Shown here piece after piece: positions 1 through 64,000 of a DNA stretch of 64,000 nucleotides. The stretch is from the NCBI GenBank assembly GCA_023954415.1, contig JAMLIB010000010.1, positions 1 through 64,000 of the forward strand. Direction: 5' to 3'. Positions within the stretch are counted from its first letter, which is position 1, and each line of letters opens with the position of its first letter. The position numbers and the translations under genes were made by a program. Origin of the DNA: Trueperaceae bacterium (GTDB lineage: Bacteria > Deinococcota > Deinococci > Deinococcales > Trueperaceae). The notes beneath the pieces were generated by a model. It saw only the letters and a program-made list of their open reading frames with translations. It searched no databases and was not told the origin of the DNA.

Positions 1-56
1 TGGGGGGGGGGGGGGGGGGGGTCCCCCCCCCGCCCCCCCCCCCCCCCCCCCCCCCC
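1..56. other. Homopolymer G/C run at the sequence edge
   Basis: After one T there is an uninterrupted G-run to base 21, one T, and then a C-run to base 56 broken by a single G. No gene reads through it. This pattern at the very end of a contig is typical of a sequencing or assembly artefact rather than biological sequence. Confidence 0.85.
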
Positions 57-102
57 GCTACTCGACTCGTCACCCCCGCCCACGCCGCAGCCAACGAGAA
101 CG

Positions 103-3100
103 TCAGCGCCCAGGCGCCACCGCCCGCTTCATGGCCCCGGCGTTCGCCGCCGTGCGCGCCTGCTCGAGGATCCTGACGAGGACCGACCCGGAGGCGAGGT
201 CGAGCACCCCAGGCTCGCGGAGTTGCTCGAGGGCCAGCTCGAAGCGCTTGAAGCCGCCGGCGGTCTTGACGAACGCTTCCAGGGCCGCGTCGACGCCAGC
301 GCTCTCGTCCGGGCCGGACGCGACGTAGGCGGTGGTGAGCCCCTGCTGGACGGACCGCAGGTCCATGACGAGCCCGACGAGCGCCACCTGCTCCCACTGG
401 CCGCTACTCGGCAAGGACTCGATGGCCTCGCGCAGCCAGCCGAGCGAGAGCCGCTCGCCGAGCTGGTAGAAGCGCTGCGCCGCGTGCCCGAGGGGCACGC
501 CCGTGTCGGACGCGATGTCGACGATCCTCAGCGAGTCGGCGAGGTAGTCGAAGCCCGTTATCAGCTCGGCGTCGGGGGTCTCGAAGCCTTGTTCGACGAG
601 GTCGGCGACGGCCGCGTCGTAGCGGTCGCGCTCCGCCTCCGGCAGGCGCTCGACCAAGGAGCCGCGGAGCTCGGCGAGCTGCGGGCGGTAGGCGGTGACG
701 GCCTCGTCGAAGCCGCCGTGCCCGACGTCGTTGAAGAGCATCCAGCCGACGACGCTCTCGACGGCAGCCACGAGCTGCTCGAGCGCCGAGTAGTACGCCT
801 CGGCGGGCACGTCGGCCGCCCTGGCGTCCAGGTGGGCGCGGACCGCCTTGGCGTCGAGGAGCTCGAGCGCGAGCAGGGTGGCGCGCACGACCTCGATGGG
901 CGTCACGCCGTTCTGGCGCATGGCCTTGTGCACGAACGCGAGGCCGAGCTCATCGACCAGGGTGTTGGTGAGCACGGTGGCGACGATCTCGCGGTGCAGC
1001 CGGTGCTGAGCGATCGCCTCGGGGAAGCGCTCGCGCACCGCGGCGGGGAAGTACTCGAGGAGGTAGTGCTGCAGCCGCGGCTCGCTCGGGAGGTCGGTCT
1101 CGAGGAGGCGACGGTACAGACCCATCTTCACGTAGGCGAGCATCACGGAGAGCTCGGGGCGGGTGAGCCCCTGCCCCGCCCGGCGCCGCTCCTCGAGCTG
1201 GCGGGCGGTCGGGAGCTTCTCGACGTGCGGGTTGAGGCCGGAGTTCTCGACGAGGTAGTCGAGAAGGGAGGAGTACAGCCCCAGGTCCTCCCTGCTCGCG
1301 CGTTGGGCGAGGCTGAGGGCGAGGGGCTGAGCGCGGTTATGCGCGAGCACGAGCCGCGCCACGTCGTCGGACATGGCCTTCAGGAGCTCGTCCCGCTCCG
1401 CCAACGCCACGGTGCCTGCGGCCACGAGCGGCTGGAAGAGGATCTTGATGTTGACCTCGTGGTCGGAGGTGTCCACGCCGGCGCTGTTGTCGATGGCATC
1501 CGTGTTTATCCGGCCGCCGGCGAGCGCGTACTCGATGCGCCCGAGCTGCGTGAAGCCGAGGTTCCCACCCTCGCCGACGACCGTCGCGCGCAGCTCCGTC
1601 CCGTCGATGCGCACGCCGTCGTTAGCCGAGTCGCCGACCTCGGCGTTGCGCTCGCTCGACGCCTTGACGTACGTGCCGATCCCGCCGTTCCAGAGGAGGT
1701 CGACCTCCATGCGCAGGACGGCCCTGATGAGGTCCTGGCCGCTCAGGGCGTCGTCGCTCACCCCGAGCATGCGCTTGACCTCCGGGCTCAAGGGGATGGA
1801 CTTGGCGGAGCGCTCGAACACGCCGCCGCCGCGGCTGATCTTCGCGGCGTCGTAGTCGGCCCAGGTCGAGCGAGGGAGCTCGAAGAGCCGCCGGCGCTCG
1901 GCGAAGGAGGCCTTCGGGTCGGGGTCGGGGTCGAGGAAGACGTGCAGGTGGTTGAAGGCGGCCTGCAGCCGGATGCGGTCCGTGTAGAGCAGGCCGTTGC
2001 CGAACACGTCGCCGGACATGTCGCCGATGCCGGCGACCGTGAAGGTGTCCTTGAACACGTCGAGGCCGAGCTCGGCGAAGTGGCGCTTGACGGCCTCCCA
2101 GGCGCCGCGCGCCGTTATGCCCATGCCCTTGTGGTCGTAGCCGGCCGAGCCGCCGGAAGCGAAGGCGTCGCCAAGCCAGAAGCCGTACTCGGCGGACGTG
2201 GCGTTGGCCAGGTCGGAGAAGGTGGCCGTGCCCTTGTCGGCGGCGACGACCAGGTACGGATCGGGCTCGTCGTAGATGACGAGGCCCTTCGGGTGCACGA
2301 CCGCGCCGGCGACGAGGTTGTCGGTGAGGTCGAGCAGGCCGCGGATGTAGGTGCGGTACTGGGCGCGCACGAAGTCGCGGAGCTGGTCGCGGTCGGTCGG
2401 CGCGCCCTTGATGACGAAGCCGCCCTTCGAGCCGACGGGCACGATCACGGCGTTCTTCGTCGTCTGGGTCTTCAGCAGGCCGAGGACCTCGGTACGGAAG
2501 TCATCCGGCCTGTCCGACCACCGGATGCCGCCGCGGGCTACCCTGCCGCCACGCAAGTGCGTGCCCTCCACTAGCGGCGCGGACACGGCGATCTCGAACA
2601 TGGGTCGCGGCTCAGGCATGGCGCCGACCTTGGCAGAGTCGAGCTTGAAGCTGATGCGCTCGAGGCCCAGGAAGTAGCTCGTGCGCACGGTGGCGGCCAT
2701 GAGGTCGAGGAGGCCGCGCAGGGCGCCGTCCTCGGCTAGCGAGGAGACCTCGCCGAGGGAGTCGATGACGGCTTGGTGCGCGCTCTGGGAGGCCCGCTCA
2801 CGTTCGGCGGAGTGGGCCCCCGCCCCGCCCGCGAAGGCGGGGTCGAAGCGGGCCTCGAAGTAGCGCATCAGGAGCGCGGCCACGCGCGGGTGGGCCAGGA
2901 GGGCGGCGCTCACGAACGAGCGGCTCGTGACCAAGTTCACTTGCGCGTAATACATCTGGTAGGCGCGCAGGAGCGCGACCTGCCTTGCGCTCAGGCGCGC
3001 GCGCAGGACGAGCCGGTTCAGCTCGTCGTTCTCGACCTCGCCGGCCAGGAGCCCCTCGAGTGCCTCGACCAGCCTGCCCTTCTCGGCCTCGACGTCGAAC

Positions 3101-4968
3101 TCGCCACCGGTGGCGTTCACGACCGTGTAGACGTCGACCCCGCGCGACTCGCCGTCGACGAGCAGGTTGTACGGGTACTGCTCGATGACCCGCAGCCCCA
3201 CGTTCTCCAGGAGGGGCAGCACGTCCGACAAGGCGAGCCCGTGGCCGCGGTGGTAGACGCGCAGGAGGGCCTGGGCGGCGTCGGCCGTACCGGTGGCCGC
3301 GGGCGCCGGCGCCAGATCGACTACCCGCGGCCGTTCCGCGAGCCGCTCGAGGTGCTCGATGTCCGCGACGGCCTGCTCCGGCGCCACCGTCGCCCTGAAC
3401 CGTTCGTCGAACACCTGGGAGTAGCGGGCCGCGAGCGTGCGCCCGGCGTTCTCGCCGTGGGCCGCCACGAGGAGCTCGCGCATGGCCTCGGACCACGAGC
3501 GCGAGAGGCGTTGGACCTGGCGTTCCAGGGCCTTGACGTCGAGGTCGGCGAGGCGCGAGTCCGTCACGAAGTAGAAGTGGAAGCGGGCGTGCTCCTCGTC
3601 CTCGCCGATGGCGAGGCGCGAGTCGATGCGCTTGGCGGCCAGTGCCTCCGTGAGGTAGCCCTGCACGGCCCTACGCACGTCGTCGGAGAAGCCCTCGCGC
3701 GGCATGACGACCATGGCGGCCAGACCGCGGCCGAGCGGGTCCTCGTGCAGCGTTAGCCTCGCCGTGGGGTCCTGGCCGACGCGCATGATGGTGCGGATGT
3801 CGGCGTGGATCTGGTCGACGCCCAGCCAGAAGAGCTCCTCGCGCGGCAGGCCGTTGAAGGCGGCCACGATCGCCTTGTAGTCGTGCGAGCCGGGGATGGC
3901 CTGGTCGCGCTCCAGGACGCTCCGGAGCTTGCTGCGCAGGATGGGTACGTCCTCGACGGGGGCGGCGAGGCCCTTCGTGGTGAAGAGCCCGACGAAGCGC
4001 TGCTCGCCCAGCACTACGCCCGCCTCCGAGAGCCGCTTCACGCCGATGTAGTCCATGCGCCTCGCGCGGTGCACGGTCGCCTCGGAGTTCGCCTTGGTGA
4101 CGAGGAAGAAGCGGCCGCCGGCAACGCGCTCCCTGAGGGCGGCCGGCAACTCGTCCAACGGGACGGGCGTGCGGTAGGCGCTGCTGGCGACCTTGCGCAA
4201 GACGCCCAGGCCGCTGCCATCGACGAGGCCGAGGGCCGGGCGCCCCTTGGCGTCGACGATCTCGTACTCGCGGTAGCCGAGGAACACGAAGTTGTCGTCC
4301 TCGAGCCAGTCGAGGAAGGCGGCGTCCTCGTCGCAGTCCTGCGCGCCGAACGCGGCGGCCGCGGCGCGCTGCGCGCCGCTCAGGGCGCGTAGGTAGCCCG
4401 CCACGGCGCGGCTGCGCTCGAGCATGGCCCGGTAGTCGTCCGTCGCGAGGATGACGTCGCCGAGCACGGCGCGCACCCCTTGCGCCGCTGCGTCGAGGGT
4501 CTCCTGGCCGAGGCCGGCGTCGAGCAAGTAGACCTCGAAGGCCTCCCGCCTGGTGTTCGAGCCAGCGGCACCCTGGCCGAGGTCGACGATGGAGCCGTCC
4601 GCGGCACGGCTGACAAGCACGGTGGGATGGAGCTTGTCGGCGACCGCGAGGCCGCGCCTGCGCAGCTCGGCCTGCACGGAGTCGACGATGAACGGCCGGT
4701 CCTTGAGCGCGAGCATGAGGACGGAGTACGGGAGGGGGGCGGACCCCGCGATACCGTCCGGCGCGAACGCCGTTACCGCGAGGGGGGCGGTGCCAAGGGC
4801 GTCGAGGAACGCCAGACCCTTGCGCGCCAACGAGCTCATGGCCTCCGGACCGATGAGCGCGATGAGCCCGGCGTCCGCCTTCTCGTAGAGCGCGGCGGCG
4901 AAGCGCTCGAGCCGGTGGTCGCCGGCCCCCGCCAACGTCGCCAAGTACTGTTCCAAGGTAAGAGACAT
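103..4968 (-). CDS. gdhB: NAD-specific glutamate dehydrogenase, large (GDH180) type
   Basis: The protein of 1621 residues interconverts L-glutamate and 2-oxoglutarate plus ammonia with NAD, normally in glutamate catabolism. Its length equals that of the large Bact_GDH family (about 1600 residues; Streptomyces and Pseudomonas types). The catalytic region is recognisable near residues 820-860, with ARGGIRWSDRPDDFR followed by a GSKGGFV motif carrying the family's active-site lysine. The long N-terminal half matches the ACT-like regulatory region of this family. The ATG at 4968 was chosen because GGAAGG lies about 9 bases upstream. An in-frame ATG at 5019 would add 17 Arg-rich residues. It is divergent from lspA. 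Family assignment is certain; the symbol is only the common one. Confidence 0.95.
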   Translation of the reverse strand: MSLTLEQYLATLAGAGDHRLERFAAALYEKADAGLIALIGPEAMSSLARKGLAFLDALGTAPLAVTAFAPDGIAGSAPLPYSVLMLALKDRPFIVDSVQAELRRRGLAVADKLHPTVLVSRAADGSIVDLGQGAAGSNTRREAFEVYLLDAGLGQETLDAAAQGVRAVLGDVILATDDYRAMLERSRAVAGYLRALSGAQRAAAAAFGAQDCDEDAAFLDWLEDDNFVFLGYREYEIVDAKGRPALGLVDGSGLGVLRKVASSAYRTPVPLDELPAALRERVAGGRFFLVTKANSEATVHRARRMDYIGVKRLSEAGVVLGEQRFVGLFTTKGLAAPVEDVPILRSKLRSVLERDQAIPGSHDYKAIVAAFNGLPREELFWLGVDQIHADIRTIMRVGQDPTARLTLHEDPLGRGLAAMVVMPREGFSDDVRRAVQGYLTEALAAKRIDSRLAIGEDEEHARFHFYFVTDSRLADLDVKALERQVQRLSRSWSEAMRELLVAAHGENAGRTLAARYSQVFDERFRATVAPEQAVADIEHLERLAERPRVVDLAPAPAATGTADAAQALLRVYHRGHGLALSDVLPLLENVGLRVIEQYPYNLLVDGESRGVDVYTVVNATGGEFDVEAEKGRLVEALEGLLAGEVENDELNRLVLRARLSARQVALLRAYQMYYAQVNLVTSRSFVSAALLAHPRVAALLMRYFEARFDPAFAGGAGAHSAERERASQSAHQAVIDSLGEVSSLAEDGALRGLLDLMAATVRTSYFLGLERISFKLDSAKVGAMPEPRPMFEIAVSAPLVEGTHLRGGRVARGGIRWSDRPDDFRTEVLGLLKTQTTKNAVIVPVGSKGGFVIKGAPTDRDQLRDFVRAQYRTYIRGLLDLTDNLVAGAVVHPKGLVIYDEPDPYLVVAADKGTATFSDLANATSAEYGFWLGDAFASGGSAGYDHKGMGITARGAWEAVKRHFAELGLDVFKDTFTVAGIGDMSGDVFGNGLLYTDRIRLQAAFNHLHVFLDPDPDPKASFAERRRLFELPRSTWADYDAAKISRGGGVFERSAKSIPLSPEVKRMLGVSDDALSGQDLIRAVLRMEVDLLWNGGIGTYVKASSERNAEVGDSANDGVRIDGTELRATVVGEGGNLGFTQLGRIEYALAGGRINTDAIDNSAGVDTSDHEVNIKILFQPLVAAGTVALAERDELLKAMSDDVARLVLAHNRAQPLALSLAQRASREDLGLYSSLLDYLVENSGLNPHVEKLPTARQLEERRRAGQGLTRPELSVMLAYVKMGLYRRLLETDLPSEPRLQHYLLEYFPAAVRERFPEAIAQHRLHREIVATVLTNTLVDELGLAFVHKAMRQNGVTPIEVVRATLLALELLDAKAVRAHLDARAADVPAEAYYSALEQLVAAVESVVGWMLFNDVGHGGFDEAVTAYRPQLAELRGSLVERLPEAERDRYDAAVADLVEQGFETPDAELITGFDYLADSLRIVDIASDTGVPLGHAAQRFYQLGERLSLGWLREAIESLPSSGQWEQVALVGLVMDLRSVQQGLTTAYVASGPDESAGVDAALEAFVKTAGGFKRFELALEQLREPGVLDLASGSVLVRILEQARTAANAGAMKRAVAPGR

Positions 4969-5139
4969 GCTCGTCTGCCTTCCGCGGGCGTGCCGGCGTC
5001 TTCGAGCGCCGCGCCCCATGTGATCACCTAGTCAGGCCAAGATACCGCCGAACCGATGCTATGGCACGGGCGGTTCGTGGGCGAGCGAAACAACCCCATC
5101 CGCGCCGCCGGCGCGTGCCGTCGACGTCGGGCCGCGGAC

Positions 5140-5145
5140 TATACT
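5140..5145 (+). promoter_or_regulatory. -10 box of leaderless lspA promoter
   Basis: TATACT lies 6 bases before the GTG at 5152, which places the expected transcription start at or next to the start codon. No Shine-Dalgarno sequence is present. Confidence 0.6.
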
Positions 5146-5151
5146 GCCCGG

Positions 5152-5760
5152 GTGATGCTTCTCCTCGCGGCCGCGCTGGTCGCGCTCGACCAGTTGAGCA
5201 AGGCCTGGGTGGTCGCCACCCTCCCGAGAGACGGCACGGAGATCCCGCTCGCCCTCGGCTTCGGTATCACCCACACGCGCAACGGCGGCGCCGCCTTCGG
5301 CATGCTGCAGGACCTCGAGATCAAGCTCGGGGGGCTCACCATCGACGGCACGCTCCTCCTCGGGCTCCTCTCGGCCGCGGTGTCCGTGGTCCTCGGCGTC
5401 TACCTGTGGCGCAGCGCCAAGCGCCTTCCAACGCTCCTGAAAGTGACCCTGGCCCTCGTCCTGGCTGGCGCGGCAGGCAACATGCTCGACAGGTTGCGCC
5501 TCGGCTACGTCGTCGACTTCGTGCACTTCAAGGTGGGCAGCTTCGACTTCCCCGTCTTCAACGTCGCCGACGCCTGCGTGGTCATCGGCGCGCTCCTGCT
5601 CTTCGTCGGCAGCCTCGGCGGCGAGCCGCGCCACGATGCCCGCAAGGACGTCAAGCGCGCTCCGGCACCCCGTGACCACCGCCTCGACGAGCTGCCCGAG
5701 GTGCCGCCCCTCGGCGCCGGGGCGCAACAACAGGGCGACGCCTCCACCCCCAACACCTGA
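5152..5760 (+). CDS. lspA: Lipoprotein signal peptidase (signal peptidase II)
   Basis: This inner-membrane aspartyl protease removes the signal peptide from lipid-modified prolipoproteins. The protein has about 202 residues and four hydrophobic segments. The conserved blocks are present: NGGAAFG, then GNMLDR carrying one catalytic Asp, then FNVADACVVIG carrying the second. A hydrophilic tail of about 40 residues, rich in Arg, Pro and Gly, follows the last membrane segment and is longer than usual. Start: GTG at 5152 sits 6 bases after TATACT, so it is probably leaderless; the next codon is ATG (5155) and is an equally possible start. Confidence 0.95.
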   Translation: MMLLLAAALVALDQLSKAWVVATLPRDGTEIPLALGFGITHTRNGGAAFGMLQDLEIKLGGLTIDGTLLLGLLSAAVSVVLGVYLWRSAKRLPTLLKVTLALVLAGAAGNMLDRLRLGYVVDFVHFKVGSFDFPVFNVADACVVIGALLLFVGSLGGEPRHDARKDVKRAPAPRDHRLDELPEVPPLGAGAQQQGDASTPNT

Positions 5761-5793
5761 GGGCGGGTCCGAGGCCCGCCCCGGCACTCCGCG

Positions 5794-7446
5794 TCAGCGG
5801 GCCCCGCGCGCACGCCATGCGACGTCCGCGTTCGCGACGTCCTCGGCTCCGTCGGCCGGGTACGGCTCGAGCTCGTCCGGGTCGTGGTCGGCGTACCAGG
5901 CCTGCGCGAAGAACGGCTCCAGCGCCGCCCGACGACCGCCGTCCCACGTCCCCAGGCAGCGCGGGCACCAATGACCGCCGCGCAGGACCGTGCTGGGGCG
6001 CGCCTCGAACTCGTGGTCGGAGCCGCAGCGCCAGGCGCAGCGTTCGTGCCAGCCGACGAGCCCCTCGCCATCCGCGCCTTCGTCGAGCGCCCCCTCCTCG
6101 CCCACGCCCCCCACCGCTCCGAGCCACTCGCCCCCGCGGAAGGCCGCCGCCAGCCTCAGGTCGTCCCGGGCCAGGTCCTCGACCCCCTCCGGGTAGCCGT
6201 GGTCGAAGCGCGTCCACGGACCGTCATCGTCGATAGAGTCGCTCAAGCCGCCGGCGGGGATGGCTTCGTAGGCGGCGTAGCCACCGAAGAAGGCCCGCAC
6301 GCGCGCGTCGTTGCGCGTGAGGTACCACCGTCTGGGGCTGTTGGCATGCCCCCGCGCCAGACGCTCGAACCGGTCGTGGACCACCCTCTCGCTCAGGCGT
6401 CGAACGGCCGGCAGGCGCGCGCATAGCCACGCGAGGAGCTTCATGCCGGGCGCCATGCTCGCACGGAGGGCGGCGGCGTGGCTCGCAAGATCGTCACGCT
6501 GGTAGCGCAGGTAGCGCTCGGTGACGTCCGAGTCATCGTAGTACTGCAAGTGGAAGTTCCTGAGGCCGAACCAGTTCTCCTCCATGCAGCGGCCGACGTC
6601 GAGGCCCATGAGGCCGTAGGCGGCCCCGAGGTAGGCGCGCGCGGTCGTCCGCATGCCCTGGCCGCCCCCGACGTTGTAGGCGCGGCGCCAGAACGTTCGC
6701 TCGTGCCGCAGCTCGAGGCAGTTGGCCATGGCGAGGCCGGCGTCGCGGTCCGTCACGTTCTCCATGCGCGTGTCGAGCGGCATGTGGAAGGCGATGGGGT
6801 CGAACAGGCCCATGAGGTCGGCGTGGTCCGTCGGCATGATGAACGACATGCGCAGGGAGACCCACCGCTCGAGCGGCGACTCCATCACGCGCCGCTCGCC
6901 GGCGATCTTCGAGAGGGCGTACTCGTCGTACACGGACGGGTTCATGGGGTCGCCGACGCGTCCGACGTACGTGCCGGGGGCGCCGGCGCGTCCGGTCGCC
7001 GGGCGGTTGCCCGTCTGTGCGACCGAGCCGGTGTGCACGTAGCCGATGCGCCTCGCCCCGTCCGGTTCGTCGCAGATCGCGGCCAGCACGTTGCCGACGG
7101 CCAGGTCGTTCACGGCCCAGGCGACCTCGGGTCGGTAGTCGGCCTGTGGCGAGATGTAGGCCATCGTGTTGAGCACCCAGTCCGCGCCCCTCACCGCCTC
7201 CCGCACCGTCGCCGCGTCCGTGGCGTCGCCCCATACGACGCGCACGCCCCTGCCCTCCGCTATCCCGGCCCGGCGCGAGGTGTCGATGCCCGCCTCGCGC
7301 AACCCGCGCGCCAGGCGCATCACCCGGGCGTCGCCCGGGAGCAGCAGCAGCGTGAGGTCGTAACGTTCCGCCCGGCGGCGGAGCTCCTCGAAGACTTGGG
7401 AGCCCATCGTGCCGCTGGCGCCGAAGAGGGTGACGCGCTCCTTCAC
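5794..7446 (-). CDS. NAD-dependent epimerase/SDR protein with C-terminal zinc-ribbon-like domain
   Basis: The protein has about 550 residues. The N-terminus carries a Rossmann nucleotide-binding motif (TLFGASGTMGSQ) and, near residues 185-190, a YALSK segment matching the YxxxK of extended short-chain dehydrogenases. The last 85 residues contain CAWRC (Cys470, Cys474) and CPRC (Cys494, Cys497) around an HEFEA stretch, which looks like a four-cysteine zinc site. The substrate is unknown. It lies downstream of prmC on the same strand but is separated by about 100 bases. Start: GTG 7446 directly precedes the conserved N-terminus; an ATG at 7524 would add 26 unconserved residues. The function cannot be named further. 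Confidence 0.75.
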   Translation of the reverse strand: MKERVTLFGASGTMGSQVFEELRRRAERYDLTLLLLPGDARVMRLARGLREAGIDTSRRAGIAEGRGVRVVWGDATDAATVREAVRGADWVLNTMAYISPQADYRPEVAWAVNDLAVGNVLAAICDEPDGARRIGYVHTGSVAQTGNRPATGRAGAPGTYVGRVGDPMNPSVYDEYALSKIAGERRVMESPLERWVSLRMSFIMPTDHADLMGLFDPIAFHMPLDTRMENVTDRDAGLAMANCLELRHERTFWRRAYNVGGGQGMRTTARAYLGAAYGLMGLDVGRCMEENWFGLRNFHLQYYDDSDVTERYLRYQRDDLASHAAALRASMAPGMKLLAWLCARLPAVRRLSERVVHDRFERLARGHANSPRRWYLTRNDARVRAFFGGYAAYEAIPAGGLSDSIDDDGPWTRFDHGYPEGVEDLARDDLRLAAAFRGGEWLGAVGGVGEEGALDEGADGEGLVGWHERCAWRCGSDHEFEARPSTVLRGGHWCPRCLGTWDGGRRAALEPFFAQAWYADHDPDELEPYPADGAEDVANADVAWRARGAR

Positions 7447-7546
7447 GCCCGACCGCCCATCTGACCTGGCGCCGGGCGGTCGGTCCCGCCGCACGGCGGG
7501 CGCACCGTCACCGAGGACCTGCATGCCCGGCGTGGCGGCACCGCTT

Positions 7547-8407
7547 TCACCTGCGCGCCAGCAGGAAGCGCTCCCTGCCCGCGAGGTCCGGCTCCAGGCG
7601 CACGCCTTCCCACCCGCTCAACCGCTCCGCCAACCCGCGCACGTTGCGTGGGTCGAGCTCTAGCGCCAAGAGCGCCCCTCGCGGCAACGTCAGCCACGCC
7701 TGGTCGGCGAGGCGCGCGGCGATGGCGAGGCCGCCGTCCGCGGCGAACAGCGCGCCGGGAGGGTCGGCGGCGGCCTCAGGCTGCAGCGCCACCCGGTCGC
7801 TCTCGGGCAGGTAGGGCAGGTTAGCCGCCAGGACGGCGGCACGCCGCGCCAGGGCGGCGACCTCCTCGTCAGCCAGCAGGTCCGAGCGGAGGAAGCCGAC
7901 GGCGAGGCCGAGCCTCGCGGCGTTGCCGCGCGCCACGGCGAGCGCGTCCTCCGAGACGTCGGTGCCCCACACTTCCGCGCTCGTTAGCTCCGCCTTGAGG
8001 GCGAGCGCGATGGCGCCGCTGCCCGTGCCGACGTCCAGGACCGTCGCGGGCGCCGGTCCTGCGTCGGCGAGCCCGTCCGCCAGTTCCCGGAGGACGAGCT
8101 CGACGAGCCGCTCCGTCTCGGGCCGCGGCACGAGCACGCGCGCGTCCACGGCAAGCTCGAGCCCGTAGAAGTGCGCGACCCCGAGGACGTGCTGCAGCGG
8201 CACGCGTGCCGCGCGCTCCTCGACGAGGCCGGCCAGCCGCGCGGCGGTCGCCTCGGGCACGGCGGACGCGCCCGTCAGGAGGAGGGTACTACGACTCAGT
8301 CCGGAGGCTGCTTCCAGGAGCCGCCACGCGTCGTGCTCAGGGCTGGGGACGCCGGCGGCCGTCAACCGCGCCGCCGCTTCGGCGTGAGCTTGCAGGATGC
8401 TGCGCAA
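7547..8407 (-). CDS. prmC: Peptide chain release factor N5-glutamine methyltransferase
   Basis: PrmC methylates the glutamine of the GGQ motif of release factors RF1 and RF2 using S-adenosylmethionine. The protein has 286 residues, the usual length, with an N-terminal helical domain and a Rossmann methyltransferase domain. The SAM-binding motif VLDVGTGSGAIAL is near residues 122-135. The substrate-glutamine motif, normally NPPY, reads NLPY near residue 195. The start is TTG at 8407, with no clear Shine-Dalgarno, 19 bases after the jag stop codon, so expression with the rpmH-jag operon is likely. Assignment rests on domain order plus the surrounding operon. Confidence 0.9.
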   Translation of the reverse strand: MRSILQAHAEAAARLTAAGVPSPEHDAWRLLEAASGLSRSTLLLTGASAVPEATAARLAGLVEERAARVPLQHVLGVAHFYGLELAVDARVLVPRPETERLVELVLRELADGLADAGPAPATVLDVGTGSGAIALALKAELTSAEVWGTDVSEDALAVARGNAARLGLAVGFLRSDLLADEEVAALARRAAVLAANLPYLPESDRVALQPEAAADPPGALFAADGGLAIAARLADQAWLTLPRGALLALELDPRNVRGLAERLSGWEGVRLEPDLAGRERFLLARR

Positions 8408-8426
8408 TTGGGTGCGGGGTCACGCC

Positions 8427-9017
8427 TCAGGCGGGCCTGACCACCACGCGCCTCTCGCTGCCCTCGCCGCGCGACTCCGTGCTTACCCCGGGCTCCTCGG
8501 CCAGGCACATGTGCACTACCCGGCGCTCGGCCGCGCTCATGGGTTCGAGCTCGACCGGCATGCCGCCCTTGCGCACCCTGGCCGCGGCCTGCAAGGCCTC
8601 CTTGCGCAGCCGCTCGTCGCGACGGCGCTTGTAGCCGCCCACGTCGACGTTGACGCGGATGCGGCCGCTCTCGTCACGGTTGACAACGGCGTTCGTCAAG
8701 TACTCGAGCGCCGCGAGGGTGCGCCCGTTGCGCCCGATGATCTTGCCCGGGTCGCCGCCGTAGACCTCCGCCTGGATCTCTTCGTCCGACACCTGGTTGA
8801 CCTCGACCGCGTAGGCCGGGTCGATGTTGAGGAGCAGGTTGACGAGGAACGCCTCGGCGCGCTCCAACGGCTCGCCTTGGACGATGGGGCCGGCATCGAC
8901 GACCTGCTCGTACTCCTCCTCGGCGGTGAAGCGTGCTACCTGGCCTTCTTCCGCGTCCTCCCCATCGACATCGATGCCGATGCCTTCGAGGTACTTGTCG
9001 AGATCCGAGTCACTCAT
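8427..9017 (-). CDS. jag: RNA-binding protein Jag/KhpB (KH and R3H domains)
   Basis: Jag (EloR/KhpB) is a cytoplasmic RNA-binding protein linked to cell elongation and division in Gram-positive bacteria. The protein has 196 residues. A KH domain is marked by GKIIGRNGRTLAALEYL near residues 92-108, followed by an R3H domain at residues 130-195, ending in the arginine-rich AERRVVHM segment. The acidic N-terminus appears too short for a full Jag-N domain. The stop codon of yidC is 8 bases upstream. The yidC-jag order is conserved in many bacteria and supports the call. Confidence 0.9.
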   Translation of the reverse strand: MSDSDLDKYLEGIGIDVDGEDAEEGQVARFTAEEEYEQVVDAGPIVQGEPLERAEAFLVNLLLNIDPAYAVEVNQVSDEEIQAEVYGGDPGKIIGRNGRTLAALEYLTNAVVNRDESGRIRVNVDVGGYKRRRDERLRKEALQAAARVRKGGMPVELEPMSAAERRVVHMCLAEEPGVSTESRGEGSERRVVVRPA

Positions 9018-9025
9018 CTATGGCC

Positions 9026-10570
9026 TCACTTGGAGCGCTTGGCCGGCGCCGCGACGACTGGCGCGGGCTGACCGCGGCTCAGCAACCAGTACTGGATGAC
9101 CTGCACCAACATGGATACCACATAGTAGACGAGCACCCCGGCCGGGAAACCGACGATGATGAACACGAAGACCACGTTGATGATGAGCGACTGGCGCAGC
9201 ATCTGAGGGTTGCCGCGGGCGGAGAAGTATGACGTCGCGATCATGACGGCCACGTACAGGATCGGGAGGATGTAGAAGGGGTCGGCCTGACCGAGGTCGG
9301 GCAGCCACAGGAACCCCTCGTTGAACTCGAAGTTCACGAACACGCGCCACAAGATGATGAAGAGGGGCATCTGGACGATGATCGGCAGACAGCCGCCCGC
9401 CGGGTTGACGCCCGCCTCGCGGTAGAGCGCCATCGTCTCCTGCGTGAGCTTCTCGCGATCGTCCTTGTACTTCTTCTGCAGCTCTTGCAGCTTCGGCTGC
9501 AGGCGCTGCATGCCGAACATCGACTTCGTCTGGGTGCTGATGAGGGGCCAGATGAGCGCCCTGAAGAGGAGCGTCAGGACGATGATCGAGAGGCCCCAGC
9601 TCGGCACGTACTGGTGCACGAACTCGAGGATGCGGACGACTATGAGCGACAGCCGCCCGAGAATGTTCGGGTTGAAGAGCCCTGGCAGCTCCAGGTACTG
9701 CTCCTGGCTGTAGCGCACGAGCTCGTTGTGGCCGGGGTAGAGGCCGAGGTCGAACGTGTACGCCGCGCCGGCAGCCGCGCCCACCTGGGCCTGGAAGGCG
9801 ATGCGGTTCGGGCGCATGTAGGTGGCGGACACGCCCGCGCTGCCCGGCGCCGGCCGCATGACGAGGGCGAAGTCGCGGTTGTTGTTGTTCACCTGCAGCG
9901 AGGCGTAGGTCGGGTCGGGGAACGCCTGCTCGCTCGGGTTGAGCGTGAACGAGTCGCCGTGGCCGATCTTGACCACCGGCGCCGCGGTGCGCCCGATGCC
10001 TGGCACGACGAGCTGGAGCGTGCTCGGGGCGTCCGCCCCGTCGACGCGCCGAGCGGTCAACTCGACCCCGATCGTGTCGACGCCGCTCTGCAGGGTCAGG
10101 GTGCGCTCCACCTCGAAGCCGCCGACGCGCGCCGTGAACGTGCCGACGAGGAGCCCCTCGTCGCCTTCGCGCCAACTGCCGGCCACGTCGGTCGGCGTGG
10201 CGTACGCGCCGTCGATCAGGAGCGCGAGGCCGGGCACCTCCGACTCGAACGGGATGAGGTTGAACCGAGCGTCGATGCTGTAGTCGCCCAGGCGCTGGCC
10301 GCGCTGCTGCTTGCCGAAGGCGGCGACGAGCTGGCCGGCGCCGTCGAACACGTAGTCGACGCCCTTGCTCGTGATCAGGGTGAGGTCCTGTCCGTCCTCG
10401 CAGAAGAAGGACGGCGTCTGGGTGGAGCAGGTGGCGGTTATCTTCTCGGCGCCGCGGAAGTCGGCCTCACGGAAGGCTGTCGCAGCCAGTTCGACGCGCG
10501 CGCTCGCGAACGTCGAGAAGAGGAGCGCCGCCATGAGCGCTACCGGCCGCAGTCTGTTGACGCGTTTCAA
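9026..10570 (-). CDS. yidC: Membrane protein insertase YidC/OxaA
   Basis: YidC inserts and folds inner-membrane proteins, alone or with SecYEG. The protein has 514 residues: a signal/TM segment (about 8-25), a periplasmic beta-sandwich region of roughly 300 residues, and a C-terminal 60KD_IMP domain. That domain has the expected membrane segments, a charged loop ([15 protein letters not shown]) and the NPAGGCLP motif. The large periplasmic domain is the diderm type, in keeping with an outer membrane. Start: TTG at 10570, preceded by GGAGG, overlaps the yidD stop codon as TTGA, which implies translational coupling. Confidence 0.95.
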
Positions 10571-10896
10571 GGGGCCTCCGTGTGGACGTCGGTACGCTCC
10601 AACGCCTGTGGGTCGAGTTCGGAGCCCGGCCTGCGCCGGGGCGGCACCGGGTCGTAACCGCCCGGGTGGAACGGATGACAGCGGAGCACGCGCTTGAGGC
10701 CGAGCCAACTGCCGCGTATCACGCCGTGGCGCTCGATGGCCTCGATGGCGTACGCGCTGCAGGTGGGGTGGAAACGGCACGACGGCGCGCCCTTCAGCGG
10801 GGAGAGGTAGCGCTGGTAGGCCCTCAGTGGCCAGATGGCCGCGTCCTTGGCCAGACGCCCGAGAGAGGCGCCGCCGAAGTGGGCATCGCCCCTCAT
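10567..10896 (-). CDS. yidD: Membrane protein insertion efficiency factor YidD
   Basis: This small membrane-associated protein assists YidC-dependent insertion. The protein has 109 residues with the family signature [24 protein letters not shown] and the downstream [11 protein letters not shown] block. The C-terminal 20 residues are extra and not conserved. ATG 10896 overlaps the rnpA stop codon (ATGA), and its own stop overlaps the yidC TTG. The gene sits in the usual rnpA-yidD-yidC order. Confidence 0.95.
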
Positions 10897-11243
10897 CGGA
10901 GCCCGGCGCGCTCGAACGCGCTCGTGAGCGACCGCTTCAAGTCGTGGTAGTCGGCGGCGGCGGCCGACGGCCTCGCGATGACGAGGAGGTCGAACGACGG
11001 CACCGAGGCCGCGTGGGCCGGTTCGCGCAAGGGTTGTCTGAGGAGCTCGCGGACGCCTTCACGCAGCCGACGCCTGACCCGGTTACGCACCACGGCCTTG
11101 CCGACCTTGCGGCTCACCACGATGCCCACTCTGACCTCCCCTGAGCGTGTCGGTCGCCAACGCACCGTAACGTGCTTGCCGCCGCCGGAGCTCCCTTTGC
11201 GCAGTCGTTGGAACGCGCGGTCACCGCTCAACGAGCGGAGCAC
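10893..11243 (-). CDS. rnpA: Ribonuclease P protein component
   Basis: RnpA is the protein subunit that helps the catalytic RNA of RNase P bind pre-tRNA 5' leaders. The protein has 116 residues and is strongly basic. The signature RxxxRRRLRE helix appears as [15 protein letters not shown] near residues 53-67, after [13 protein letters not shown]. The start is GTG at 11243 with no obvious Shine-Dalgarno, 11 bases after the rpmH stop codon, so translation probably depends on rpmH. The end overlaps yidD. Confidence 0.95.
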
Positions 11244-11254
11244 CGCGAACCGTC

Positions 11255-11398
11255 TCAGCGATCCGATACGGACAGGCGCTTACGCCCCTTGGCGCGCCGC
11301 CGTCTGATGACGTTGCGACCACCTGGGGTAGCCATGCGCGCCCGGAAACCGTGCGTGGTGGCACGCTTCCTGCGGTTAGGCTGATACGTCCGCTTCAT
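11255..11398 (-). CDS. rpmH: 50S ribosomal protein L34
   Basis: The 47-residue protein begins [18 protein letters not shown] and continues with an [24 protein letters not shown] tract, split here as [11 protein letters not shown] and [13 protein letters not shown], which is the full L34 signature. GGAAGGAG lies about 6 bases before the ATG at 11398. It is the first gene of the rpmH-rnpA-yidD-yidC-jag-prmC block. In many bacteria rpmH lies beside dnaA and oriC, but here the upstream neighbour is gatA and no dnaA is in the window. A possible promoter lies in the 174-base gap upstream, with TACTAT on the minus strand near 11532-11537. Confidence 0.97.
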
Positions 11399-11572
11399 GG
11401 TGTCTCCTTCCAGTCTCTTACCGTCGGGTGGATGTGCCGGGAAGCACGCTGCGAGCGAAGGCCGCGCGGCGCCTCTTCGGCCCCTGACGACCCAACGCGA
11501 GCTGCCGTCCCGGCAGGACAGTCAAGCCGTGGAATAGTACCACACCGCCGTCGCTTCGCGCTCTACGGCGGT

Positions 11573-13096
11573 TCAGGCCAGGGCGGCCTCGAGCGCGGCG
11601 GCCAGGCGCAGGAGCGCGGCGTCGGCTCCGGCGCGGCCTATGAGCTGTACCCCGAGCGGCAAGCCCCGCACGCCGGCGCCGACGGCCGTGCCGCACGGCA
11701 CGCTCACGGCCGGTCCGCCCGAGAGGTTCGCGAGGCAGGTGGCCACGTCGCCCACGTACATGGAGAGCGGGTCCGCCGTCTTCTCGTCGCTGGCGTACGC
11801 CGGCCCGGGCGCCGTGGGAGTGACGAGAGCGTCGACCCGCCCGAGGGCGGCGTCCATCTCGCGCGTGAGCCGCTGCCGCACCTTGAGCGCCCGACCGTAG
11901 TAGGCGTCGTAGTAGCCGGCGGAGAGGGCGAACGACCCTAGGAGGATCCTGCGCTTCACCTCCCGACCGAAGAGCGCACCGCGCGTGGCGCGCATGACCA
12001 GCTCCTGGCCTTCGCGCTCCGCCCCGACCCGCTGCCCGTAGAGCATCCCGGAGTAGCGGGCGAGGTTGCTAGACGCCTCGGCGGCGGCGATCACGTAGTA
12101 GCAGGCGACCGCCAAGGCGGTGCCGGGGAGCGAGACCTCGACGACCTCGGCCCCGCGGGACTCGAGCGCGGCGCGCGCGGCGGCCAGCGAGGCGAGCGCG
12201 TCCGGGCCGAAGCCCTCGCCGGCGAGCTCCTCGACGACCCCGAAGCGCGCGCCGGTGAGGTCGCCGCCCGCGGCCACCGGGTCCGGCGCCGCGCCAGGTC
12301 CAGCGCCGGCCGCCGCGGCCCAGCCGGCCGGCTCCAGGTCGACGCTCGTGGCGTCGCGAGGGTCGGAGCCGGCCATGACGCCGAGCGCCGCCGCGACGTC
12401 GGCCACCGAGCGCCCCAGCAGGCCGACCTGGTCGAGCGAGGAGGCGTAGGAGAAGAGCCCGTAGCGCGACAGGCCGCCGTAAGTCGGCTTGAAGCCGACG
12501 ATGCCGCAGAACGCGGCAGGCAGGCGGCTCGAGCCGCCCGTGTCCGAGCCCAACGCCAACGGCACGACGCCGGCGCCGACGGCGGCGGCGGAGCCGCTCG
12601 AGGAGCCGCCCGCGACGCGGCCCGGGTCGTGGGGGTTGCGCGTCGGTCCGAACGCCGAGTTCTCCCCCGTCGAGCCCATCCCGAACTCGTCGAGGTTCGT
12701 CTTGCCGATCACCACGGCGCCGGCGGCCTTGAGCCGCGCCACGACGGTGGCGTCGAACGGCGAGACGTAGCCTGCCAGGATGCGCGAGGCCGCCGTGGTC
12801 GGCAGGCCGACCGTCGCCAGGTTGTCCTTGACGGCGACCGGCACGCCCGCGAGGGGGCCGACGGGCAGGCCTGCAGCGCGGCGCTCGTCGATGGCCGCCG
12901 CGGCGGACTCTGCGCCCGCGCGGTCGATGACGATGAAGGCGTTGAGCTCCGCCTGCGCGGCCTCGGCCCTGTCGAGCGCCGCGGCGACCGTCTCCGTCGC
13001 GCTGACCCTGCCCTGCGCGACAGACTCGGCGATGGCGCGCACGGTCGCTCCTGGGCGCGCCTGGTCGGGGTGCGCGGGGGTTCCGCCGAAAGTCAT
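11573..13096 (-). CDS. gatA: Asp-tRNA(Asn)/Glu-tRNA(Gln) amidotransferase subunit A
   Basis: GatA is the glutaminase/amidase subunit of GatCAB, which converts Glu-tRNA(Gln) and/or Asp-tRNA(Asn) to the amide. The protein has 507 residues. The Ser-cisSer-Lys triad regions are visible: GVPVAVKDN (Lys), GGSSSGSAAA (cis-Ser) and GSDTGGSSRLPAAFCG (nucleophile Ser). Start: ATG 13096 lies 7 bases after TATGCT, the leaderless arrangement; a further ATG at 13108 overlaps the -10 box and is rejected. gatB is 9 kb away and gatC was not found. Confidence 0.93.
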   Translation of the reverse strand: MTFGGTPAHPDQARPGATVRAIAESVAQGRVSATETVAAALDRAEAAQAELNAFIVIDRAGAESAAAAIDERRAAGLPVGPLAGVPVAVKDNLATVGLPTTAASRILAGYVSPFDATVVARLKAAGAVVIGKTNLDEFGMGSTGENSAFGPTRNPHDPGRVAGGSSSGSAAAVGAGVVPLALGSDTGGSSRLPAAFCGIVGFKPTYGGLSRYGLFSYASSLDQVGLLGRSVADVAAALGVMAGSDPRDATSVDLEPAGWAAAAGAGPGAAPDPVAAGGDLTGARFGVVEELAGEGFGPDALASLAAARAALESRGAEVVEVSLPGTALAVACYYVIAAAEASSNLARYSGMLYGQRVGAEREGQELVMRATRGALFGREVKRRILLGSFALSAGYYDAYYGRALKVRQRLTREMDAALGRVDALVTPTAPGPAYASDEKTADPLSMYVGDVATCLANLSGGPAVSVPCGTAVGAGVRGLPLGVQLIGRAGADAALLRLAAALEAALA

Positions 13097-13103
13097 GCGG
13101 CGA

Positions 13104-13109
13104 AGCATA
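13104..13109 (-). promoter_or_regulatory. -10 box of leaderless gatA promoter
   Basis: On the minus strand TATGCT is followed by 7 bases and then the gatA ATG. It lies back to back with the PP2C promoter at 13161. Confidence 0.6.
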
Positions 13110-13160
13110 GCAGTTGGTTCCCGACGAGCCCTTACGAACGGAAGGGCGTGCGCGCGGCGG

Positions 13161-13166
13161 TATCAT
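13161..13166 (+). promoter_or_regulatory. -10 box of PP2C gene
   Basis: TATCAT is followed by 8 bases and the ATG at 13175, with no Shine-Dalgarno, which suggests a leaderless transcript. Confidence 0.55.
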
Positions 13167-13174
13167 GCCTGGAC

Positions 13175-14335
13175 ATGGCCGATGAGGTCGAGCGCAGCCC
13201 CGGACCCCGCAGCCGCCAAGGCACCCCCAGCATCGGCGTAGCCGTGCCGGCGGCGCCCACCGTGGCCGCCCCCCGGCCGGCCGAGCCGGCCAGAGCGGGG
13301 GTAGGCGCTGCCGGGGGCGGGGCCGGTGCCCAGGCCGACGGCATACCCGGTGGGGCGGCGCCTCGCGTCCAACCCGGCCAGCCCCTGACGCTCGTGGCCA
13401 GCGCCGGCACGAGCGACCCCGGGCGCGTCCGCAGCGTGAACCAGGACTGGTACTTCGCCGGAACGGTCGGCAGGAGCGGCCACCTTGGCGTCGTCGCCGA
13501 CGGCATGGGCGGCCACACGGCCGGCGAGGTGGCGAGCCGCAAGGCCATCGAGACGCTGGTGGACGCCCTGCGGCAGAGCCGCTCCCAGCCGCCCGTTGCC
13601 CTCGCGCGCGCCGCGCAGGCCGCCAACGTCGAGGTCTACAACCTGGCCATCGAGCGCCCTGAGCTCAAGGGGATGGGGACCACCCTAACGGCGGTCCTCA
13701 TCGACGACCAGGTCGGGCTGGTCGGCCACGTCGGCGACTCGCGCGCCTACCTGGTGCGCGGCGGCAAGGCCACACGGCTGACCGTCGACCACAGCTGGGT
13801 GGCCGACCGGGTGCGCCAGGGCCTGCTGAGCGAGGAGGAGGCGCGCAGGCACAGGTGGCGCAACGTCATCACGAACGCCATCGGGGCCACGCCGACGTTC
13901 AGGCTCGACGTCCTCTACTTCGACGTGCAGCCGGGCGACACGGTGGTGATCGTCAGCGACGGCGTCAGCATGCTGCTCGGCGACGAGGACATCGTCAAGC
14001 GGGTCACGGGGGTGACGCCCGAGGTCGCGGCCCGTAACCTCGTCGCGGCCGCCAACGACCGCGGCAGCCCCGACAACGCCACGGCCGTCGTGCTGAGGGC
14101 GGAGGCCGTCGCGCCGCGCCAGAAGCGCTACGACCTGCCCTCCGCGCCGCTCGTGCCCGCCTCCGTCGACATCGGCGAGACGCTCTCCGGCATCAAGGCC
14201 GTGGAGGAGGACTTCCCGGGGAACGGCCCTTGGCAGCGCCTGAAGCGCCACCCCCTCTTCCCCTACCGCTACTGGCTGATGGGCTGCGCCTACTTGCTGG
14301 TGCTGTTCGTGTTGTTCATCGTGTGGCGCGGTTGA
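13175..14335 (+). CDS. PP2C-family serine/threonine phosphatase with C-terminal membrane anchor
   Basis: This protein dephosphorylates Ser/Thr residues set by Hanks-type kinases, using two divalent metals. It has 386 residues. Residues 1-75 are a low-complexity Ala/Pro/Gly-rich tail. The PP2C core runs from about 78 to 305, with the metal-binding acidic residues in VNQDWYF, VVADGMGGH, VSDGVSMLL and GSPDNATAVVL. A single hydrophobic segment near the C-terminus (WLMGCAYLLVLFVLFIVW) should tether it to the membrane. No partner kinase is nearby. It is divergent from gatA and followed by ridA, which has its own promoter. Confidence 0.92.
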   Translation: MADEVERSPGPRSRQGTPSIGVAVPAAPTVAAPRPAEPARAGVGAAGGGAGAQADGIPGGAAPRVQPGQPLTLVASAGTSDPGRVRSVNQDWYFAGTVGRSGHLGVVADGMGGHTAGEVASRKAIETLVDALRQSRSQPPVALARAAQAANVEVYNLAIERPELKGMGTTLTAVLIDDQVGLVGHVGDSRAYLVRGGKATRLTVDHSWVADRVRQGLLSEEEARRHRWRNVITNAIGATPTFRLDVLYFDVQPGDTVVIVSDGVSMLLGDEDIVKRVTGVTPEVAARNLVAAANDRGSPDNATAVVLRAEAVAPRQKRYDLPSAPLVPASVDIGETLSGIKAVEEDFPGNGPWQRLKRHPLFPYRYWLMGCAYLLVLFVLFIVWRG

Positions 14336-14341
14336 TACTCT
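14336..14341 (+). promoter_or_regulatory. -10 box of leaderless ridA promoter
   Basis: An extended -10 (TGATACTCT) overlaps the stop codon of the PP2C gene. TACTCT ends 5 bases before the ridA ATG. Confidence 0.55.
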
Positions 14342-14346
14342 GCGGC

Positions 14347-14724
14347 ATGCACGAGATCATCGCGACCGAGACAGCACCGAAGGCCATCGGCCCATACTCC
14401 CAGGCGGTCAAGGTGGGCGGACTGGTCTTCACGGCCGGCCAGATCGCCCTCGAGCCCGACGGCACATGGGCGGGCGGCGACATCACGGCGCAGACCCACC
14501 AGGTCATGCGCAACCTCACGGCCGTCCTCGAGGCGGCGGGCACCGGCGTGGAGCACATCGTGAAGAGCACGTGCTTCCTCGCCGACATGAACGACTTCGC
14601 GGCGTTCAACGAGGTCTACGGGAGCTACCTGAAGGGCAACCTGCCGGCACGCAGCACCGTGCAGGCCGCCGGGCTGCCCAAGGGGGGGCTGGTCGAAGTC
14701 GAAGTCATCGCGTCTTTGCCTTGA
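14347..14724 (+). CDS. ridA: Reactive imine/enamine deaminase RidA (YjgF family)
   Basis: RidA hydrolyses reactive 2-aminoacrylate and related imines released by PLP enzymes. The protein has 125 residues, the usual size, with the family blocks AIGPYSQAV near the N-terminus, FTAGQIALEPDG, and a C-terminal LPARSTVQAAGLPKGGLVEVE. The substrate-binding Arg lies in the ARSTV motif. Start: ATG 14347, 5 bases after a -10 box, probably leaderless. The stop codon lies inside the left arm of a long terminator hairpin. Confidence 0.95.
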   Translation: MHEIIATETAPKAIGPYSQAVKVGGLVFTAGQIALEPDGTWAGGDITAQTHQVMRNLTAVLEAAGTGVEHIVKSTCFLADMNDFAAFNEVYGSYLKGNLPARSTVQAAGLPKGGLVEVEVIASLP

Positions 14725-14753
14725 AGCGGCTTCGTCGCTTCAAGGCAAAGACG
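14711..14753. terminator. Perfect 18-bp hairpin at the end of ridA
   Basis: Arms 14711-14728 and 14736-14753 are perfectly complementary, with a 7-base loop. The left arm includes the last coding bases and the stop codon of ridA. It probably acts in both directions between ridA and the convergent sdhB, although no T-run follows. Confidence 0.7.
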
Positions 14754-14755
14754 TT

Positions 14756-14779
14756 GCGCTTGGCCTGACGGCCAAGCGC
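14756..14779. terminator. 10-bp hairpin, tetraloop, between ridA and sdhB
   Basis: GCGCTTGGCC pairs perfectly with GGCCAAGCGC across the loop TGAC. It lies 26 bases past the sdhB stop codon on the minus strand and probably ends the sdh transcript. Confidence 0.6.
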
Positions 14780-14804
14780 GCGCGGACCAGGCGCCGCTCG
14801 TCTC

Positions 14805-15503
14805 TTACATCCGCTGCCAGATCAGCTCGCGCTTCGTCTCCTCGATCACCTTGGTGATGGGGATGCCGCGCGGGCACGCTTCCGTGCAGTTGTAGGCCGT
14901 GCGGCAGCGCCAGAGCCCGTTCGCGTCGTTGAGCACGCGCAGGCGCTCGGCCGAACCCTCGTCGCGCGAGTCGAAGATGAAGCGGTGGGCGTTGACGATG
15001 GCGGCCGGACCGATGTAGCGCCCGTTCGTCCAGAACACGGGGCACGATGTCGTGCAGGCGGCGCAGAGGATGCACTTGGTCGTGTCGTCGAAGCGCGCCC
15101 GGTCCTCGACGCTCTGCAGCCGCTCCCGGGGGGGCGGCGGGTCGTCGTTGATGAAGTACGGGAGGATGGCGCGGTAGGAGTCGAAGAACGGCTCCATGTC
15201 GACGATCAGGTCCTTGAGCACGGGCAGCCCCCGCAGGGGCTCGACCGTGATCTTGTCGCCCAGGTCCTTCACGAGGATCTTGCAGGCGAGGCGGTTCATG
15301 CCGTTGATCATCATGGCGTCCGAGCCGCAGATGCCGTGCGCGCAGCTCCGCCGGTAGGTGAGCGAGCCGTCTAGCTGCCACTTGATCTGGTTGAGCACGT
15401 CCAGGACGCGCTCGGTCGGGGCCACGTCGAGGTTGAACTCCTGCCAGTGCGGCCTGGCGTCCTTCTCCGGATCGTAGCGGCGTATCTTCATGGAGATCTG
15501 CAT
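14805..15503 (-). CDS. sdhB: Succinate dehydrogenase iron-sulfur subunit
   Basis: SdhB passes electrons from the flavin subunit to quinone in complex II of the TCA cycle and respiratory chain. The protein has 232 residues. The 2Fe-2S ligands are in SCAHGICGSDAM, and the 4Fe-4S and 3Fe-4S ligands are in CILCAACTTSCPV and CRTAYNCTEACPRGI. It is the last gene of sdhCDAB, 8 bases after the sdhA stop codon. Start: ATG 15503 (MQISMKIRRY); the internal ATG at 15491 is an alternative. Confidence 0.96.
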   Translation of the reverse strand: MQISMKIRRYDPEKDARPHWQEFNLDVAPTERVLDVLNQIKWQLDGSLTYRRSCAHGICGSDAMMINGMNRLACKILVKDLGDKITVEPLRGLPVLKDLIVDMEPFFDSYRAILPYFINDDPPPPRERLQSVEDRARFDDTTKCILCAACTTSCPVFWTNGRYIGPAAIVNAHRFIFDSRDEGSAERLRVLNDANGLWRCRTAYNCTEACPRGIPITKVIEETKRELIWQRM

Positions 15504-15511
15504 GGCCGGCC

Positions 15512-17269
15512 TCAGTAGACCCGTGGCTTCGGCTCGTAGCGGCCGAGCGTGACGGGCTTGTAGTCGATGCGTACCCCGTCGCCATCCTTGTAGACGAGGG
15601 TGTGCTTGAGCCAGTTGGCGTCGTCGCGCTCCTTGAAGTCCTCCCTGGAGTGCGCGCCGCGCGATTCCGTGCGGTTGAGCGCCGCCGTGACGAGCTGCTG
15701 GGCGTTGTCGAGGAGGAACCCGAGCTCGAGGGCCTCGAGGAGCTCGGTGTTGTAGCGCTTGCCCTTGTCGTCGACGCCGATCCGCTTGTAGCGCTCGCGG
15801 AGCCTCTCGACCTCCTCGACCTGCGTGGCGAGGGTCTCGGCCGTGCGGAACACCGAGGCGTTGTCCATCATCGTGGTCTGCAGCTCGGCGCGGATGGTCG
15901 AGACGCGCTCCTCGTGCGAGCCGTTGAGGGCGGCGTCGATGATGTCCTTGGTGTGATCGAGCACGCCGGCGGGGAGGTCGGGGAAGGAGTCGAGCGTCTC
16001 GGCGTACGCGCTGGCGTTGCGGCCGGCGCGACGGCCGAACACGAGAAGGTCGCCGAGCGAGTTGGTGCCGAGGCGGTTGGCGCCGTGCAAGGAGGCGCAG
16101 GCGACCTCGCCGGCCGCGTACAGGCCGGGGATGATCGTGTTGGCGCCGTCGCTGATCACGTTCGTGTCGATGGTCGTCGGGACGCCGCCCATCATGTAGT
16201 GCGCGGTGGGCTGGATCGGCACCATCTCCTTGATGGGGTCGACGCCCAGGTAGATGCGCGCGAACTCCGTGATGTCGGGCAGGCGCTCCTCGATGATGTG
16301 CGCGTCGATGTGCGTCAGGTCTAGGTGGATGTAGTCCTTGTTCGGACCGCAACCCCGCCCCTCGCGCACCTCCAGGTACATGGCGCGCGAGACCATGTCG
16401 CGCGGCGCCAAGTCCTTGATGGTCGGGGCGTAGCGCTCCATGAAGCGCTCGCCGTCCGCGTTGCGCAGGATGCCGCCCTCGCCACGCGCGCCTTCGGTGA
16501 GGAGCACGCCGAGCTTGTAGAGCCCCGTGGGATGGAACTGGTAGAACTCCGGGTCCTCGACTGGGATGCCGCGGCGCCACACGATGCTCGTGAGGTCGCC
16601 GGTGAGCGCGTGGGCGTTGGAAGTGACCTTGAACATGCGGCCGTTGCCGCCCGTGGCGAGCACGGTGGCCTTCGCCTGGATGACGTGCAGGTCGCCGGTC
16701 GCGAGCTCGTACGCGACCACGCCGCGGCACTCGCCGTCGTCGAGGATGATGTCGAGCACGTGGAACTCGTTGAAGAAGTGGACCCTGTCCTTGATGGACT
16801 GCTGGAAGAGGGTCTGCAGGATCATGTGGCCCGTGCGGTCGGCGGCGTAGCAGGCGCGCTCGACGGGCGCCTTGCCGTGCTCGCGCGTGTGGCCGCCGAA
16901 CTTGCGCTGGGCGATGCGGCCCTCCGGCGTGCGGCTGAAGGGGAGCCCCATGTGCTCCAGCTCGTACACGGCGTCGATGACCTCGTGCGAGAACGCCTCC
17001 GCGACGTCCTGGTCCGTCAGGTAGTCGCCGCCCTTGACCGTGTCGAAGGCGTGCCACTCGGGGTGGTCCTCGCTGACGTTGCCGAGGGCGGCGCCGACGC
17101 CGCCCTGCGCCGCGCCCGTGTGCGAGCGCGTCGGGTAGAGCTTCGTTATCACGGCGACGGATACGTTCGGGTTGTGGGCCGCGTACCGCGCGGCCATCAA
17201 GCCGGCGCCGCCGGCGCCGACGACGATGACGTCGAACTTGTGTGCCCTGATCATGCTTGCTTGAGTCAC
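15512..17269 (-). CDS. sdhA: Succinate dehydrogenase flavoprotein subunit
   Basis: SdhA oxidises succinate to fumarate with covalently bound FAD. The protein has 585 residues. It shows the FAD-binding [12 protein letters not shown] motif at the N-terminus and [16 protein letters not shown], whose first His is the FAD attachment site. The [21 protein letters not shown] block and RAGRNA follow. Start: GTG 17269, close behind AGGG, or ATG 17254 ([10 protein letters not shown]), which lacks a well-placed Shine-Dalgarno. It is cotranscribed between sdhD and sdhB. Confidence 0.96.
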
Positions 17270-17275
17270 CCTTCC

Positions 17276-17704
17276 CTAGTGGCCGCTCGTGAGGTCGCGG
17301 ATGGCGTCGCCCATCTCTCGGTACGAGAAGGCCCAGAGGGTCATGACCCCGGCCACGAAGATGCCGACGCTGACCACGATGAGCACGACCTGGACCCAGA
17401 AACGCAGGCCCGGCCGCCTGATGTTGTCGCCGATCACCACCCGGAGGCCGTTGACGCCGTGCAGCATGGCGAGGCCGAGCAGGAACGTGTCGAAGACCTT
17501 CACGCTCGGCTTGGCCAGGCGGGTGGCCACGTAGTTGTAGTCGACGGTGGCGACGTTGATGGCGATGTTGTTGATGAACACGTGGGCGAACACGAGGAAC
17601 ACGAGGAAGAGCCCGGAGACGCGCATGAACACCCACCAGGCGAGCTCGGCGTTGTTCCGCGACCTGTCGCGCGCCTCCTGGAGGTTCCTGGGGCGGGCGG
17701 CCAT
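17276..17704 (-). CDS. sdhD: Succinate dehydrogenase membrane anchor subunit
   Basis: This protein of 142 residues has three hydrophobic helices (about 26-48, 70-92 and 105-128). It anchors SdhAB and contributes to the quinone and heme b site. A His in the second helix region (MLHGVNGLR) is the likely heme ligand. Its ATG overlaps the sdhC stop codon by one base (TGATG). Which anchor subunit is called C or D is set by gene order only. Confidence 0.88.
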   Translation of the reverse strand: MAARPRNLQEARDRSRNNAELAWWVFMRVSGLFLVFLVFAHVFINNIAINVATVDYNYVATRLAKPSVKVFDTFLLGLAMLHGVNGLRVVIGDNIRRPGLRFWVQVVLIVVSVGIFVAGVMTLWAFSYREMGDAIRDLTSGH

Positions 17705-18063
17705 CAGGCGCCCCCGAAGATCTCTGGCAGGATCTTGACGAGGACCGGGACGCCGATGACGGTCGTGACGCCGAGGACCGTGTACCACATCACGCGCTGG
17801 TAGCGGATGCCCCAGGTGGTGAAGTCCAGGAGGATGATGCGCAGCCCGTTGAGCGCGTGGTACACGACCGCCGCGATGACCAGCACGAGCCCGATCCTGA
17901 ACGGCCACTGGTGATAGAACATCAGGAAGGCGTTGAAGGGCCCGTCGGGTCCGTACATGACCAGCGAGATGTCGAACACGTGAAGCATCAGGTAGAGGAC
18001 CAACGCCACCCCGGTGATCCGGTGCAGGAAGTAGGCCCACTGACCCTCGCGACCTCGGTACAT
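17704..18063 (-). CDS. sdhC: Succinate dehydrogenase cytochrome b556 subunit
   Basis: The protein of 119 residues has three membrane helices. FLHRITGVALVLYL and VVYHALNGLRIILLD match the SdhC signatures, the second carrying the heme-ligating His. It is the first gene of the sdhCDAB operon. Unlike many neighbours it has a proper leader: GGAGGT stands 8 bases before ATG 18063, with a TACAAT -10 box about 50 bases upstream. Confidence 0.92.
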   Translation of the reverse strand: MYRGREGQWAYFLHRITGVALVLYLMLHVFDISLVMYGPDGPFNAFLMFYHQWPFRIGLVLVIAAVVYHALNGLRIILLDFTTWGIRYQRVMWYTVLGVTTVIGVPVLVKILPEIFGGA

Positions 18064-18113
18064 GAATCAACCTCCGTGAGCGGCCGTCGGCGCCACCCAG
18101 CCTTGTCATGAGG

Positions 18114-18119
18114 ATTGTA
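18114..18119 (-). promoter_or_regulatory. -10 box of the sdhCDAB operon
   Basis: TACAAT on the minus strand lies about 50 bases before sdhC, and a Shine-Dalgarno (GGAGGT) lies between the two. No good -35 box is visible. Confidence 0.5.
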
Positions 18120-18189
18120 TCACCGCACCTGGACGCGGTCCTGCCGCGCCCAGCGATGCGAACGACACTCGTGCGTCGCCACCTACTGG

Positions 18190-18195
18190 TATGGT
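18190..18195 (+). promoter_or_regulatory. -10 box of the HAD phosphatase gene
   Basis: TATGGT lies 9 bases before GTG 18205. It fits the short-leader pattern of the region, but the match is weaker than at other genes. Confidence 0.4.
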
Positions 18196-18204
18196 CGTGA
18201 CGCT

Positions 18205-18978
18205 GTGTTGCTAGCCTTCGATCTAGACAAGACCCTCGTAACCGACGACTACCGGCTGCCGGAAGAGACCCTGGCCGCCGTGCAGGCCGCACGGCGGCGC
18301 GGCCATATCGTCACCGTCCTTACCGGGCGGCCCCTGCGCTCGGCGCGGGCCTTCCTCGACCTCTTGGAGATCGAGGTGCCGCACGCCGTCAACCACGGCT
18401 CCTACGTGCGCGACCGCGAGGGCGGGGTCCTGCGCCGCATGCGCCTCGCCACCGCCCAGGTCGACTCTCTCCTGGAGGAGCACCTGAACGACGCGACGGT
18501 GGAGTTCTCGTGCGTGGTGGACGACGTGCTCTACGTCCGTGACCCGCGCAACGAGCGCTGGGACTGGGTGCACGCCGAGAGCCGCGCCATCACGCGCTTC
18601 CAGGTCGGGCTCGGCCTCGCGGCCGACAAGGTCGTGTTCCACGGCGCCACGCGCACGCCGGCGCTCGACGGCTGGGTGGCCGCGCGCCACCCGGAACTGC
18701 TGCGCTACCTCTGGGGCGACGGCTACCTCGAGATCGTCCCCCCGGGCGGCGACAAGGGGAGCGCCCTCGAGTACATCGCCGGCCTCCTGGGCGTGCCGCG
18801 CGACCAGGTCGTGGCGTTCGGCGACGGGCTGAACGACGTCACCATGCTCGGCTGGGCGGGGCACTCCGTCGCCGTCGGGCCGGACGTCCACCCGGACGCG
18901 CTCGCGGCGGCCGACGAGCACGTGGACTCGCCGGAGCTCGGCGGCGTCGCGGCGTGGCTCGAGCGCAACGCGCTGTAA
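18205..18978 (+). CDS. Cof-type HAD-superfamily hydrolase
   Basis: This is probably a phosphatase acting on small sugar phosphates, nucleotides or flavin precursors. The protein has 257 residues. HAD motif I is LLAFDLDKTLVT (nucleophile Asp) at the N-terminus, motif II is in TVLTGRPL, the Lys motif is GGDKGSALEYI, and motif IV is AFGDGLNDVTML. The cap sits between motifs II and III, as in the Cof/IIB subfamily. Start: GTG 18205 stands right before motif I, and upstream reading would add unconserved residues. The substrate cannot be read from sequence. Confidence 0.9.
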   Translation: MLLAFDLDKTLVTDDYRLPEETLAAVQAARRRGHIVTVLTGRPLRSARAFLDLLEIEVPHAVNHGSYVRDREGGVLRRMRLATAQVDSLLEEHLNDATVEFSCVVDDVLYVRDPRNERWDWVHAESRAITRFQVGLGLAADKVVFHGATRTPALDGWVAARHPELLRYLWGDGYLEIVPPGGDKGSALEYIAGLLGVPRDQVVAFGDGLNDVTMLGWAGHSVAVGPDVHPDALAAADEHVDSPELGGVAAWLERNAL

Positions 18979-19002
18979 GTCCCTTGCCGGTTCGCGCGGC
19001 TA

Positions 19003-19034
19003 GGCGGTCGGTAACGCGGAACGAACCGACCGCC
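19003..19034. terminator. 10-bp hairpin between convergent HAD gene and folE
   Basis: GGCGGTCGGT (19003-19012) pairs with ACCGACCGCC (19025-19034) over a 12-base loop. It lies between two convergent stop codons. Confidence 0.55.
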
Positions 19035-19076
19035 GGCACCTACACACCGCCGCGCGCCTGACCGGACGCGCCTGGC

Positions 19077-19694
19077 CTAACGCGCTATCGCCTGCAAGAA
19101 CTCCTGACGCGTGCGCGCGTCGTCCCGGAAGGACCCGCGCATGACGCTCGTCAGCGTGGTGGAGCCTTGCTTCTGGACGCCGCGCATCATCATGCATAGG
19201 TGGCTCGCCTCCGACACCACGGCGAGCCCGTGCGGCTGGAGGATGTCGACGAGCGCGTCGGCTACCTGCGCCGTGAGGCGCTCCTGGAGCTGGAGACGGC
19301 GCGCGAAGACGTCGACGACGCGCGCGAACTTCGACAACCCGAGAACTTTCTCGTCGGGGATGTAGCCGATGTGCACGCTACCGAAGAAGGGCAACAGGTG
19401 GTGCTCGCACAGCGAGTAGAACTCGATGCCCTTCACCACCACCATCTCAGGACCCTCCGCGGCGAAGAGGGCGCCGTTGGCCACCTCCCGCACGTCGAGG
19501 CCGTAGCCGGACGTCAGGTAGCGCATGGAGCGGGAGACGCGCTCCGGCGTCTTCAGGAGCCCCTCCCGCCCGACGTCCTCGCCCAGGCCGCCGATGAGCT
19601 CCGCCACCAGGCCGGCCAGCGGGGCGTCACCGACCTCGTCGAACTCGAGCGGCTCGATGGCCGCCGTCACGGGGCCGCGCGGCTTGGTGGTCAA
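19077..19694 (-). CDS. folE: GTP cyclohydrolase I
   Basis: FolE converts GTP to 7,8-dihydroneopterin triphosphate, the first step of folate and pterin synthesis. The protein has about 205 residues. Zinc and substrate residues are in [12 protein letters not shown] and [15 protein letters not shown], followed by the [12 protein letters not shown] block. The start was decided by the ribosome-binding site: AAGGAGG (19702-19708) is 7 bases before TTG 19694. The ATG at 19718 lies inside the probable -10 box and is unlikely. The gene is divergent from the AlaX-type gene. Confidence 0.95.
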
Positions 19695-19716
19695 GACGAT
19701 GCCTCCTTGGGAAGGC

Positions 19717-19722
19717 ATGCTA
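19717..19722 (-). promoter_or_regulatory. -10 box of folE
   Basis: TAGCAT on the minus strand lies upstream of an AAGGAGG ribosome-binding site. The resulting leader would be about 16 bases, so this gene is not leaderless. Confidence 0.45.
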
Positions 19723-19754
19723 CCGGACGCGCGTCGCCTCGGAGCGACCGGCGC

Positions 19755-19760
19755 TACACT
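19755..19760 (+). promoter_or_regulatory. -10 box of leaderless alaX-type gene
   Basis: TACACT is followed by 6 bases and GTG 19767. Confidence 0.6.
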
Positions 19761-19766
19761 CTCCAC

Positions 19767-20990
19767 GTGCGCCTAGACCGTTACGACAGCTACCTGACCA
19801 CTTTCCACACGCGCGTCACGGCGACCGCCGCCGATCAGCACGGCACGTGGGTGCGCCTGGCGCGCAGCGCCTTCTACCCCACCACCGGCGGGCAGCCGCA
19901 CGACGTAGGCACGCTCGGCTCCGAGCGCGGCGTCTTCGAGGTGCTGGATGTCCAGGCGCGCGGTGGCGACGACGACGTATGGCATCTGCTTGCCAACCAC
20001 GACGACTCCATGGCGGGCGAAGTGGCCGTCGGCGAGAACGTCGTCGGCAAGATCGACTGGCCGCTGCGGTGGCGCCACATGCAGCGGCACAGCGCCCAGC
20101 ACGTCTTGTCGCAGGCGCTCGTCAGGGTCTCGCCGGCGTTCGGCACGCTCTCCGTGAGCATGCGCGGTCCGGACTGCACCATCGACGTCGGCGGCGAGAT
20201 CGGCGAGGACGACCTCGCCGCCGCCGAGAGCATGGCGAACGACGCCGCGCGGCAGAACCACCCCATCACGGCGTTCGAGGTCGACGACTCGCGCCTGGGC
20301 GAGTACGCGTTGCGACGGCCAGCCAAGGTGGCCGGACTGGTGCGGCTCGTCGCCATCGGGCATTACGACATCGTGGCTTGTGGCGGCACGCACTTGCGCT
20401 CGTCCGCCGAGACCCTGCCCATCAAGATCACGGCCGCCGAGCGCGTGCGCGGCGGCAACACGCGCATAACGTTCCGCGCCGGCGAGGAGGCCGTGGCCGA
20501 CTACCGGGCCAAACACGAGGCCGCGTACGCCCTCGGACGCGCGTTCAGCGCGCCGGTGCAGGAGCTGGCAGCCCGCGGGGTCCGACTCAAGGAGGAGCTG
20601 GCCGCCGCCGAGCGCCACGCCGCCGAGTGGCGCGGCCGGCTGGCCGCCGTCCACCTCGAGCGGCTCGCTGCCGACGCGCGAGACGGCGTCGTGAGCGCCG
20701 TGCTCGAAGGCGAGGACGCCGCGCTGCTCCCCGCCCTCGTGGAGGCCTGCCAGGCGCTGCCGCGCACGGTCGCCCTACTGGGCGGCGTCGCGGACGGCGA
20801 GGCCCGCCTCGCCTTCGTGACCGGTCCCGACACGGGCGTGGACGTCAGGCCGTTGCTGCAGGCCGCCCTGGCGAGCCTCGGCGGGCGCGGCGGCGGGCGC
20901 CCCGATCGCGCCCAGGGTGCGGCGAGATCCTCCGCCACCGCGGTGCGCGACGTGCTCGCGCGCACGCTCGCGACACTGGCCAACCGGTAG
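19767..20990 (+). CDS. Alanyl-tRNA editing protein, AlaX type with DHHA1 domain
   Basis: This stand-alone relative of the AlaRS editing region hydrolyses mischarged Ser- or Gly-tRNA(Ala). The protein has 407 residues. An N-terminal AlaRS-like barrel ([11 protein letters not shown]) is followed by the zinc-site motifs HMQRHSAQH (HxxxH) and ACGGTH (CxxxH). A coiled segment leads to a C-terminal DHHA1 domain ending in [14 protein letters not shown]. The domain order matches long AlaX-II proteins. Start: GTG 19767, directly behind a -10 box. It is divergent from folE and followed 21 bases later by dps, which has its own Shine-Dalgarno. Confidence 0.9.
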
Positions 20991-21011
20991 GCTGGACCCA
21001 GGAGGTTTCGT

Positions 21012-21509
21012 ATGCCTACCGCAACCAAGAGCCGTCTCATAGACGTCAAGATCGACATCCCGAAGGGCGACCGCGAGAACCTCGTGGCCATCCTCAATCA
21101 GCAGCTGGCCGACACGCTCGACCTCTACAGCCAGATCAAGCAGGCGCACTGGAACGTCAAGGGCCTGGGTTTCCAGCAAGTGCACCTGCTCTTCGACGAC
21201 CAGGCCGAGATCTTCGAGGGTTTCGCCGACATGCTCGCCGAGCGCGTGGCGCTCCTCGGCGGCGTGGCGCTCGGCACCGTGCGCATGGCGGCGGCATCAT
21301 CGCGGTTGCCCGAGTTCCCGGCCGACGAGCACGCGGTGCCCGTCTTCCTCGAGCTCGTGCGCGACCGCGTGGCGGCCTACGCCAAGAGCAACCGGGCCGC
21401 CATCGCGGCCGTGGCGAAGATCGACGAGCCGACCACGGAGGACCTCCTCACCGAGGTGTCGCGCGGCACCGACCAGCAGCTCTACTTCCTGGAGTCGCAC
21501 CTGTACTGA
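21012..21509 (+). CDS. dps: Dps/ferritin-like DNA-protection protein
   Basis: Dps forms a dodecameric shell that stores iron, consumes peroxide and can coat DNA, which is relevant to oxidative-stress tolerance in this group. The protein has 165 residues. Ferroxidase ligands are in QAHWNVKG and DDQAEIFEGFADMLAERV. A basic N-terminal tail (TATKSRLIDVK) could contact DNA. AGGAGG stands 7 bases before ATG 21012. A degenerate 15-bp tandem array and a strong terminator follow. Confidence 0.95.
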   Translation: MPTATKSRLIDVKIDIPKGDRENLVAILNQQLADTLDLYSQIKQAHWNVKGLGFQQVHLLFDDQAEIFEGFADMLAERVALLGGVALGTVRMAAASSRLPEFPADEHAVPVFLELVRDRVAAYAKSNRAAIAAVAKIDEPTTEDLLTEVSRGTDQQLYFLESHLY

Positions 21510-21602
21510 TCGCCTGACGATCGCACCGGTACCGATCGCAACCGGCACTGATCGCACGGCACCGATCGCACCGGCACTGATCGCACTGGCACCGATAGTG
21601 CG
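21510..21602. repeat. Degenerate ~15-bp tandem repeat downstream of dps
   Basis: About six copies of a unit close to CCGATCGCACCGGCA follow one another directly after the dps stop codon. Units differ by one to three bases and alternate between CCGATCGC and CTGATCGC. No open reading frame is maintained through the array. Confidence 0.8.
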
Positions 21603-21671
21603 TCCGGCCCGTGGCTCTCTCTAGCGCCGGTGAGCCGTCCTGCTTCCGGCCGGACCCGTGAACGACGCGTA

Positions 21672-21708
21672 AGGCTTGGGGCCCTCCCCGAACGAGGGCC
21701 CCAAGCCT
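21672..21708. terminator. Perfect 15-bp bidirectional terminator hairpin
   Basis: Arms 21672-21686 and 21694-21708 pair perfectly around a 7-base loop. It lies between the end of dps and the convergent bifunctional-nuclease gene, with a pyrimidine tract (GTTCCTCT) on the dps-distal side. Confidence 0.8.
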
Positions 21709-21714
21709 GTTCCT

Positions 21715-22143
21715 CTAGGCTTTCGCGCCGCCGGAGTCCGTGAAGTCCTCATCGCGCATGGCGGCCTCCTCGATGACGCCTTCGGCCACGAAGATGGGCG
21801 CGCCGGAGCGCACGGCGAGGGCCATGGCGTCAGACGGCCTCGCATCGACCTCGAAGCTGACGCCGGAGCGCGCGAGCACGAGGGAGGCGTAGAACACCCC
21901 GCCCTTCAGGTCCGTGATCTCGACGCGCTCGACGGTCGCGCCGAACAGCTCTAGGACCGACATGACGAGGTCGTGGGTGAGCGGCCTGTCGGGGCGCTCG
22001 CTGCCGCGGCCGGCCGCGATGCTGATGGCCTGCGCGGAATCGATGCTGATGGGCAACACCTCGCCGCCAGGCGCCCGCAGGAGCGCGAGGAACTGGTTCT
22101 CGTCGCCGGAGACGGCGATGCCCTCGAGTTCTATGCGCACCAC
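21715..22143 (-). CDS. Bifunctional nuclease (BFN) domain protein
   Basis: The protein of 142 residues consists almost entirely of a BFN/DUF151 domain. It shows LPISIDSAQAISIA, the central DLVMSVLELFGATVERVEI block and the SFEVDARPSDAMALAVRSGAPI signature. Plant and bacterial relatives have been described with DNase/RNase activity; the physiological role here is unknown. Start: GTG 22143 lies 6 bases after a TATGAT -10 box. The ATG at 22176 would place that box inside the gene and is rejected. It is divergent from gatB. Confidence 0.88.
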   Translation of the reverse strand: MVRIELEGIAVSGDENQFLALLRAPGGEVLPISIDSAQAISIAAGRGSERPDRPLTHDLVMSVLELFGATVERVEITDLKGGVFYASLVLARSGVSFEVDARPSDAMALAVRSGAPIFVAEGVIEEAAMRDEDFTDSGGAKA

Positions 22144-22149
22144 GGGGCG

Positions 22150-22155
22150 ATCATA
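22150..22155 (-). promoter_or_regulatory. -10 box of leaderless BFN gene
   Basis: TATGAT on the minus strand lies 6 bases before GTG 22143. It is only 16 bases from the oppositely directed gatB -10 box, so the two promoters overlap. Confidence 0.6.
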
Positions 22156-22171
22156 GCCCGACTCGCCCTGA

Positions 22172-22177
22172 TACACT
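22172..22177 (+). promoter_or_regulatory. -10 box of leaderless gatB promoter
   Basis: An extended TGATACACT ends 7 bases before ATG 22185. Confidence 0.6.
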
Positions 22178-22184
22178 CGCCCGC

Positions 22185-23597
22185 ATGTTCGAGCCGGTCA
22201 TCGGCCTTGAGGTACACCTCGCTCTGCGCACGACGAGCAAGCTCTTCTGCGGCTGCTCGGCGGAAGGCTTCGGCGCGCGCCCCAACGAGAACGTCTGCCC
22301 GGTCTGCCTCGGTCTGCCGGGCGCCTTGCCCGTCGTCAACGAGCGGGCGGTCGAGCTCGCGCTGCGCTTCGCCGTGGCCCTCGGCTGCGAGGTCCCGAAC
22401 ACGACGTACTTCCACCGCAAGCACTACTTCTACCCTGACGCCCCGAAGAACTACCAGACGAGCCAGGGCGACGTGCCCATAGGCCGGCACGGTCAGGTCG
22501 TGCTGCCAAGCGGCAAGCGCGTCGGCATCACCCGGTGCCACCTGGAGGAGGACGCCGGGCGCCTCGTGCACCCCGCCTACGCCGACCACTCGCTCGTCGA
22601 CCTCAACCGCGCCGGCGCGCCGCTCGTGGAGATGGTGACCGAGCCGGACATCCGCTCGGCCGAGGAGGCGCGCGAGTTCCTCGCCGAGATCAGGGCCATC
22701 GCCCAGGCGCTTGACGTGTCCGACGCGGCCCCGGAGGAGGGCAAGATGCGCGCCGACGTCAACGTGTCCGTGCGTCTGCCCGGCGAGCCGTTCGGCACCA
22801 AGGTCGAGGTCAAGAACCTCAACTCCTTCAAGAGCGTCGCCGCGGCCCTGGGCTTCGAGGCGAAACGCCAGGCGCAGCTCCTGGAAGGCGGGCGCCGCGT
22901 CGTCCAGGAGACCCGGGGGTGGAACGAGGGCGGCCAGCGCACCTACTCGCTGCGCTCCAAGGAGACGGCGGCCGACTACCGCTACCTGCGCGACCCGGAC
23001 ATCCCCGCGGTCGCCATCCCGGACGAGCGCAAGCGCGCCGTGCTGGCGGCCATGCCCGAGCTGCCGCAGGCCCGCCTGGGGCGCTACCTAGCGGACGGTG
23101 TGCGCGGAACGGAGGCGGCGCAGATCGCCTACGACCACGCCGTGGCCCGGCTGTTCGACGCCACGGTGGCCGCCTACACCGGCCCGGCGCAGAACGTTGC
23201 GAACTGGTTGACGGGCGAGGTAGCCGGCCGCGCGAACGCGCTCGGGGTGAGCGCCGCGGACACCAAGCTGACGCCCGCCGCGCTCGCGCGCCTCGTCGAG
23301 CTCGTCGACGGCGGCTCGCTCTCCGCCACCGCCGCCAAGGACCTCGTGCCCGACCTCCTCGAAGGCGCAGACCCCGCCGAGCTCGTCGCCAGCCGCGGCC
23401 TCGGTCAGGTCAGCGACGTCGCGGCCCTCGAGGCCCTCGTCGCGAAGGCGGTGGAGGCCAACCCGGAGCTCGTGGAGCGCGTCAGGGCCAACCCCAATGC
23501 GATCAACGCCTTGCTCGGGAAGGTCATGGCCGCCAGCCAGGGCAAGGCCAACCCCGACCTGGCGCGGCGGCTGTTGGAAGAACGCCTCGGCGGGTAA
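22185..23597 (+). CDS. gatB: Asp-tRNA(Asn)/Glu-tRNA(Gln) amidotransferase subunit B
   Basis: GatB is the kinase and tRNA-binding subunit of GatCAB, which activates the tRNA-bound acid with ATP. The protein has 470 residues. The N-terminus [19 protein letters not shown] and [13 protein letters not shown] are family signatures, followed by [18 protein letters not shown] and [10 protein letters not shown]. The C-terminal YqeY-like helical domain covers residues 320-470. ATG 22185 stands 7 bases after a -10 box. It works with gatA, located elsewhere in this window. Confidence 0.96.
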
Positions 23598-23674
23598 GTG
23601 CGGTAAGTGCATAGCGACTGAAGCGCTTCGGATTAGATGGACCCGGTCTCTATTTCGAGGAGCCGGTTCCGAGA

Positions 23675-23704
23675 AGACGCCCCGAGGAGGTCCTCGGGGC
23701 GTCT
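23675..23704. terminator. 12-bp hairpin between gatB and the collagen-like gene
   Basis: AGACGCCCCGAG (23675-23686) pairs perfectly with CTCGGGGCGTCT (23693-23704). It lies between convergent stop codons and probably serves both genes. Confidence 0.7.
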
Positions 23705-23756
23705 GGCGTCTCCGCCGGCGTCTGTCGTCACGGCCGCCGGCCCTTGGGAGCCAAGT

Positions 23757-25067
23757 TCAGCCGGGGGTGCCCGGGGGGCCTTGGGGGCCTTGGGGGCCCT
23801 GCGGTCCTTCTGGACCTTGCGGTCCTTCGGGACCCTGCGGTCCGGCCGGACCGGCGGGGCCTGCTGGCCCGGCGGGACCTGCTGGCCCGGCCGGACCCTG
23901 AGGCCCCGCAGGGCCGATCGCGCCGTCGGCACCGGCCGGTCCTGCCGGGCCGGCCGGCCCCTGTGGCCCGACGGCCCCCGTCGCGCCGGGCTCACCTTGA
24001 GGACCCTGCGGTCCGGTAGCGCCGGTAGCGCCGGTGTCGCCCTTCTCGCCGCGCGGCCCGGCGGGGCCGGTCGCGCCCGTCTGTCCGGCCGGTCCGACCG
24101 GACCCGTCGCCCCGGTCATGCCACGCTGACCCGTGGGGCCCGCCGCCCCACGTTCGCCCTGCGGGCCGGCCGGACCGACGGGACCGACGGGACCAGCCAG
24201 ACCTTGTGGGCCGATGCAGTCGAGGGCATCACCGACGCCATCGAGATTGATGTCCTCATCGAGACCGAGACGCCCATCACCGTCGCGGTCCCAGCAAGCC
24301 AGCCCCGCGTCGCCGCGGGGGCCGGCAGGACCGACGGGGCCGGCGGGACCGACGGCGCCATCGCGCCCGTCGGCCCCGGGCGCGCCCCGCTCGCCAGCGG
24401 GACCTGTCGGGCCTACAGGACCGGCAGGACCGGCGAGGCCGGGCGCGCCGTCGGCCCCGGCCGGGCCAGGTTCGCCACGCTCGCCCTGGGGTCCCTGGGG
24501 ACCTGCGGGGCCTCGAGCCCCAGCGGGGCCGGCGGGGCCCGCCAGAGCGCCGGCGGCGATCTCGGCACGCAGGCCGGCGACCTCGGCGCTCATGGCACCG
24601 AGCCGCTCCTGCACGCTCTGAGTGCCGCAAGCGACCTTCGCGTCCACGAGGCCGACGGCCTGGTCGATGAGTAGAGCCACCTGGTAGCCGCTCAGGAACT
24701 CGTCGCCGTTCAGGCGCCCGTCGGGGAACGCCGGGCTGATGCCAAGCGTGGCGATGCGGTTCGCGGCGCCGGCGGCCCAATGGTCGGGGCTAACGTCCAC
24801 GAATCCGAAGTTGGGATCGGTGACCCCTGCGCCGGCGTCCGTGCAACCGGTGGCGTTGTCGACCCGCGTCAACAAACGATCGACGAGGACGGCGGCCTGA
24901 TAGCCGGTCACAGGCCCCTCTCCCAGGAAGGAGCCGTCGGGGAAGCCCGTCTCCACGCCGACCTCGCCCAAGTCCCTGACGGCGGCCCTTCCCCAATCGA
25001 TCCCCGCCTGGCTCAGGCCGATGGCCACCAGTACGAGCGCTGCGATGGCAATGAGTGCTCTTCTCAT
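23757..25067 (-). CDS. SLH-like and collagen-repeat surface protein with EF-hand-like insert
   Basis: This predicted exported surface protein has 436 residues. A signal peptide covers residues 1-21. Residues 30-140 contain two SLH-like segments ([20 protein letters not shown] and [21 protein letters not shown]), then a short helical stretch (150-173). Gly-X-Y collagen repeats fill about 177-256 and 286-436. The two collagen blocks are split by an acidic module with [13 protein letters not shown] and DINLDGVGD, flanked by Cys258 and Cys284; it resembles an EF-hand or dockerin calcium loop and could be closed by a disulfide. TAGGAGAGAG precedes ATG 25067. Attachment to the cell wall through SLH is inferred. 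Confidence 0.88.
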
Positions 25068-25086
25068 CTCTCTCCTACGAGGTGTG

Positions 25087-25136
25087 GCCGTCGAGAACCC
25101 TTCGGGTTCGGCGCCGACGGCCGCTGGGTTAGATAA
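25087..25136 (-). promoter_or_regulatory. Promoter and structured 5' leader of the collagen-like gene
   Basis: On the minus strand TTATCT (25131-25136) could be the -10 box. The leader before the ribosome-binding site can fold into a nested hairpin: GCCGTCG 25087-25093 with CGACGGC 25115-25121, and inside it GAACCC with GGGTTC. The role is unknown. Confidence 0.35.
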
Positions 25137-25226
25137 TCGCCCATCCGCGTGCCTTCAAGCACCGTGCATATCACGGCCGAGCCCATGGGTCAGGCGCGAC
25201 CGAGGCCACGACGGTGAACGGACGGC

Positions 25227-25232
25227 TATCAT
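25227..25232 (+). promoter_or_regulatory. -10 box of the TPR/Pro-Thr gene
   Basis: TATCAT is followed by 8 bases and GTG 25241. Confidence 0.5.
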
Positions 25233-25240
25233 CTTGGGAG

Positions 25241-26875
25241 GTGAACTATCTAACTCGCATGCTCGCGATCTTGCTTGCGGCCGTCCTGACCTCCGGCGCC
25301 GCGGCCCAGGCGCCCCTGCCCGCGGAGGCCGCAGCCGCGCTCGCCGACGCCCAGGCCGCGGCGGCTGCCGCGCTGGCGGCCTACGAGACGTACTACCCCG
25401 ACCAACCCCTGTGGCGCCAAGCTTTCGCGGCGGCCGAGCACGCCCGCGACCTGGCCCCGGGCAGGCCGGAGCCGTTGCGCTTCCTCGCTCAGGCTTACGG
25501 GACGACGGGCTGGACCGCGCGCGCGCTGAGTTCCTGGCAGGCTTACGCGGCGGCGGGCGGCACGATGGACGCACCCGCCCGCTCGGCGGCCGGCGCCGCA
25601 GCTTCCAAGCTCGGCTTCGACGCCCTGGCCGCGGGCAACGCCCAGACCGCCGTCGGCCTCCTGGAGACCGCTCAGTCGTATCTGCCCGACGACCTCGATG
25701 TGCAGTCCTGGCTGGGCCAGGCCTACTTGTCCGTCGGAAACGCCGCGGCGGCCGCCCCTCGCCTCGAGCGGGCCATCCGCGCCCAGCCGCAACTGGAGCC
25801 CCTGTTGGAGCGCGCGAAGTACGGCGCGAACTTCGGCCTGGCGACGGCGGACACCTACCTTGCCGCCAGGGCGGCGTTCGCCAACGGCGACCATAGGGCT
25901 GCCCTCGCCGGCTTCCGCAAGGCGGCCGACGAAGCGCCTACGTTCCTGGACGCGTTGCGGGGCGTGGCGGCCAGCCTCGGGGCATTGGGAGACGAGGAGG
26001 GCGCGCTCGAGGCCTGGCAACGGGTCCTCGCCGCGGCGCCCGGCGACCCGCAGGCCGCTGAGGCCGTCGCTCGCCTCAACGCCCTGCTCGAGCCGGAACC
26101 CGAACCGGTCCCCACACCGACACCGGTACCGACACCTGTTCCTACGCCGACGCCTACTCCAACACCTACTCCAACACCCACTCCGACACCCACACCGACA
26201 CCGTCTCCGACACCAACACCGACTCCCACGCCGACTCCAACACCAACACCAACACCCACTCCCACGCCGACTCCAACACCAACACCAACACCCACTCCGA
26301 CACCCACGCCAACACCAACACCGACCCCTACCCCCACGCCCACACCGCCGCCGACGACCCCGGCCGGCCAGATCGCCCTGTACGACGGCTCGGTCACGGC
26401 CAGGAGCATCGGCGATGGGGGTCAGGGTGCCTTCGTGTTCGTGGATCCCGCCGCAGGCTCCGGCGCGCGGGTGGCCGGCGCCACCGGGGTCGAGCGCGGC
26501 ACCCTGTACGTGAGGGCGGACGTGAGCGCCAAGCCGAGCCCGGCCCCCATGCAGCTACAGTTGTGCCTGGTGCCCGGGGACGAGTCGGTCATCAGCCCGC
26601 CGTGCACGGACGCCAGCCGCCTCGTCGTCACGGGGACGGGCGCCTTCAGCGCGAGCTTCGACATCGGCAACCTGACCGGCGAGGAGGAGGTCGACTGGAC
26701 GCGCGGGCTCAACCGCCTGCTGCTCGTGCTGCGCGACGCCACCTCGCGCCCACTCGACGAGCGCTACACGCGCGGCGCGGACGGCACCCCCATAGACCTC
26801 ACCCCCTACTACCCCGTCACGCTGCGCCTACGGCTGGTGCTCGTGCCCGCCGGCGCCACGTTCTCGGGGTGGTGA
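25241..26875 (+). CDS. Exported TPR protein with Pro-Thr linker
   Basis: The protein has about 544 residues. A signal peptide ([20 protein letters not shown]) is followed by helical TPR-like repeats up to about residue 280. A linker of roughly 80 residues made almost only of Pro-Thr pairs follows (from about 283 to 367). The C-terminal domain of about 175 residues is beta-rich and contains two cysteines; no known family was recognised in it. Such layouts suit an envelope protein spanning the periplasm or surface. Start: GTG 25241, 8 bases after TATCAT; ATG 25259 within the signal peptide is the alternative. Confidence 0.75.
26106..26345 (+). repeat. Six-base microsatellite coding for (Pro-Thr)n
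   Basis: Imperfect repeats of CCNACN, mainly CCGACA, CCCACT and CCAACA, run through the linker of the TPR protein. Longer sub-blocks recur, such as a stretch coding for the same 14 residues near 26215-26255 and 26262-26300. The reading frame is kept throughout. The tract is prone to length change. Confidence 0.85.
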
Positions 26876-26960
26876 CCCGTCAGGGTTAGCGAGACGGCCC
26901 AGCCGGCGCGTTCGTACCGGCCGGCTCGGCCGGGCGGTAATGGCCCGCGCCGTCGGGCGG

Positions 26961-28316
26961 CTACCGCCCGATCCCGACGTAGTTGAGCCCGGCGGCCGCC
27001 ACCGAGCCGGGCTGCAAGAGGTTGCGGGCGTCCAGGAGGAGGTCGCCGCGCATGGCCTGCGCCAACGCCGCGAAGTCGACCTGGCGGTACTGCGGCCAGT
27101 CGGTGACCACCACGACGGCGTCGCAGCCGCGGGCCATCTCGACCTCGGAGGCGCAGTACTCGACCGGCAGGTCCGGGAAGTGGCGCTTGGCGTTGTCCAT
27201 GGCGATGGGGTCGTGGACGCGCAGGACCGCGCCGCGCTGGCTGAGCTCGCGTATGAGCGTGAGGGCGGGGGCGTCGCGGAGGTCGTCCGTGTTGCCCTTG
27301 AAAGCCAACCCGAGCAGCCCGATCGTCGTGCCCCGCAAGACCTTGAGGTGGTGCTGGAGCTTCTCGACGACGTAGAGGCGTTGGCGCTTGTTGACGTCAA
27401 CGGCGGCGCGGACCAGCGGCATCTGGTAGTCGTACGAGGTGCCGAGCGCCATGACGGCTGACGTGTCCTTGCCGAAGCAACTGCCGCCCCAACCGATGCC
27501 GGCGTTGAGGAACTTGCCGCCGATGCGGCTATCGAGGCCGATCGCGCGGGCCACCTCGACGATGTCGGCCCCCACCTTCTCCGCTAGCACGGAGAACTCG
27601 TTGATGAAGCTGATCTTCGTCGCCAGGAACGCGTTGGCTGCGTACTTGGTGAGCTCGGCGCTGGTGGTGGTCGTGCCGATGAAGGGCGGCAGTTCGAGGC
27701 GCTCGGGGCGCGGCGAGCCGGGGGGCGGGTCGAAGGTCTGCTCGAGGATGGGCGCGTACAGCTCGCGGAGCATGGCGCGCGCCACCTGCGTGTCGCTGCC
27801 CACGACGATCCGGTCCGGGTAGAGGGTGTCTTGCACCGCCCTGCCCTCGGCCAGGAACTCCGGGTTGGACGCCACGTGCACCTCGGCACTGACGCCCCTG
27901 GCCGCGAGTCGCCGCGCGATGATGCCGTTCACGTGCCGCGCGCTGCCGACGGGCACGGTCGACTTGTTGACGACGACGAGCCTGGCTCCGGGTTGGATCC
28001 GGTCGGCCACTTCCGTGGCGGCGACGTCCACGAACGACAGGTCGGCGTCGCCGTCGTCCTTCGACGGGGTGCCGACGGCGATGAGCACGACGCCCTCCCC
28101 CGTCAGTTCCGGGATGTCCGTCCGGAAGGTGGAGTGTAGTCTCCCCGCCGCCATGATCTCGGCCAGGCCGCTCTCGTGGATTGTCGGCATGCCGGCGGCC
28201 AGGCGTTCCACCACGTCGCGCTTCTTGTCTACGAAGGTCACCTCGTTGCCGAGATAGGCGAGGGCGGTGCCTGTCGTCAGGCCGACGTAACCAGTTCCGA
28301 TGATGGTCACTCTCAT
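26961..28316 (-). CDS. UDP-glucose/GDP-mannose dehydrogenase family protein, probably UDP-glucose 6-dehydrogenase
   Basis: This enzyme oxidises a UDP- or GDP-sugar at C6 to the uronic acid in two NAD-dependent steps, feeding surface polysaccharides. The protein has 451 residues. The NAD motif is IIGTGYVGLTTG, and the catalytic Cys lies in GIGWGGSCFGKDTSA. FLAEGRAVQD and GLAFKGNTDDLRDAPAL are further family blocks. UDP-glucose is the likeliest substrate, but relatives with other sugars share these motifs. Start: ATG 28316, 6 bases after TAGGAT, probably leaderless. The main polysaccharide locus begins 24 kb away. Confidence 0.9.
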   Translation of the reverse strand: MRVTIIGTGYVGLTTGTALAYLGNEVTFVDKKRDVVERLAAGMPTIHESGLAEIMAAGRLHSTFRTDIPELTGEGVVLIAVGTPSKDDGDADLSFVDVAATEVADRIQPGARLVVVNKSTVPVGSARHVNGIIARRLAARGVSAEVHVASNPEFLAEGRAVQDTLYPDRIVVGSDTQVARAMLRELYAPILEQTFDPPPGSPRPERLELPPFIGTTTTSAELTKYAANAFLATKISFINEFSVLAEKVGADIVEVARAIGLDSRIGGKFLNAGIGWGGSCFGKDTSAVMALGTSYDYQMPLVRAAVDVNKRQRLYVVEKLQHHLKVLRGTTIGLLGLAFKGNTDDLRDAPALTLIRELSQRGAVLRVHDPIAMDNAKRHFPDLPVEYCASEVEMARGCDAVVVVTDWPQYRQVDFAALAQAMRGDLLLDARNLLQPGSVAAAGLNYVGIGR

Positions 28317-28322
28317 GCCCTC

Positions 28323-28328
28323 ATCCTA
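28323..28328 (-). promoter_or_regulatory. -10 box of leaderless UDP-sugar dehydrogenase gene
   Basis: TAGGAT on the minus strand lies 6 bases before ATG 28316. Confidence 0.55.
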
Positions 28329-28503
28329 AGCGGGAGCGCCTGAACCGTTCCTTACCGACCGGTCACCTGCCGCGAGGACGACCGGTTGGGTACCGATCGC
28401 CGGCCGCGACCGACCACGGCCGCGGGCCGAACCGCTAGAGTGGCGGCAAACATCCAACCGTGGCGGCGGGACGCTTCCGGCCGCCGCCGTCTGGGGGTCA
28501 CCG

Positions 28504-30000
<1,497 letters not shown>

Positions 30001-30012
30001 AACGACCAGCGC

Positions 30013-30567
30013 TCAGCGCCCCGCCAGGAAGATGCCGGGCACGTCGCCGAGCGCCACGAAGCGGTCCGCCAGGTCCTGCAGCGCTTGGCCCGCCGCCTCG
30101 CGGAACGCCATGACCTCGACGCGCTTGCCCTCCTCCTGCGCGAGCTCGAGGATGGGGGCGAAGTCGCCGTCGCCACTGGCGAGCACGACGACGTCGGCAT
30201 GACCAAGGCCCCTGACGATGTCCGCCGCGATGCCCATGTCCCAGTCGCCCTCGAGGCGCACGGCGCCGTCGTCGTCGACGCGGTGGACGCGCACCTTGCG
30301 GCGCTTGACGCGGTAGCCGAGGCTGTTGAGCTTGCCGAAGAAGCCATGGGCGGTGGTATCGCCCTCGCGCTCCACCACGTAGGCGTTCGCATGCGCGAGG
30401 CGCCTGCCGCGCAAGGCCGTCTCGAGCAGCGTCTGGTAGTCGACGCTGCCGTCGAACGCGTCGCGAGCGGCATAGTAGAGGTTCTGGGTGTCTACGTAGA
30501 GGGCTACTCGTTGCTCAGGCCCCTCGCCCGGCGCAGGCTTCGGGGCCCGCGTATCGGCCGTCTGCAT
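30013..30567 (-). CDS. NYN (LabA/DUF88-type) domain protein
   Basis: The protein of 184 residues has the PIN-like NYN fold seen in putative RNases. The conserved acidic residues lie in ALYVDTQNLYY, EGDWDMGIAADIVRG and LASGDGDFAPILELA, and would bind a metal ion. EGKRVEVMAF and the C-terminal LADRFVALGDV complete the LabA-like pattern. The target RNA is unknown. It converges on the TolC-like gene (12 bases between stop codons). Start: ATG 30567, 6 bases behind TAGACT. Confidence 0.88.
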   Translation of the reverse strand: MQTADTRAPKPAPGEGPEQRVALYVDTQNLYYAARDAFDGSVDYQTLLETALRGRRLAHANAYVVEREGDTTAHGFFGKLNSLGYRVKRRKVRVHRVDDDGAVRLEGDWDMGIAADIVRGLGHADVVVLASGDGDFAPILELAQEEGKRVEVMAFREAAGQALQDLADRFVALGDVPGIFLAGR

Positions 30568-30573
30568 GGGCCT

Positions 30574-30579
30574 AGTCTA
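30574..30579 (-). promoter_or_regulatory. -10 box of leaderless NYN gene
   Basis: TAGACT on the minus strand lies 6 bases before ATG 30567. Confidence 0.6.
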
Positions 30580-30634
30580 CCGCCCGGACGGGGCGGGGCG
30601 TCGGTGTCGGCGTGAGCGCCGGTGACAGCGCGCG

Positions 30635-31159
30635 CTACCTTCCCTGCACGCCGCGGCGCGGAGGGCCCAGCCATCTCCCCATGATCAGGTTGTCCTCGAA
30701 ACCGTCGCCCTCGTCGCCCTGCAGCCTGATCTGGTCCACCTCCCTGCCCTCGTGCGCGAACCCCTCGCTCTCGTAGAGCCTCACGGCCGCGAGGTTGCCT
30801 GCCCGCACGTTCAACGACATCTTGAGGACGCCGACCCGCACGCACCACGCGTAACCGTCGCGCAGCAGCGCCTTTCCGACGCCCCCGCGCCTGGCGTGCG
30901 GCGCGACGGCCAGGGTGAGGACGGCGACGTGCTCGAGGCGGCGTGCGGGGGAGCGTTGCAGCTCGGACCACCCGACGACCGTGCCGTCGGACACGGCCAC
31001 CGCGTAGTGGCTGCGGCGCGGCGCGGCGCCGATCCTGCCGGCGAGCGAGCCGACACTCTCGGCGCCGTCGCCGACGAACGCCCCACCCTCGCGGTAGACG
31101 CCGGCGAGCAGCTTCCTCACGGCCTCGGCGTCCGCCGGGATCGCATCCCTGACGAGCAC
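30635..31159 (-). CDS. GNAT-family N-acetyltransferase
   Basis: The protein of 174 residues transfers an acetyl group from acetyl-CoA to an unknown amine. The CoA pyrophosphate-binding motif appears as VAPHARRGGVGKALLRDGYAW near residues 92-112, and the C-terminal ..NLAAVRLYESEGF block is typical of the fold. Start: GTG 31159, 6 bases after a TATCAT -10 box. It is divergent from metK. Confidence 0.85.
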   Translation of the reverse strand: MLVRDAIPADAEAVRKLLAGVYREGGAFVGDGAESVGSLAGRIGAAPRRSHYAVAVSDGTVVGWSELQRSPARRLEHVAVLTLAVAPHARRGGVGKALLRDGYAWCVRVGVLKMSLNVRAGNLAAVRLYESEGFAHEGREVDQIRLQGDEGDGFEDNLIMGRWLGPPRRGVQGR

Positions 31160-31165
31160 GCGCCG

Positions 31166-31171
31166 ATGATA
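31166..31171 (-). promoter_or_regulatory. -10 box of leaderless GNAT gene
   Basis: TATCAT on the minus strand lies 6 bases before GTG 31159. Confidence 0.6.
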
Positions 31172-31189
31172 ACCGCGCGCCGGGCCTGG

Positions 31190-31195
31190 TATCCT
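31190..31195 (+). promoter_or_regulatory. -10 box of metK
   Basis: TATCCT lies about 46 bases before the metK ATG. The leader contains a GGAGGT ribosome-binding site (31227-31232), so metK has a conventional mRNA, unlike its divergent neighbour. Confidence 0.45.
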
Positions 31196-31241
31196 GCACA
31201 GGTTGCCGCGTTGCGCGGCGCCCCCTGGAGGTCAGATCGGC

Positions 31242-32399
<1,158 letters not shown>

Positions 32400-32466
32400 G
32401 GATAAACCGCGCCAGCACGCGCTTTCTCGTCTCGCGCGTCACGGGGTTCGTGGTACAAGTAGCGCC

Positions 32467-33309
32467 ATGGCCAGGATAGTTCTGGGCAATCGTGAGGGCC
32501 TACTCGCCATCCGTCACGGTCGCAGCGTGCTCGAGTTCCTCACGGACGAGTGGCCCGACCTCCAACTGCGCCTCCGCACCGTCCCGAAGACCGGCGGTCA
32601 GGAGAGCGGTCCCCTCTTGCAGGCCCTCGCGAGCGGCGAGGTCGGGATAGCCGTCGCTCAACTGGAATGCCTCCCACCCGCCTTGCCGGACGGCATCAGG
32701 CTGGCCGCCGTCGTACGCCGGGGCGAGCCGCGCTCCGCGCTGGCCTCCAAGGGCAAGGGCGACCTCCGGGCCTTGCCCGCGACAGCGCGCATCGCCGTCA
32801 CGTCCGAGCGCGACGGCGCGTTCCTGAGGGGGATCGATCCGGGCTTCCGGGTCGAGGTGGACGCCTCGGCACCGGACGCGCTCCTCGCGCGGGTCGGGAC
32901 GGGGTTCGACGCCGCCGTCCTCCCCGCCGCCACGCTCGTCACCCTGGACCTCCGGAGCGCCATCGACGTTGTGCTCGAGGAGACCGTGTTCGCGCCGGCC
33001 CCCGGGCAGGGCGCCGTCGGGCTGCTCGTGCGCGACGACGACGACCTGGCCTTCGAGACCGCCTACTCCCTGCAACATCGGCCCAGCTTCGACCGCGTGC
33101 GGGCCGAGCTGGCTTTCGCCGCCGAGCTGCCAGACATGCACGTCGGCTCCGTCGCGTGGGTGACCGAGGACGGCGAGCTGACCCTGTTCGGCTCGGTCGC
33201 GCGCGACGGCACCGTCCTGCAGGCCTACGTCACTGGCGAGGCACGCGAGGGCGCGGAGCTCGGCCGCGAGCTAGCGAAGGACGTCCGCGAGCAGCTGGCG
33301 CGCGCCTGA
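32467..33309 (+). CDS. Hydroxymethylbilane synthase-like protein lacking catalytic residues
   Basis: The 280-residue protein aligns over its whole length with porphobilinogen deaminase (HemC): RIVLGNREGLLAIRH at the start, LVVRRGEPRSALAS-like block near 80-95, PAPGQGAVGLLV near 178-188, and a C-terminal third domain. The key residues are gone. The AVHSxKD block reads AVAQLEC, so the catalytic Asp is Cys68 and the preceding Lys is Glu67. The SSLRR motif reads TSERD. RGNxxTRL is absent. The loop LEGGCQVPIG, which holds the dipyrromethane cofactor by its Cys, reads LPDMHVGS with Met224. It is therefore unlikely to make hydroxymethylbilane. The true function is unknown. A weak -10 (TACAAG) lies 7 bases before ATG 32467. 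Confidence 0.85.
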   Translation: MARIVLGNREGLLAIRHGRSVLEFLTDEWPDLQLRLRTVPKTGGQESGPLLQALASGEVGIAVAQLECLPPALPDGIRLAAVVRRGEPRSALASKGKGDLRALPATARIAVTSERDGAFLRGIDPGFRVEVDASAPDALLARVGTGFDAAVLPAATLVTLDLRSAIDVVLEETVFAPAPGQGAVGLLVRDDDDLAFETAYSLQHRPSFDRVRAELAFAAELPDMHVGSVAWVTEDGELTLFGSVARDGTVLQAYVTGEAREGAELGRELAKDVREQLARA

Positions 33310-33409
33310 CAGGAGCGGCTTCGGTCGGGCGCCGCCGCGCCGACGCTCCGTTGGGGCTGAAGCCCCCAGCCCCCGCCGGCCTCGGGAGGCCGCGCGCCGG
33401 ACACCCGGC

Positions 33410-35461
33410 TCAGGACGCGACGCGGGCCTGCTTCGCGTCGGCCATGACCTTCTCGGCGACCTGCGCTGGCACCGCCTCGTAGCGGTCGATCTTCAACGAG
33501 TAGGCGCCGCGGCCGCCCGTCATGCTGCGGAGGTCGGCCGAGTACGCCTGGATCTCGGCGAGCGGCACGTGCGCGCTGACCACGCTCACCGAGCCCTCGG
33601 TGTCCATGCCGAGGATGCGCCCGCGGCGCGTGTTCAGGTCGGAGATGACGTCGCCCGTGAAGCGGTCGGGCACGCGCACCTTCAGCAGGACGAGCGGCTC
33701 GAGCAGGATGGGCTTCGCCTGTAGCAAGGCCTCGTGCATGGCCTGCGTGGCGGCGAACTGGAAGGCGATGTCCTTCGAGTCGACCGGGTGGTCCTTGCCG
33801 TCGTAGACGCTGACCTTGACGTCCTGTAGCGGGAAGCCGCCAAGCACGCCTGACTCCATGCCGGCGCGGGCGCCCTTCTCGCAGCTCGTCTGGAACTGCG
33901 TCGGGATGGTGCCGCCCACGACCTTCCACTCGAACTCGAACCCGGCGCCGCGCGGCGTGGGCTCGACCGTGAGGGCCACCTCGGCGAACTGCCCGGCGCC
34001 GCCCGACTGCTTCTTGTGCCGGTAGCGGGCGTCGCCCTTGCCCTGGATCGTCTCCCGGTACGCGATGGCGGGCAGGCGCGTCTCGACCTCTACGCCGAAG
34101 CGGTCCTTGAGGGCCGCCACCGCGATCTCGAGGTGGACGTGGCCCATGCCCCAGAGCACCGCCTCCTTGGTGTCGGGGTTGCGCTCCAGCTTGAGCGTCG
34201 GGTCGGCATCGAGGACCTTGGCGAGCGCGTCGCCGAGCTTGTCCTCGTCCGAGCGCGCCTTCGGGAACAGCGCCAGCGCCATCACGGGCGACGGCAGGCG
34301 GATGGGCGCGAGGACGAACTCGGCGCCGGGCGCCGTGAGCGTGTCGCCGGTGCGCACTTCCTCGGCCTTCGTCAGCGCGCCGATCATGCCGGCCGAGAGC
34401 CGCTTCACCTCGGTCAGGTCCTTGCCACGGGGCACGAAGATGTGCGACGTGCGCAGGTCGGCGCCGTTGGAGGCGTCGCGCAGAGGCTCACCGGCGTTGA
34501 GCGCGCCGGATAGCACGCGCATGAACGACACCTTGCCGAGGTACGGGTCGACGACCGTCTTGAAGACGCGGGCGCTGAACGGCTGCCCCTCGCCAAGGAC
34601 GGGCGGATCGCCCGACTCGACGGGCAAGGGGCCGTGGTCGTGCACGTGCCGCACGCCGCGGGTCAGGAAGTCGAGCAGGAGGCTGATGCCCATGACCTTC
34701 GTGGCCGAGGTCAGGAGGACGGGCGTCAGCTCGTGCCGCAGAACGGCCGCGTAGAAGGCCGCGAGCAGGGCGTCCTGGTCGATCTCGGCCTCCTCCAGGT
34801 ACTGCAGCATCAGCTCGTCGTCCGTCTCGACGACGGCCTCGACGAGCCGGTCGCGGTACTCGCGAGCCAATCCCTCGACCTCCGCCGGGAGCGGCACCTC
34901 GACCGGGGTCGTGCCGTCCGGCCACTCGTAGGCCCGCATGGTCAGGAGATCGACGATGCCCCTGAACTCCTCCGCCTGGCCGATGGGGATCTGGATGGCG
35001 GCTATGTTGCCGGGCAACGTCGCCTCGATGTCGGCCATCGTGCGGAAGAAGTCGGCGTTCTCGCGGTCCATCTTGTTGATGACGACCATGGTGGAGAGCT
35101 CGCGCTCCAGGCTGGACGTCCAGACGCGCTCGGTGCCGACGGCCACGCCGGACACGGCGGAGACGACGATGACGGCCGCGTCGGCCGCGGCCTGGGCGCC
35201 GCGGATCTCGCTCACGAAGTCCGCGTAGCCGGGCGTGTCGATGACGTTGAACTCCTCCCCCTTCCAGGTGAAGGGGTGGATCGTCGAGTAGATGGAGATC
35301 TTGCGGCGCTTCTCCTCGGCCGTGACGTCCGAGACGCTCGTGCCGTCCTCCACCTTCCCGAGCGTCTGGATGGCGCCGGCGCGGAACAGGATGGCCTCGA
35401 CGAGCGACGACTTACCCGCGCCGCTGTGCGACAAGACAGCCACGTTGCGGATCTGGGACAT
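33410..35461 (-). CDS. Elongation factor G-like GTPase (EF-G2 type)
   Basis: This translational GTPase paralogue has 683 residues. G1 is SHSGAGKSS (residues 10-18), G3 is IDTPGYADF and G4 is NKMD. Domains II to V of EF-G follow, with the C-terminal RSMTGGRGAYSL block. Switch I lacks the usual RGITI motif and reads RRKISI, as in the EF-G-2 group (the Thermus thermophilus structure 1WDT belongs to it). This is not the main EF-G, which usually sits with rpsL and rpsG. GGGAG precedes ATG 35461. It is divergent from the CYTH gene. Confidence 0.92.
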   Translation of the reverse strand: MSQIRNVAVLSHSGAGKSSLVEAILFRAGAIQTLGKVEDGTSVSDVTAEEKRRKISIYSTIHPFTWKGEEFNVIDTPGYADFVSEIRGAQAAADAAVIVVSAVSGVAVGTERVWTSSLERELSTMVVINKMDRENADFFRTMADIEATLPGNIAAIQIPIGQAEEFRGIVDLLTMRAYEWPDGTTPVEVPLPAEVEGLAREYRDRLVEAVVETDDELMLQYLEEAEIDQDALLAAFYAAVLRHELTPVLLTSATKVMGISLLLDFLTRGVRHVHDHGPLPVESGDPPVLGEGQPFSARVFKTVVDPYLGKVSFMRVLSGALNAGEPLRDASNGADLRTSHIFVPRGKDLTEVKRLSAGMIGALTKAEEVRTGDTLTAPGAEFVLAPIRLPSPVMALALFPKARSDEDKLGDALAKVLDADPTLKLERNPDTKEAVLWGMGHVHLEIAVAALKDRFGVEVETRLPAIAYRETIQGKGDARYRHKKQSGGAGQFAEVALTVEPTPRGAGFEFEWKVVGGTIPTQFQTSCEKGARAGMESGVLGGFPLQDVKVSVYDGKDHPVDSKDIAFQFAATQAMHEALLQAKPILLEPLVLLKVRVPDRFTGDVISDLNTRRGRILGMDTEGSVSVVSAHVPLAEIQAYSADLRSMTGGRGAYSLKIDRYEAVPAQVAEKVMADAKQARVAS

Positions 35462-35582
35462 CTTGAGCTCCCTTTCCTGTTACAGCGGCTTCGGGGCCGC
35501 ATGGTTCCAGCGAAGGCTTTGGCCCGTCTCCCCGGAGTCTACCAGGTGCGCCAAGCCGCGACGACCGCGCTTCCGGCGCGGT

Positions 35583-35588
35583 TACACT
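35583..35588 (+). promoter_or_regulatory. -10 box of leaderless CYTH gene
   Basis: TACACT lies 5 bases before GTG 35594. Confidence 0.55.
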
Positions 35589-35593
35589 CGAGC

Positions 35594-36292
35594 GTGGCGG
35601 TCGAGCTCGAGCTCAAGTACTCCTCCCCGGAGGGCGCGGTGCCGGAGCCGTCCGAGCTCGCCGCGGCGTTGGCCCCGCTGCGGCTCGCAGTGCGGCCCCT
35701 CGGAACGAGCCGGCATCTCGACGTCTACTTCGACGACCCGGCGCTCGCGCTCGAGCGGCACGGGCTGGCCTTGCGCGTGCGCGCCGCGCGCGGCGCGGCG
35801 GTCGCGACGGTGAAGGGCCGCGGCGACGCCGTGCGCGGGGTGTTCGAGCGCGAGGAGCTCGAGGCGCCGCTGACGACGCCCTGGCCACCGGGACCGAGCC
35901 TCAGGGCCGACGCCTCGACAGCGCCCGCCTGGCCGACCGCTGTCGCCACACGCCTCGCCGGCCTCGTGGCGCTTCCGACCCTCGAGCCGCGCCTGGAGAT
36001 CGAGACGACGCGCGTGGCCTTCGCCATCGAGCGCGCCGGTCCGCCCGCGGGCAGCCTCATCGCCGAGCTGGCCTTCGACGAGGTCGCATGCCGTCCGGCG
36101 CGCGGGCGCGGCGACGGGGCGCTGATAGACGCCGCGCTGTTCTCCGAGGTCGAGATCGAGGCGAGGGGCGGCACCACCGGCGCTACTCTCCTGGCCATCG
36201 GCGAGGCCCTCGAACGCCTGCTGCCGCTCGTGGCCGGCAGCGCGAGCAAGCTGGAGCGGGCCGCCAGCCTGCTCGCGCCCTTCATCGAGTGA
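35594..36292 (+). CDS. CYTH-domain protein (triphosphate tunnel family)
   Basis: The protein of 232 residues begins VAVELELKYSS, which carries the ExExK signature of triphosphate tunnel enzymes. The alternating charged strands expected for the tunnel follow: RHLDVYFDDP, LALRVRAARG, ATVKGRGDAV, REELEAPL, RLEIETTRVAF and LIAELAFDEV. Members hydrolyse inorganic triphosphate or thiamine triphosphate, or act as adenylate cyclases; the activity here is open. No CHAD domain is fused. Start: GTG 35594 behind a -10 box. Confidence 0.88.
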   Translation: MAVELELKYSSPEGAVPEPSELAAALAPLRLAVRPLGTSRHLDVYFDDPALALERHGLALRVRAARGAAVATVKGRGDAVRGVFEREELEAPLTTPWPPGPSLRADASTAPAWPTAVATRLAGLVALPTLEPRLEIETTRVAFAIERAGPPAGSLIAELAFDEVACRPARGRGDGALIDAALFSEVEIEARGGTTGATLLAIGEALERLLPLVAGSASKLERAASLLAPFIE

Positions 36293-36376
36293 GCCCTCCG
36301 CAGCCGCCTGCGCACGCTCGCCGCGTGAACGCCCCCGCATGAGCGCGCTCGCGCTGGGCAGCGCGCACGCAGGGCC

Positions 36377-37144
36377 CTATCTGGTCAGATACCCGCCGTC
36401 GACCGCCACGTAGCTGCCCGTCACGAACGACGCCTTGTCCGACGAGAGGAACGTGACGAGCCCGGCTACCTCCTCCGACGTCCCGAGCCTGCCGATCGGG
36501 TGCATGGCGGCTATGGCCGCCAGGAGGTCGTCGCCGAGGTCCTTCAGGAGTGGCGTCGCGATGAAGCCCGGGCCGACGACGTTCACGCGCACGCCGGCCT
36601 GCGCGTACTCCATGGCGGCGTTCTTGCTGAGTCCGACCACCCCGTGCTTGGCGGCGACGTACGCCGGGGCGCCGGCGAAGCCTACCTGACCGAGGATCGA
36701 CGCCACGTTCACGATGGCGCCACCGCCGGCCGCGAGGACGGCGGGGATCTGTGCGCGCATGCCGTAGAAGACGCCGTTGAGGTTGACGTCGATGACCTTG
36801 TGCCACCCGGCGACCGAGTAGTCGGCCGTAGGGTTCGACTCGCCCGCGATGCCCGCGTTGTTGCATGCGACGTGGAGGGCGCCGTAGCGCTCGACGGCGA
36901 ACCGCACGAGCGCTTCGGCCGCTTCCGGGTCGGCGGCGTCCGAGTGGCGGTAGCTCGCCGTGCCGCCGGCGGCAGTGATGGCCGCCGCCACGGCCTCACC
37001 GGCCGCGTCGTTGACGTCCGCCACGACCACGGAGGCGCCCTCGCGCGCGTAGTCCTCGGCGATGGCCTTGCCGATGCCGGAGCTCGCGCCGGTCACCACA
37101 GCCACCTTGCCTGCCAAAAGCCCCGATCCTGTGGCGCTACTCAT
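36377..37144 (-). CDS. Short-chain dehydrogenase/reductase (3-oxoacyl-ACP reductase-like)
   Basis: The protein of 255 residues is a classical SDR. The cofactor motif is [21 protein letters not shown] follows, the catalytic Ser lies in VNVASILGQ, and Tyr and Lys lie in [23 protein letters not shown] closes the fold. ADVNDAAG carries an Asp after beta-2, which favours NAD(H) over NADP(H). The substrate is unknown. GGAGGT stands 7 bases before ATG 37144. It is divergent from glyA across about 200 bases in which I see only the glyA promoter. Confidence 0.9.
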
Positions 37145-37329
37145 ATTCGACCTCCTGGAGCGGGCGCGCCTGCAACGCCAGCGCCCCGTCAAGTTCAGGA
37201 TTTCACAAGCTCCGTAACCCTGCCGGGACGCGAGACCCGCGCCGGGCCTGCGGCGGCGCGGCGCCCTCCGACCCGGAGGGGAGTTCGCGACGGCCCCCGC
37301 CGCCACGCGGGGTCCGGGACCCCGGCAGC

Positions 37330-37335
37330 TATACT
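37330..37335 (+). promoter_or_regulatory. -10 box of leaderless glyA promoter
   Basis: TATACT lies 7 bases before ATG 37343. There is no Shine-Dalgarno. Confidence 0.6.
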
Positions 37336-37342
37336 TGCGGCC

Positions 37343-38578
<1,236 letters not shown>

Positions 38579-38659
38579 ACCGCGTCGGCCCTAGCCTGCT
38601 AGGCGCGCCCGCTCGGAGCGCGCCTACTGCCGCGAAGGCACGGCGCGCTGGCACGAGGT

Positions 38660-38692
38660 AAGGCGCGCCTACCGTCCGCGGAGGCGCGCCTT
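38660..38692. terminator. 11-bp hairpin between glyA and the HAMP gene
   Basis: AAGGCGCGCCT (38660-38670) pairs perfectly with AGGCGCGCCTT (38682-38692). The surrounding 130 bases hold further copies of the GGCGCGCC core. Confidence 0.6.
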
Positions 38693-38712
38693 CGCGTAGT
38701 CCTAGAGCAGCC

Positions 38713-40332
38713 TCAGCGGCGCTGCCGCAGGCGCTCCAGGCTCTCGTGCAGGCTGATGCGCATGCGCTCGACGGCCTTGGCGATCTGGCCGAGCTCGTCG
38801 TCGCGCTTCAGCTCGACGGGCTGCTCGAGGTCGCCGTGGCTGATCCTGTCGGTGGCGACGAGGAGGTACCGGATGGAGTCGCGCAGCCCGCGCGTCAGCG
38901 ACAGCGCCGCCAACACCCCGAACAGCACGGGCACCAGGCCGACGAGCAGGGCCGTCAAGAGCGCCGCGCCGGCCAGGCGCATGGAGTCCGGCCGCGCGCC
39001 GGCCACGACGGCGCCACCCGCCGCGCCGAGGCGCCTGACCTGCGCGCCTGCCACGACATCGCTCTCGTTGTCGAGGCCGACGAGCGCCAGGAGGCTGCGG
39101 CCGCTGGCCGCGAGGTTGGAGAGCCAGTCGGTGCTCGCGTCGCGCTCCGGCGCCGCGCTGCCGTCCAGCAGGCCGCGCGCCCTGGCCAGGGCGGCGTCCA
39201 GCACTTCCGGAGGGAACGCGTCGGCGCCTTCCGAGCCGCCGTACCAGGCGAGCACCGGCGTCTGGTCGGCGTCGACCAGGAGCAGGTAGTCGACGCCCCA
39301 ACCGGGCGCCTTGGCGCCGGCCGCCTGGACCACGCCGAGCTCGACCCTCAGGATGGGAGCCGAGAGCGGCAACCCCCCGGACAGCCCCTCGGCGGTGGCC
39401 GCGACCGCGTCGACGACCCCGGCCACGCGCTTCTGCTCCGCGTTCCTGAGGATGGGCAGGACGGTGATGCAGACGGTCAGCAGCGTGACCGCGAGCGTGA
39501 TGATGCCGGGCAAGGTGGCGGCGCTGGCCACGCCGCGCCTGAGGGCGCCGCGTTCGAGCGCGGGCGGCTCGCGCACCAGGGTCGTCCTCAGCGGGTCGCG
39601 GGGCGGCGTGGCCGTCGTGTGCCCTGGCACCGGCGTGGCATGGAACCTGTCCGACTCCCGCCGCTCGGCCGTCGACCGGGTGTCGGCCCCACCGTCCGTC
39701 GCTCGACCGGAGGCCGTGGCCCGCCCCGAGGCGGTAGCGCGGGCGGAGCTCGCCGTCACGGCCGGATCGGTGGCCCGGCCGGCGGCCGGCTCCTGGGCGT
39801 CGGCGGGCCCGCCGACGCCCTGCCGGTCGGACGTGCGCCACGCCCGCCCCTCGCCACTAGCAGAAACGCCGCTGGTCGACACTCCGCTAGCCGACACGTC
39901 ACGGGCCTGCACGTCACCGACCGGCACACCGCCGGTCGGCTCGCCGGCGTGCGCGGACGCGTCGCCGGCAGCATGCTCCGCGCCCCTCCCGGCCCGGCCC
40001 TCGGCCGGCACGTAGGCGGACACGTCGGACTCGGTCCTGTCCAGGACGGCGGTGGACGACGGGTCGACGGCGGCGGCGGCGTCGGCCGAGAAGGCCGCAA
40101 GCGGGCCGTCCGGGCTCTCCTCGCGCACCTCGACACGCAGGCCTGCGGCCCGCATGATGTTCTGAACGGTTCGCGCCTCGCGCTCCTGCACGGCACGCGT
40201 GACGGGCCCTGGCACGCGCGCCAGCAGCTTCTCGGCCTTGTCCGTCGGGATGCGGAACCCGGACGCGACCTTGTCCGCCGCCCCCTGCATGTCGGCCGGT
40301 AGCGGCTCTCTGACGAGCACCACGTACTTCAT
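38713..40332 (-). CDS. Membrane sensor-like protein: L7/L12-like N-domain, HAMP, no output domain
   Basis: The protein has 539 residues. Residues 1-72 resemble the C-terminal domain of ribosomal protein L7/L12 (RIPTDKAEKLLARVPGPVTR..NIMRAAGLRVEV). A disordered linker (73-260) contains short repeats (VSASGVSTSGVSASG, RATASGRATASGRAT). TM1 is 272-295, an extracytoplasmic sensor-like region is about 300-450, and TM2 is 452-478. A HAMP domain (480-532) ends the protein, so there is no methyl-accepting, kinase or cyclase domain. ATG 40332 overlaps the stop codon of the PATAN gene (ATGA) behind AAGGAGG. A signalling role is inferred from architecture only. Confidence 0.78.
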   Translation of the reverse strand: MKYVVLVREPLPADMQGAADKVASGFRIPTDKAEKLLARVPGPVTRAVQEREARTVQNIMRAAGLRVEVREESPDGPLAAFSADAAAAVDPSSTAVLDRTESDVSAYVPAEGRAGRGAEHAAGDASAHAGEPTGGVPVGDVQARDVSASGVSTSGVSASGEGRAWRTSDRQGVGGPADAQEPAAGRATDPAVTASSARATASGRATASGRATDGGADTRSTAERRESDRFHATPVPGHTTATPPRDPLRTTLVREPPALERGALRRGVASAATLPGIITLAVTLLTVCITVLPILRNAEQKRVAGVVDAVAATAEGLSGGLPLSAPILRVELGVVQAAGAKAPGWGVDYLLLVDADQTPVLAWYGGSEGADAFPPEVLDAALARARGLLDGSAAPERDASTDWLSNLAASGRSLLALVGLDNESDVVAGAQVRRLGAAGGAVVAGARPDSMRLAGAALLTALLVGLVPVLFGVLAALSLTRGLRDSIRYLLVATDRISHGDLEQPVELKRDDELGQIAKAVERMRISLHESLERLRQRR

Positions 40333-41219
40333 GGCTTCCTCCTTGACCGGGTGGCGGAGCCGTCGCGATCGGGGCCTCCGCGGCCGCCGCCCCTGCGGGG
40401 GGCATCCTCTTCGCTCAGTGAGCCGCGAGCCTGCTGGTCGAGCGAGAAGAGCCGACGCAGCTCCGTGACGCGCCGCGAGAACTCGGCGCGGCGCTCGCTC
40501 GACTGGATGGCGCGTCCGACCTCTTCCAAGAACTCACCGACCGTGCCGACCGGCAACGTGTCGGAACTAACCCCCAGGTCCATCAGCGCGTCCTCCACCA
40601 CTATGCTACCGACAGGTCCCATGAGGTCTACCGTCTCGCGGGCCACCTCCCTGACGAACCGCGGGTCCGCGACGGCCAGCGTGGCGAACTCGGCGAGGCC
40701 GTTGTCGAGCAGCTCCTGCGCCGCGGCCACGGTCTCGGCCACCGGCTTGCCGATGGTCACGGCCAGCTGCCTGAGGCTGCCGATCCCGTCGATGGTGCGC
40801 CAGAGCTGGAGAGCCGCGAGGGTCAGCATGACCGACTCCTCCCGCCCCCGGCTATCGGCCACGCGCAAGACCGTGTCCGCGGCGGCGCTCGGGCCGCGCG
40901 CCACCTCGCCCGTATCGACCAGGTGGGACGCCTCGAGCAGGAGCGTGTCCGCGTTGCGGCTCATGGACTTGCGCTTGGGCGTCTCACCGGGCTTGAACGT
41001 GAAGCGCCCCTCGCGCCACTCGAGCATGGCGGCCATGGCTGCCACGTCGTACAGGGGCCGGGCCTCGACGAGGACTATGACGCCGTTCTCGAGGTACACG
41101 CGCCCGTGCCGCCGCTCCGGATGGACGAGCGCGAGGCAACCGGTAGCCTGGCTGAGCGCCAGGTACTGGAGCACGTTGGCGACCACCCCCTCACCCAGCC
41201 GGCCGTTCAATGTAGACAC
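40329..41219 (-). CDS. PATAN/DUF4388-domain protein
   Basis: The protein of about 296 residues starts with a DUF4388 (PATAN) module at residues 1-80: STLNGRLGEG, VLQYLALSQATGCLALVHPE, GRVYLENGVIVLVEA and FTFKPGE. Further on are winged-helix-like segments (LWRTIDGIGSLRQLAVTIGKPVAETVAAAQELLDNGL) and an Arg-rich tail. PATAN domains occur in cyanobacterial and myxobacterial regulators. Start: GTG 41219, 8 bases after a GAGG; GTG 41228 is an alternative, and a TAGGAT -10 box is at 41243-41248. It is coupled to the HAMP gene by a 4-base overlap, so the two probably work together. Confidence 0.75.
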   Translation of the reverse strand: MSTLNGRLGEGVVANVLQYLALSQATGCLALVHPERRHGRVYLENGVIVLVEARPLYDVAAMAAMLEWREGRFTFKPGETPKRKSMSRNADTLLLEASHLVDTGEVARGPSAAADTVLRVADSRGREESVMLTLAALQLWRTIDGIGSLRQLAVTIGKPVAETVAAAQELLDNGLAEFATLAVADPRFVREVARETVDLMGPVGSIVVEDALMDLGVSSDTLPVGTVGEFLEEVGRAIQSSERRAEFSRRVTELRRLFSLDQQARGSLSEEDAPRRGGGRGGPDRDGSATRSRRKP

Positions 41220-41284
41220 CAGTAGCACCTCGATCGGTCGCCATCCTACCAGCGGCCGGGGCAAGCCGCGGACCGTGGTAGCTT

Positions 41285-41304
41285 GGTACCGCTTCGCCGG
41301 TACC
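41285..41304 (+). other. Small hairpin in the intergenic region before the homoisocitrate dehydrogenase gene
   Basis: GGTACCG and CGGTACC form a perfect 7-bp stem around CTTCGC. It lies between the divergent PATAN gene and the homoisocitrate dehydrogenase gene. It could be part of the 5' leader of the latter, but no promoter position is clear. Confidence 0.3.
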
Positions 41305-41408
41305 GGCAGCAGAAGCGCCAGCCCGCACACGGAAGCGACCAGGCTAGGGCGCGAGCGCTGCGAAGGCCTACGGCCCATCACCGACCGGCGCCACAGTAGG
41401 AGTACCTC

Positions 41409-42401
41409 ATGCACAGCATCTGCCTGATCCCTGGCGACGGCATCGGCCAGGAGGTCGTACCGGCAGCCCGCCGGCTGCTCGAGGCCACGGGCCTGCCCAT
41501 CGAGTTCCGCACGGTGGAGGCCGGTTGGGGCACCTTCACGACGCAAGGCACGAGCGTCCCGGACGCCACCCTCGCAGCCGTGCGCGCGGCCGACGCCACC
41601 CTCGCCGGCGCCTTCACCAGCCCGTCCAAACGCGTCGAGGGCCACCAGGGCGCCATCCGCTACATGCGCCGCACCCTCGACCTGTTCTCGAACCTCCGCC
41701 CGGCGCGCTCGCGCCCCGTCCCGGGGAGCAGGGACGGCATCGACATGCTCATGGTGCGCGAGAACACGGAAGGGCTGTACGTGGAGAAAGAACGGCGCTA
41801 CGGCGACGTCGCGATCGCGGACGCCGTCGTGACCAAGCGCGCCAGCGAGCGCATCGCGAAGGTGGCGCTCGAGCAGGCCATGCGCCGCCGCAAGCGCTTG
41901 GCCGTCGTGCACAAGGCCAACGTCCTGCCGCTGACCTCGGGCCTGTTCCTGGACACGGTCATGAGCATGGCGAAGGAGTACCCGGAGGTGGAGACGTACG
42001 ACATCATCGTCGATGCCGCCGCCATGAAGCTCGTCCGCGACCCGGAGTCGTTCGACGTGCTCGTCTCCACCAACCTCTTCGGCGACATCCTCTCCGACCT
42101 CATGGCCGGCCTGACGGGCGGGCTCGGCCTCGCCCCGAGCGCGAACGTCGGCGAGAAGTACGCCGTCTTCGAGCCGGTGCACGGCAGCGCCCCCGACATC
42201 GCAGGCAAGGGGATCGCCAACCCGACCGCCACGTTCTTGACGGCCGCCATGCTCCTCGATCACATCGGCGAGCGTGAGGCGGCGCGGCGCATCGAGCGGG
42301 CCGTCGACACGGTGCTCACGCAAGGGGAGCTCACCCCGGACCTGGGCGGCCGCGCCACCACGGAGAGCCTCACCGACGCCGTCATCGAGGCGCTCGACTG
42401 A
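41409..42401 (+). CDS. hicd: Homoisocitrate dehydrogenase
   Basis: This enzyme oxidatively decarboxylates homoisocitrate to 2-oxoadipate with NAD, in the alpha-aminoadipate route to lysine used by Thermus and Deinococcus. The protein has 330 residues. From memory it matches the T. thermophilus enzyme closely in blocks such as [76 protein letters not shown]-like and [21 protein letters not shown]. Isocitrate or isopropylmalate as substrate cannot be fully excluded. AGGAG stands 6 bases before ATG 41409. Confidence 0.88.
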
Positions 42402-42447
42402 CCGCCGACGGCGCCGACGGGCGGACCGCAGACGGCCCGCCTTACGG

Positions 42448-42453
42448 TAGATT
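42448..42453 (+). promoter_or_regulatory. -10 box upstream of the ftsX leader ORF
   Basis: TAGATT lies 7 bases before GTG 42461, the spacing seen at the leaderless genes of this window, but 51 bases before the ftsX ATG. Confidence 0.5.
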
Positions 42454-42460
42454 GGTGCCC

Positions 42461-42508
42461 GTGACCCCGCCACACGAGGCCTACGAGCGCCAGGAGCCAC
42501 GCGCATGA
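42461..42508 (+). CDS. Possible 15-codon leader peptide overlapping ftsX
   Basis: GTG 42461 opens a reading frame of 15 codons (VTPPHEAYERQEPRA). Its TGA (42506-42508) overlaps the ftsX start (ATG 42505 and a second ATG 42508). A -10 box ends 7 bases before this GTG. AGGAG inside the leader is 9 bases before the ftsX ATG. The peptide may serve translational coupling to ftsX. It could also simply be the 5' leader of ftsX; conservation is untested. Confidence 0.4.
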   Translation: MTPPHEAYERQEPRA

Positions 42509-43368
42509 TGTACGCGTTCCTCCAGGCGATGCGCGCCATCCGTGGCAACTGGGTCGCGAGCGTATCGACGATCACGACGATGACGCTGTCGCTGACCATC
42601 CTCGTCGGCTTCAGCCTGGTGAGCGTCAACCTCAACAACGCGCTCGCCCAGCTGCAGGGGGAGCTGGAGCTGGCCGTCTACCTAGCCGACGGCGCCAACG
42701 TGCAGCAGCTGACGACGACCGTGCGCGGCTGGCCGGAGGTTGAGCGCCTCGAGTTCGTCTCCAAGAGCCAGGCGTTGTCCGAGATGGTCGCCGACCTCCC
42801 CGCGCTCGGCCGGGCGGCGGGCCTCGTCGAGAACCCCCTACCAGACACGTTCCACCTGCGCCTCTACGACCCATCGCAGACGCAGCTGGTGCGCCTGCGG
42901 CTCGAGCAGCTCCCCGGCGTCGACGAGGTGGACGACTCCAGCGCCGCCGTGGCGACGTTCCTAGCCCTCAACGACGTCCTGCGCATCGGGGGCTCCATCC
43001 TCATCGTGGTCCTGCTCGGCGCGGCGGTGTTCGCGATCGTCAACTCGATCAGGGCGGCCATCACCGCGCGCAAGGAGGAGATAGACGTCATGCGCCTCGT
43101 GGGGGCGAGCCGCGGCTTCATCAGGGCGCCGTTCCTCCTCGAAGGGCTGCTCCTCGGGCTCATCAGCGCCGTGCTCTCGCTCGGCCTCGCCATCCCCGGC
43201 TACCAGTCGGCGGTGGCGCGCCTCTCCGAGCAGTTCGCGTTCGTGCCGTTCGTCCGCGACAGCGCGCTGCTCGCCTGGATCGCGTCGCTGCTCGCCGTGC
43301 TGGCGATCCTCGTCGGCCTCGTCGGCAGCGCCATCGCCGTGGCCCAGCACCTGCGCGAGCACGACTGA
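42505..43368 (+). CDS. ftsX: Cell division protein FtsX
   Basis: FtsX is the membrane subunit of the FtsEX complex, which transmits ATP hydrolysis to periplasmic peptidoglycan hydrolases at the septum. The protein has 287 residues. An N-terminal cytoplasmic stretch and TM1 (about 22-43) precede a periplasmic domain of about 110 residues. Three more membrane helices follow, with the typical cytoplasmic RKEEIDVMRLVGASRGFIRAPFLLEG loop. The usual upstream ftsE is missing; the preceding gene is homoisocitrate dehydrogenase. The EnvC-like gene follows 86 bases downstream with its own promoter. Confidence 0.93.
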   Translation: MMYAFLQAMRAIRGNWVASVSTITTMTLSLTILVGFSLVSVNLNNALAQLQGELELAVYLADGANVQQLTTTVRGWPEVERLEFVSKSQALSEMVADLPALGRAAGLVENPLPDTFHLRLYDPSQTQLVRLRLEQLPGVDEVDDSSAAVATFLALNDVLRIGGSILIVVLLGAAVFAIVNSIRAAITARKEEIDVMRLVGASRGFIRAPFLLEGLLLGLISAVLSLGLAIPGYQSAVARLSEQFAFVPFVRDSALLAWIASLLAVLAILVGLVGSAIAVAQHLREHD

Positions 43369-43442
43369 GCGAACGGGCCGGACCTGCCGGTCGGCGCTCG
43401 TGAGAGACCTGCGCGGGTCATCCAACGGTCACGCGCCGCTGC

Positions 43443-43448
43443 TAGACT
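43443..43448 (+). promoter_or_regulatory. -10 box of leaderless EnvC-like gene
   Basis: TAGACT lies 6 bases before GTG 43455. Confidence 0.6.
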
Positions 43449-43454
43449 TGGCCC

Positions 43455-44768
43455 GTGCCACGTGTCCGGTTGCTCCGCGCAGTGATCCTCGCCGTGGCCT
43501 TGGCGGCCGCGGCGCCGGCGCTGAACGGGGCGACGGCCCAGGTGAACCTCACCAGCCCCGAGCGCCAAGCGCTCGAGCAGGACCTCGCCAGGTACCAGGA
43601 CCTGCTCGCCGAGCGGCAGCTGCAGCTCGTGGAGATAGAGAAGGCGCTCGGGCAGACGGGCGGCCAGCTCGAGCAGCGCATCGCGGAGCGTGACGAGGTC
43701 AGCGAGCAGCTCGCGGCCAAGCGCCGCGAGCGTGAACAGCTCATAGCGCGCATCGCCGACCTGGAGGCCGAGCGTACCGCCACCGAGGCGCAGGTCGCCG
43801 CGCTCGACGAGCGCCTGGCCGCCATGGCCGAGCGCATCCAGGACCTGCTGCTGAGCCACTACAAGCAGAAGGGGCGCGACCTCACCTCGAGCCTCGCGAC
43901 CAGCAAGACCTTCCACGAGTTGCGGGTGCGCAACCACTACCTCGGCCTCCTCGCGGAGCAGGACGCCGACGTGGTCAACGAGCTCGACGCCGTCCTCGAG
44001 GAGCGGAGGGCCGCCAAGGCGCAGCTCGACGCGCAGCTCCTGGAGTTGCAGGCGGCCGAGGCGGACCTGGCGCGCGCCGAGACGGACCTGGCCGCCGCGC
44101 GCCAACGGCTCGACGAGGTGCTCGCGGAGCTGAACGCCACGCGCGCCGGCCAGCTCATCCAGCAGCAGAACCTCCTGGAGGAGCAGACGCGGCTCGAGGG
44201 CAACCTCGGCGACGTCAACCGGCAGCTCGAGCAGGAGATCGCGCGCCTCAGGGCCGAGGAGGCGGCGGCCAGGGAGGCTGCGGCGCAGTACGCGCAGGAC
44301 CGCGAGAAGCAGCTGGAGTTACAGCGCCAGGCGGACGCGGCGCGCAGTCGGGCCGACGCGCTCACCGCCCCGCTGGCGCCGCTCACGACGGGCTTCACGC
44401 GCCCGTTCGACGGCGCCACGCTCATCAGCCGCTTCGGCGAGGGGAACAACTCGTACCTGGGCATCCAGGCCCCCGCCAACAACTCGGCCGTGCGCGCCGT
44501 GCAGGCGGGCCGCGTGTCCGCCGTAACCTACCTCGGCGCGAACTTCGGCTACATGGTGGCCGTGCAGCACTCCGGCGGCCTGACGAGCGTCTACGTGAAC
44601 CTCCGCCAGCCCCTCGTCGACCTGGGCGACGGCGTCCAGCAGGGCACCGTGCTCGGCTACCTCGGCGGCGGCACCCTCACGCCCCCGGACGTCCTGCAGT
44701 TCTACGCTCAACGTGCCACCGGGTCGAACAGTCCGTTCATCGATCCGGCGCCGCTCCTGGGTTGGTGA
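43455..44768 (+). CDS. EnvC-like murein hydrolase activator with degenerate LytM domain
   Basis: The protein has 437 residues: a signal peptide (1-29), a long coiled coil (about 32-300, rich in Glu, Gln, Arg and Leu) and a C-terminal LytM/M23-like domain (about 315-437). The zinc ligands of active LytM enzymes are lost. The HxxxD motif reads YLGIQ, HxH reads YVN and the LHF position reads LQF. This is the EnvC situation, where the domain activates an amidase instead of cutting peptidoglycan. Placement after ftsX and 4 kb before an Amidase_3 gene supports an FtsX-EnvC-amidase pathway. Start: GTG 43455. Confidence 0.88.
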   Translation: MPRVRLLRAVILAVALAAAAPALNGATAQVNLTSPERQALEQDLARYQDLLAERQLQLVEIEKALGQTGGQLEQRIAERDEVSEQLAAKRREREQLIARIADLEAERTATEAQVAALDERLAAMAERIQDLLLSHYKQKGRDLTSSLATSKTFHELRVRNHYLGLLAEQDADVVNELDAVLEERRAAKAQLDAQLLELQAAEADLARAETDLAAARQRLDEVLAELNATRAGQLIQQQNLLEEQTRLEGNLGDVNRQLEQEIARLRAEEAAAREAAAQYAQDREKQLELQRQADAARSRADALTAPLAPLTTGFTRPFDGATLISRFGEGNNSYLGIQAPANNSAVRAVQAGRVSAVTYLGANFGYMVAVQHSGGLTSVYVNLRQPLVDLGDGVQQGTVLGYLGGGTLTPPDVLQFYAQRATGSNSPFIDPAPLLGW

Positions 44769-44808
44769 GCAGGTGGCGGTGCGCGGGCGCGGCAGGGGGA
44801 GCTAGCAC

Positions 44809-46923
44809 GTGATCTGCTCGGCCTGCGGCACGGCCAACCCCACCGGCATGCGCTACTGCGGCATGTGCGGCGTGCCGCTCGACCGCCAGGCCGGCGCGGC
44901 GCGCGAGCGGCGACGGGTGACCATGCTCTTCGTCGACCTCTCCGGCTTCAGCGGCCTGACGCGCGACCTCGACCCGGAGGACCTGCGGGACCTGGCCGAC
45001 GAGGTCCTCACAGTCGTGACCGGGGTCGTGGAGACGTACGACGGCTACGTCGACGCCCTCAAGGGCGACGGTCTGCTCGCCCTCTTCGGGGCGCCGCACT
45101 CCCACCCTGACGATGCGTTGCGCGCGGTGCTGGCGGGGGCCGCCAGCCTGCGGGCCATCGAGGACATCGGGAAGAGCAGGGGGCTCCCCCTCAAGGGGCG
45201 CGCTGGTGTCAACACGGGGATAGTCATCGCCGGAGCCGTCGGCTCTGGCAGGGTGCGCTCCTACACGGTGATGGGCAGCGCGGTGAACCTCGCCGCCCGG
45301 CTGGAGGAGGCCGCGGCGCCGGGCGACGTGTGGGTAGGCCCGGAGACGCACCAGGCGACGCGCCACCGGATCCACTACCAGCCGACCGGGCCCATCAGCC
45401 TGCACGGCTTCCCGGACATCACCTCGGGGCATCGGCTCGTGATGCCGAAGCAGCAGCAGACCGACCCGTACGCCCACGTCCCGTTCATAGGCCGCGCGAA
45501 CGAGCTGGAGCTCCTCAGGTCCGCTTACGACGAGGCCGTCGCGAACGAGACCGCGCGCGAGGCGTGGCTGGTCGGCGAGGCCGGCCGCGGGAAGACGCGG
45601 CTCGTGCGCGAGTTCGTCAAGCGGCTCGGGGGGCGCCCCCTGGTCTTATGGCTCGAACAGCCGGTGACGGAGGAGGCTGCGTTCGCCGGCCTCGGCCGCC
45701 AACTCTTCGCACTGCACTTGGCCGAGGATCCCCGCTCAGCCGCGCCGCGCGTGCAGCGCCTGCTCCACGGGCTCCTGCCCGGCGAACCGCGCTGGCACCA
45801 GCTCATCCTCGAGAGCCTCGACCTCGCTCAGCGCTCGACCTGGACGCGCATCGAGCGACGCAGCATCGACAGGACCAACCTGGCGTGGCGCGACCTGCTC
45901 GTCGCCCTGACGCGCAGGGGGCCAGGAACCGAGCACGGGCAGGTACGGCCGCTCGTGCTGATCGTCGAGAACGAGCCGAACGACCCGGCATCGCGCGAGT
46001 TCGTCGCCCTCGTCGCCGCGGCCGAGGCGCCCATGCTCGTGCTGCGCACCTCGCGGCGCCACGCCGTCGACCACGCCAAGGTCATCCACCTTCCGGCGCT
46101 CACCCCGGAGGAGAGCCTGAGGCTCCTCGGCGAGGTGGCCGGCCCGGCGCTACGCGTGGCCGCCGCGGGGCTGGTCGAGCAGGTCGGCGGGGTCCCGGCG
46201 TTCGTGCTAGAGCTTGGCAGGGCACTATCCGTGGCCTCGCTCGACTCGTTCCCCGGCTCGCTGGCCTCGCTCCTGCAAGCGCGCATCGACCTGATCGACG
46301 CCCCCTACCGTCGGCTGCTCGCTCACGCCGCGCTCGCCGGCGAGGTCGTGTGGGAGGGCCTGCTGCGCGAGCTGGCCGGCCCGGCCGTCTCCGGCGACGT
46401 CGAGGTGCTGCTGCGCGAGAAGATGCTCGTCGCCCAGACGGGCTCGTCCATCCCGGACGAGCTCGAGTACCGCTTCCAGAGCGAGTTCCTGCGTAACGGT
46501 CTTCTGCGCATGATCCCGTTCTCGGAGCGGCCGGTGCTCCACTTGCGGATCGCGACCTGGCTCGAGCGCCACGCGCCCTTGAGCTTCTCCGCCATGACCG
46601 CCGAGCACTTCTCCTTGGGCGGGGCACCCGACGCCGCCTACGCCCACTACCTCACCGCCGCCGACCTCGCCACGGCGCAGGACGACTCAGCGCGCGCGTT
46701 CGAGCTCTTCGAGCGCCTGCTCGGCCTCCCGATCCCCCCGGAGCTCCGAACGGAAGGCGCCTTGGCCCTGACCCAGGCGGCCCTGAGCCTCGGAGCGGGC
46801 GAGCGGGCGCGGTCCGCGTTCGAGCGGGCCGAGAGCCTCCTCGACGGCTGCGCGCCCGAGGCGCGCCGCGAGCTCGGCAGGGTGCTCGAACAGCTCGGGC
46901 ACGACCTCGCGCTGCTGACGTAG
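44809..46923 (+). CDS. Zinc-ribbon adenylate/guanylate cyclase fused to an AAA-type ATPase
   Basis: The protein has 704 residues. Residues 1-24 form a zinc ribbon (CSACGTANPTGMRYCGMCG). A class III cyclase domain spans about 35-215, with metal-binding Asp in MLFVDLSGFS and KGDGLLALFGAP and the VMGSAVNLAARLEEA block. An ATPase module begins FIGRANELELL, with P-loop VGEAGRGKTRL near residue 260. A short helical C-terminus remains where relatives carry many TPRs, so the protein is shorter than usual. The nucleotide product and the signal are unknown. Start: GTG 44809 behind GGGGGAG. It follows the EnvC-like gene by 40 bases and may be read through from it. Confidence 0.88.
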   Translation: MICSACGTANPTGMRYCGMCGVPLDRQAGAARERRRVTMLFVDLSGFSGLTRDLDPEDLRDLADEVLTVVTGVVETYDGYVDALKGDGLLALFGAPHSHPDDALRAVLAGAASLRAIEDIGKSRGLPLKGRAGVNTGIVIAGAVGSGRVRSYTVMGSAVNLAARLEEAAAPGDVWVGPETHQATRHRIHYQPTGPISLHGFPDITSGHRLVMPKQQQTDPYAHVPFIGRANELELLRSAYDEAVANETAREAWLVGEAGRGKTRLVREFVKRLGGRPLVLWLEQPVTEEAAFAGLGRQLFALHLAEDPRSAAPRVQRLLHGLLPGEPRWHQLILESLDLAQRSTWTRIERRSIDRTNLAWRDLLVALTRRGPGTEHGQVRPLVLIVENEPNDPASREFVALVAAAEAPMLVLRTSRRHAVDHAKVIHLPALTPEESLRLLGEVAGPALRVAAAGLVEQVGGVPAFVLELGRALSVASLDSFPGSLASLLQARIDLIDAPYRRLLAHAALAGEVVWEGLLRELAGPAVSGDVEVLLREKMLVAQTGSSIPDELEYRFQSEFLRNGLLRMIPFSERPVLHLRIATWLERHAPLSFSAMTAEHFSLGGAPDAAYAHYLTAADLATAQDDSARAFELFERLLGLPIPPELRTEGALALTQAALSLGAGERARSAFERAESLLDGCAPEARRELGRVLEQLGHDLALLT

Positions 46924-46988
46924 CCCCCGACCGGGGAGGCCGGGCGTCGCCGAGGCCACGAGCGCCCTCGCCGGCCACGGCCGGCCCG

Positions 46989-47888
46989 CTACCCGACCTT
47001 GCGACCGAAGACGGCGAACCAGGGCTTGAAGCTGGGCTCGAGCTCGACGAGCTTGCGCGCGAGCTCCCCCCTGTCGGCTGGCGGGAGGGCGGAGCGCAGC
47101 TCGGTCAGGTAGTCCCAACCGCGGCGTTCGGAGAGGTCGAGCGCCCGCTCCGCGAACACGCCCTGGTACCAGAGGAGCCGCTCCCAGCCGGCCCTGTTGC
47201 GCGGGTACTCGAAGGCGGCCAGGTCGCCAGCCTCGGCGCTCGTGCCGGCCACCTGCCAGCGCGACCACTCCGTCAGGCGCAGCAAGGCGTTGCGTTGGCC
47301 GGTGGCCCGCAACGCCTGCACGAAGAGGTAGGTGGCGTTCAGCTCGTCGAGCCACTTGAGGCGCGTGCGCAGACCGCTCAGGTTGGCAACGGCATGACCC
47401 CACTCGTGCCCCACCATCAGGTCGATGAACTCGCCGAGCTGCGCCGGCGCGCTCACGCCCGCGCGCGCCGCGGCGAGCATGGCGCCGTCGAACCGCTGCA
47501 GCAGGCGCGGTTGGTGATCTGCCGCCACGATCACGTTCGCCTGCCGGCCGCCGACGGCGGTGCGGGCGAAGGGCAGGCCGTACGGGTAGCGCGCGAGCTT
47601 GTACCAGTCGCGCGAGTCGACGACGAGCAGGGTCACGTCCGCCTCCGATCGCAAAGCGGCGCGGGCCGCCTCATGGAGCGGGCGCAGGAACGCCTGGATC
47701 TGCCCCGCCCGCCGCCGCGCGCCCGCCGAATGGCGGGCCGGCAGCACGTCGTCTCGCAGCGGCCTGAGGTACAAGCCGACCAGAGCGGCCGCCGGGTTGG
47801 CGGGCGCGCTCGCCTGAGCGGCCGGGGGACGCCCGGCGGCCCCGCCGCTCGGCCGCCCGTCCTGCTTGGCTCGTCTGGGGTTGGGCAT
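46989..47888 (-). CDS. Putative zinc metalloprotein with HEWGH motif
   Basis: The protein of 299 residues has no family I can name. Residues 161-165 read HEWGH, an HExxH zinc motif. WLDELNA places Glu182 17 residues later, where gluzincin peptidases carry the third ligand. The N-terminal 35 residues are low-complexity and there is no clear signal peptide, so it may act in the cytoplasm. Start: ATG 47888, 9 bases after a TAGACT -10 box. It is divergent from the YhcB-like gene. Peptidase activity is inferred from the motif only. Confidence 0.65.
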   Translation of the reverse strand: MPNPRRAKQDGRPSGGAAGRPPAAQASAPANPAAALVGLYLRPLRDDVLPARHSAGARRRAGQIQAFLRPLHEAARAALRSEADVTLLVVDSRDWYKLARYPYGLPFARTAVGGRQANVIVAADHQPRLLQRFDGAMLAAARAGVSAPAQLGEFIDLMVGHEWGHAVANLSGLRTRLKWLDELNATYLFVQALRATGQRNALLRLTEWSRWQVAGTSAEAGDLAAFEYPRNRAGWERLLWYQGVFAERALDLSERRGWDYLTELRSALPPADRGELARKLVELEPSFKPWFAVFGRKVG

Positions 47889-47897
47889 GCTGGCCGC

Positions 47898-47903
47898 AGT
47901 CTA
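47898..47903 (-). promoter_or_regulatory. -10 box of the HEWGH gene
   Basis: TAGACT on the minus strand lies 9 bases before ATG 47888. Confidence 0.45.
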
Positions 47904-47926
47904 GGGGAAGTCGGCCTGGGCCTTGC

Positions 47927-47932
47927 TATGCT
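47927..47932 (+). promoter_or_regulatory. -10 box of leaderless yhcB-like gene
   Basis: TATGCT lies 7 bases before ATG 47940. Confidence 0.55.
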
Positions 47933-47939
47933 CGGCGGC

Positions 47940-48299
47940 ATGAGCGCCTGGTTATGGGCCGTGATCGCCTTCCTCGTCGGCATCGGAGCCGGGTGGGGGC
48001 TCTCGACCTACTTGCGCGGCAGGCAGCCGAGCGAGCAGCGGCTACGGCGCCTCCAGGCGGTCCTCGACCGCTTCCAGGGCGAGGTGGCGCAGCACTTCCA
48101 GGAGTCCGGCGAGCTGATCACGCGCCTGCGCACGGACGTGGAGTCGCTCTACCACCACCTCGAGAGCGGGGCCGCCCGGCTCACGACGGAGGACGCCACC
48201 CAGGCGCGCCTGCGTCAGCTCGAGGAGACCGCGGCGACGCAGTCGGGGCCCTGCGCCGCCGACCGGCCCGGCGCAGCCGACCGGCCCGGCGACCGCTAG
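47940..48299 (+). CDS. YhcB/ZapG-like (DUF1043) membrane protein
   Basis: The 119-residue protein has one N-terminal membrane helix (about 4-22, with a GIGAGWGLSTYL glycine pattern) followed by a coiled coil. The block VAQHFQESGELITRLRTDVESLYHHLESGAARL lines up with the conserved HFxxSAELLxxMxxDYRxLYxHM region of E. coli YhcB. YhcB (ZapG) is an inner-membrane protein tied to division and envelope growth. The C-terminus ends with two copies of ADRPG, in a repeat-rich stretch of DNA. ATG 47940 stands 7 bases after TATGCT. The comparison is from memory and needs a profile search. Confidence 0.65.
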   Translation: MSAWLWAVIAFLVGIGAGWGLSTYLRGRQPSEQRLRRLQAVLDRFQGEVAQHFQESGELITRLRTDVESLYHHLESGAARLTTEDATQARLRQLEETAATQSGPCAADRPGAADRPGDR

Positions 48300-48301
48300 C
48301 C

Positions 48302-48361
48302 GCCGAACGCGGCGCGGCGGCCGAACGCGGCCCGAGTGCCGAACGCGGGCGCGCCCGCGTT
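48302..48361. repeat. GCCGAACGCGG direct repeats ending in a 20-bp palindrome
   Basis: Three near-identical copies of GCCGAACGCGG begin near 48303, 48320 and 48339. The last runs into a perfect palindrome (48342-48361, AACGCGGGCG and its complement), which could terminate the yhcB-like transcript. The rest of the 286-base gap up to 48585 holds nothing I recognise except the amidase promoter. Confidence 0.6.
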
Positions 48362-48569
48362 CACCGGTCGCGACCTCGGCGCTCTGGCGCGCCATTGCCG
48401 ACCCCGCGCGCGGCCACGGACGCCAGGGCGGCCGGCGACCCGGCGCTCTGCCGGCGCCGGCCGCTCGTCACGGAATGGTCCGACCAACTCGCGACAGAAG
48501 GCCTGTCGTAAGGCAGGGAAACCCGCTGCAGGGCGAATTTCCTCATGTTTCGACCCCCGGGGTGCGTGA

Positions 48570-48575
48570 TAGACT
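48570..48575 (+). promoter_or_regulatory. -10 box of the amidase gene
   Basis: TAGACT, preceded by TGA as an extended -10, lies 10 bases before GTG 48586. Confidence 0.5.
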
Positions 48576-48585
48576 CCCCGGCGAC

Positions 48586-50145
48586 GTGAAGCGGCTGCTC
48601 CTCATCCTCACCCTGCTGTTGACCTGCGTAACGGCCGCCGCTCAGGAACGGCACAACTACCTTGCGGTCAACGGTACCGTCGTCGACGCCGCCGGCCCCT
48701 ACTACTTCATGAAGCAGGGCGACAGTTCCAACGCCTTCGTGCGGGCCCAGCCCATCGCCGAGGCGATGAAGCTCACGGTCGACTACGTCGCCGACGAGAA
48801 AGTCCTCGTGTTCTCCGACGGGTTCAGGACGGCGCGCTTCAAGGCGACGTCCGACGTCCAGGCCGGCTTGGTCAAGGCGGCCGGCACCGTCGCCCTCTCC
48901 CCTGCCCTGGGTGGTCAGACCACTTTGGCGAGCCCCATGGCCATCCTCGTCGACGGGGTCGCGTACGTCGCCGTCACGCCGCTCGTCACGGCCTTCGAGG
49001 GCGAGAGCACGTGGAACGCCGAGCGCCAGGTGCTCACGATAGACACGGCCGACCGCCTCGGCTACACGCTCGCCCGGGCGCGGACCGGCATCACGGACGG
49101 CGTCTCGCGCGTCGCCATCGACATCCCGGAGAACGCCGACTACCAGGTGGCCGCGGGGGGCAAGGCCCTCGTCATCGTCCTCCCTGGCGCGCGCTCCGAA
49201 GCGTACGAGGTGACGGTCGACGACGCCAACCTGAGCGCGCTCAGCGTCACGAACGAGGCCGGTCGCGTCACGATCGGCGTGCACACCAAGTTCGACCTCG
49301 CAGCGTCGGGCACCGGCTTCCGCGTCGGCATCGTGCCGAAGGCCACCGGCCGCACCCTCTACGTCGACTTCGCCCCGAGCGTGGCCGGCGCGGCCGTGGC
49401 GGCGCTGCAGGCGGTCGCCGCGCCGGCCGAGACACCCGTGCCGGCTTTGCAGACCGTTCCCGAGCAGCGGCAGGTAGTCGTGATAGACGCCGGTCACGGG
49501 GGCCACGACCCGGGCGCGACCGGTTACGCCGTGGAGAAGAACGTGGTGCTCTCCGTGGCCCTGCAACTCAAGCGGCTGCTGGAGGCCGAGGGGGTCGAGG
49601 TCATCCTCACCAGGGGCGACGACACGTTCCTGACCTTGCAGCAGCGCTCGCTCTTCGCCGCTCCGGAGCGCAACCTGTTCGTCTCGATCCACGCGAACTC
49701 CGCCTCCAACGCCTCGGCCGCCGGGATCGAGACCTGGGTGTTCGGCGAGCCGCTCAACCCATCGCTCATTGACAGGGCCATCGAGGAGAACGGCGGCGGC
49801 ACCGAGGGCCAGGCCCTCACGGAGGAGGCGCGCGCCAGCGCCCGCGACCTGGCGGCCGACATCCTGCGCGAGGCCCAGCTCAACTACTCGCTCACCCTGG
49901 CCGAGACCGTGCAGCGCAACCTGATAGACGCGACCGGCGCGCGCGATCGCGGCGTCAGGGCCAACCTCTTCTACGTGATCCGCACCGCCCGCATCCCGGC
50001 CATCCTCGTGGAGCTCGGCTTCGTCAGCAACCCGGAGGAGGGGCGTGACCTCGCCTCCTCGAGCTACCAGGGCAAACTGGCCCAAGCGTTGGCCGACGGC
50101 CTGCTGGAGTTCCTCCACGGCGGCGGCCTGGTCGCGAGGCGCTGA
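48586..50145 (+). CDS. N-acetylmuramoyl-L-alanine amidase (AMIN + Amidase_3)
   Basis: This periplasmic hydrolase splits the bond between muramic acid and the peptide stem. The protein has 519 residues. A signal peptide (KRLLLILTLLLTCVTAAAQ) is followed by a copper-amine-oxidase-N-like domain (about 25-150). An AMIN domain (about 160-262) comes next, then the Amidase_3 domain (about 296-519). The zinc site is DAGHGGHDPG (His), AVEKNVV (Glu) and SIHANS (His), and the catalytic Glu lies in VELGFVSNPEE. An insert of about 50 residues after ETWVFGE, containing the helix EEARASARDLAADIL, is at the place where regulated AmiA/B/C amidases carry a blocking helix. Start: GTG 48586. Confidence 0.93.
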   Translation: MKRLLLILTLLLTCVTAAAQERHNYLAVNGTVVDAAGPYYFMKQGDSSNAFVRAQPIAEAMKLTVDYVADEKVLVFSDGFRTARFKATSDVQAGLVKAAGTVALSPALGGQTTLASPMAILVDGVAYVAVTPLVTAFEGESTWNAERQVLTIDTADRLGYTLARARTGITDGVSRVAIDIPENADYQVAAGGKALVIVLPGARSEAYEVTVDDANLSALSVTNEAGRVTIGVHTKFDLAASGTGFRVGIVPKATGRTLYVDFAPSVAGAAVAALQAVAAPAETPVPALQTVPEQRQVVVIDAGHGGHDPGATGYAVEKNVVLSVALQLKRLLEAEGVEVILTRGDDTFLTLQQRSLFAAPERNLFVSIHANSASNASAAGIETWVFGEPLNPSLIDRAIEENGGGTEGQALTEEARASARDLAADILREAQLNYSLTLAETVQRNLIDATGARDRGVRANLFYVIRTARIPAILVELGFVSNPEEGRDLASSSYQGKLAQALADGLLEFLHGGGLVARR

Positions 50146-50183
50146 GTGCGCCAGGGCTCAAGAACGGCCATTGGGGAGCGGTG

Positions 50184-50189
50184 TAGCAT
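50184..50189 (+). promoter_or_regulatory. -10 box of the NUDIX gene
   Basis: TAGCAT lies 8 bases before ATG 50198. Confidence 0.5.
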
Positions 50190-50197
50190 GTTGGGGC

Positions 50198-50650
50198 ATG
50201 TCACGCCGCCACCCCGATCGACCCTCTAGAGCGCGCGACGCGGACGCCTCGACGGTCGCGGGCGCGGGCGGTGTGGTCTTCGGACCCGGCGGGAAGGTAC
50301 TCCTCCTGAGGCATGGTAGCGGCCATTGGGTGTTCCCGAAGGGGCACGTCGAGCAGGGCGAGACGCAACTGCAAGCCGCACTCAGGGAGGTAGCCGAGGA
50401 GGCCGGCGTGCGCGCGCGCTGCGACCACCCGAAGCGCACCTGGACGACCTACTACCGCAACCCGCGGGGCGTGCACCGCCTCATAACCTGGTACCGCTGC
50501 GAGGCGGAGGACACGTCGACCAACGTCACGGAGGAAGCGTTCGTGGCGGGGGGCTTCTACCCGCCCGCGGAAGCGTTCGAGCTCCTGACGCACCGGACCG
50601 ACCGCGACCTCCTCAGGCGCGTCCTGAACGAGGGGGAGCGAAGCGCGTGA
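50198..50650 (+). CDS. NUDIX hydrolase
   Basis: The protein of 150 residues hydrolyses a nucleoside diphosphate linked to an unknown group. The NUDIX box is complete: GHVEQGETQLQAALREVAEEAGV near residues 50-72, here given as GHVEQGETQLQA and ALREVAEEAGV. VLLLRHGSGHWVFPKGH before it resembles the Ap4A/diphosphoinositol-type subgroup, but the substrate is a guess. Its stop codon overlaps the next gene's GTG (GTGA), indicating coupled expression. Confidence 0.92.
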   Translation: MSRRHPDRPSRARDADASTVAGAGGVVFGPGGKVLLLRHGSGHWVFPKGHVEQGETQLQAALREVAEEAGVRARCDHPKRTWTTYYRNPRGVHRLITWYRCEAEDTSTNVTEEAFVAGGFYPPAEAFELLTHRTDRDLLRRVLNEGERSA

Positions 50651-51807
50651 ACGAGACGGGCGGCAACGGTCGCAGCTCCCAGCCGCGCCAGACCCGGCCG
50701 GCGCAAGGCGAGCAGGCTACGTTGGGGCTGACCGGCCCGAACGCGAGCCGCTCCCGGGACGTCAGTGCCGGCACCGGGGCGGGCGCCCAAGGGATGCTCG
50801 GCGACACGGGTGAGCACAGCGCCGAGTGGCTCCTCGAGAACCTGCGCGCCATCCGGCACTCGGGCACGCTCGCGTTGGCGGACGGCAGCGGCACCACGCT
50901 CCTCCTCCTCGCCCGCGGCCAGGTGGAGGCGAGCTTCAAGCTCGGGCCGTACGCGCGCCTCGATGCGCCGGAGCAGCGCTTCCACTTGCACACGCACGAA
51001 CCGTCGGTGACCCCTCAGCTGCCGCCGCGCTTCCCCGCCAGCAAGTCGCCGCTCCTGCGCGCACTGCCGCGCCTGGCCCCGCCCCAGCGGCTGACCCCGG
51101 GCGCCATCGACCTACCCGACCTGCTCGAACGCCTGCACGAGGCCCGTTTCGATGGCTGCCTCAGCTACGCGACCGAGCGCGAACGCTCCGTGGCCCTGCT
51201 CGTCGGCGGCGGCGTGAGGGCGGCCGTGCACGAGGTGGGCGGCGCGCTTCACGACCGGGCGGAGGCGATGCGGGCGCTCCAGAAGGCCGGCCAGGCACGC
51301 GCCAAGGGCCTTCTCGAGCTCGACGCATTGGAGCCCGCCGTCGTCCTGCCGCTCGCGGCGCTCGCCCTCGGCAGGAGCGCGCCGGCCGACGGCCCGGCGT
51401 TCACGGGCCTCGAGGTCTTCGGCTCGGGCTTCCGGTACTACAAGCAGGGCCAGCCGTTCCTCGAGGTCCTCGCGACAACCGAGGGTCCGACGCGCCGGTA
51501 CGCCCTGCCTGAGCAGGCCGTCGAGCGCGCGCCCCAACTCGAGCTCCCGGACGAGCCGCCGGGCTGGGAGGACCGCCGTTTCGCCCTCACGTTGCGGGGC
51601 CGCGACGCGCTCAACCCGATGACCGCCCTGCACATGAGCTTCCGTTCCGAGCACGGCGCCGAAGGTCAACGCCTCCTCGAAGGGCTCGGCAAGGGCGAGA
51701 CCCTCGGCCGCACCGCCGACGCGCTCGGCCTGGAGCTGGGCGACATGCGACTGTGGCTCGAGCGGCTTGAGGGTTCCGGCATGCTGCGCGAGGTGGCGGT
51801 CCGCTGA
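50647..51807 (+). CDS. Protein of unknown function with two PATAN-like modules
   Basis: The protein has 386 residues. After a low-complexity start (1-55) there are two similar beta-rich modules: LLENLRAIRHSGTLALADG..LLLARGQVEASF near 60-98 and LLERLHEARFDGCLSYATE..ALLVGGGVRAAV near 160-197. Both follow the pattern of DUF4388/PATAN domains (helix, SGxL strand, GxxxxA strand). The C-terminus has a helical LGRTADALGLELGDMRLWLERLEGSGML stretch that looks like a winged helix. GTG 50647 overlaps the NUDIX stop codon and follows GGGGGAG. The function is unknown; the similarity to the PATAN protein at 40329 is by eye. Confidence 0.6.
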   Translation: MNETGGNGRSSQPRQTRPAQGEQATLGLTGPNASRSRDVSAGTGAGAQGMLGDTGEHSAEWLLENLRAIRHSGTLALADGSGTTLLLLARGQVEASFKLGPYARLDAPEQRFHLHTHEPSVTPQLPPRFPASKSPLLRALPRLAPPQRLTPGAIDLPDLLERLHEARFDGCLSYATERERSVALLVGGGVRAAVHEVGGALHDRAEAMRALQKAGQARAKGLLELDALEPAVVLPLAALALGRSAPADGPAFTGLEVFGSGFRYYKQGQPFLEVLATTEGPTRRYALPEQAVERAPQLELPDEPPGWEDRRFALTLRGRDALNPMTALHMSFRSEHGAEGQRLLEGLGKGETLGRTADALGLELGDMRLWLERLEGSGMLREVAVR

Positions 51808-51983
51808 GCCTGCCGAGCGCCCGACTCGTCGGCCGCGGCTAGCGGCGGCGCTCTAGCCTGCCCGGCGCGCGTCCAGCCCGCCGCCGAGCAGGGCAAGACG
51901 CGCGTGAGAAGGGCGTCGGCGCCTCGAGCCGTTTCTTGACGTATCCTAGTCGGGCTTTGAACGAGCCCAAGGAGTACGTCACC

Positions 51984-53510
51984 GTGGTCGAGCGCACCGA
52001 CGAGGTCTCGCTACGCGATCTCTACCTCATCTTCCGTCGCGGCTTCCGGCTGATCGCGGCGGTCGCACTGGTGGCGGCCGGCGCGGCGTTCGCGTACCTC
52101 TCGACCAAGCCCGGGTCCTACGTTGCCAGCGCCACTGTCCAGGTCACGGCCCCGCAGCCGACCACGTCAGGGGAACTGGCGAGCCTGGTCCCCCAGGTGG
52201 GCATGGGCATGCAGTCGTACACGTCGTTGGCGATGTCGAACGCGGTACTGGCCGAGGCGCTAGAGGAAGCCGCGGCCGCACGCGCGCGGCGGGAGGCAGG
52301 CGGGGACCAGGGTGCCGAGGAGGAGACGGCGGGGGCAGTGACCGCTGGAGCAGCGGCGGCGGCGCAGGCCACCACGACGCAAGCCACCCCGACGCAGACC
52401 GACGGCCCGCCCACCCAGACGACCGACACGGAAGCGCTGAAGCGGTTGCTACAGAGCCTCAAGCTCACTGCCATCGACACGTCCAACCAGTCGCGTGGGC
52501 AGCTCACCATCCAGCACATGGCCACGGCCGACAGCTCGGCGCAAGCCGCCGACCTCGCCAACGGCTGGGCCCAGGCGGGCGCGCGGGCGGCGACCGAGGC
52601 GATGCGCGGCGCCGTCGACGTCGCGGTCACAGCGGCCACGCGGGAGCTGGCGGCGCGGGAAACTGCGCTCGCCGTCGCCAGGGACGCCTGGACGGCCTTC
52701 CTGAAGGACGACGCCAGGCCGGCGCTGCAGAGCCAGCTGGCGCAGCTGGCCACCCAGCAGGCGGCCGCACGCTCGCGCCTCGCCGAGTTGGACACCCTGA
52801 TCGTGTCGAACGGAGCGAGGCAGGCGCTCCTCTCGGCCGCCGCCGCGGCGCGCACGGAGGCGTCACCCGAACCGTTGGATGCGCAGGTCAGGACGCTGGT
52901 CGACGCGGGCGTGCTGGACGCCGCCACGGCCGCCGGCTTCGCGGCCGCCATCGCCCAACTCCCGGCGGGCGTGGCCACGGGGGACCATAGCGTCCTCGCG
53001 CTCGTCAGCCGCGCGCGCCTCGAGTCGCTGGCGGCGGACCTGGCCGGCCAGGTGGCCGAGCGCGACCAGCTGCAGAACGACTCCGACAGGGCCGAGAGGG
53101 AGGCGACGGTGCTGCGTGAACGCCTCGCCGACCTGGAGCTGCGCGCCGCGACCCCGCAAGACGCCTTGCGGAACGCGACGGCCGCGTACGACCGCGTTGC
53201 CGCCGTCATGCCGCTTCTCACCCTCCAGCAGGGCATGGTCGATGACGCCGCGCGCGTGATCATCGGCGCATCGCAACCGTTGGAGCCCAAGCCCAGGAAC
53301 CGCCTAACGATCACCGTGGCCGCCTTCCTCGTCGGCGGGCTGCTCGCCACGCTCTTCGTGTTCCTGCGGGCGGCCGTGGCGGAGCCGGCGGCACCCCCCC
53401 GCGCGCGCGTCGCGGCCACGGGCGGCGGCAACCCCTTCAGCAGTCAGGTGCCTACCGCTACGGGCATGCGCGACTCGCAACCGCACCGGTCTCGACACCA
53501 GGAGGGTTAG
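51984..53510 (+). CDS. wzz: Wzz/chain-length-determinant family polysaccharide protein
   Basis: The protein has 508 residues. It shows the Wzz layout: DEVSLRDLYLIFRRGF at the N-terminus, TM1 (about 18-37), a large periplasmic region of Ala-rich helices (about 40-450) and TM2 (about 460-480, LTITVAAFLVGGLLATLFVFL). No cytoplasmic tyrosine kinase domain follows. It should set the length of the surface polysaccharide. Start: GTG 51984, 9 bases after AAGGAG; an upstream TTG at 51957 is possible. It heads the operon with the dTDP-rhamnose genes, 7 bases before the next gene. Confidence 0.85.
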   Translation: MVERTDEVSLRDLYLIFRRGFRLIAAVALVAAGAAFAYLSTKPGSYVASATVQVTAPQPTTSGELASLVPQVGMGMQSYTSLAMSNAVLAEALEEAAAARARREAGGDQGAEEETAGAVTAGAAAAAQATTTQATPTQTDGPPTQTTDTEALKRLLQSLKLTAIDTSNQSRGQLTIQHMATADSSAQAADLANGWAQAGARAATEAMRGAVDVAVTAATRELAARETALAVARDAWTAFLKDDARPALQSQLAQLATQQAAARSRLAELDTLIVSNGARQALLSAAAAARTEASPEPLDAQVRTLVDAGVLDAATAAGFAAAIAQLPAGVATGDHSVLALVSRARLESLAADLAGQVAERDQLQNDSDRAEREATVLRERLADLELRAATPQDALRNATAAYDRVAAVMPLLTLQQGMVDDAARVIIGASQPLEPKPRNRLTITVAAFLVGGLLATLFVFLRAAVAEPAAPPRARVAATGGGNPFSSQVPTATGMRDSQPHRSRHQEG

Positions 53511-53517
53511 GGAGATC

Positions 53518-54273
53518 GTGTCGCCTTCTCTGCAAGCCAGCGATCTGTTATTGACCGGTGGAAGCGGAAGACTTGGGCGGGAACTCATCGCCCTCCTGCC
53601 GGGCGCCCTCGCACCGAATTCACGCGAGCTGGACGTGACGGACGCAGACCAGACCGTACGGGTGATCGCATCTTCCAGACCGAGCGTCGTCGTCCACTGC
53701 GCCGGGTACACCGACGTCCGCGGCGCCGAGACCGCACGCGAGCGATGCTGGCTGGTAAACGTAGTGGGTACGCGCAACGTTGCGCGTGCGGCGAGGGAGA
53801 CCGGCGCGCAATTAGTGCATATCTCCACGGACTACGTGTTCTACGGGGACCGTGGCGGCTACCGCGAGGGTGACGTGCCCGGGCCCGTGCGCAACTACTA
53901 CTCGCTGACGAAGCTCGTGGCCGAGGAAGCAGTAAGGGCACTGCGCGGCTCCCTCGTCGTGCGTACGAGCTTCAGACCCCGCGTGTGGCCGTATCCAACG
54001 GCCTTCGACGACCTCTACACGTCTCAGGACTACGTCGACGTGATAGCCCCGCTACTTGTCGAGTTGATCATGCATCTAGGCCAGATCGAGGACGACACCC
54101 TCCACCTCGCCACCGAGCGCAAGAGCGTGTACGAGTTGGCTGTGCGTAGGGCTCCCGAGGTACGTCGTGCGAGCAGGGTGGAGGCAGGCGTGCCTCTACC
54201 GCATGACGTCTCACTCGACGTGACGCGCTTTTGTCAGCTACGCGCTCAATGGCGTCAACGGGAAGGCAACTAA
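53518..54273 (+). CDS. rfbD: dTDP-4-dehydrorhamnose reductase-like protein
   Basis: The extended SDR protein of 251 residues carries the cofactor motif TGGSGRLGREL, the STDYVFYG motif (STDYVFDG in RfbD) and YxxxK as YYSLTK. RfbD reduces dTDP-4-keto-L-rhamnose to dTDP-L-rhamnose. The rfbC, rfbB and rfbA genes directly after it make this role likely. The protein is about 40 residues shorter than typical RfbD and its C-terminal substrate region is less similar, so another keto-sugar is possible. Start: GTG 53518 behind GGGAG. GC content is visibly lower from here on. Confidence 0.75.
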   Translation: MSPSLQASDLLLTGGSGRLGRELIALLPGALAPNSRELDVTDADQTVRVIASSRPSVVVHCAGYTDVRGAETARERCWLVNVVGTRNVARAARETGAQLVHISTDYVFYGDRGGYREGDVPGPVRNYYSLTKLVAEEAVRALRGSLVVRTSFRPRVWPYPTAFDDLYTSQDYVDVIAPLLVELIMHLGQIEDDTLHLATERKSVYELAVRRAPEVRRASRVEAGVPLPHDVSLDVTRFCQLRAQWRQREGN

Positions 54274-54277
54274 CGTT

Positions 54278-54832
54278 TTGAACGTAACCTCTCTAGCAAT
54301 CCCGGATGTCAAGCTCTTGACCCCTTCCGTGAAGCCGGACTCGCGCGGCTTCTTCCTCGAGCGGTGGAACGAGGCGACATTCAGGGAGGCAGGACTGCCG
54401 CTGCGGTTCGTGCAGGACAATCACTCGCGCTCCACGCACGGGGTTTTGCGCGGTCTGCACTTCCAGGCTGGTATGCATGCGCAAGGCAAGCTCGTAGGTG
54501 TGGCTCGCGGGGGCATACTGGACGTGGCGGTCGATCTGCGGCGCGGGTCGGCTACCTTCGGCAGCTGGGTAAGCGCCGTGCTTGACGATGTCAACTTGCA
54601 GCAACTATGGGTGCCGGCCGGGTTCGCCCACGGTTTCCTGGTACTCTCGGAGGTGGCCGACGTGCTGTACAAGACCGACTACCCGTACACGCCCGAGGCG
54701 GATGGGGGCGTGCGCTGGGATGATCCCGACATCGGTGTCGACTGGGGCGTCGCGGGTCCGGTTCTCTCGGCTAAGGACGCCAAGCTACCGTTCCTCACCG
54801 ACCTAGAATCGTTCCCGGAAGGGCGCCGATGA
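54278..54832 (+). CDS. rfbC: dTDP-4-dehydrorhamnose 3,5-epimerase
   Basis: RfbC epimerises dTDP-4-keto-6-deoxyglucose at C3 and C5. The protein has 184 residues. DSRGFFLERWN, the signature QDNHSRSTHGVLRGLHFQ with the catalytic His, and YKTDYPYTPEADGGVRWDDP with the catalytic Tyr are all present. The start is TTG 54278, with GGAAGG about 13 bases upstream; no better start was found. The end overlaps rfbB by four bases (ATGA). Confidence 0.95.
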   Translation: MNVTSLAIPDVKLLTPSVKPDSRGFFLERWNEATFREAGLPLRFVQDNHSRSTHGVLRGLHFQAGMHAQGKLVGVARGGILDVAVDLRRGSATFGSWVSAVLDDVNLQQLWVPAGFAHGFLVLSEVADVLYKTDYPYTPEADGGVRWDDPDIGVDWGVAGPVLSAKDAKLPFLTDLESFPEGRR

Positions 54833-55902
54833 CCACTTATCTCGTGACAGGCGCCGCCGGCTTCATAGGCTCGGCCCTAGTACGCCAACTGACCGCCGGA
54901 GGCGGCAAGCGCGTCGTGAGCGTAGATGCCTTTACCTATGCCGCCGACCCAGAGCGCCTGCGAGCGGCTGGAAGCGCTTCCAACCACCGTCTCGTGAAGC
55001 TCGACATAAACGACGTATCCGGCATGACCGCCCTACTCGCAGAAGAACGGCCCATGGCCATCTTCCACCTCGCCGCCGAGACGCACGTAGATCGCTCGAT
55101 CGACGGACCGCGCGCTTTTCTACAGGCCAACACGACCGGCACCTTCAACCTGCTCGAGTCAGTTAGACGTTACTGGGAAACCCTGCCACCGAGCGAGCGT
55201 GCCGCGTTCCGAATGGTCAACGTGAGCACGGACGAGGTCTACGGGAGCTTGGGTCCCAATGGAACGTTCGACGAGGGCAGCCCCTACGATCCGCGCTCCC
55301 CATACAGTGCCAGCAAGGCCGGCGCCGACCACTTCGCAAACGCTTATTTCCACACCTTCGGCTTACCGGTGATGACTACACACGCCTCAAACAACTACGG
55401 CCCGTTCCAGTTCCCGGAAAAGTTAGTGCCCCTAGCTATTAGCCGTGCCCTGGCAGGCGAGAGTGTTCCCATGTACGGCGATGGCATGCAGGTCCGCGAC
55501 TGGCTCCACGTCGACGATCATGCTCGCGGGCTCGTAACGGTAGTCGAACGCGGTGAACCGGGCGCCACATACCTGATGGGCGGTGGCCACGAACTGCCGA
55601 ACCGCATCCTTCTCGAACAGCTCCTCGGCCACCTCAACGATCTCGTGCCCGGCCGGAGTGACCATCGTCTCCTGATCAAGAGCGTCACCGACCGGCCCGG
55701 CCACGACCGCCGCTACGCAGTCGATTCGAGCCGCGCTGAGAACGAGCTCGGTTGGCGGAGGCTGATAACGTTCGACGATGGACTACGAGACACCGTTCAG
55801 TGGTATGTAGAGAACCAAGCTTGGGTACGGGCCGTTACGGAGCGCTACGACCTTGGGCGTCTCGGATTAGGAGCGAATCCCACAGGAGCACGTTCAGTAT
55901 GA
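54829..55902 (+). CDS. rfbB: dTDP-glucose 4,6-dehydratase
   Basis: RfbB converts dTDP-glucose to dTDP-4-keto-6-deoxyglucose with bound NAD. The protein has 357 residues. The motif [14 protein letters not shown], then [14 protein letters not shown], the catalytic [10 protein letters not shown], and [10 protein letters not shown] are present. HDRRYAVD near the C-terminus is also typical. It overlaps rfbC at its start and rfbA at its end, so the operon is translationally coupled. Confidence 0.96.
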
Positions 55903-56771
55903 GCCGGCGTGGGATCGTATTGGCTGGCGGAGCGGGCACACGCCTCTACCCTGCCACTCTGGCAGTGAGCAAGCAACTCCTGCCGGTTTACGACAAACCG
56001 ATGGTCTATTACCCACTCACTACGTTGATGCTGGCAGGGATCCGCGAGGTGCTCGTGATCTCGACCCCGCGCGATCTTCCAGCATTCCGCGAGCTTCTCG
56101 GCACCGGTGATAAGTGGGGCATGCGCTTCGATTTCGCAGTTCAGGAGCGGCCGGCGGGTATCGCTCAGGCGCTGCTGATAGGCTCGCGCTTCGTTGGTGA
56201 TAGCGCTTCTGCGCTAGTCCTGGGCGATAACCTCTTCCATGGCCACGGGCTCGCAGAGATGCTTGGCACCGCTAACGAGCGCGTCGCAGAAGCATCGGTG
56301 TTCGGCTACCAGGTGAGCGACCCCGAACGCTACGGCGTCGTGGCGTTCGACGGGGCGGGGCGCGCCACCAGTATCGAGGAGAAGCCGGCCGCGCCGCGCA
56401 GCCGTTACGCCGTCACCGGCCTCTACTTCTACCCGGCCGGCGTCGCGGAGGAGGCGCGCCGGCTGCGGCCCTCGCAGCGCGGCGAGCTCGAGATCACGGA
56501 CCTGAACCTCGCTTACCTGCGGCAAGGGCGCCTGCGCGTCGAGCTGCTCGGCCAGGGCATGGCGTGGTTGGACACGGGCACGCACGAGAGCTACCTGCAG
56601 GCCTCCAACTACGTTGAGACGCTCGAGGCGCGGCAGGGCGTGAAGATCGGCTGCCCGGAGGAGGTCGCGTTCAGGAACGGCTGGATAGGCGCCGAGCAGC
56701 TGGAGGGCCTCGCCGACACGATGCGCGGGAGCGGGTACGGGCGGTACCTGCTGGGGTTGGTGGAGAGGTAG
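55899..56771 (+). CDS. rfbA: Glucose-1-phosphate thymidylyltransferase
   Basis: RfbA makes dTDP-glucose from dTTP and glucose-1-phosphate, the first step of the rhamnose route. The protein has 290 residues. The nucleotidyltransferase motif [31 protein letters not shown] is split here as [14 protein letters not shown] and [12 protein letters not shown], and [29 protein letters not shown] and [15 protein letters not shown] follow. ATG 55899 overlaps the rfbB stop codon. The 5' half (to about 56320) has lower GC than the 3' half, which returns to the genome-like composition. Confidence 0.96.
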
Positions 56772-56841
56772 ACGCGACCGCACGCCGAACGGTGCCTGAG
56801 CGCGCCAAGGACAGGGCGGTCTTCCGGAGCGCGGCGCAGCC

Positions 56842-56933
56842 AACGCGAACGTGAGAGGGGAGCGAACGCGAATCGGTAAGCGTAGTTAACGCAAATCGGT
56901 AAGCGAGGCGAACGCAAAAAGTACATCGGCATG
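56842..56933. repeat. Four ~23-bp tandem repeats upstream of the ATPase gene
   Basis: Copies starting AACGCGAA or AACGCAAA begin at 56842, 56865, 56888 and 56911, a regular 23-base spacing. The two central copies share AACGCRAATCGGTAAGCG; the outer two are diverged. The array ends about 15 bases before the -10 box of the ATPase gene, where operator sites would lie. Confidence 0.75.
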
Positions 56934-56946
56934 AGCGCAAAAGTGA

Positions 56947-56952
56947 TAGCCT
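56947..56952 (+). promoter_or_regulatory. -10 box of leaderless ATPase gene
   Basis: TAGCCT, extended by TGA, lies 5 bases before ATG 56958. Confidence 0.5.
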
Positions 56953-56957
56953 CAGCC

Positions 56958-58226
56958 ATGCCGGCCTATCTGCCACGCATCGTGGACAGGGCGATCGCCG
57001 AAGCACTCAAGTCCTTCGGCGCCGTGATCCTGCAGGGCCCGCGAGCTGTGGGAAAGACCACCAGCGGCCTCCACGCCGCAGCCAGCTCGGTCCGGCTCGA
57101 TGCTTCACCGGAGCTGATCACGCTGGCCACGATCTCCCCGGAGACGCTGCTGGAAGGCGCGATACCCCGCCTGATCGACGAATGGCAGCTAGCCCCTGCT
57201 CTTTGGAACGCCGTCAGGCACGAGGTCGACCTCCGGGGCGGCCCGGGGCAGTTCATCCTCACGGGATCGGCGACGCCAGCCGACGACCATACGCGCCATA
57301 GCGGGGCCGGGCGCTTCCGCCGTATCACGCTGAGGCCGATGACGCTCGCGGAGAGCGGCGACAGCGCTGGAACCGTGAGCCTAGACGCCCTCTTCGGAGG
57401 GAAGAGCGTGGCGGCGTTGGGCGGTCCTACCGTGCCGCAGTACGCGAAGTTGATCGCGCGGGGCGGCTGGCCGTCGCTGGTGCGCCAGAGCACCAGATCG
57501 GCGCGCGGCTACCTTACGAGCTACCTGGAAGACATCGCGCGCGTCGACCTGCCGGCCAGTGAGCTAGTGGTGGACCCAGTACGGATGCTCGCCTTGATGC
57601 GGGCTCTGGCACGCAACGTGGCCACCGAGATCTCGGCGGCCCAGCTCGGGGTGGAGGCGGAGATCGAGGAACGGAGCGACCCGGCCAAAGGCATCTCCGC
57701 ACGCAGCGTTAGGAAGTACCTAGACGCGCTCAGTAGGGTGTTCGTAGTAGAGGAGCAGCCCGCGTGGGCTCCGCACCTGCGCTCGAGGGTACGGTTGAGG
57801 GTGAAACCGAAGTGGCACTTCGTCGATCCGTCCCTGGCCGCCGCAGCTCTGGGCGCCGGTCCCGAGAACCTCATGGCAGACCTCAACACGCTCGGGCTCC
57901 TGTTCGAGTCGTTGTGCGTGCGCGACCTGCGGGTCTATGCCGATGCCCTCGGTGGCAGCGTGTACCACTATCGTGACGACTCCGGCTTGGAGATCGACAT
58001 CATCGTCGAGTTGAACGACGGCACCTGGTCGGCGTTCGAGGTGAAGCTCGGGGGCGAGGCGCACATCGAGTCCGCGGCGTCGAACCTCAAGAAGCTGCAA
58101 GGGAAGGTATCGGCCAGGCGCGCCGAGCAGCTCAGGTCGCTCAACGTGATCACAGCGGGAAAGGTCAGCTTGACTCGACCCGATGGCGTCAATGTCGTCG
58201 CCCTCGGCCACCTCACCGCGAGCTGA
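56958..58226 (+). CDS. AAA_14/DUF4143-family ATPase
   Basis: The protein of about 422 residues has a P-loop (ILQGPRAVGKTTS, near residues 24-36), a Walker-B-like segment (LIDEWQLAP) and a sensor (FILTGSATP). The C-terminal DUF4143 region includes GLLFESLCVRDLRVYADALGGSVYHYRD..GLEIDIIVE and AFEVKLGG. This GLxFE..D..E.K pattern resembles nuclease-fold residues. These ATPases are common mobile accessory genes whose role is not established. Start: ATG 56958 after a -10 box; ATG 56931 lies within the repeat/promoter region. A strong palindrome follows the gene. Confidence 0.85.
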   Translation: MPAYLPRIVDRAIAEALKSFGAVILQGPRAVGKTTSGLHAAASSVRLDASPELITLATISPETLLEGAIPRLIDEWQLAPALWNAVRHEVDLRGGPGQFILTGSATPADDHTRHSGAGRFRRITLRPMTLAESGDSAGTVSLDALFGGKSVAALGGPTVPQYAKLIARGGWPSLVRQSTRSARGYLTSYLEDIARVDLPASELVVDPVRMLALMRALARNVATEISAAQLGVEAEIEERSDPAKGISARSVRKYLDALSRVFVVEEQPAWAPHLRSRVRLRVKPKWHFVDPSLAAAALGAGPENLMADLNTLGLLFESLCVRDLRVYADALGGSVYHYRDDSGLEIDIIVELNDGTWSAFEVKLGGEAHIESAASNLKKLQGKVSARRAEQLRSLNVITAGKVSLTRPDGVNVVALGHLTAS

Positions 58227-58229
58227 GAC

Positions 58230-58255
58230 GAGCCGCGGCAGTACTGCCGCGGCTC
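58230..58255. terminator. 26-bp perfect palindrome after the ATPase gene
   Basis: GAGCCGCGGCAGT is followed directly by its reverse complement. It lies between convergent genes and is probably a bidirectional terminator. Confidence 0.65.
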
Positions 58256-58287
58256 TCCTTGGCCCTCCAGGTCATGGGGTGTAAGGG

Positions 58288-59070
58288 CTAGTCCCGCCCA
58301 GAAGCGTTCGCCTTGATCGCGTCGGCGACGAACTCGGCGAGCCCCGCGGCGCGCTTCTCGTAGTGCGCGGTGAAGCGCGGGTCTGCCAGGTACATCTCGG
58401 CCAGACCGCGGTGGATGGCGTAGCCGCAGTCGTAGTAGAAGCGCGAGATGAGCTGCCTATGGGCCTCGGCAGCCTCCAGGGCGCGCTGGTCCGTCGGGGA
58501 GACGCCGGCGGCCAGAAGTTCGGCGAACTTGGCCTCGATGGCCTCGCTCTCCTGCGAGATGCGCAGCCAGTCCTCCTTCGTGTAGCTCTTGGTGCGGCGC
58601 TGGCTCTCACGGTAGGCGTCCGTGTCGCCCCAGCGCTCCTCGGCTTCCTTGGCGTGCTTCGTGGGGTCCTCGTCGCCGAAGACCTCGAGCAGCTCCTTGG
58701 GGTTAAGGTTGATTCCCATGTGTATCGCCTCCATCTGCTTGCGTAGCGACCGCCGCATGGCGAGCAGCTTCTCGAGCCGCGCGTTCAGCACCGCCTCCTG
58801 GCGTCTCAGGTGCTCCATGGGGTCGGCGGCCGGGTCGGAGAGGAGCTCCTGGATGGCGCCCAGCTCGAGGCCGAGCTCCCGGTAGGCGAGCACGGCGTGC
58901 AAGCGCTCCAGGTCGCCCGGCGTGTAGCGCCGGTAACCCGCCTCGCTGCGCTCGCTCGGCGACAGCAGGCCGTACTCGTCGTAATGGTGGAGCGTCCGGA
59001 CGCTCACGTTCGCGAGCTTGGCCACCTCGCCGACCGTCAGTGCTTCGTTCTGGGTCCGCCTCACAGGCAT
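58288..59070 (-). CDS. MerR-family regulator with TipAS domain
   Basis: The protein has 260 residues. The N-terminal MerR helix-turn-helix is VGEVAKLANVSVRTLHHYDEYGLL, followed by the wing (SEAGYRRYTPGDLERL) and a dimerisation helix. Residues about 125-255 form the TipAS antibiotic-recognition domain (QESEAIEAKFAELLAAGVSPTD, ALEAAEAHRQLISRFYYDCGYA, MYLADPRFTAHYE). Relatives bind cyclic thiopeptides and other drugs and activate transcription. AAGGAGG precedes ATG 59070. Its own promoter contains a 19-bp MerR-type operator, so autoregulation is expected. Confidence 0.93.
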   Translation of the reverse strand: MPVRRTQNEALTVGEVAKLANVSVRTLHHYDEYGLLSPSERSEAGYRRYTPGDLERLHAVLAYRELGLELGAIQELLSDPAADPMEHLRRQEAVLNARLEKLLAMRRSLRKQMEAIHMGINLNPKELLEVFGDEDPTKHAKEAEERWGDTDAYRESQRRTKSYTKEDWLRISQESEAIEAKFAELLAAGVSPTDQRALEAAEAHRQLISRFYYDCGYAIHRGLAEMYLADPRFTAHYEKRAAGLAEFVADAIKANASGRD

Positions 59071-59090
59071 GCGCCTCCTTCCCGCCGTTC

Positions 59091-59121
59091 ACGGTAGACC
59101 CTTACGTTACGTGAGGGTCAA
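59091..59121 (-). promoter_or_regulatory. MerR-type promoter/operator of the tipA-like gene
   Basis: On the minus strand TTGACC (59116-59121) and TACCGT (59091-59096) are separated by 19 bases, the lengthened spacer of MerR-controlled promoters. The spacer is centred on the near-perfect dyad ACCCTTACGTTACGTGAGGGT (59098-59118; 20 symmetric bases, one mismatched pair). Confidence 0.75.
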
Positions 59122-59145
59122 GGGGCGCTGGTCAACTCTAGGGGA

Positions 59146-59652
59146 TCACGGCACGAGCAAGCGCATCGCCGTTGCCACGGGCAGATAGAGAGTAAGCGGA
59201 CGGGCGATCAACGGCACGAACCCGAAAGAGGCGTAGAACGACGCCGCCCTGTCGTCGATGGCATGGGCGAACACGGCATGGGCTCCGATTGACGATGTGA
59301 CCACCGTCCTCAACGCGTCGAACAGCAAGGCCTCGCCCAATCCTTGCCCCGCATAGTCGATATGCCTACCGAGCCAGCCGATCAGCACCGCGGGCACGGA
59401 AGGGTAACGAGGCAACCGCTTCGCCAGCACGGTCGGTACGTCCGTTAGGGGTACGTTGCTGGAAGACAACGTGTAGAATCCGGCGAGCCGACCCGTCGAA
59501 CCCTCCACGGCCACGAAGCACTTCGCATAGTTACGCTTCACGTCTTGCGACACGACCTCGTGGAAGTAGGCATCGATCCGCGCGTTGCCGCACGAGAAAC
59601 CGGTCCGCTCGTGCTCGCCACTGAGCGGTTCTATGGCGAAGCGGGCACTCAC
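59146..59652 (-). CDS. GNAT-family acetyltransferase toxin (TacT-like)
   Basis: The protein has 168 residues. It begins IEPLSGEHERTGFSCGNARIDAYFHEVVSQD, here split as IEPLSGEHERTGFSCGN and ARIDAYFHEVVSQD, which is the typical opening of GNAT toxins that acetylate aminoacyl-tRNA. The acetyl-CoA loop is HIDYAGQGLGEALLFDAL, and AHAIDDRAASFYASFGF closes the fold. The start GTG 59652 overlaps the antitoxin stop codon (GTGA). Pairing with a DUF1778 antitoxin makes a type II toxin-antitoxin module very likely; the tRNA target is unknown. Confidence 0.9.
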   Translation of the reverse strand: MSARFAIEPLSGEHERTGFSCGNARIDAYFHEVVSQDVKRNYAKCFVAVEGSTGRLAGFYTLSSSNVPLTDVPTVLAKRLPRYPSVPAVLIGWLGRHIDYAGQGLGEALLFDALRTVVTSSIGAHAVFAHAIDDRAASFYASFGFVPLIARPLTLYLPVATAMRLLVP

Positions 59653-59942
59653 CTGCGCTCGATCAACTCAGCGTGCCGCCTGGCGGCACGTTCCAGCCTC
59701 TCATTGGGTTCGGGCGGCTCCATGAGCGCCTCGGCGAAGCGGACCTGGTCCTCTCGAGCAAGGCGCATGATCTCCGCCTCCTCGACGACACGCCGCGCAT
59801 CCTCGCCTGCGGTAGCTATGAGATAGCCGGTCAGTGTCATGCCGCGCAACCGAGCGGCACGCTGCATCTGCTCGTATACATGGACTGGGATGCGAGCCTC
59901 CAGTCTGGCGGTCTCGTTCTCGACAGGTGACCTGGCCACCAT
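59649..59942 (-). CDS. DUF1778-family antitoxin (TacA-like)
   Basis: The protein has about 97 residues. The ribbon-helix-helix region is NETARLEARIPVHVYEQMQRAARLRGMTLTGYLIATA, here read as ARLEARIPVHVYEQMQRAA and RGMTLTGYLIATA. A C-terminal tail should wrap the toxin. The start was chosen by the Shine-Dalgarno GAGAGGAG just upstream: ATG 59942 or GTG 59939. ATG 59963 lies inside the operator palindrome and overlaps the probable -10 box (TATGAT), so it is unlikely. Confidence 0.88.
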   Translation of the reverse strand: MVARSPVENETARLEARIPVHVYEQMQRAARLRGMTLTGYLIATAGEDARRVVEEAEIMRLAREDQVRFAEALMEPPEPNERLERAARRHAELIERR

Positions 59943-59958
59943 CAACTCCTCTCTGGAT

Positions 59959-59979
59959 ATCATACGGCAAAATGCCGTA
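59959..59979 (-). promoter_or_regulatory. Operator palindrome and -10 box of the toxin-antitoxin operon
   Basis: TACGGCA and TGCCGTA (59963-59979) form a perfect dyad around AAA. On the minus strand a TATGAT -10 box (59959-59964) overlaps its edge. Binding of the antitoxin here would block transcription. Confidence 0.65.
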
Positions 59980-60044
59980 GCTCTATTTGGCTAGGTGCGA
60001 CTCTCCTCGACCGTTGGCCTAGCCCAGATGACACGGTGACGCGT

Positions 60045-60050
60045 TAGGCT
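60045..60050 (+). promoter_or_regulatory. -10 box of leaderless cysQ-like gene
   Basis: TAGGCT lies 7 bases before ATG 60058. Confidence 0.55.
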
Positions 60051-60057
60051 AACCGCA

Positions 60058-60894
60058 ATGACCTCAGACAAGACAACGGACTCGGACCTAGAGGCCCTAC
60101 GCGCCGGCGCATACGACATCGCCAAGGCCGCCGGCGAGGCGATCCTCGCGATCTACGCCACCGACTTCGCCGTCAGTACGAAAGCGGACGCCTCACCGGT
60201 GACGGCGGCGGACGTCGCGTCCCAGGACGTGATCGAGGCGGGCCTCGCCAAGCTGGCGCCGGGCGTGCCCGTCATCGCCGAGGAGTCGCCGGCCCCGGCG
60301 TTCGAGGAGCGCAGAACGTGGCGGCGCTTCTGGCTCGTCGACCCGCTCGACGGCACCAAGGAGTTCGTCAAGCGCAACGGCGAGTTCTCCGTGAACATCG
60401 CCTTGATCGAGGACGGCGTTCCGGTACTCGGCGTCGTGCACGCGCCCGTGGCCGGCCTGACGTACACGGGCGTCGCCGCGCATGCCGGCAAGCCGGCGAG
60501 CGCCTGGCGTCTCGACGCGGAGGGCAACGCCCACCCCATCCACGTCCGCCCGCCCACGGCCGAGGGGCCGGTGCGCGTGATGGTGAGCCGCTCCCACGCG
60601 AACGCCGCGACGGCGGCGTTCATCGAACGGCTGCGCGAGAAGTACGGCGAGGTCGAGACCATCGCGCGCGGCTCCGCCATCAAGACCTGCCTAGTGGCAG
60701 ACGGCACGGCCCACTTCTACGCGCGGCTGGGGCCGACGATGTGGTGGGACACCGCGGCGGCCCAGGCCGTGTTGGAGGCGGCGGGCGGAGCGATGACCGA
60801 GGCCAGCGGCGGGCGGGCGCTCAAGTACGTGGGGGATGCGTTGTCGAACCCCGGGTTCGTGGCGGCTTACACCGCTATTGTTGCCGAAACTTAG
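60058..60894 (+). CDS. cysQ: 3'(2'),5'-bisphosphate nucleotidase CysQ-like
   Basis: The protein has 278 residues and belongs to the lithium-sensitive inositol-monophosphatase superfamily. The metal site is EESP (IAEESPAPAFEE) and WLVDPLDGTKEFVKRNGEFSVNIAL. The second site is MWWDTAAAQAVLEAAGG. DPLDGTKEF is the CysQ form; CysQ removes 3'-phosphoadenosine 5'-phosphate made in sulfate assimilation. In a polysaccharide locus a sugar-phosphate phosphatase role is also possible. ATG 60058 stands 7 bases after a -10 box. Confidence 0.88.
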   Translation: MTSDKTTDSDLEALRAGAYDIAKAAGEAILAIYATDFAVSTKADASPVTAADVASQDVIEAGLAKLAPGVPVIAEESPAPAFEERRTWRRFWLVDPLDGTKEFVKRNGEFSVNIALIEDGVPVLGVVHAPVAGLTYTGVAAHAGKPASAWRLDAEGNAHPIHVRPPTAEGPVRVMVSRSHANAATAAFIERLREKYGEVETIARGSAIKTCLVADGTAHFYARLGPTMWWDTAAAQAVLEAAGGAMTEASGGRALKYVGDALSNPGFVAAYTAIVAET

Positions 60895-60926
60895 AATACG
60901 AGCAGAAACGCGCGAAGGACGTGGCA

Positions 60927-62402
60927 TTGAGATTCACATCGCGAGCCCATGCGCGAGTACGCTCGCTCTTAGATAACCGTGGTGCCGTGAGCAAGCTTGC
61001 GGCAGGCACAGCGTTCGCGCAACTGATAACGCTCCTAAGTTCACCTCTACTGACGCGCCTATTCTCGGCAAGCGAGTTCGGCACCTTCGCGCTCTTCGGT
61101 TCCGTGATGGCGCTCGTCGCCGTCGTTGCAAGCCTTCGTTACGACCAGGCCATTGCGATCGCCGAAGATGGTCAAGAAGTCTGTAATACTGTTGCGCTCT
61201 CGCTTACCGCATTGCTGGTAATAGCTCTTCTCGTTCTCCTCAGCGCCCAAGCGCTCCTGTTCCGGCTATCTGACTCCTCGGAGTGGGCCGCGCTTAAACC
61301 GATCGGGTTCCTGATACCCATGAGCGTCCTCTCGCTCGGGGCATACAAAGCTCTAAGCGTCTGGGCAATTAGACTGAACAGATTCGACGTGATTGCCAAG
61401 ACGAGCATCTGGCAGGCCCTCGGAGTCGCTCTTCTACAGGTCGCATTCGGAGCCCTAGGCCTTGGTCCTGCCGGTCTGATACTTGGTCAAGTTCTCGGTC
61501 AGTTCGTCGGTATCGCTGCCCTGTTCCGGCTTCTGCGTGCCGAGAACGGCTTCCAGGTCAGCTTCGTCTCACCACGCGGCATGCTGGCAGCAGCTCGACG
61601 ATATCGCCGCTTCCCGGTCTACTCAACGTGGTCGGCACTCTTCTCAGCTGCGACCCTGAGCATCCCTATGGCCCTTATCGCTGCCTTCTTCGGTCCGGCG
61701 GTCGCCGGCTACTACTCTCTTGGCCTCCGAGCGCTTCAAACACCGACACGCACGGTCGGGAACGCTATCAGCCAGGTCTACCTTGCGCTCACGACGAGCG
61801 CCGTAAGAGATAGGCGCCTTGCCGCAGCCGTGATGCCAGCCGTAGTTAGAACGGCCAAGCTTATGGTGCCCTTCGGCTTCGTGCTAGTCATTGCTAGCCC
61901 GGCTATGACCTCCCTCGTGTTCGGACCCGAGTGGCGGGAGGCCGGAGTCTACATGCAATGGTTGGCCCCGTGGGCCCTACTTACCGTCATCATGGCCCCC
62001 TTGGCTCCTCTATTCACAACCCTAGAGCGGCAGGATGCCGGCCTGTATTTCAATGCCGGGCTACTGATCCTCCGATCCGTATCTCTGATTATCTTCGCGC
62101 ATGTCACCGATCCAGTCATTGCCATCGCGGCCTTGGCCACCTTGAGCGCCCTAGCTCAAGTAGCGATGCTCGAGTGGCTAGCTGGCACCGCTGGCATCAA
62201 CCGCGGCATACTGCGTGCACGGCTTCTACGCCACGTGGTGACTGCACTCCCCTTTGCCGTACCCCTAGCAGCAGCGCTGTTCTTGTTGCCACCATGGAAC
62301 GACGTGGTCACCGTAATCTACTCGGCAATCTGGCTGTCGATCCACTCTATAGCGCTGCTACTAGCCAGCAAGGGCGGAGACAGACTGGCTACTGGTCCTT
62401 AA
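60927..62402 (+). CDS. Wzx-like polysaccharide flippase
   Basis: The protein has about 491 residues with roughly 12 to 14 hydrophobic helices. The N-terminal SKLAAGTAFAQLITLLSSPLLTRLFSASEFGTFALF block is split here as KLAAGTAFAQLITLLSSPLL and TRLFSASEFGTFALF. It is typical of the Wzx/RfbX family, which flips lipid-linked repeat units across the inner membrane. FGPAVAGYYSLGLR and FGPEWREAGVYMQWLAPW support it. Start: TTG 60927, 7 bases after AAGGA; GTG 60921 is too close to that site. A TAGAAT -10 box overlaps the cysQ stop codon. GC is clearly lower than in the core genes. Confidence 0.88.
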   Translation: MRFTSRAHARVRSLLDNRGAVSKLAAGTAFAQLITLLSSPLLTRLFSASEFGTFALFGSVMALVAVVASLRYDQAIAIAEDGQEVCNTVALSLTALLVIALLVLLSAQALLFRLSDSSEWAALKPIGFLIPMSVLSLGAYKALSVWAIRLNRFDVIAKTSIWQALGVALLQVAFGALGLGPAGLILGQVLGQFVGIAALFRLLRAENGFQVSFVSPRGMLAAARRYRRFPVYSTWSALFSAATLSIPMALIAAFFGPAVAGYYSLGLRALQTPTRTVGNAISQVYLALTTSAVRDRRLAAAVMPAVVRTAKLMVPFGFVLVIASPAMTSLVFGPEWREAGVYMQWLAPWALLTVIMAPLAPLFTTLERQDAGLYFNAGLLILRSVSLIIFAHVTDPVIAIAALATLSALAQVAMLEWLAGTAGINRGILRARLLRHVVTALPFAVPLAAALFLLPPWNDVVTVIYSAIWLSIHSIALLLASKGGDRLATGP

Positions 62403-62440
62403 GACTGCGCGACCCGCCCGTATAGGGCAAGGAGCGACGC

Positions 62441-62467
62441 ATGCAGGGAAGCGCCCCGACCAGGTAG
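62441..62467 (+). CDS. Possible 8-codon ORF with strong ribosome-binding site
   Basis: AAGGAG stands 6 bases before ATG 62441, which opens MQGSAPTR and then a TAG. It lies in the 152-base gap between the flippase and pyruvyltransferase genes. It may be a leader peptide or a chance match; nothing else was seen in this gap. Confidence 0.2.
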   Translation: MQGSAPTR

Positions 62468-62554
62468 GCTTTAATCCACGCCCAACTGTCTCGCGCCATA
62501 GCTATGAGTTGAGCGGTGGAGCGCCACAGGCTAAAGAAAGGCCGATAGGGAGCC

Positions 62555-63919
62555 ATGAACGACCAACATTCCCCCCAGAACACCGTATCCGTGCTCCTAG
62601 TCAATGGCTGGTCCGACGACAACAAGGGCGATGCCGCCATCGTAGAGGGTTTCAGTCGCTCGATGTCAAGAGCCGCGGAGGCGGAAGGGCACCGCCTCGA
62701 ACTTAGCCTGATATCAAACTTCTCGGGCCCAAATTCCGAGATGGGCTACCATTACAGGCACACGAAGAATGCCTACCCAGGAGGCGTATACGCCTCCCTC
62801 CTGCCGGTCAATTTGACGGTACCGTCGGGGGGTGTCGCGACCAAGGCCCTGCGTCGGGCTCTCCAACTCCTGATAGCAACGCTGCTACTCGCGCTACCAC
62901 GCAGCCGCCTCATTGCTCGCTTGCTGTCCGAGCCGCAGCGCCGTACCCTGGAACGCTTCCACGGGGCTGGCGTTGTGGCCAGCAAAGGTGGGCATATCTT
63001 CGCCTCTAACGGCTCGCCCCTCTCACTAGTCGGGCTATTCTCCAACTTGTATCCGCTTCTACTGGCCCAACGTCTCTCGATTCCGACGGGAATTTACGGC
63101 CAGTCAATCGGCCCCGTCATTGGTGCTAATCACCGCAAGCTATTGAGTCGAGTCCTCAAACGCATGCGCTTCGTATATCTCCGCGAGCCGACGAGCGTCG
63201 AGTACGTTCGCGCTCTCCTACCAACCGCCCATCATACCAGACTGAAACTCGTGTGGGACACGGCTTTCGCAATCGAGAGTGCGCCGCTGCCGGAGCGTGT
63301 CACTGCGAAGTTGCCTGAGCGCTTCGTGGCTCTTACCGTCCGTCAGTGGGCCTTCCCTTTCGACGTTCCAGGCCGGCGCAATGCCTTGTATGAGGCATAC
63401 CTTAGTGCGATTGCGCACGTCGTTCGCCAAGTAGTCACTGAGCTCGAGACTGACGTCGTGGTGGTTCCGCAGGTAATCGGGCCGACTGGTCTCGAGAACG
63501 ACCTGACAGCGCAAGACCAGCTCAAAGCCCAGCTCGGAGAGCAGAACCGTGTCCATTACTTGCATGATGACTTTACTGCCGGCCAATTGATGAATCTATA
63601 TGGAAGGGCAACCCTGCTCATCGGTACCCGCTTTCACTCAGTCATCCTCGCCCTCGCCGCCGGAACGCCAGCAGTAGCCATCGCCTATCATGGATTCAAG
63701 ACGCGAGGAATCATGCAGATGCTTGGGCTGGAACAATACGTTCTAGACATCGGTGCGCTTGATCGAGAAGACCTTTGGCAACGAGTCCTTGCCGCTTATG
63801 GCGAGCGAGAAGCGTACGCCGGCTACCTGAGCAAGCGTATTCCACCTATTGCCAAGGACGAAGCCGAGACCGCGCGTCAAGTCGTCGACCTCCTTGGAAG
63901 CGAAAGGTTAAGCCCGTAG
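62555..63919 (+). CDS. Polysaccharide pyruvyltransferase family protein
   Basis: This enzyme transfers pyruvate from phosphoenolpyruvate to a sugar of the surface polysaccharide, often as a ketal. The protein has 454 residues. The N-terminus VLLVNGWSDDNKGDAAIVEGF is the family's GxxNxGDxA signature. ASKGGHIF, PTGIYGQSIGPV, LREPTSVEYV and the C-terminal LIGTRFHSVILALAAGTPAVAIAYHGFK are further matches, the latter resembling a GT-B nucleotide site. AGGGAG lies very close to ATG 62555, so the start is slightly uncertain. It is in the same low-GC segment as the flippase. Confidence 0.88.
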   Translation: MNDQHSPQNTVSVLLVNGWSDDNKGDAAIVEGFSRSMSRAAEAEGHRLELSLISNFSGPNSEMGYHYRHTKNAYPGGVYASLLPVNLTVPSGGVATKALRRALQLLIATLLLALPRSRLIARLLSEPQRRTLERFHGAGVVASKGGHIFASNGSPLSLVGLFSNLYPLLLAQRLSIPTGIYGQSIGPVIGANHRKLLSRVLKRMRFVYLREPTSVEYVRALLPTAHHTRLKLVWDTAFAIESAPLPERVTAKLPERFVALTVRQWAFPFDVPGRRNALYEAYLSAIAHVVRQVVTELETDVVVVPQVIGPTGLENDLTAQDQLKAQLGEQNRVHYLHDDFTAGQLMNLYGRATLLIGTRFHSVILALAAGTPAVAIAYHGFKTRGIMQMLGLEQYVLDIGALDREDLWQRVLAAYGEREAYAGYLSKRIPPIAKDEAETARQVVDLLGSERLSP

Positions 63920-63922
63920 GTC

Positions 63923-64000
63923 ATGGCGATACGTTCGGCACGGCGAGCACCTAGGGTCTCGGATTTAGCCATCGGCTTACTCGTTCTAACGCTTGTCTTC
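63923..64000 (+). CDS. Start of a membrane protein gene, cut by the window edge
   Basis: ATG 63923, 3 bases after the preceding stop codon, opens a frame that runs to the window end for 26 codons. It begins MAIRSARRAPRVSDLAIG and continues with the hydrophobic LLVLTLVF, which looks like a first membrane helix behind a basic start. In this position an O-antigen polymerase (Wzy) or another membrane protein of the polysaccharide locus would be expected, but too little is visible to decide. Confidence 0.6.
   Translation, partial: MAIRSARRAPRVSDLAIGLLVLTLVF

Follow-up and report, generated by a model that had tools for sequence, protein, structure and literature searches.

Pseudoenzymes as such are well known. 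A literature search of partial coverage (titles and abstracts) returned no cofactor-less bacterial hydroxymethylbilane synthase (HMBS) and nothing relevant on HemC pseudoenzymes or paralogues. The closest described system for the protein analysed here is E. coli HemC (structures 1pda and 2ypn; families PF01379 and TIGR00212). In HMBS, dipyrromethane is contacted by S81, K83, D84, R132, and R155, and R131L/R132L affect cofactor binding and render the enzyme inactive (PMC3945110). Class II periplasmic-binding-protein-like folds (PqqT, MetQ, LysR effector domains, HisG) are weakly similar to the two-domain part of our protein (E about 1e-7, TM 0.4–0.5), whereas HMBS structures are far closer to it.

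The protein, HemC1, is encoded in the window, by which we mean the whole stretch of 64,000 nucleotides of Trueperaceae DNA that was analysed. It shares with E. coli HemC the three-domain fold (TM 0.9), the APGQG region, the domain 3 framework, and the equivalents of R11 and R131, but lacks the cofactor cysteine, the catalytic Asp, and the active-site loop, has inverted charges at K83 and R132, and falls below the cut-off of the HemC family model TIGR00212. The following features are referred to below.

31242..32399, + strand: metK, S-adenosylmethionine synthetase, directly upstream of hemC1 (adjacent in 27/27 Trueperaceae loci)
32451..32459, + strand: extended −10-like motif TGGTACAAG, 7 nt before the ATG, its sixth base not T
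32467..33309, + strand: HemC1, predicted pseudoenzyme, cofactor-less HMBS homologue of 280 aa (profile, structure, and active-site comparison)
32665..32670, + strand: codons E67-C68, corresponding to E. coli K83-D84; residue 67 is D/E in 25/25 Trueperaceae, residue 68 is variable
32809..32814, + strand: codons R115-D116, corresponding to E. coli R131-R132; D116 in 25/25 Trueperaceae, R in all active enzymes
33127..33144, + strand: LPDMHV, codons 221–226, by alignment what is left of the shortened loop that carries the cofactor cysteine in E. coli (C242)
33410..35461, − strand: elongation-factor-G-like GTPase, convergent and downstream, near HemC1 in most Trueperaceae loci

Gene, fold, and active site of HemC1

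The 280-aa open reading frame (32467–33309, +) is a real gene, and its ATG start agrees with 26 orthologues beginning (M)(A/P/S)RIV or RIL. The sequence-only reading had described an intact gene of ordinary codon use, and this description fits its GC3 (0.90) and its CAI-like value, which at 0.62 is close to that of the neighbouring GNAT gene (0.64) and above that of the antisense read (0.46). Likewise, its reported adjacency to metK recurs on the same strand, with a gap of 20–411 bp, at all 27 Trueperaceae loci. A sigma-70 scan found no classical promoter upstream of hemC1. A TACAA/TACAT-type −10-like motif lies 5–8 nt upstream of the ATG in 22 of the 27 loci, which makes read-through from metK less likely as the only route of expression. 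Leaderless transcripts are common in the phylum, and a leaderless −10 motif (TANNNT) has been described there (PMC12340547). The upstream motifs suggest that hemC1 may be expressed from a leaderless transcript of its own.

By homology the product belongs to the HMBS family. Pfam PF01379 matches it with E=1e-19 (71 bits vs a cut-off of 22), and the best matches of a PDB sequence search were all HMBS/porphobilinogen deaminases; the NCBIfam hemC model TIGR00212 scores 91.9 bits, below its 164-bit equivalog cut-off. An AlphaFold model from an alignment of 25 orthologues reached a mean pLDDT of 93.6. Its best 32 Foldseek matches are all HMBS structures (TMq about 0.85–0.91), with a TMq of 0.90–0.91 to E. 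coli HMBS. The HMBS fold is intact in this model, and the full HemC framework with all three domains, as claimed earlier, was borne out by profile, model confidence, and structural match. Judged by eye, the product has neither the secretion signal nor the lipobox of a periplasmic binding protein, and its N-terminus (MARIVLGNREG) forms the first strand of the HMBS fold.

Twenty-two key positions were audited in E. coli numbering across 25 aligned Trueperaceae orthologues. The numbering follows an E. coli HemC sequence that agrees with 1pda over the stretches compared, apart from one domain 3 residue outside the audit. Trueperaceae HemC1 proteins keep 3–6 of the 22 residues, compared with 19–20 in intact HemC1 and 18–20 in the canonical HemC2. 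The window protein keeps five, namely R11 (its R9), S129, R131 (R115), Q198 (Q181), and A200, as well as the APGQG motif. It has lost C242, D84, K83, R132 (now D116), R149, R155, and R176, and its flexible active-site loop (roughly residues 48–62 in E. coli, with K55, K59, and F62) is for the most part deleted, so that it is not an ordinary HMBS, as had been proposed. The SSLRR and RGNxxTRL arginines had also been called gone; R132, R149, R155, and R176 are lost, but R11 and R131 are not, Q198 remains too, and among the basic residues R11, K83, R131, R132, R149, R155, and R176 only R11 and R131 are kept.

The E(G/A)GCQ cofactor loop is about three residues shorter, and the cofactor Cys (C242) is absent from 25/25 aligned Trueperaceae orthologues, its column being non-conserved (P/A/S/G/R/E and others). 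Met224, previously read as the replacement of the Cys, is private to the window protein and its nearest relatives, and with a shortened loop and a variable column there is no clean substitution. Cys68 does align with D84, as had been stated, and orthologues carry T/R/S/A/C/E/G/Q at this position and in Trueperaceae never Asp; the conserved change is, however, K83 to D/E at residue 67. K83 to D/E and R132 to D are fixed in 25/25 Trueperaceae. Because the former catalytic positions around them drift freely, these two changes look selected rather than decayed.

Retention of the R11, R131, and Q198 equivalents and of APGQG might be taken to indicate an HMBS that still works by unusual chemistry without a cysteine-bound cofactor. 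This is scarcely credible given the loss of the cofactor cysteine, D84, K83, R132, R149, R155, R176, and the active-site loop, and given that the window genus has neither a HemB that would provide porphobilinogen nor a HemD or HemE that would consume the product. The residues that dead and active forms have in common could have been kept by the demands of the fold alone. HemC1 of the window is very probably non-enzymatic, and its active-site residues would predict zero catalysis.

Distribution, phylogeny, and selection

The Trueperaceae set (family f1) comprised 39 genomes, among them the window genome (G000) and its genus (g1; G000 and G018–G022). HemC1 is full-length in 27 of the 39 and a fragment in one. 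Canonical HemC accompanies it in 17 of these 28 genomes and occurs alone in nine, while two of the 39 genomes searched have neither. That the window protein is an oddity of one species was rejected in view of the 27 full-length orthologues. HemC1 was not found in the 91–96% complete Trueperaceae genomes G002, G024, G025, G028, G033, G037, and G038, nor in G068 or G044; it is dispensable, being missing from several near-complete genomes.

Genome groups in the wider phylum carry labels, such as Thermus-type, that are inferred assignments. HemC1 is the sole HemC found in Thermus-, Oceanithermus- (G049, O. profundus), and f2-type genomes, with intact active sites in the copies examined. It is degenerate and has lost the Cys (hereafter dead) in Trueperaceae, two genera of the related family f3, and Meiothermus-type genera. 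Most genomes with dead HemC1 also carry a second, canonical HemC (HemC2, adjoining hemD-hemB), and the cultured Truepera radiovictrix (G036) and Meiothermus ruber (G069) each hold a dead and a live copy. No second HemC was found beside dead HemC1 in the window genus, four incomplete g4 MAGs, G035, G046, G074, and G081; where dead HemC1 occurs without HemC2, the heme pathway or the assembly is incomplete too. G046 (f3) and G074 (f5) have dead HemC1 without HemC2 or HemB and are possible further heme auxotrophs or cases of assembly gaps. The working HemC of genus g28 (L132 in G063, L133 in G064) belongs to a third type, distinct from the other two, which points to a gain by horizontal transfer. 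The Thermus-type hemC1 genes L122 (G090) and L124 (G099), from two species, carry an identical homopolymer frameshift (G6 to G5, near codon 44), probably a sequencing error, although slippage could also account for it.

In the tree, the HemC1 sequences group together with support of 100/99, apart from HemC2 and the E. coli sequence. The search for a clade with Met at the Cys position, proposed in the sequence-only reading, yielded by tree and residue audit a clade without the Cys that spans Deinococcota, of which Met is not the marker. The intact Thermus/Oceanithermus-type HemC1 proteins, whose genomes yielded no other HemC, belong to the same orthologous lineage as the dead window copy and share with it lineage residues such as W29, D192-D193, Y200, F217, and D272. 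Dead copies occur at two places in the HemC1 tree, f1 plus f3 (100/97) and g27–29 (100/100), the latter (Meiothermus-type) beside intact Thermus-type copies of the same family. Constraining all dead HemC1 into one group cost 21.9 log units (AU p = 0.077), so a single death was not formally rejected by the gene tree. Gene tree plus taxonomy favour at least two independent deaths, since a single one would need transfer between families. The dead HemC1 of M. ruber and M. silvanus (G061), a separate death from that of the Trueperaceae copies by the same evidence, resembles the window copy in its lost Cys, shortened active-site loop, and purifying selection, and a second HemC is present in the genome. 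Unlike the window copy, it keeps R132 and mostly K83, and its linked neighbour is a fur-like gene, not metK.

NG86 dN/dS ratios are 0.13–0.33 for pairs of Trueperaceae HemC1, 0.05–0.09 for dead Meiothermus-type pairs, and 0.08–0.16 for intact Thermus-type pairs. Between the window genome and G021, the ratio is 0.13 for HemC1 and 0.11 for metK; metK was used for this pair only, because the other extracted metK sequences were cut short or out of frame. Dead HemC1 copies are under purifying selection about as strong as live ones, and the earlier claim that the gene is selected agrees with the 0.05–0.33 seen across dead copies. HemC1 combines a kept fold, lost catalytic residues, and purifying selection, the signature of a pseudoenzyme. 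A slowly decaying relic, i.e. a redundant HemC that became inactive after HemC2 took over and is not yet deleted, would be consistent with the outright loss of HemC1 from several Trueperaceae genera, G044, and G068, and with catalytic positions that vary freely in Trueperaceae. It was already disfavoured by dN/dS values well below 1, those of dead Meiothermus-type copies being like those of intact Thermus-type ones, and we consider it unlikely also in view of open reading frames that are intact in 27/27 full-length Trueperaceae loci of at least 12 genera, of new invariant acidic residues, and of a HemC1 kept in a genus without the pathway.

Heme pathway of the window genus and the role of HemC1

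In a family-by-family profile search, GluTR, HemB, HemD, HemE, and any other HemC were not found in 6/6 genomes of the window genus, which are 91–98% complete and include a single contig (G020). All six encode heme-copper oxidase subunit I and CtaA-family proteins, and three encode ferrochelatase. From this gene content, the genus is predicted to be an aerobic heme auxotroph. A hidden intact hemC in the window genome was rejected by searches of this genome and its relatives. Most of the genomes are MAGs, and clustered hem genes could vanish with one missing contig; an assembly gap that conceals a canonical hemC is nevertheless very improbable with absence from 6/6 genomes, the single-contig one included, and with models that readily match other Trueperaceae genera. 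The sequence-only reading was to be given up if a heme-making genome proved to have no other hemC; the other hemC is indeed absent, but the genome does not appear to be heme-making. As HemC1 survives in this genus, its job needs no tetrapyrrole synthesis in the same cell.

This bears on a regulatory or accessory role in heme synthesis, in which dead HemC1 would bind a tetrapyrrole intermediate or HemC2 and tune the pathway. HemC2 is present in 17/28 Trueperaceae with HemC1, and a second HemC in most dead Meiothermus-type genomes. In Thermus/Meiothermus/Oceanithermus-type genomes, both intact and dead HemC1 also adjoin a gene for a Fur-family regulator; at the f4/f5 loci (L106–L127) such a gene follows live or dead hemC1 in most cases, and folC is often present. 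Such a role is rather improbable, however, for a protein that selection maintains in all six genomes of a genus lacking GluTR, HemB, HemC2, HemD, and HemE and whose carboxylate-binding cleft is inverted in Trueperaceae. Heme sensing by HemC1 in the auxotroph is possible.

We think it probable that HemC1 is a pseudoenzyme, an ancestral Deinococcota HMBS freed from catalysis where HemC2 is present and kept for a non-catalytic job; as part of this explanation, HemC1 is likely the ancestral HemC lineage of the phylum. Less surely, this job may be to bind a ligand or a partner through the two-domain cleft together with domain 3. In Trueperaceae, the exchanges K83 to D/E and R132 to D appear to have turned the cleft from basic to more acidic; such a cleft should not be able to bind the poly-carboxylate dipyrromethane any more, and its ligand may be another one, possibly cationic. 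A binding protein is our favoured guess rather than a finding, and the SAM/polyamine area, suggested by the constant metK neighbour, would be a first guess at the ligand field only. It is conceivable, though doubtful, that a second function of the ancestral HMBS outlived two deaths and the loss of the upper heme pathway, the acidic Trueperaceae cleft being re-tuned for a new, perhaps cationic, metabolite.

Beyond the earlier reading, the analysis contributes the history of HemC1 across the phylum, its probable repeated deaths, the charge inversion, and the absence of the heme pathway from the window genus. The dead HemC1 copies L097 (G061), L127 (G076), and L028 (G027) score above the TIGR00212 cut-off (190.8–248.2 bits). 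The model labels several dead copies as genuine hydroxymethylbilane synthase, and heme-pathway predictions in Deinococcota can therefore be wrong. With HemC1 kept after loss of the pathway, and with cultured species that hold both copies, the question of a second function becomes directly testable.

Follow-up and report, generated by a model that had tools for sequence, protein, structure and literature searches.

Division and peptidoglycan-splitting genes lie close together within 8 kb of this Trueperaceae genome, and their arrangement raises the question of whether septum splitting here follows the control logic of the E. coli FtsEX-EnvC-AmiA/AmiB system. A sequence-only reading of the window (the whole 64,000-nucleotide stretch analysed) had proposed that it does. 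The gene set on which that proposal was built—ftsX, an EnvC-like gene, a ZapG/YhcB-like gene, and an Amidase_3 gene—is real, with domain matches above Pfam cut-offs, and a cyclase-ATPase and a HEWGH protein are embedded among these genes as described. The features are as follows:

42505..43368, + strand: ftsX, the membrane subunit of FtsEX, with FtsX_ECD and FtsX domains above cut-off
43455..44768, + strand: EnvC-like periplasmic activator with a signal peptide, a coiled-coil hairpin, and a degenerate LytM domain
44301..44366, + strand: helix preceding LytM, a candidate restraining arm (structure model)
44391..44765, + strand: degenerate LytM domain
44809..46923, + strand: class III nucleotide cyclase with an AAA_16 ATPase, starting 40 nt past envC
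46989..47888, - strand: HEWGH protein with a gluzincin-like fold
about 47940..48299, + strand: zapG/yhcB homologue with a single membrane helix and a coiled coil (translation may instead begin upstream, at 47928)
48586..50145, + strand: secreted N-acetylmuramoyl-L-alanine amidase (Amidase_3)
49741..49890, + strand: amidase regulatory insert, comprising a blocking-helix EN motif and an interaction-helix segment (Glu codon 49786-49788)

The window FtsX matches FtsX_ECD (PF18075; 59 bits, cut-off 23.5) and PF02687 (50 bits, cut-off 25.5), and its closest solved relatives are FtsX subunits in structures of FtsEX (8ymc/8hd0, E 3e-25). It falls below the NCBIfam cut-offs for FtsX_Gpos (216 versus 225) and FtsX_Gneg (199.3 versus 255); these models are lineage-specific, and the missed cut-offs thus concern its subtype. 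The cluster itself lacks ftsE, as had been pointed out, but the gene is present on another contig of the same genome (C11:68135-68773). Its absence from the genome is ruled out by two observations: the product passes TIGR02673 (265.3 bits against a cut-off of 264.85, the next ABC ATPase reaching 202.8), and it is 58% identical to a family-f5 FtsE whose gene adjoins ftsX (283.5 bits versus 149.2 for the runner-up).

The EnvC-like protein carries a Peptidase_M23 match of 47.7 bits (Pfam). Compared pairwise, it resembles solved EnvC only weakly (E 0.003-0.02); a profile of 40 relatives, however, aligns over its full length with EnvC-type chains (8i6o_E at E 3e-25, 8hd0_E, and 6tpi_A), and these chains score ahead of true M23 peptidases. 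The AlphaFold model (pLDDT 83.1) has the V. cholerae FtsE/FtsX/EnvC and EnvC-FtsX structures as its top fold matches, and profile matches and model together place a coiled-coil hairpin ahead of a C-terminal LytM domain. The modelled LytM aligns with the EnvC LytM 8c0j_B over 122 residues (Z 16.5, rmsd 2.7), and the helix that precedes it (residues 256-277) may serve as the restraining arm. The NCBIfam EnvC equivalog NF008644 is missed by a wide margin (41.2 bits versus 270), and hence the protein is named EnvC-like rather than an EnvC equivalog.

The LytM domain had been described as lacking all zinc ligands, and this is borne out: the HxxxD, YxH, and HxH positions read Y, Q, N, V, and Q, so that none of the five catalytic or ligand residues is kept. 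The HxxxD pair and the catalytic His of YxH are absent from all 40 aligned EnvC sequences, and one His of HxH is kept in three; by comparison, five of the seven M23 domains in the genome retain full ligand sets. Although the modelled fold appears intact (Z about 16), it is thus highly improbable that the domain remains an active peptidase through unusual residues, and an active LytM enzyme is rejected on this loss.

The pairing of the two genes extends well beyond this genome. Among Deinococcota genomes with both, ftsX is followed by the envC-like gene on the same strand in 104 of 106, spread over five families, and in the remaining two the genes lie on separate contigs; adjacency in relatives on this scale is more than chance. 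The position of ftsE varies: ftsE-ftsX-envC is contiguous in all five loci of families f2 and f5, and in 7/9 testable loci of families f3 and f4 ftsE lies some 0.6 kb beyond envC in convergent orientation. Unlike in E. coli, envC in Trueperaceae directly follows ftsX, with ftsE elsewhere.

The fourth component, the amidase, is listed as an open frame from 48475, with its signal peptide indicating a GTG start at 48586. It matches Amidase_3 at 169 bits (Pfam), retains the GHGG, EK, SIHA, and ELGF motifs in a zinc-ligand check read from the sequence, and aligns with AmiA (8c2o, E 2e-28) and AmiB (8c0j, E 2e-27) across the insert. In AmiA, Glu167 is the latch and Leu184-Leu192 the interaction helix (PMC10268282). 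The Deinococcota insert has a conserved ENGGG motif, and 37 of the 42 distinct amidases with an insert share the 34-residue spacing from E to S seen in AmiA. An insert at the site of the inhibitory helix of regulated amidases, as originally suggested, is thus upheld; judged by place, Glu, and length, it would carry a zinc-latch Glu and an interaction helix equivalent to those of AmiA. Of the three Amidase_3 matches in the genome, the window gene alone was found to have the ENGGG insert (L150 is without it; L149 was left unaligned).

The amidase also departs from its E. coli counterparts. The position of the AmiA ligand Asp135 reads Asn (HAN), the predicted interaction helix is rich in Ala instead of Leu, and the NCBIfam cut-offs for AmiA/B are missed. 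In place of a confirmed AMIN domain, the N-terminus has a stretch resembling Cu_amine_oxidN1, which matches in all eight amidases scanned. The AMIN label given earlier is not supported, there being no match above cut-off in the window amidase. Weak AMIN similarity appeared in one of the eight amidases scanned (E 0.18) and in two of six isolated middle regions (best E 0.0089; that of the window protein is not one of the two), and a profile search of the PDB listed no amidase; the domain is not established for this set.

Homology, the lost LytM ligands, the regulatory insert of the amidase, and phylum-wide synteny together give good support to the reading that FtsEX-EnvC-amidase splitting logic of the E. 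coli type operates in this Trueperaceae genome, which, by sequence and analogy, is very likely. Common to both are the extracellular domain of FtsX, an EnvC that combines a coiled coil with a catalytically dead LytM, and an Amidase_3 enzyme whose insert bears a blocking-helix Glu and an interaction helix; sequence identity to the E. coli proteins is low. The proposed match to that system stands on these points and on ftsX-envC synteny; the amidase and ZapG genes, by contrast, are linked to ftsX only in Trueperaceae. With partner binding, ATP gating, and the place and time of action carried over from work on E. coli, FtsX, together with FtsE encoded on the other contig, would hold the EnvC-like coiled coil in the periplasm. 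ATP consumption by FtsE would then move the coiled coil and free the groove of the enzymatically dead LytM, into which the secreted amidase could insert its interaction helix. Capture of this helix would pull the blocking helix and its zinc-binding Glu from the active site, and cleavage of septal peptidoglycan would be limited to the sites and times of FtsEX activity.

The FtsEX partner is known to vary between phyla, with PcsB, CwlO, and RipC as examples. FtsX and the EnvC-like protein could thus be a conserved pair that regulates another hydrolase, such as an active M23 or NlpC/P60 enzyme, with a different LytM factor controlling the amidase. Such an arrangement would fit the lack of linkage between the amidase and envC in families f2-f5 as well as the presence of a second, partly degenerate M23 protein in the same genome (C8:162327). 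It is nevertheless unlikely, since the Deinococcota insert corresponds in place, Glu, and length to the EnvC-bound segment of AmiA/AmiB, and 11 of the 17 Trueperaceae loci that extend 8 kb or more downstream have the amidase no more than about 8 kb from envC (it is unlinked in the other six).

Deinococcota had been considered a phylum for which this logic is not commonly described, and this holds only in part. An amidase/activator circuit has been proposed for D. indicus, in which Ami1 is predicted to have a regulatory domain of blocking and interaction helices (PMC10964502, 2024), as in the amidase described here. In D. radiodurans, ftsE, ftsX, and the M23 gene KDR_1549 lie side by side—the gene order of families f2 and f5—and M23 proteins are termed peptidoglycan hydrolases (PMC11219805, 2024). 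The circuit idea and the ftsE-ftsX-M23 co-location are therefore already in print for Deinococcus, and the Trueperaceae locus adds a further case. In contrast to the hydrolase label, however, the ftsX-linked M23 proteins examined here have no active site (40/40), and the M23 gene next to ftsEX in Deinococcus may code for an activator instead of a hydrolase. Metal-binding sites are reported as conserved in the D. indicus EnvC (WP_229843994; PMC10964502), which may not be the product of the ftsX-linked gene, whereas the EnvC-like protein of the window is without ligands. FtsEX-EnvC-amidase control is suggested as a standard means of septum splitting across a distant phylum and is thus probably not a proteobacterial invention.

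A less expected part of the locus is ZapG, which has been stated to be 'absent in other bacterial genomes' outside gammaproteobacteria. Contrary to this, homologues occur in Trueperaceae and in Binatia/delta MAGs; a search of titles and abstract openings in an open library found no report of ZapG in Deinococcota. The window protein, whose gene lies within a longer listed open frame, passes the Pfam cut-off for PF06295 (DUF1043; 48.4 bits versus 33.5) and shares with ZapG/YhcB an N-terminal membrane helix and the HF..(T/S) and Y.HL motifs. Its best solved relative is 6un9 (E 9e-6, profile A1). It differs in falling below the NCBIfam equivalog NF008672 (34.8 versus 150) and in its gene neighbourhood. 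Among 111 Deinococcota genomes, ZapG is found in 18, all Trueperaceae and 17 above the Pfam cut-off; chance coiled-coil similarity is rejected because PF06295 matches are confined to this one family and share a specific motif. The alignable length of about 70 residues would give a tree little power.

ZapG probably acts as an accessory factor of division or of the envelope, anchored in the membrane, with a direct role in the splitting circuit suggested only by position. In Deinococcota, 15 of the 18 zapG genes map no further than 7 kb from ftsX or an insert-bearing amidase, and of the 17 Trueperaceae loci reaching 8 kb or more downstream, 10 show linkage to ftsX. An isocitrate/isopropylmalate dehydrogenase gene near ftsX is conserved just as well, however, which makes the neighbourhood argument for the amidase and ZapG weaker than earlier implied. 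There is nearly an even chance that ZapG is instead an envelope-lipid regulator that sequesters AccA, the mechanism put forward for E. coli YhcB, and a bystander in the cluster. E. coli YhcB is reported to bind AccA and to damp fatty-acid synthesis (PMC12977641), and, besides the equally conserved metabolic neighbour, zapG in the Binatia/delta MAGs does not adjoin ftsX or envC; against this stand the clustering in Trueperaceae and two-hybrid links of YhcB to FtsI and FtsQ (PMC8163987). It is quite improbable that in Trueperaceae ZapG and the envC-linked cyclase/ATPase are both working parts of the cell-separation circuit, with ZapG coupling FtsEX-EnvC-amidase splitting to the division complex of the inner membrane and the cyclase coupling it to second-messenger signalling. 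Were they such parts, ZapG would serve in division far outside gammaproteobacteria, and its LPS or fatty-acid phenotypes in E. coli would be secondary. The Trueperaceae and Binatia homologues provide outgroups for a protein of disputed function in E. coli.

The cyclase/ATPase (Guanylate_cyc 67.3 bits, AAA_16 43.6 bits; Pfam) lies 3' of envC in 18 of the 23 Trueperaceae loci with at least 1.9 kb downstream. The HEWGH protein, whose gene is on the opposite strand to its neighbours, has no family match above cut-off in Pfam or NCBIfam. In structural alignment, its weak model (pLDDT 65.4, pTM 0.69) reaches Z 8-11 against M1 aminopeptidases and thermolysin; by Foldseek alone the best E is 0.28, and HExxH is retained in 10 of 16 alignment rows (15 distinct loci, one being entered twice).

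TANNNT boxes are located 12-16 nt ahead of the envC, HEWGH, zapG, and amidase starts; the chance background is 43 of 3146, counted over all RTG triplets of the window for boxes at -14 to -5, and applies to that range alone. A single long operon is doubtful, given these boxes before several starts and the orientation of the HEWGH gene. The boxes would fit leaderless promoters, though as sequence motifs they are suggestive only.

An FtsEX–EnvC–amidase mechanism like that of E. coli, which the sequence-only reading had ascribed to positions 42505–50145, quite probably operates in this Trueperaceae bacterium. The genes named in that reading were found where it placed them, with two start codons corrected, and the ftsE gene missing from the cluster was located on a different contig of the genome (3.2 Mb, 30 contigs, 96% complete; the window is contig 10). 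The relevant features are as follows:

42505–43368, plus strand, ftsX
43455–44768, plus strand, EnvC-like protein
44809–46923, plus strand, class III nucleotide cyclase fused to an AAA_16 ATPase, 40 nt past envC
46989–47888, minus strand, HEWGH protein with no family match above cut-off
~47940–48299, plus strand, zapG (corrected start)
48586–50145, plus strand, Amidase_3 amidase (start corrected to GTG at 48586, restoring a signal peptide)
49741–49890, plus strand, regulatory insert of the amidase
C11:68135–68773, ftsE on contig 11

Both the extracellular and permease domains of FtsX score above cut-off, and its closest solved structures are FtsX chains. The extracellular domain is present in 107 of 111 Deinococcota genomes and the EnvC profile likewise matches 107 of 111; in 104 of the 106 genomes having both, EnvC lies 3′ of FtsX in the same orientation, no more than 1.31 kb from the ectodomain match, a synteny that spans the phylum. 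The matches fall on separate contigs in the other two, and in one further genome (G047) the contig stops after ftsX.

A profile of 40 EnvC-like proteins retrieved EnvC-type chains from FtsEX complexes (8i6o and 8hd0) and from EnvC–FtsX (6tpi) with E-values of 3e-25 to 4e-20, spanning both the coiled coil and the LytM domain, and ranked these above M23 peptidases; the window sequence alone gave far weaker matches to EnvC entries (E 0.003–0.02). Its AlphaFold model (mean pLDDT 83.1, pTM 0.49, five sequences) comprises two long helices, a third shorter helix and a beta domain, and Foldseek ranks the V. cholerae FtsE/FtsX/EnvC complex and FtsX-bound EnvC highest. VIA-align placed the model on the LytM domain of EnvC from its crystal structure with AmiB at Z 16.5 (122 residues, rmsd 2.7), a score tied with those of other LytM domains. 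The LytM domain had been read as lacking its zinc ligands, and indeed all five active-site positions are replaced; among the 40 proteins none retains the HxxxD pair or the YxH histidine, and three keep one histidine of HxH. The genome encodes seven M23 domains, five with complete ligand sets; a partly degenerate M23 protein at C8:162327–162536 (locus L161, in the window's genome, G000), which has lost HxH alone, is a candidate further amidase activator.

Of 109 matches to the FtsE model, the contig 11 gene alone exceeds the cut-off, 62 bits above the runner-up. An FtsE encoded beside ftsX in family f5 likewise matches this gene best, with 58% identity; f5 is one of four further families (f2–f5) of the order, beside f1, which is taken here as Trueperaceae. 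The ftsX loci of the window and 40 relatives (from 57 relatives with a match) were read. In f2 and f5, ftsE immediately precedes ftsX in 5/5 loci, and in Trueperaceae it was near ftsX in none of the 25 loci read. In f3 and f4 it lies on the opposite strand, convergent with ftsX–envC and around 0.6 kb past envC, in seven of nine testable loci (L060, L061, L064, L065, L066, L072 and L074; it was not found within 18 kb in L069 and L073, and L067 and L071 were too short to judge). The order thus shows more than one way in which the usual ftsE–ftsX pair was split.

The proposed regulatory insert of the amidase is borne out: alignments of the catalytic domain with AmiA (E 2e-28) and AmiB (E 2e-27) run across it without a break, while those with several insert-less amidases fall into two pieces. 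An AMIN domain, also proposed, was not confirmed. One study places the AmiA zinc latch at Glu167 on the blocking helix and the EnvC-binding face at Leu184, Leu185, Val188, Leu189 and Leu192 (PMC10268282). The corresponding E-N motif, nearly always ENGGG, occurs in 42 of 49 distinct amidase domains from all five families (Trueperaceae 26/27, f2 3/5, f3 5/5, f4 4/5, f5 4/7), a non-random sample consisting mostly of best or longest matches (50 rows, with the window gene entered twice; L149 was dropped for want of an alignable match). Motif Glu and a conserved Ser are 34 residues apart in 37 of the 42, the same distance as in AmiA (counted from the alignment and published numbering). The residues of the Deinococcota helix that correspond to the AmiA contact positions are hydrophobic, yet many are alanines.

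The genes, order, residues and folds of the circuit are in place; by analogy with E. coli, EnvC would bind the amidase, ATP would gate the process and action would be septal. Such a circuit in Deinococcota was already foreshadowed, since one paper proposes an amidase/EnvC circuit for D. indicus, with predicted amidase regulatory helices and an EnvC reported to have conserved metal-binding sites (PMC10964502), and another describes an M23 gene alongside ftsE and ftsX in D. radiodurans (PMC11219805). The present analysis adds that the ftsX–envC order holds phylum-wide, that the LytM active site is uniformly lost, that the latch motif is conserved, that ftsE stands apart in Trueperaceae and that ZapG occurs outside gammaproteobacteria.

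The window zapG product exceeds the Pfam ZapG-like cut-off and misses that of the NCBIfam ZapG equivalog. Matches occur in 18 of the 111 genomes, all Trueperaceae, and among 14 named control genomes in E. coli only. In 15 of the 18, no more than 7 kb separates zapG from ftsX or the insert-bearing amidase on the same contig, the exceptions being G006, G014 (a weak match) and G022. The best solved relative of the Trueperaceae alignment is 6un9 (E 9e-6), an entry named as an uncharacterised protein, which we take to be H. ducreyi YhcB. When two short peptide patterns were run against a single genome from each species, a narrow scan that is uninformative on absence, 15 zapG loci were returned: six Trueperaceae or Thermus/Deinococcus group, five gammaproteobacterial and four 'Deltaproteobacteria'/Candidatus Binatia. 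Best-segment identity to the query was about equal outside Deinococcota (36%–53%) and within Trueperaceae (32%–48%). In the four Binatia/'Deltaproteobacteria' MAG loci (L128, L130, L133 and L134, around 8001 in each), zapG adjoins neither ftsX nor envC. The role of E. coli ZapG/YhcB is disputed between a divisome link (PMC8163987) and AccA sequestration (PMC12977641).

The cyclase/AAA_16 gene comes after envC in 18 of the 23 Trueperaceae loci that extend at least 1.9 kb downstream, and the amidase and zapG are in place in 11 and 10, respectively, of 17 that extend at least 8 kb; presence was counted as a match to the window protein of over 30 bits, a threshold that may miss diverged copies. 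Conservation is just as high for a dehydrogenase gene upstream of ftsX, and hence much of this linkage reflects general family synteny. The catalytic motifs of the cyclase seem intact by eye, and its position beside envC is a possible link between second-messenger signalling and cell separation. The HEWGH protein has a weak model resembling gluzincins (Z up to 10.9), for which Foldseek alone found nothing significant; of 16 alignment rows (one locus entered twice), 10 retain HExxH and six have lost it, several Trueperaceae lineages retaining the protein without the motif. TANNNT boxes lie 12–16 nt 5′ of the start codons of envC (43443–43448), the minus-strand HEWGH gene (47898–47903), zapG (47927–47932) and the amidase (48570–48575), which suggests leaderless promoters.
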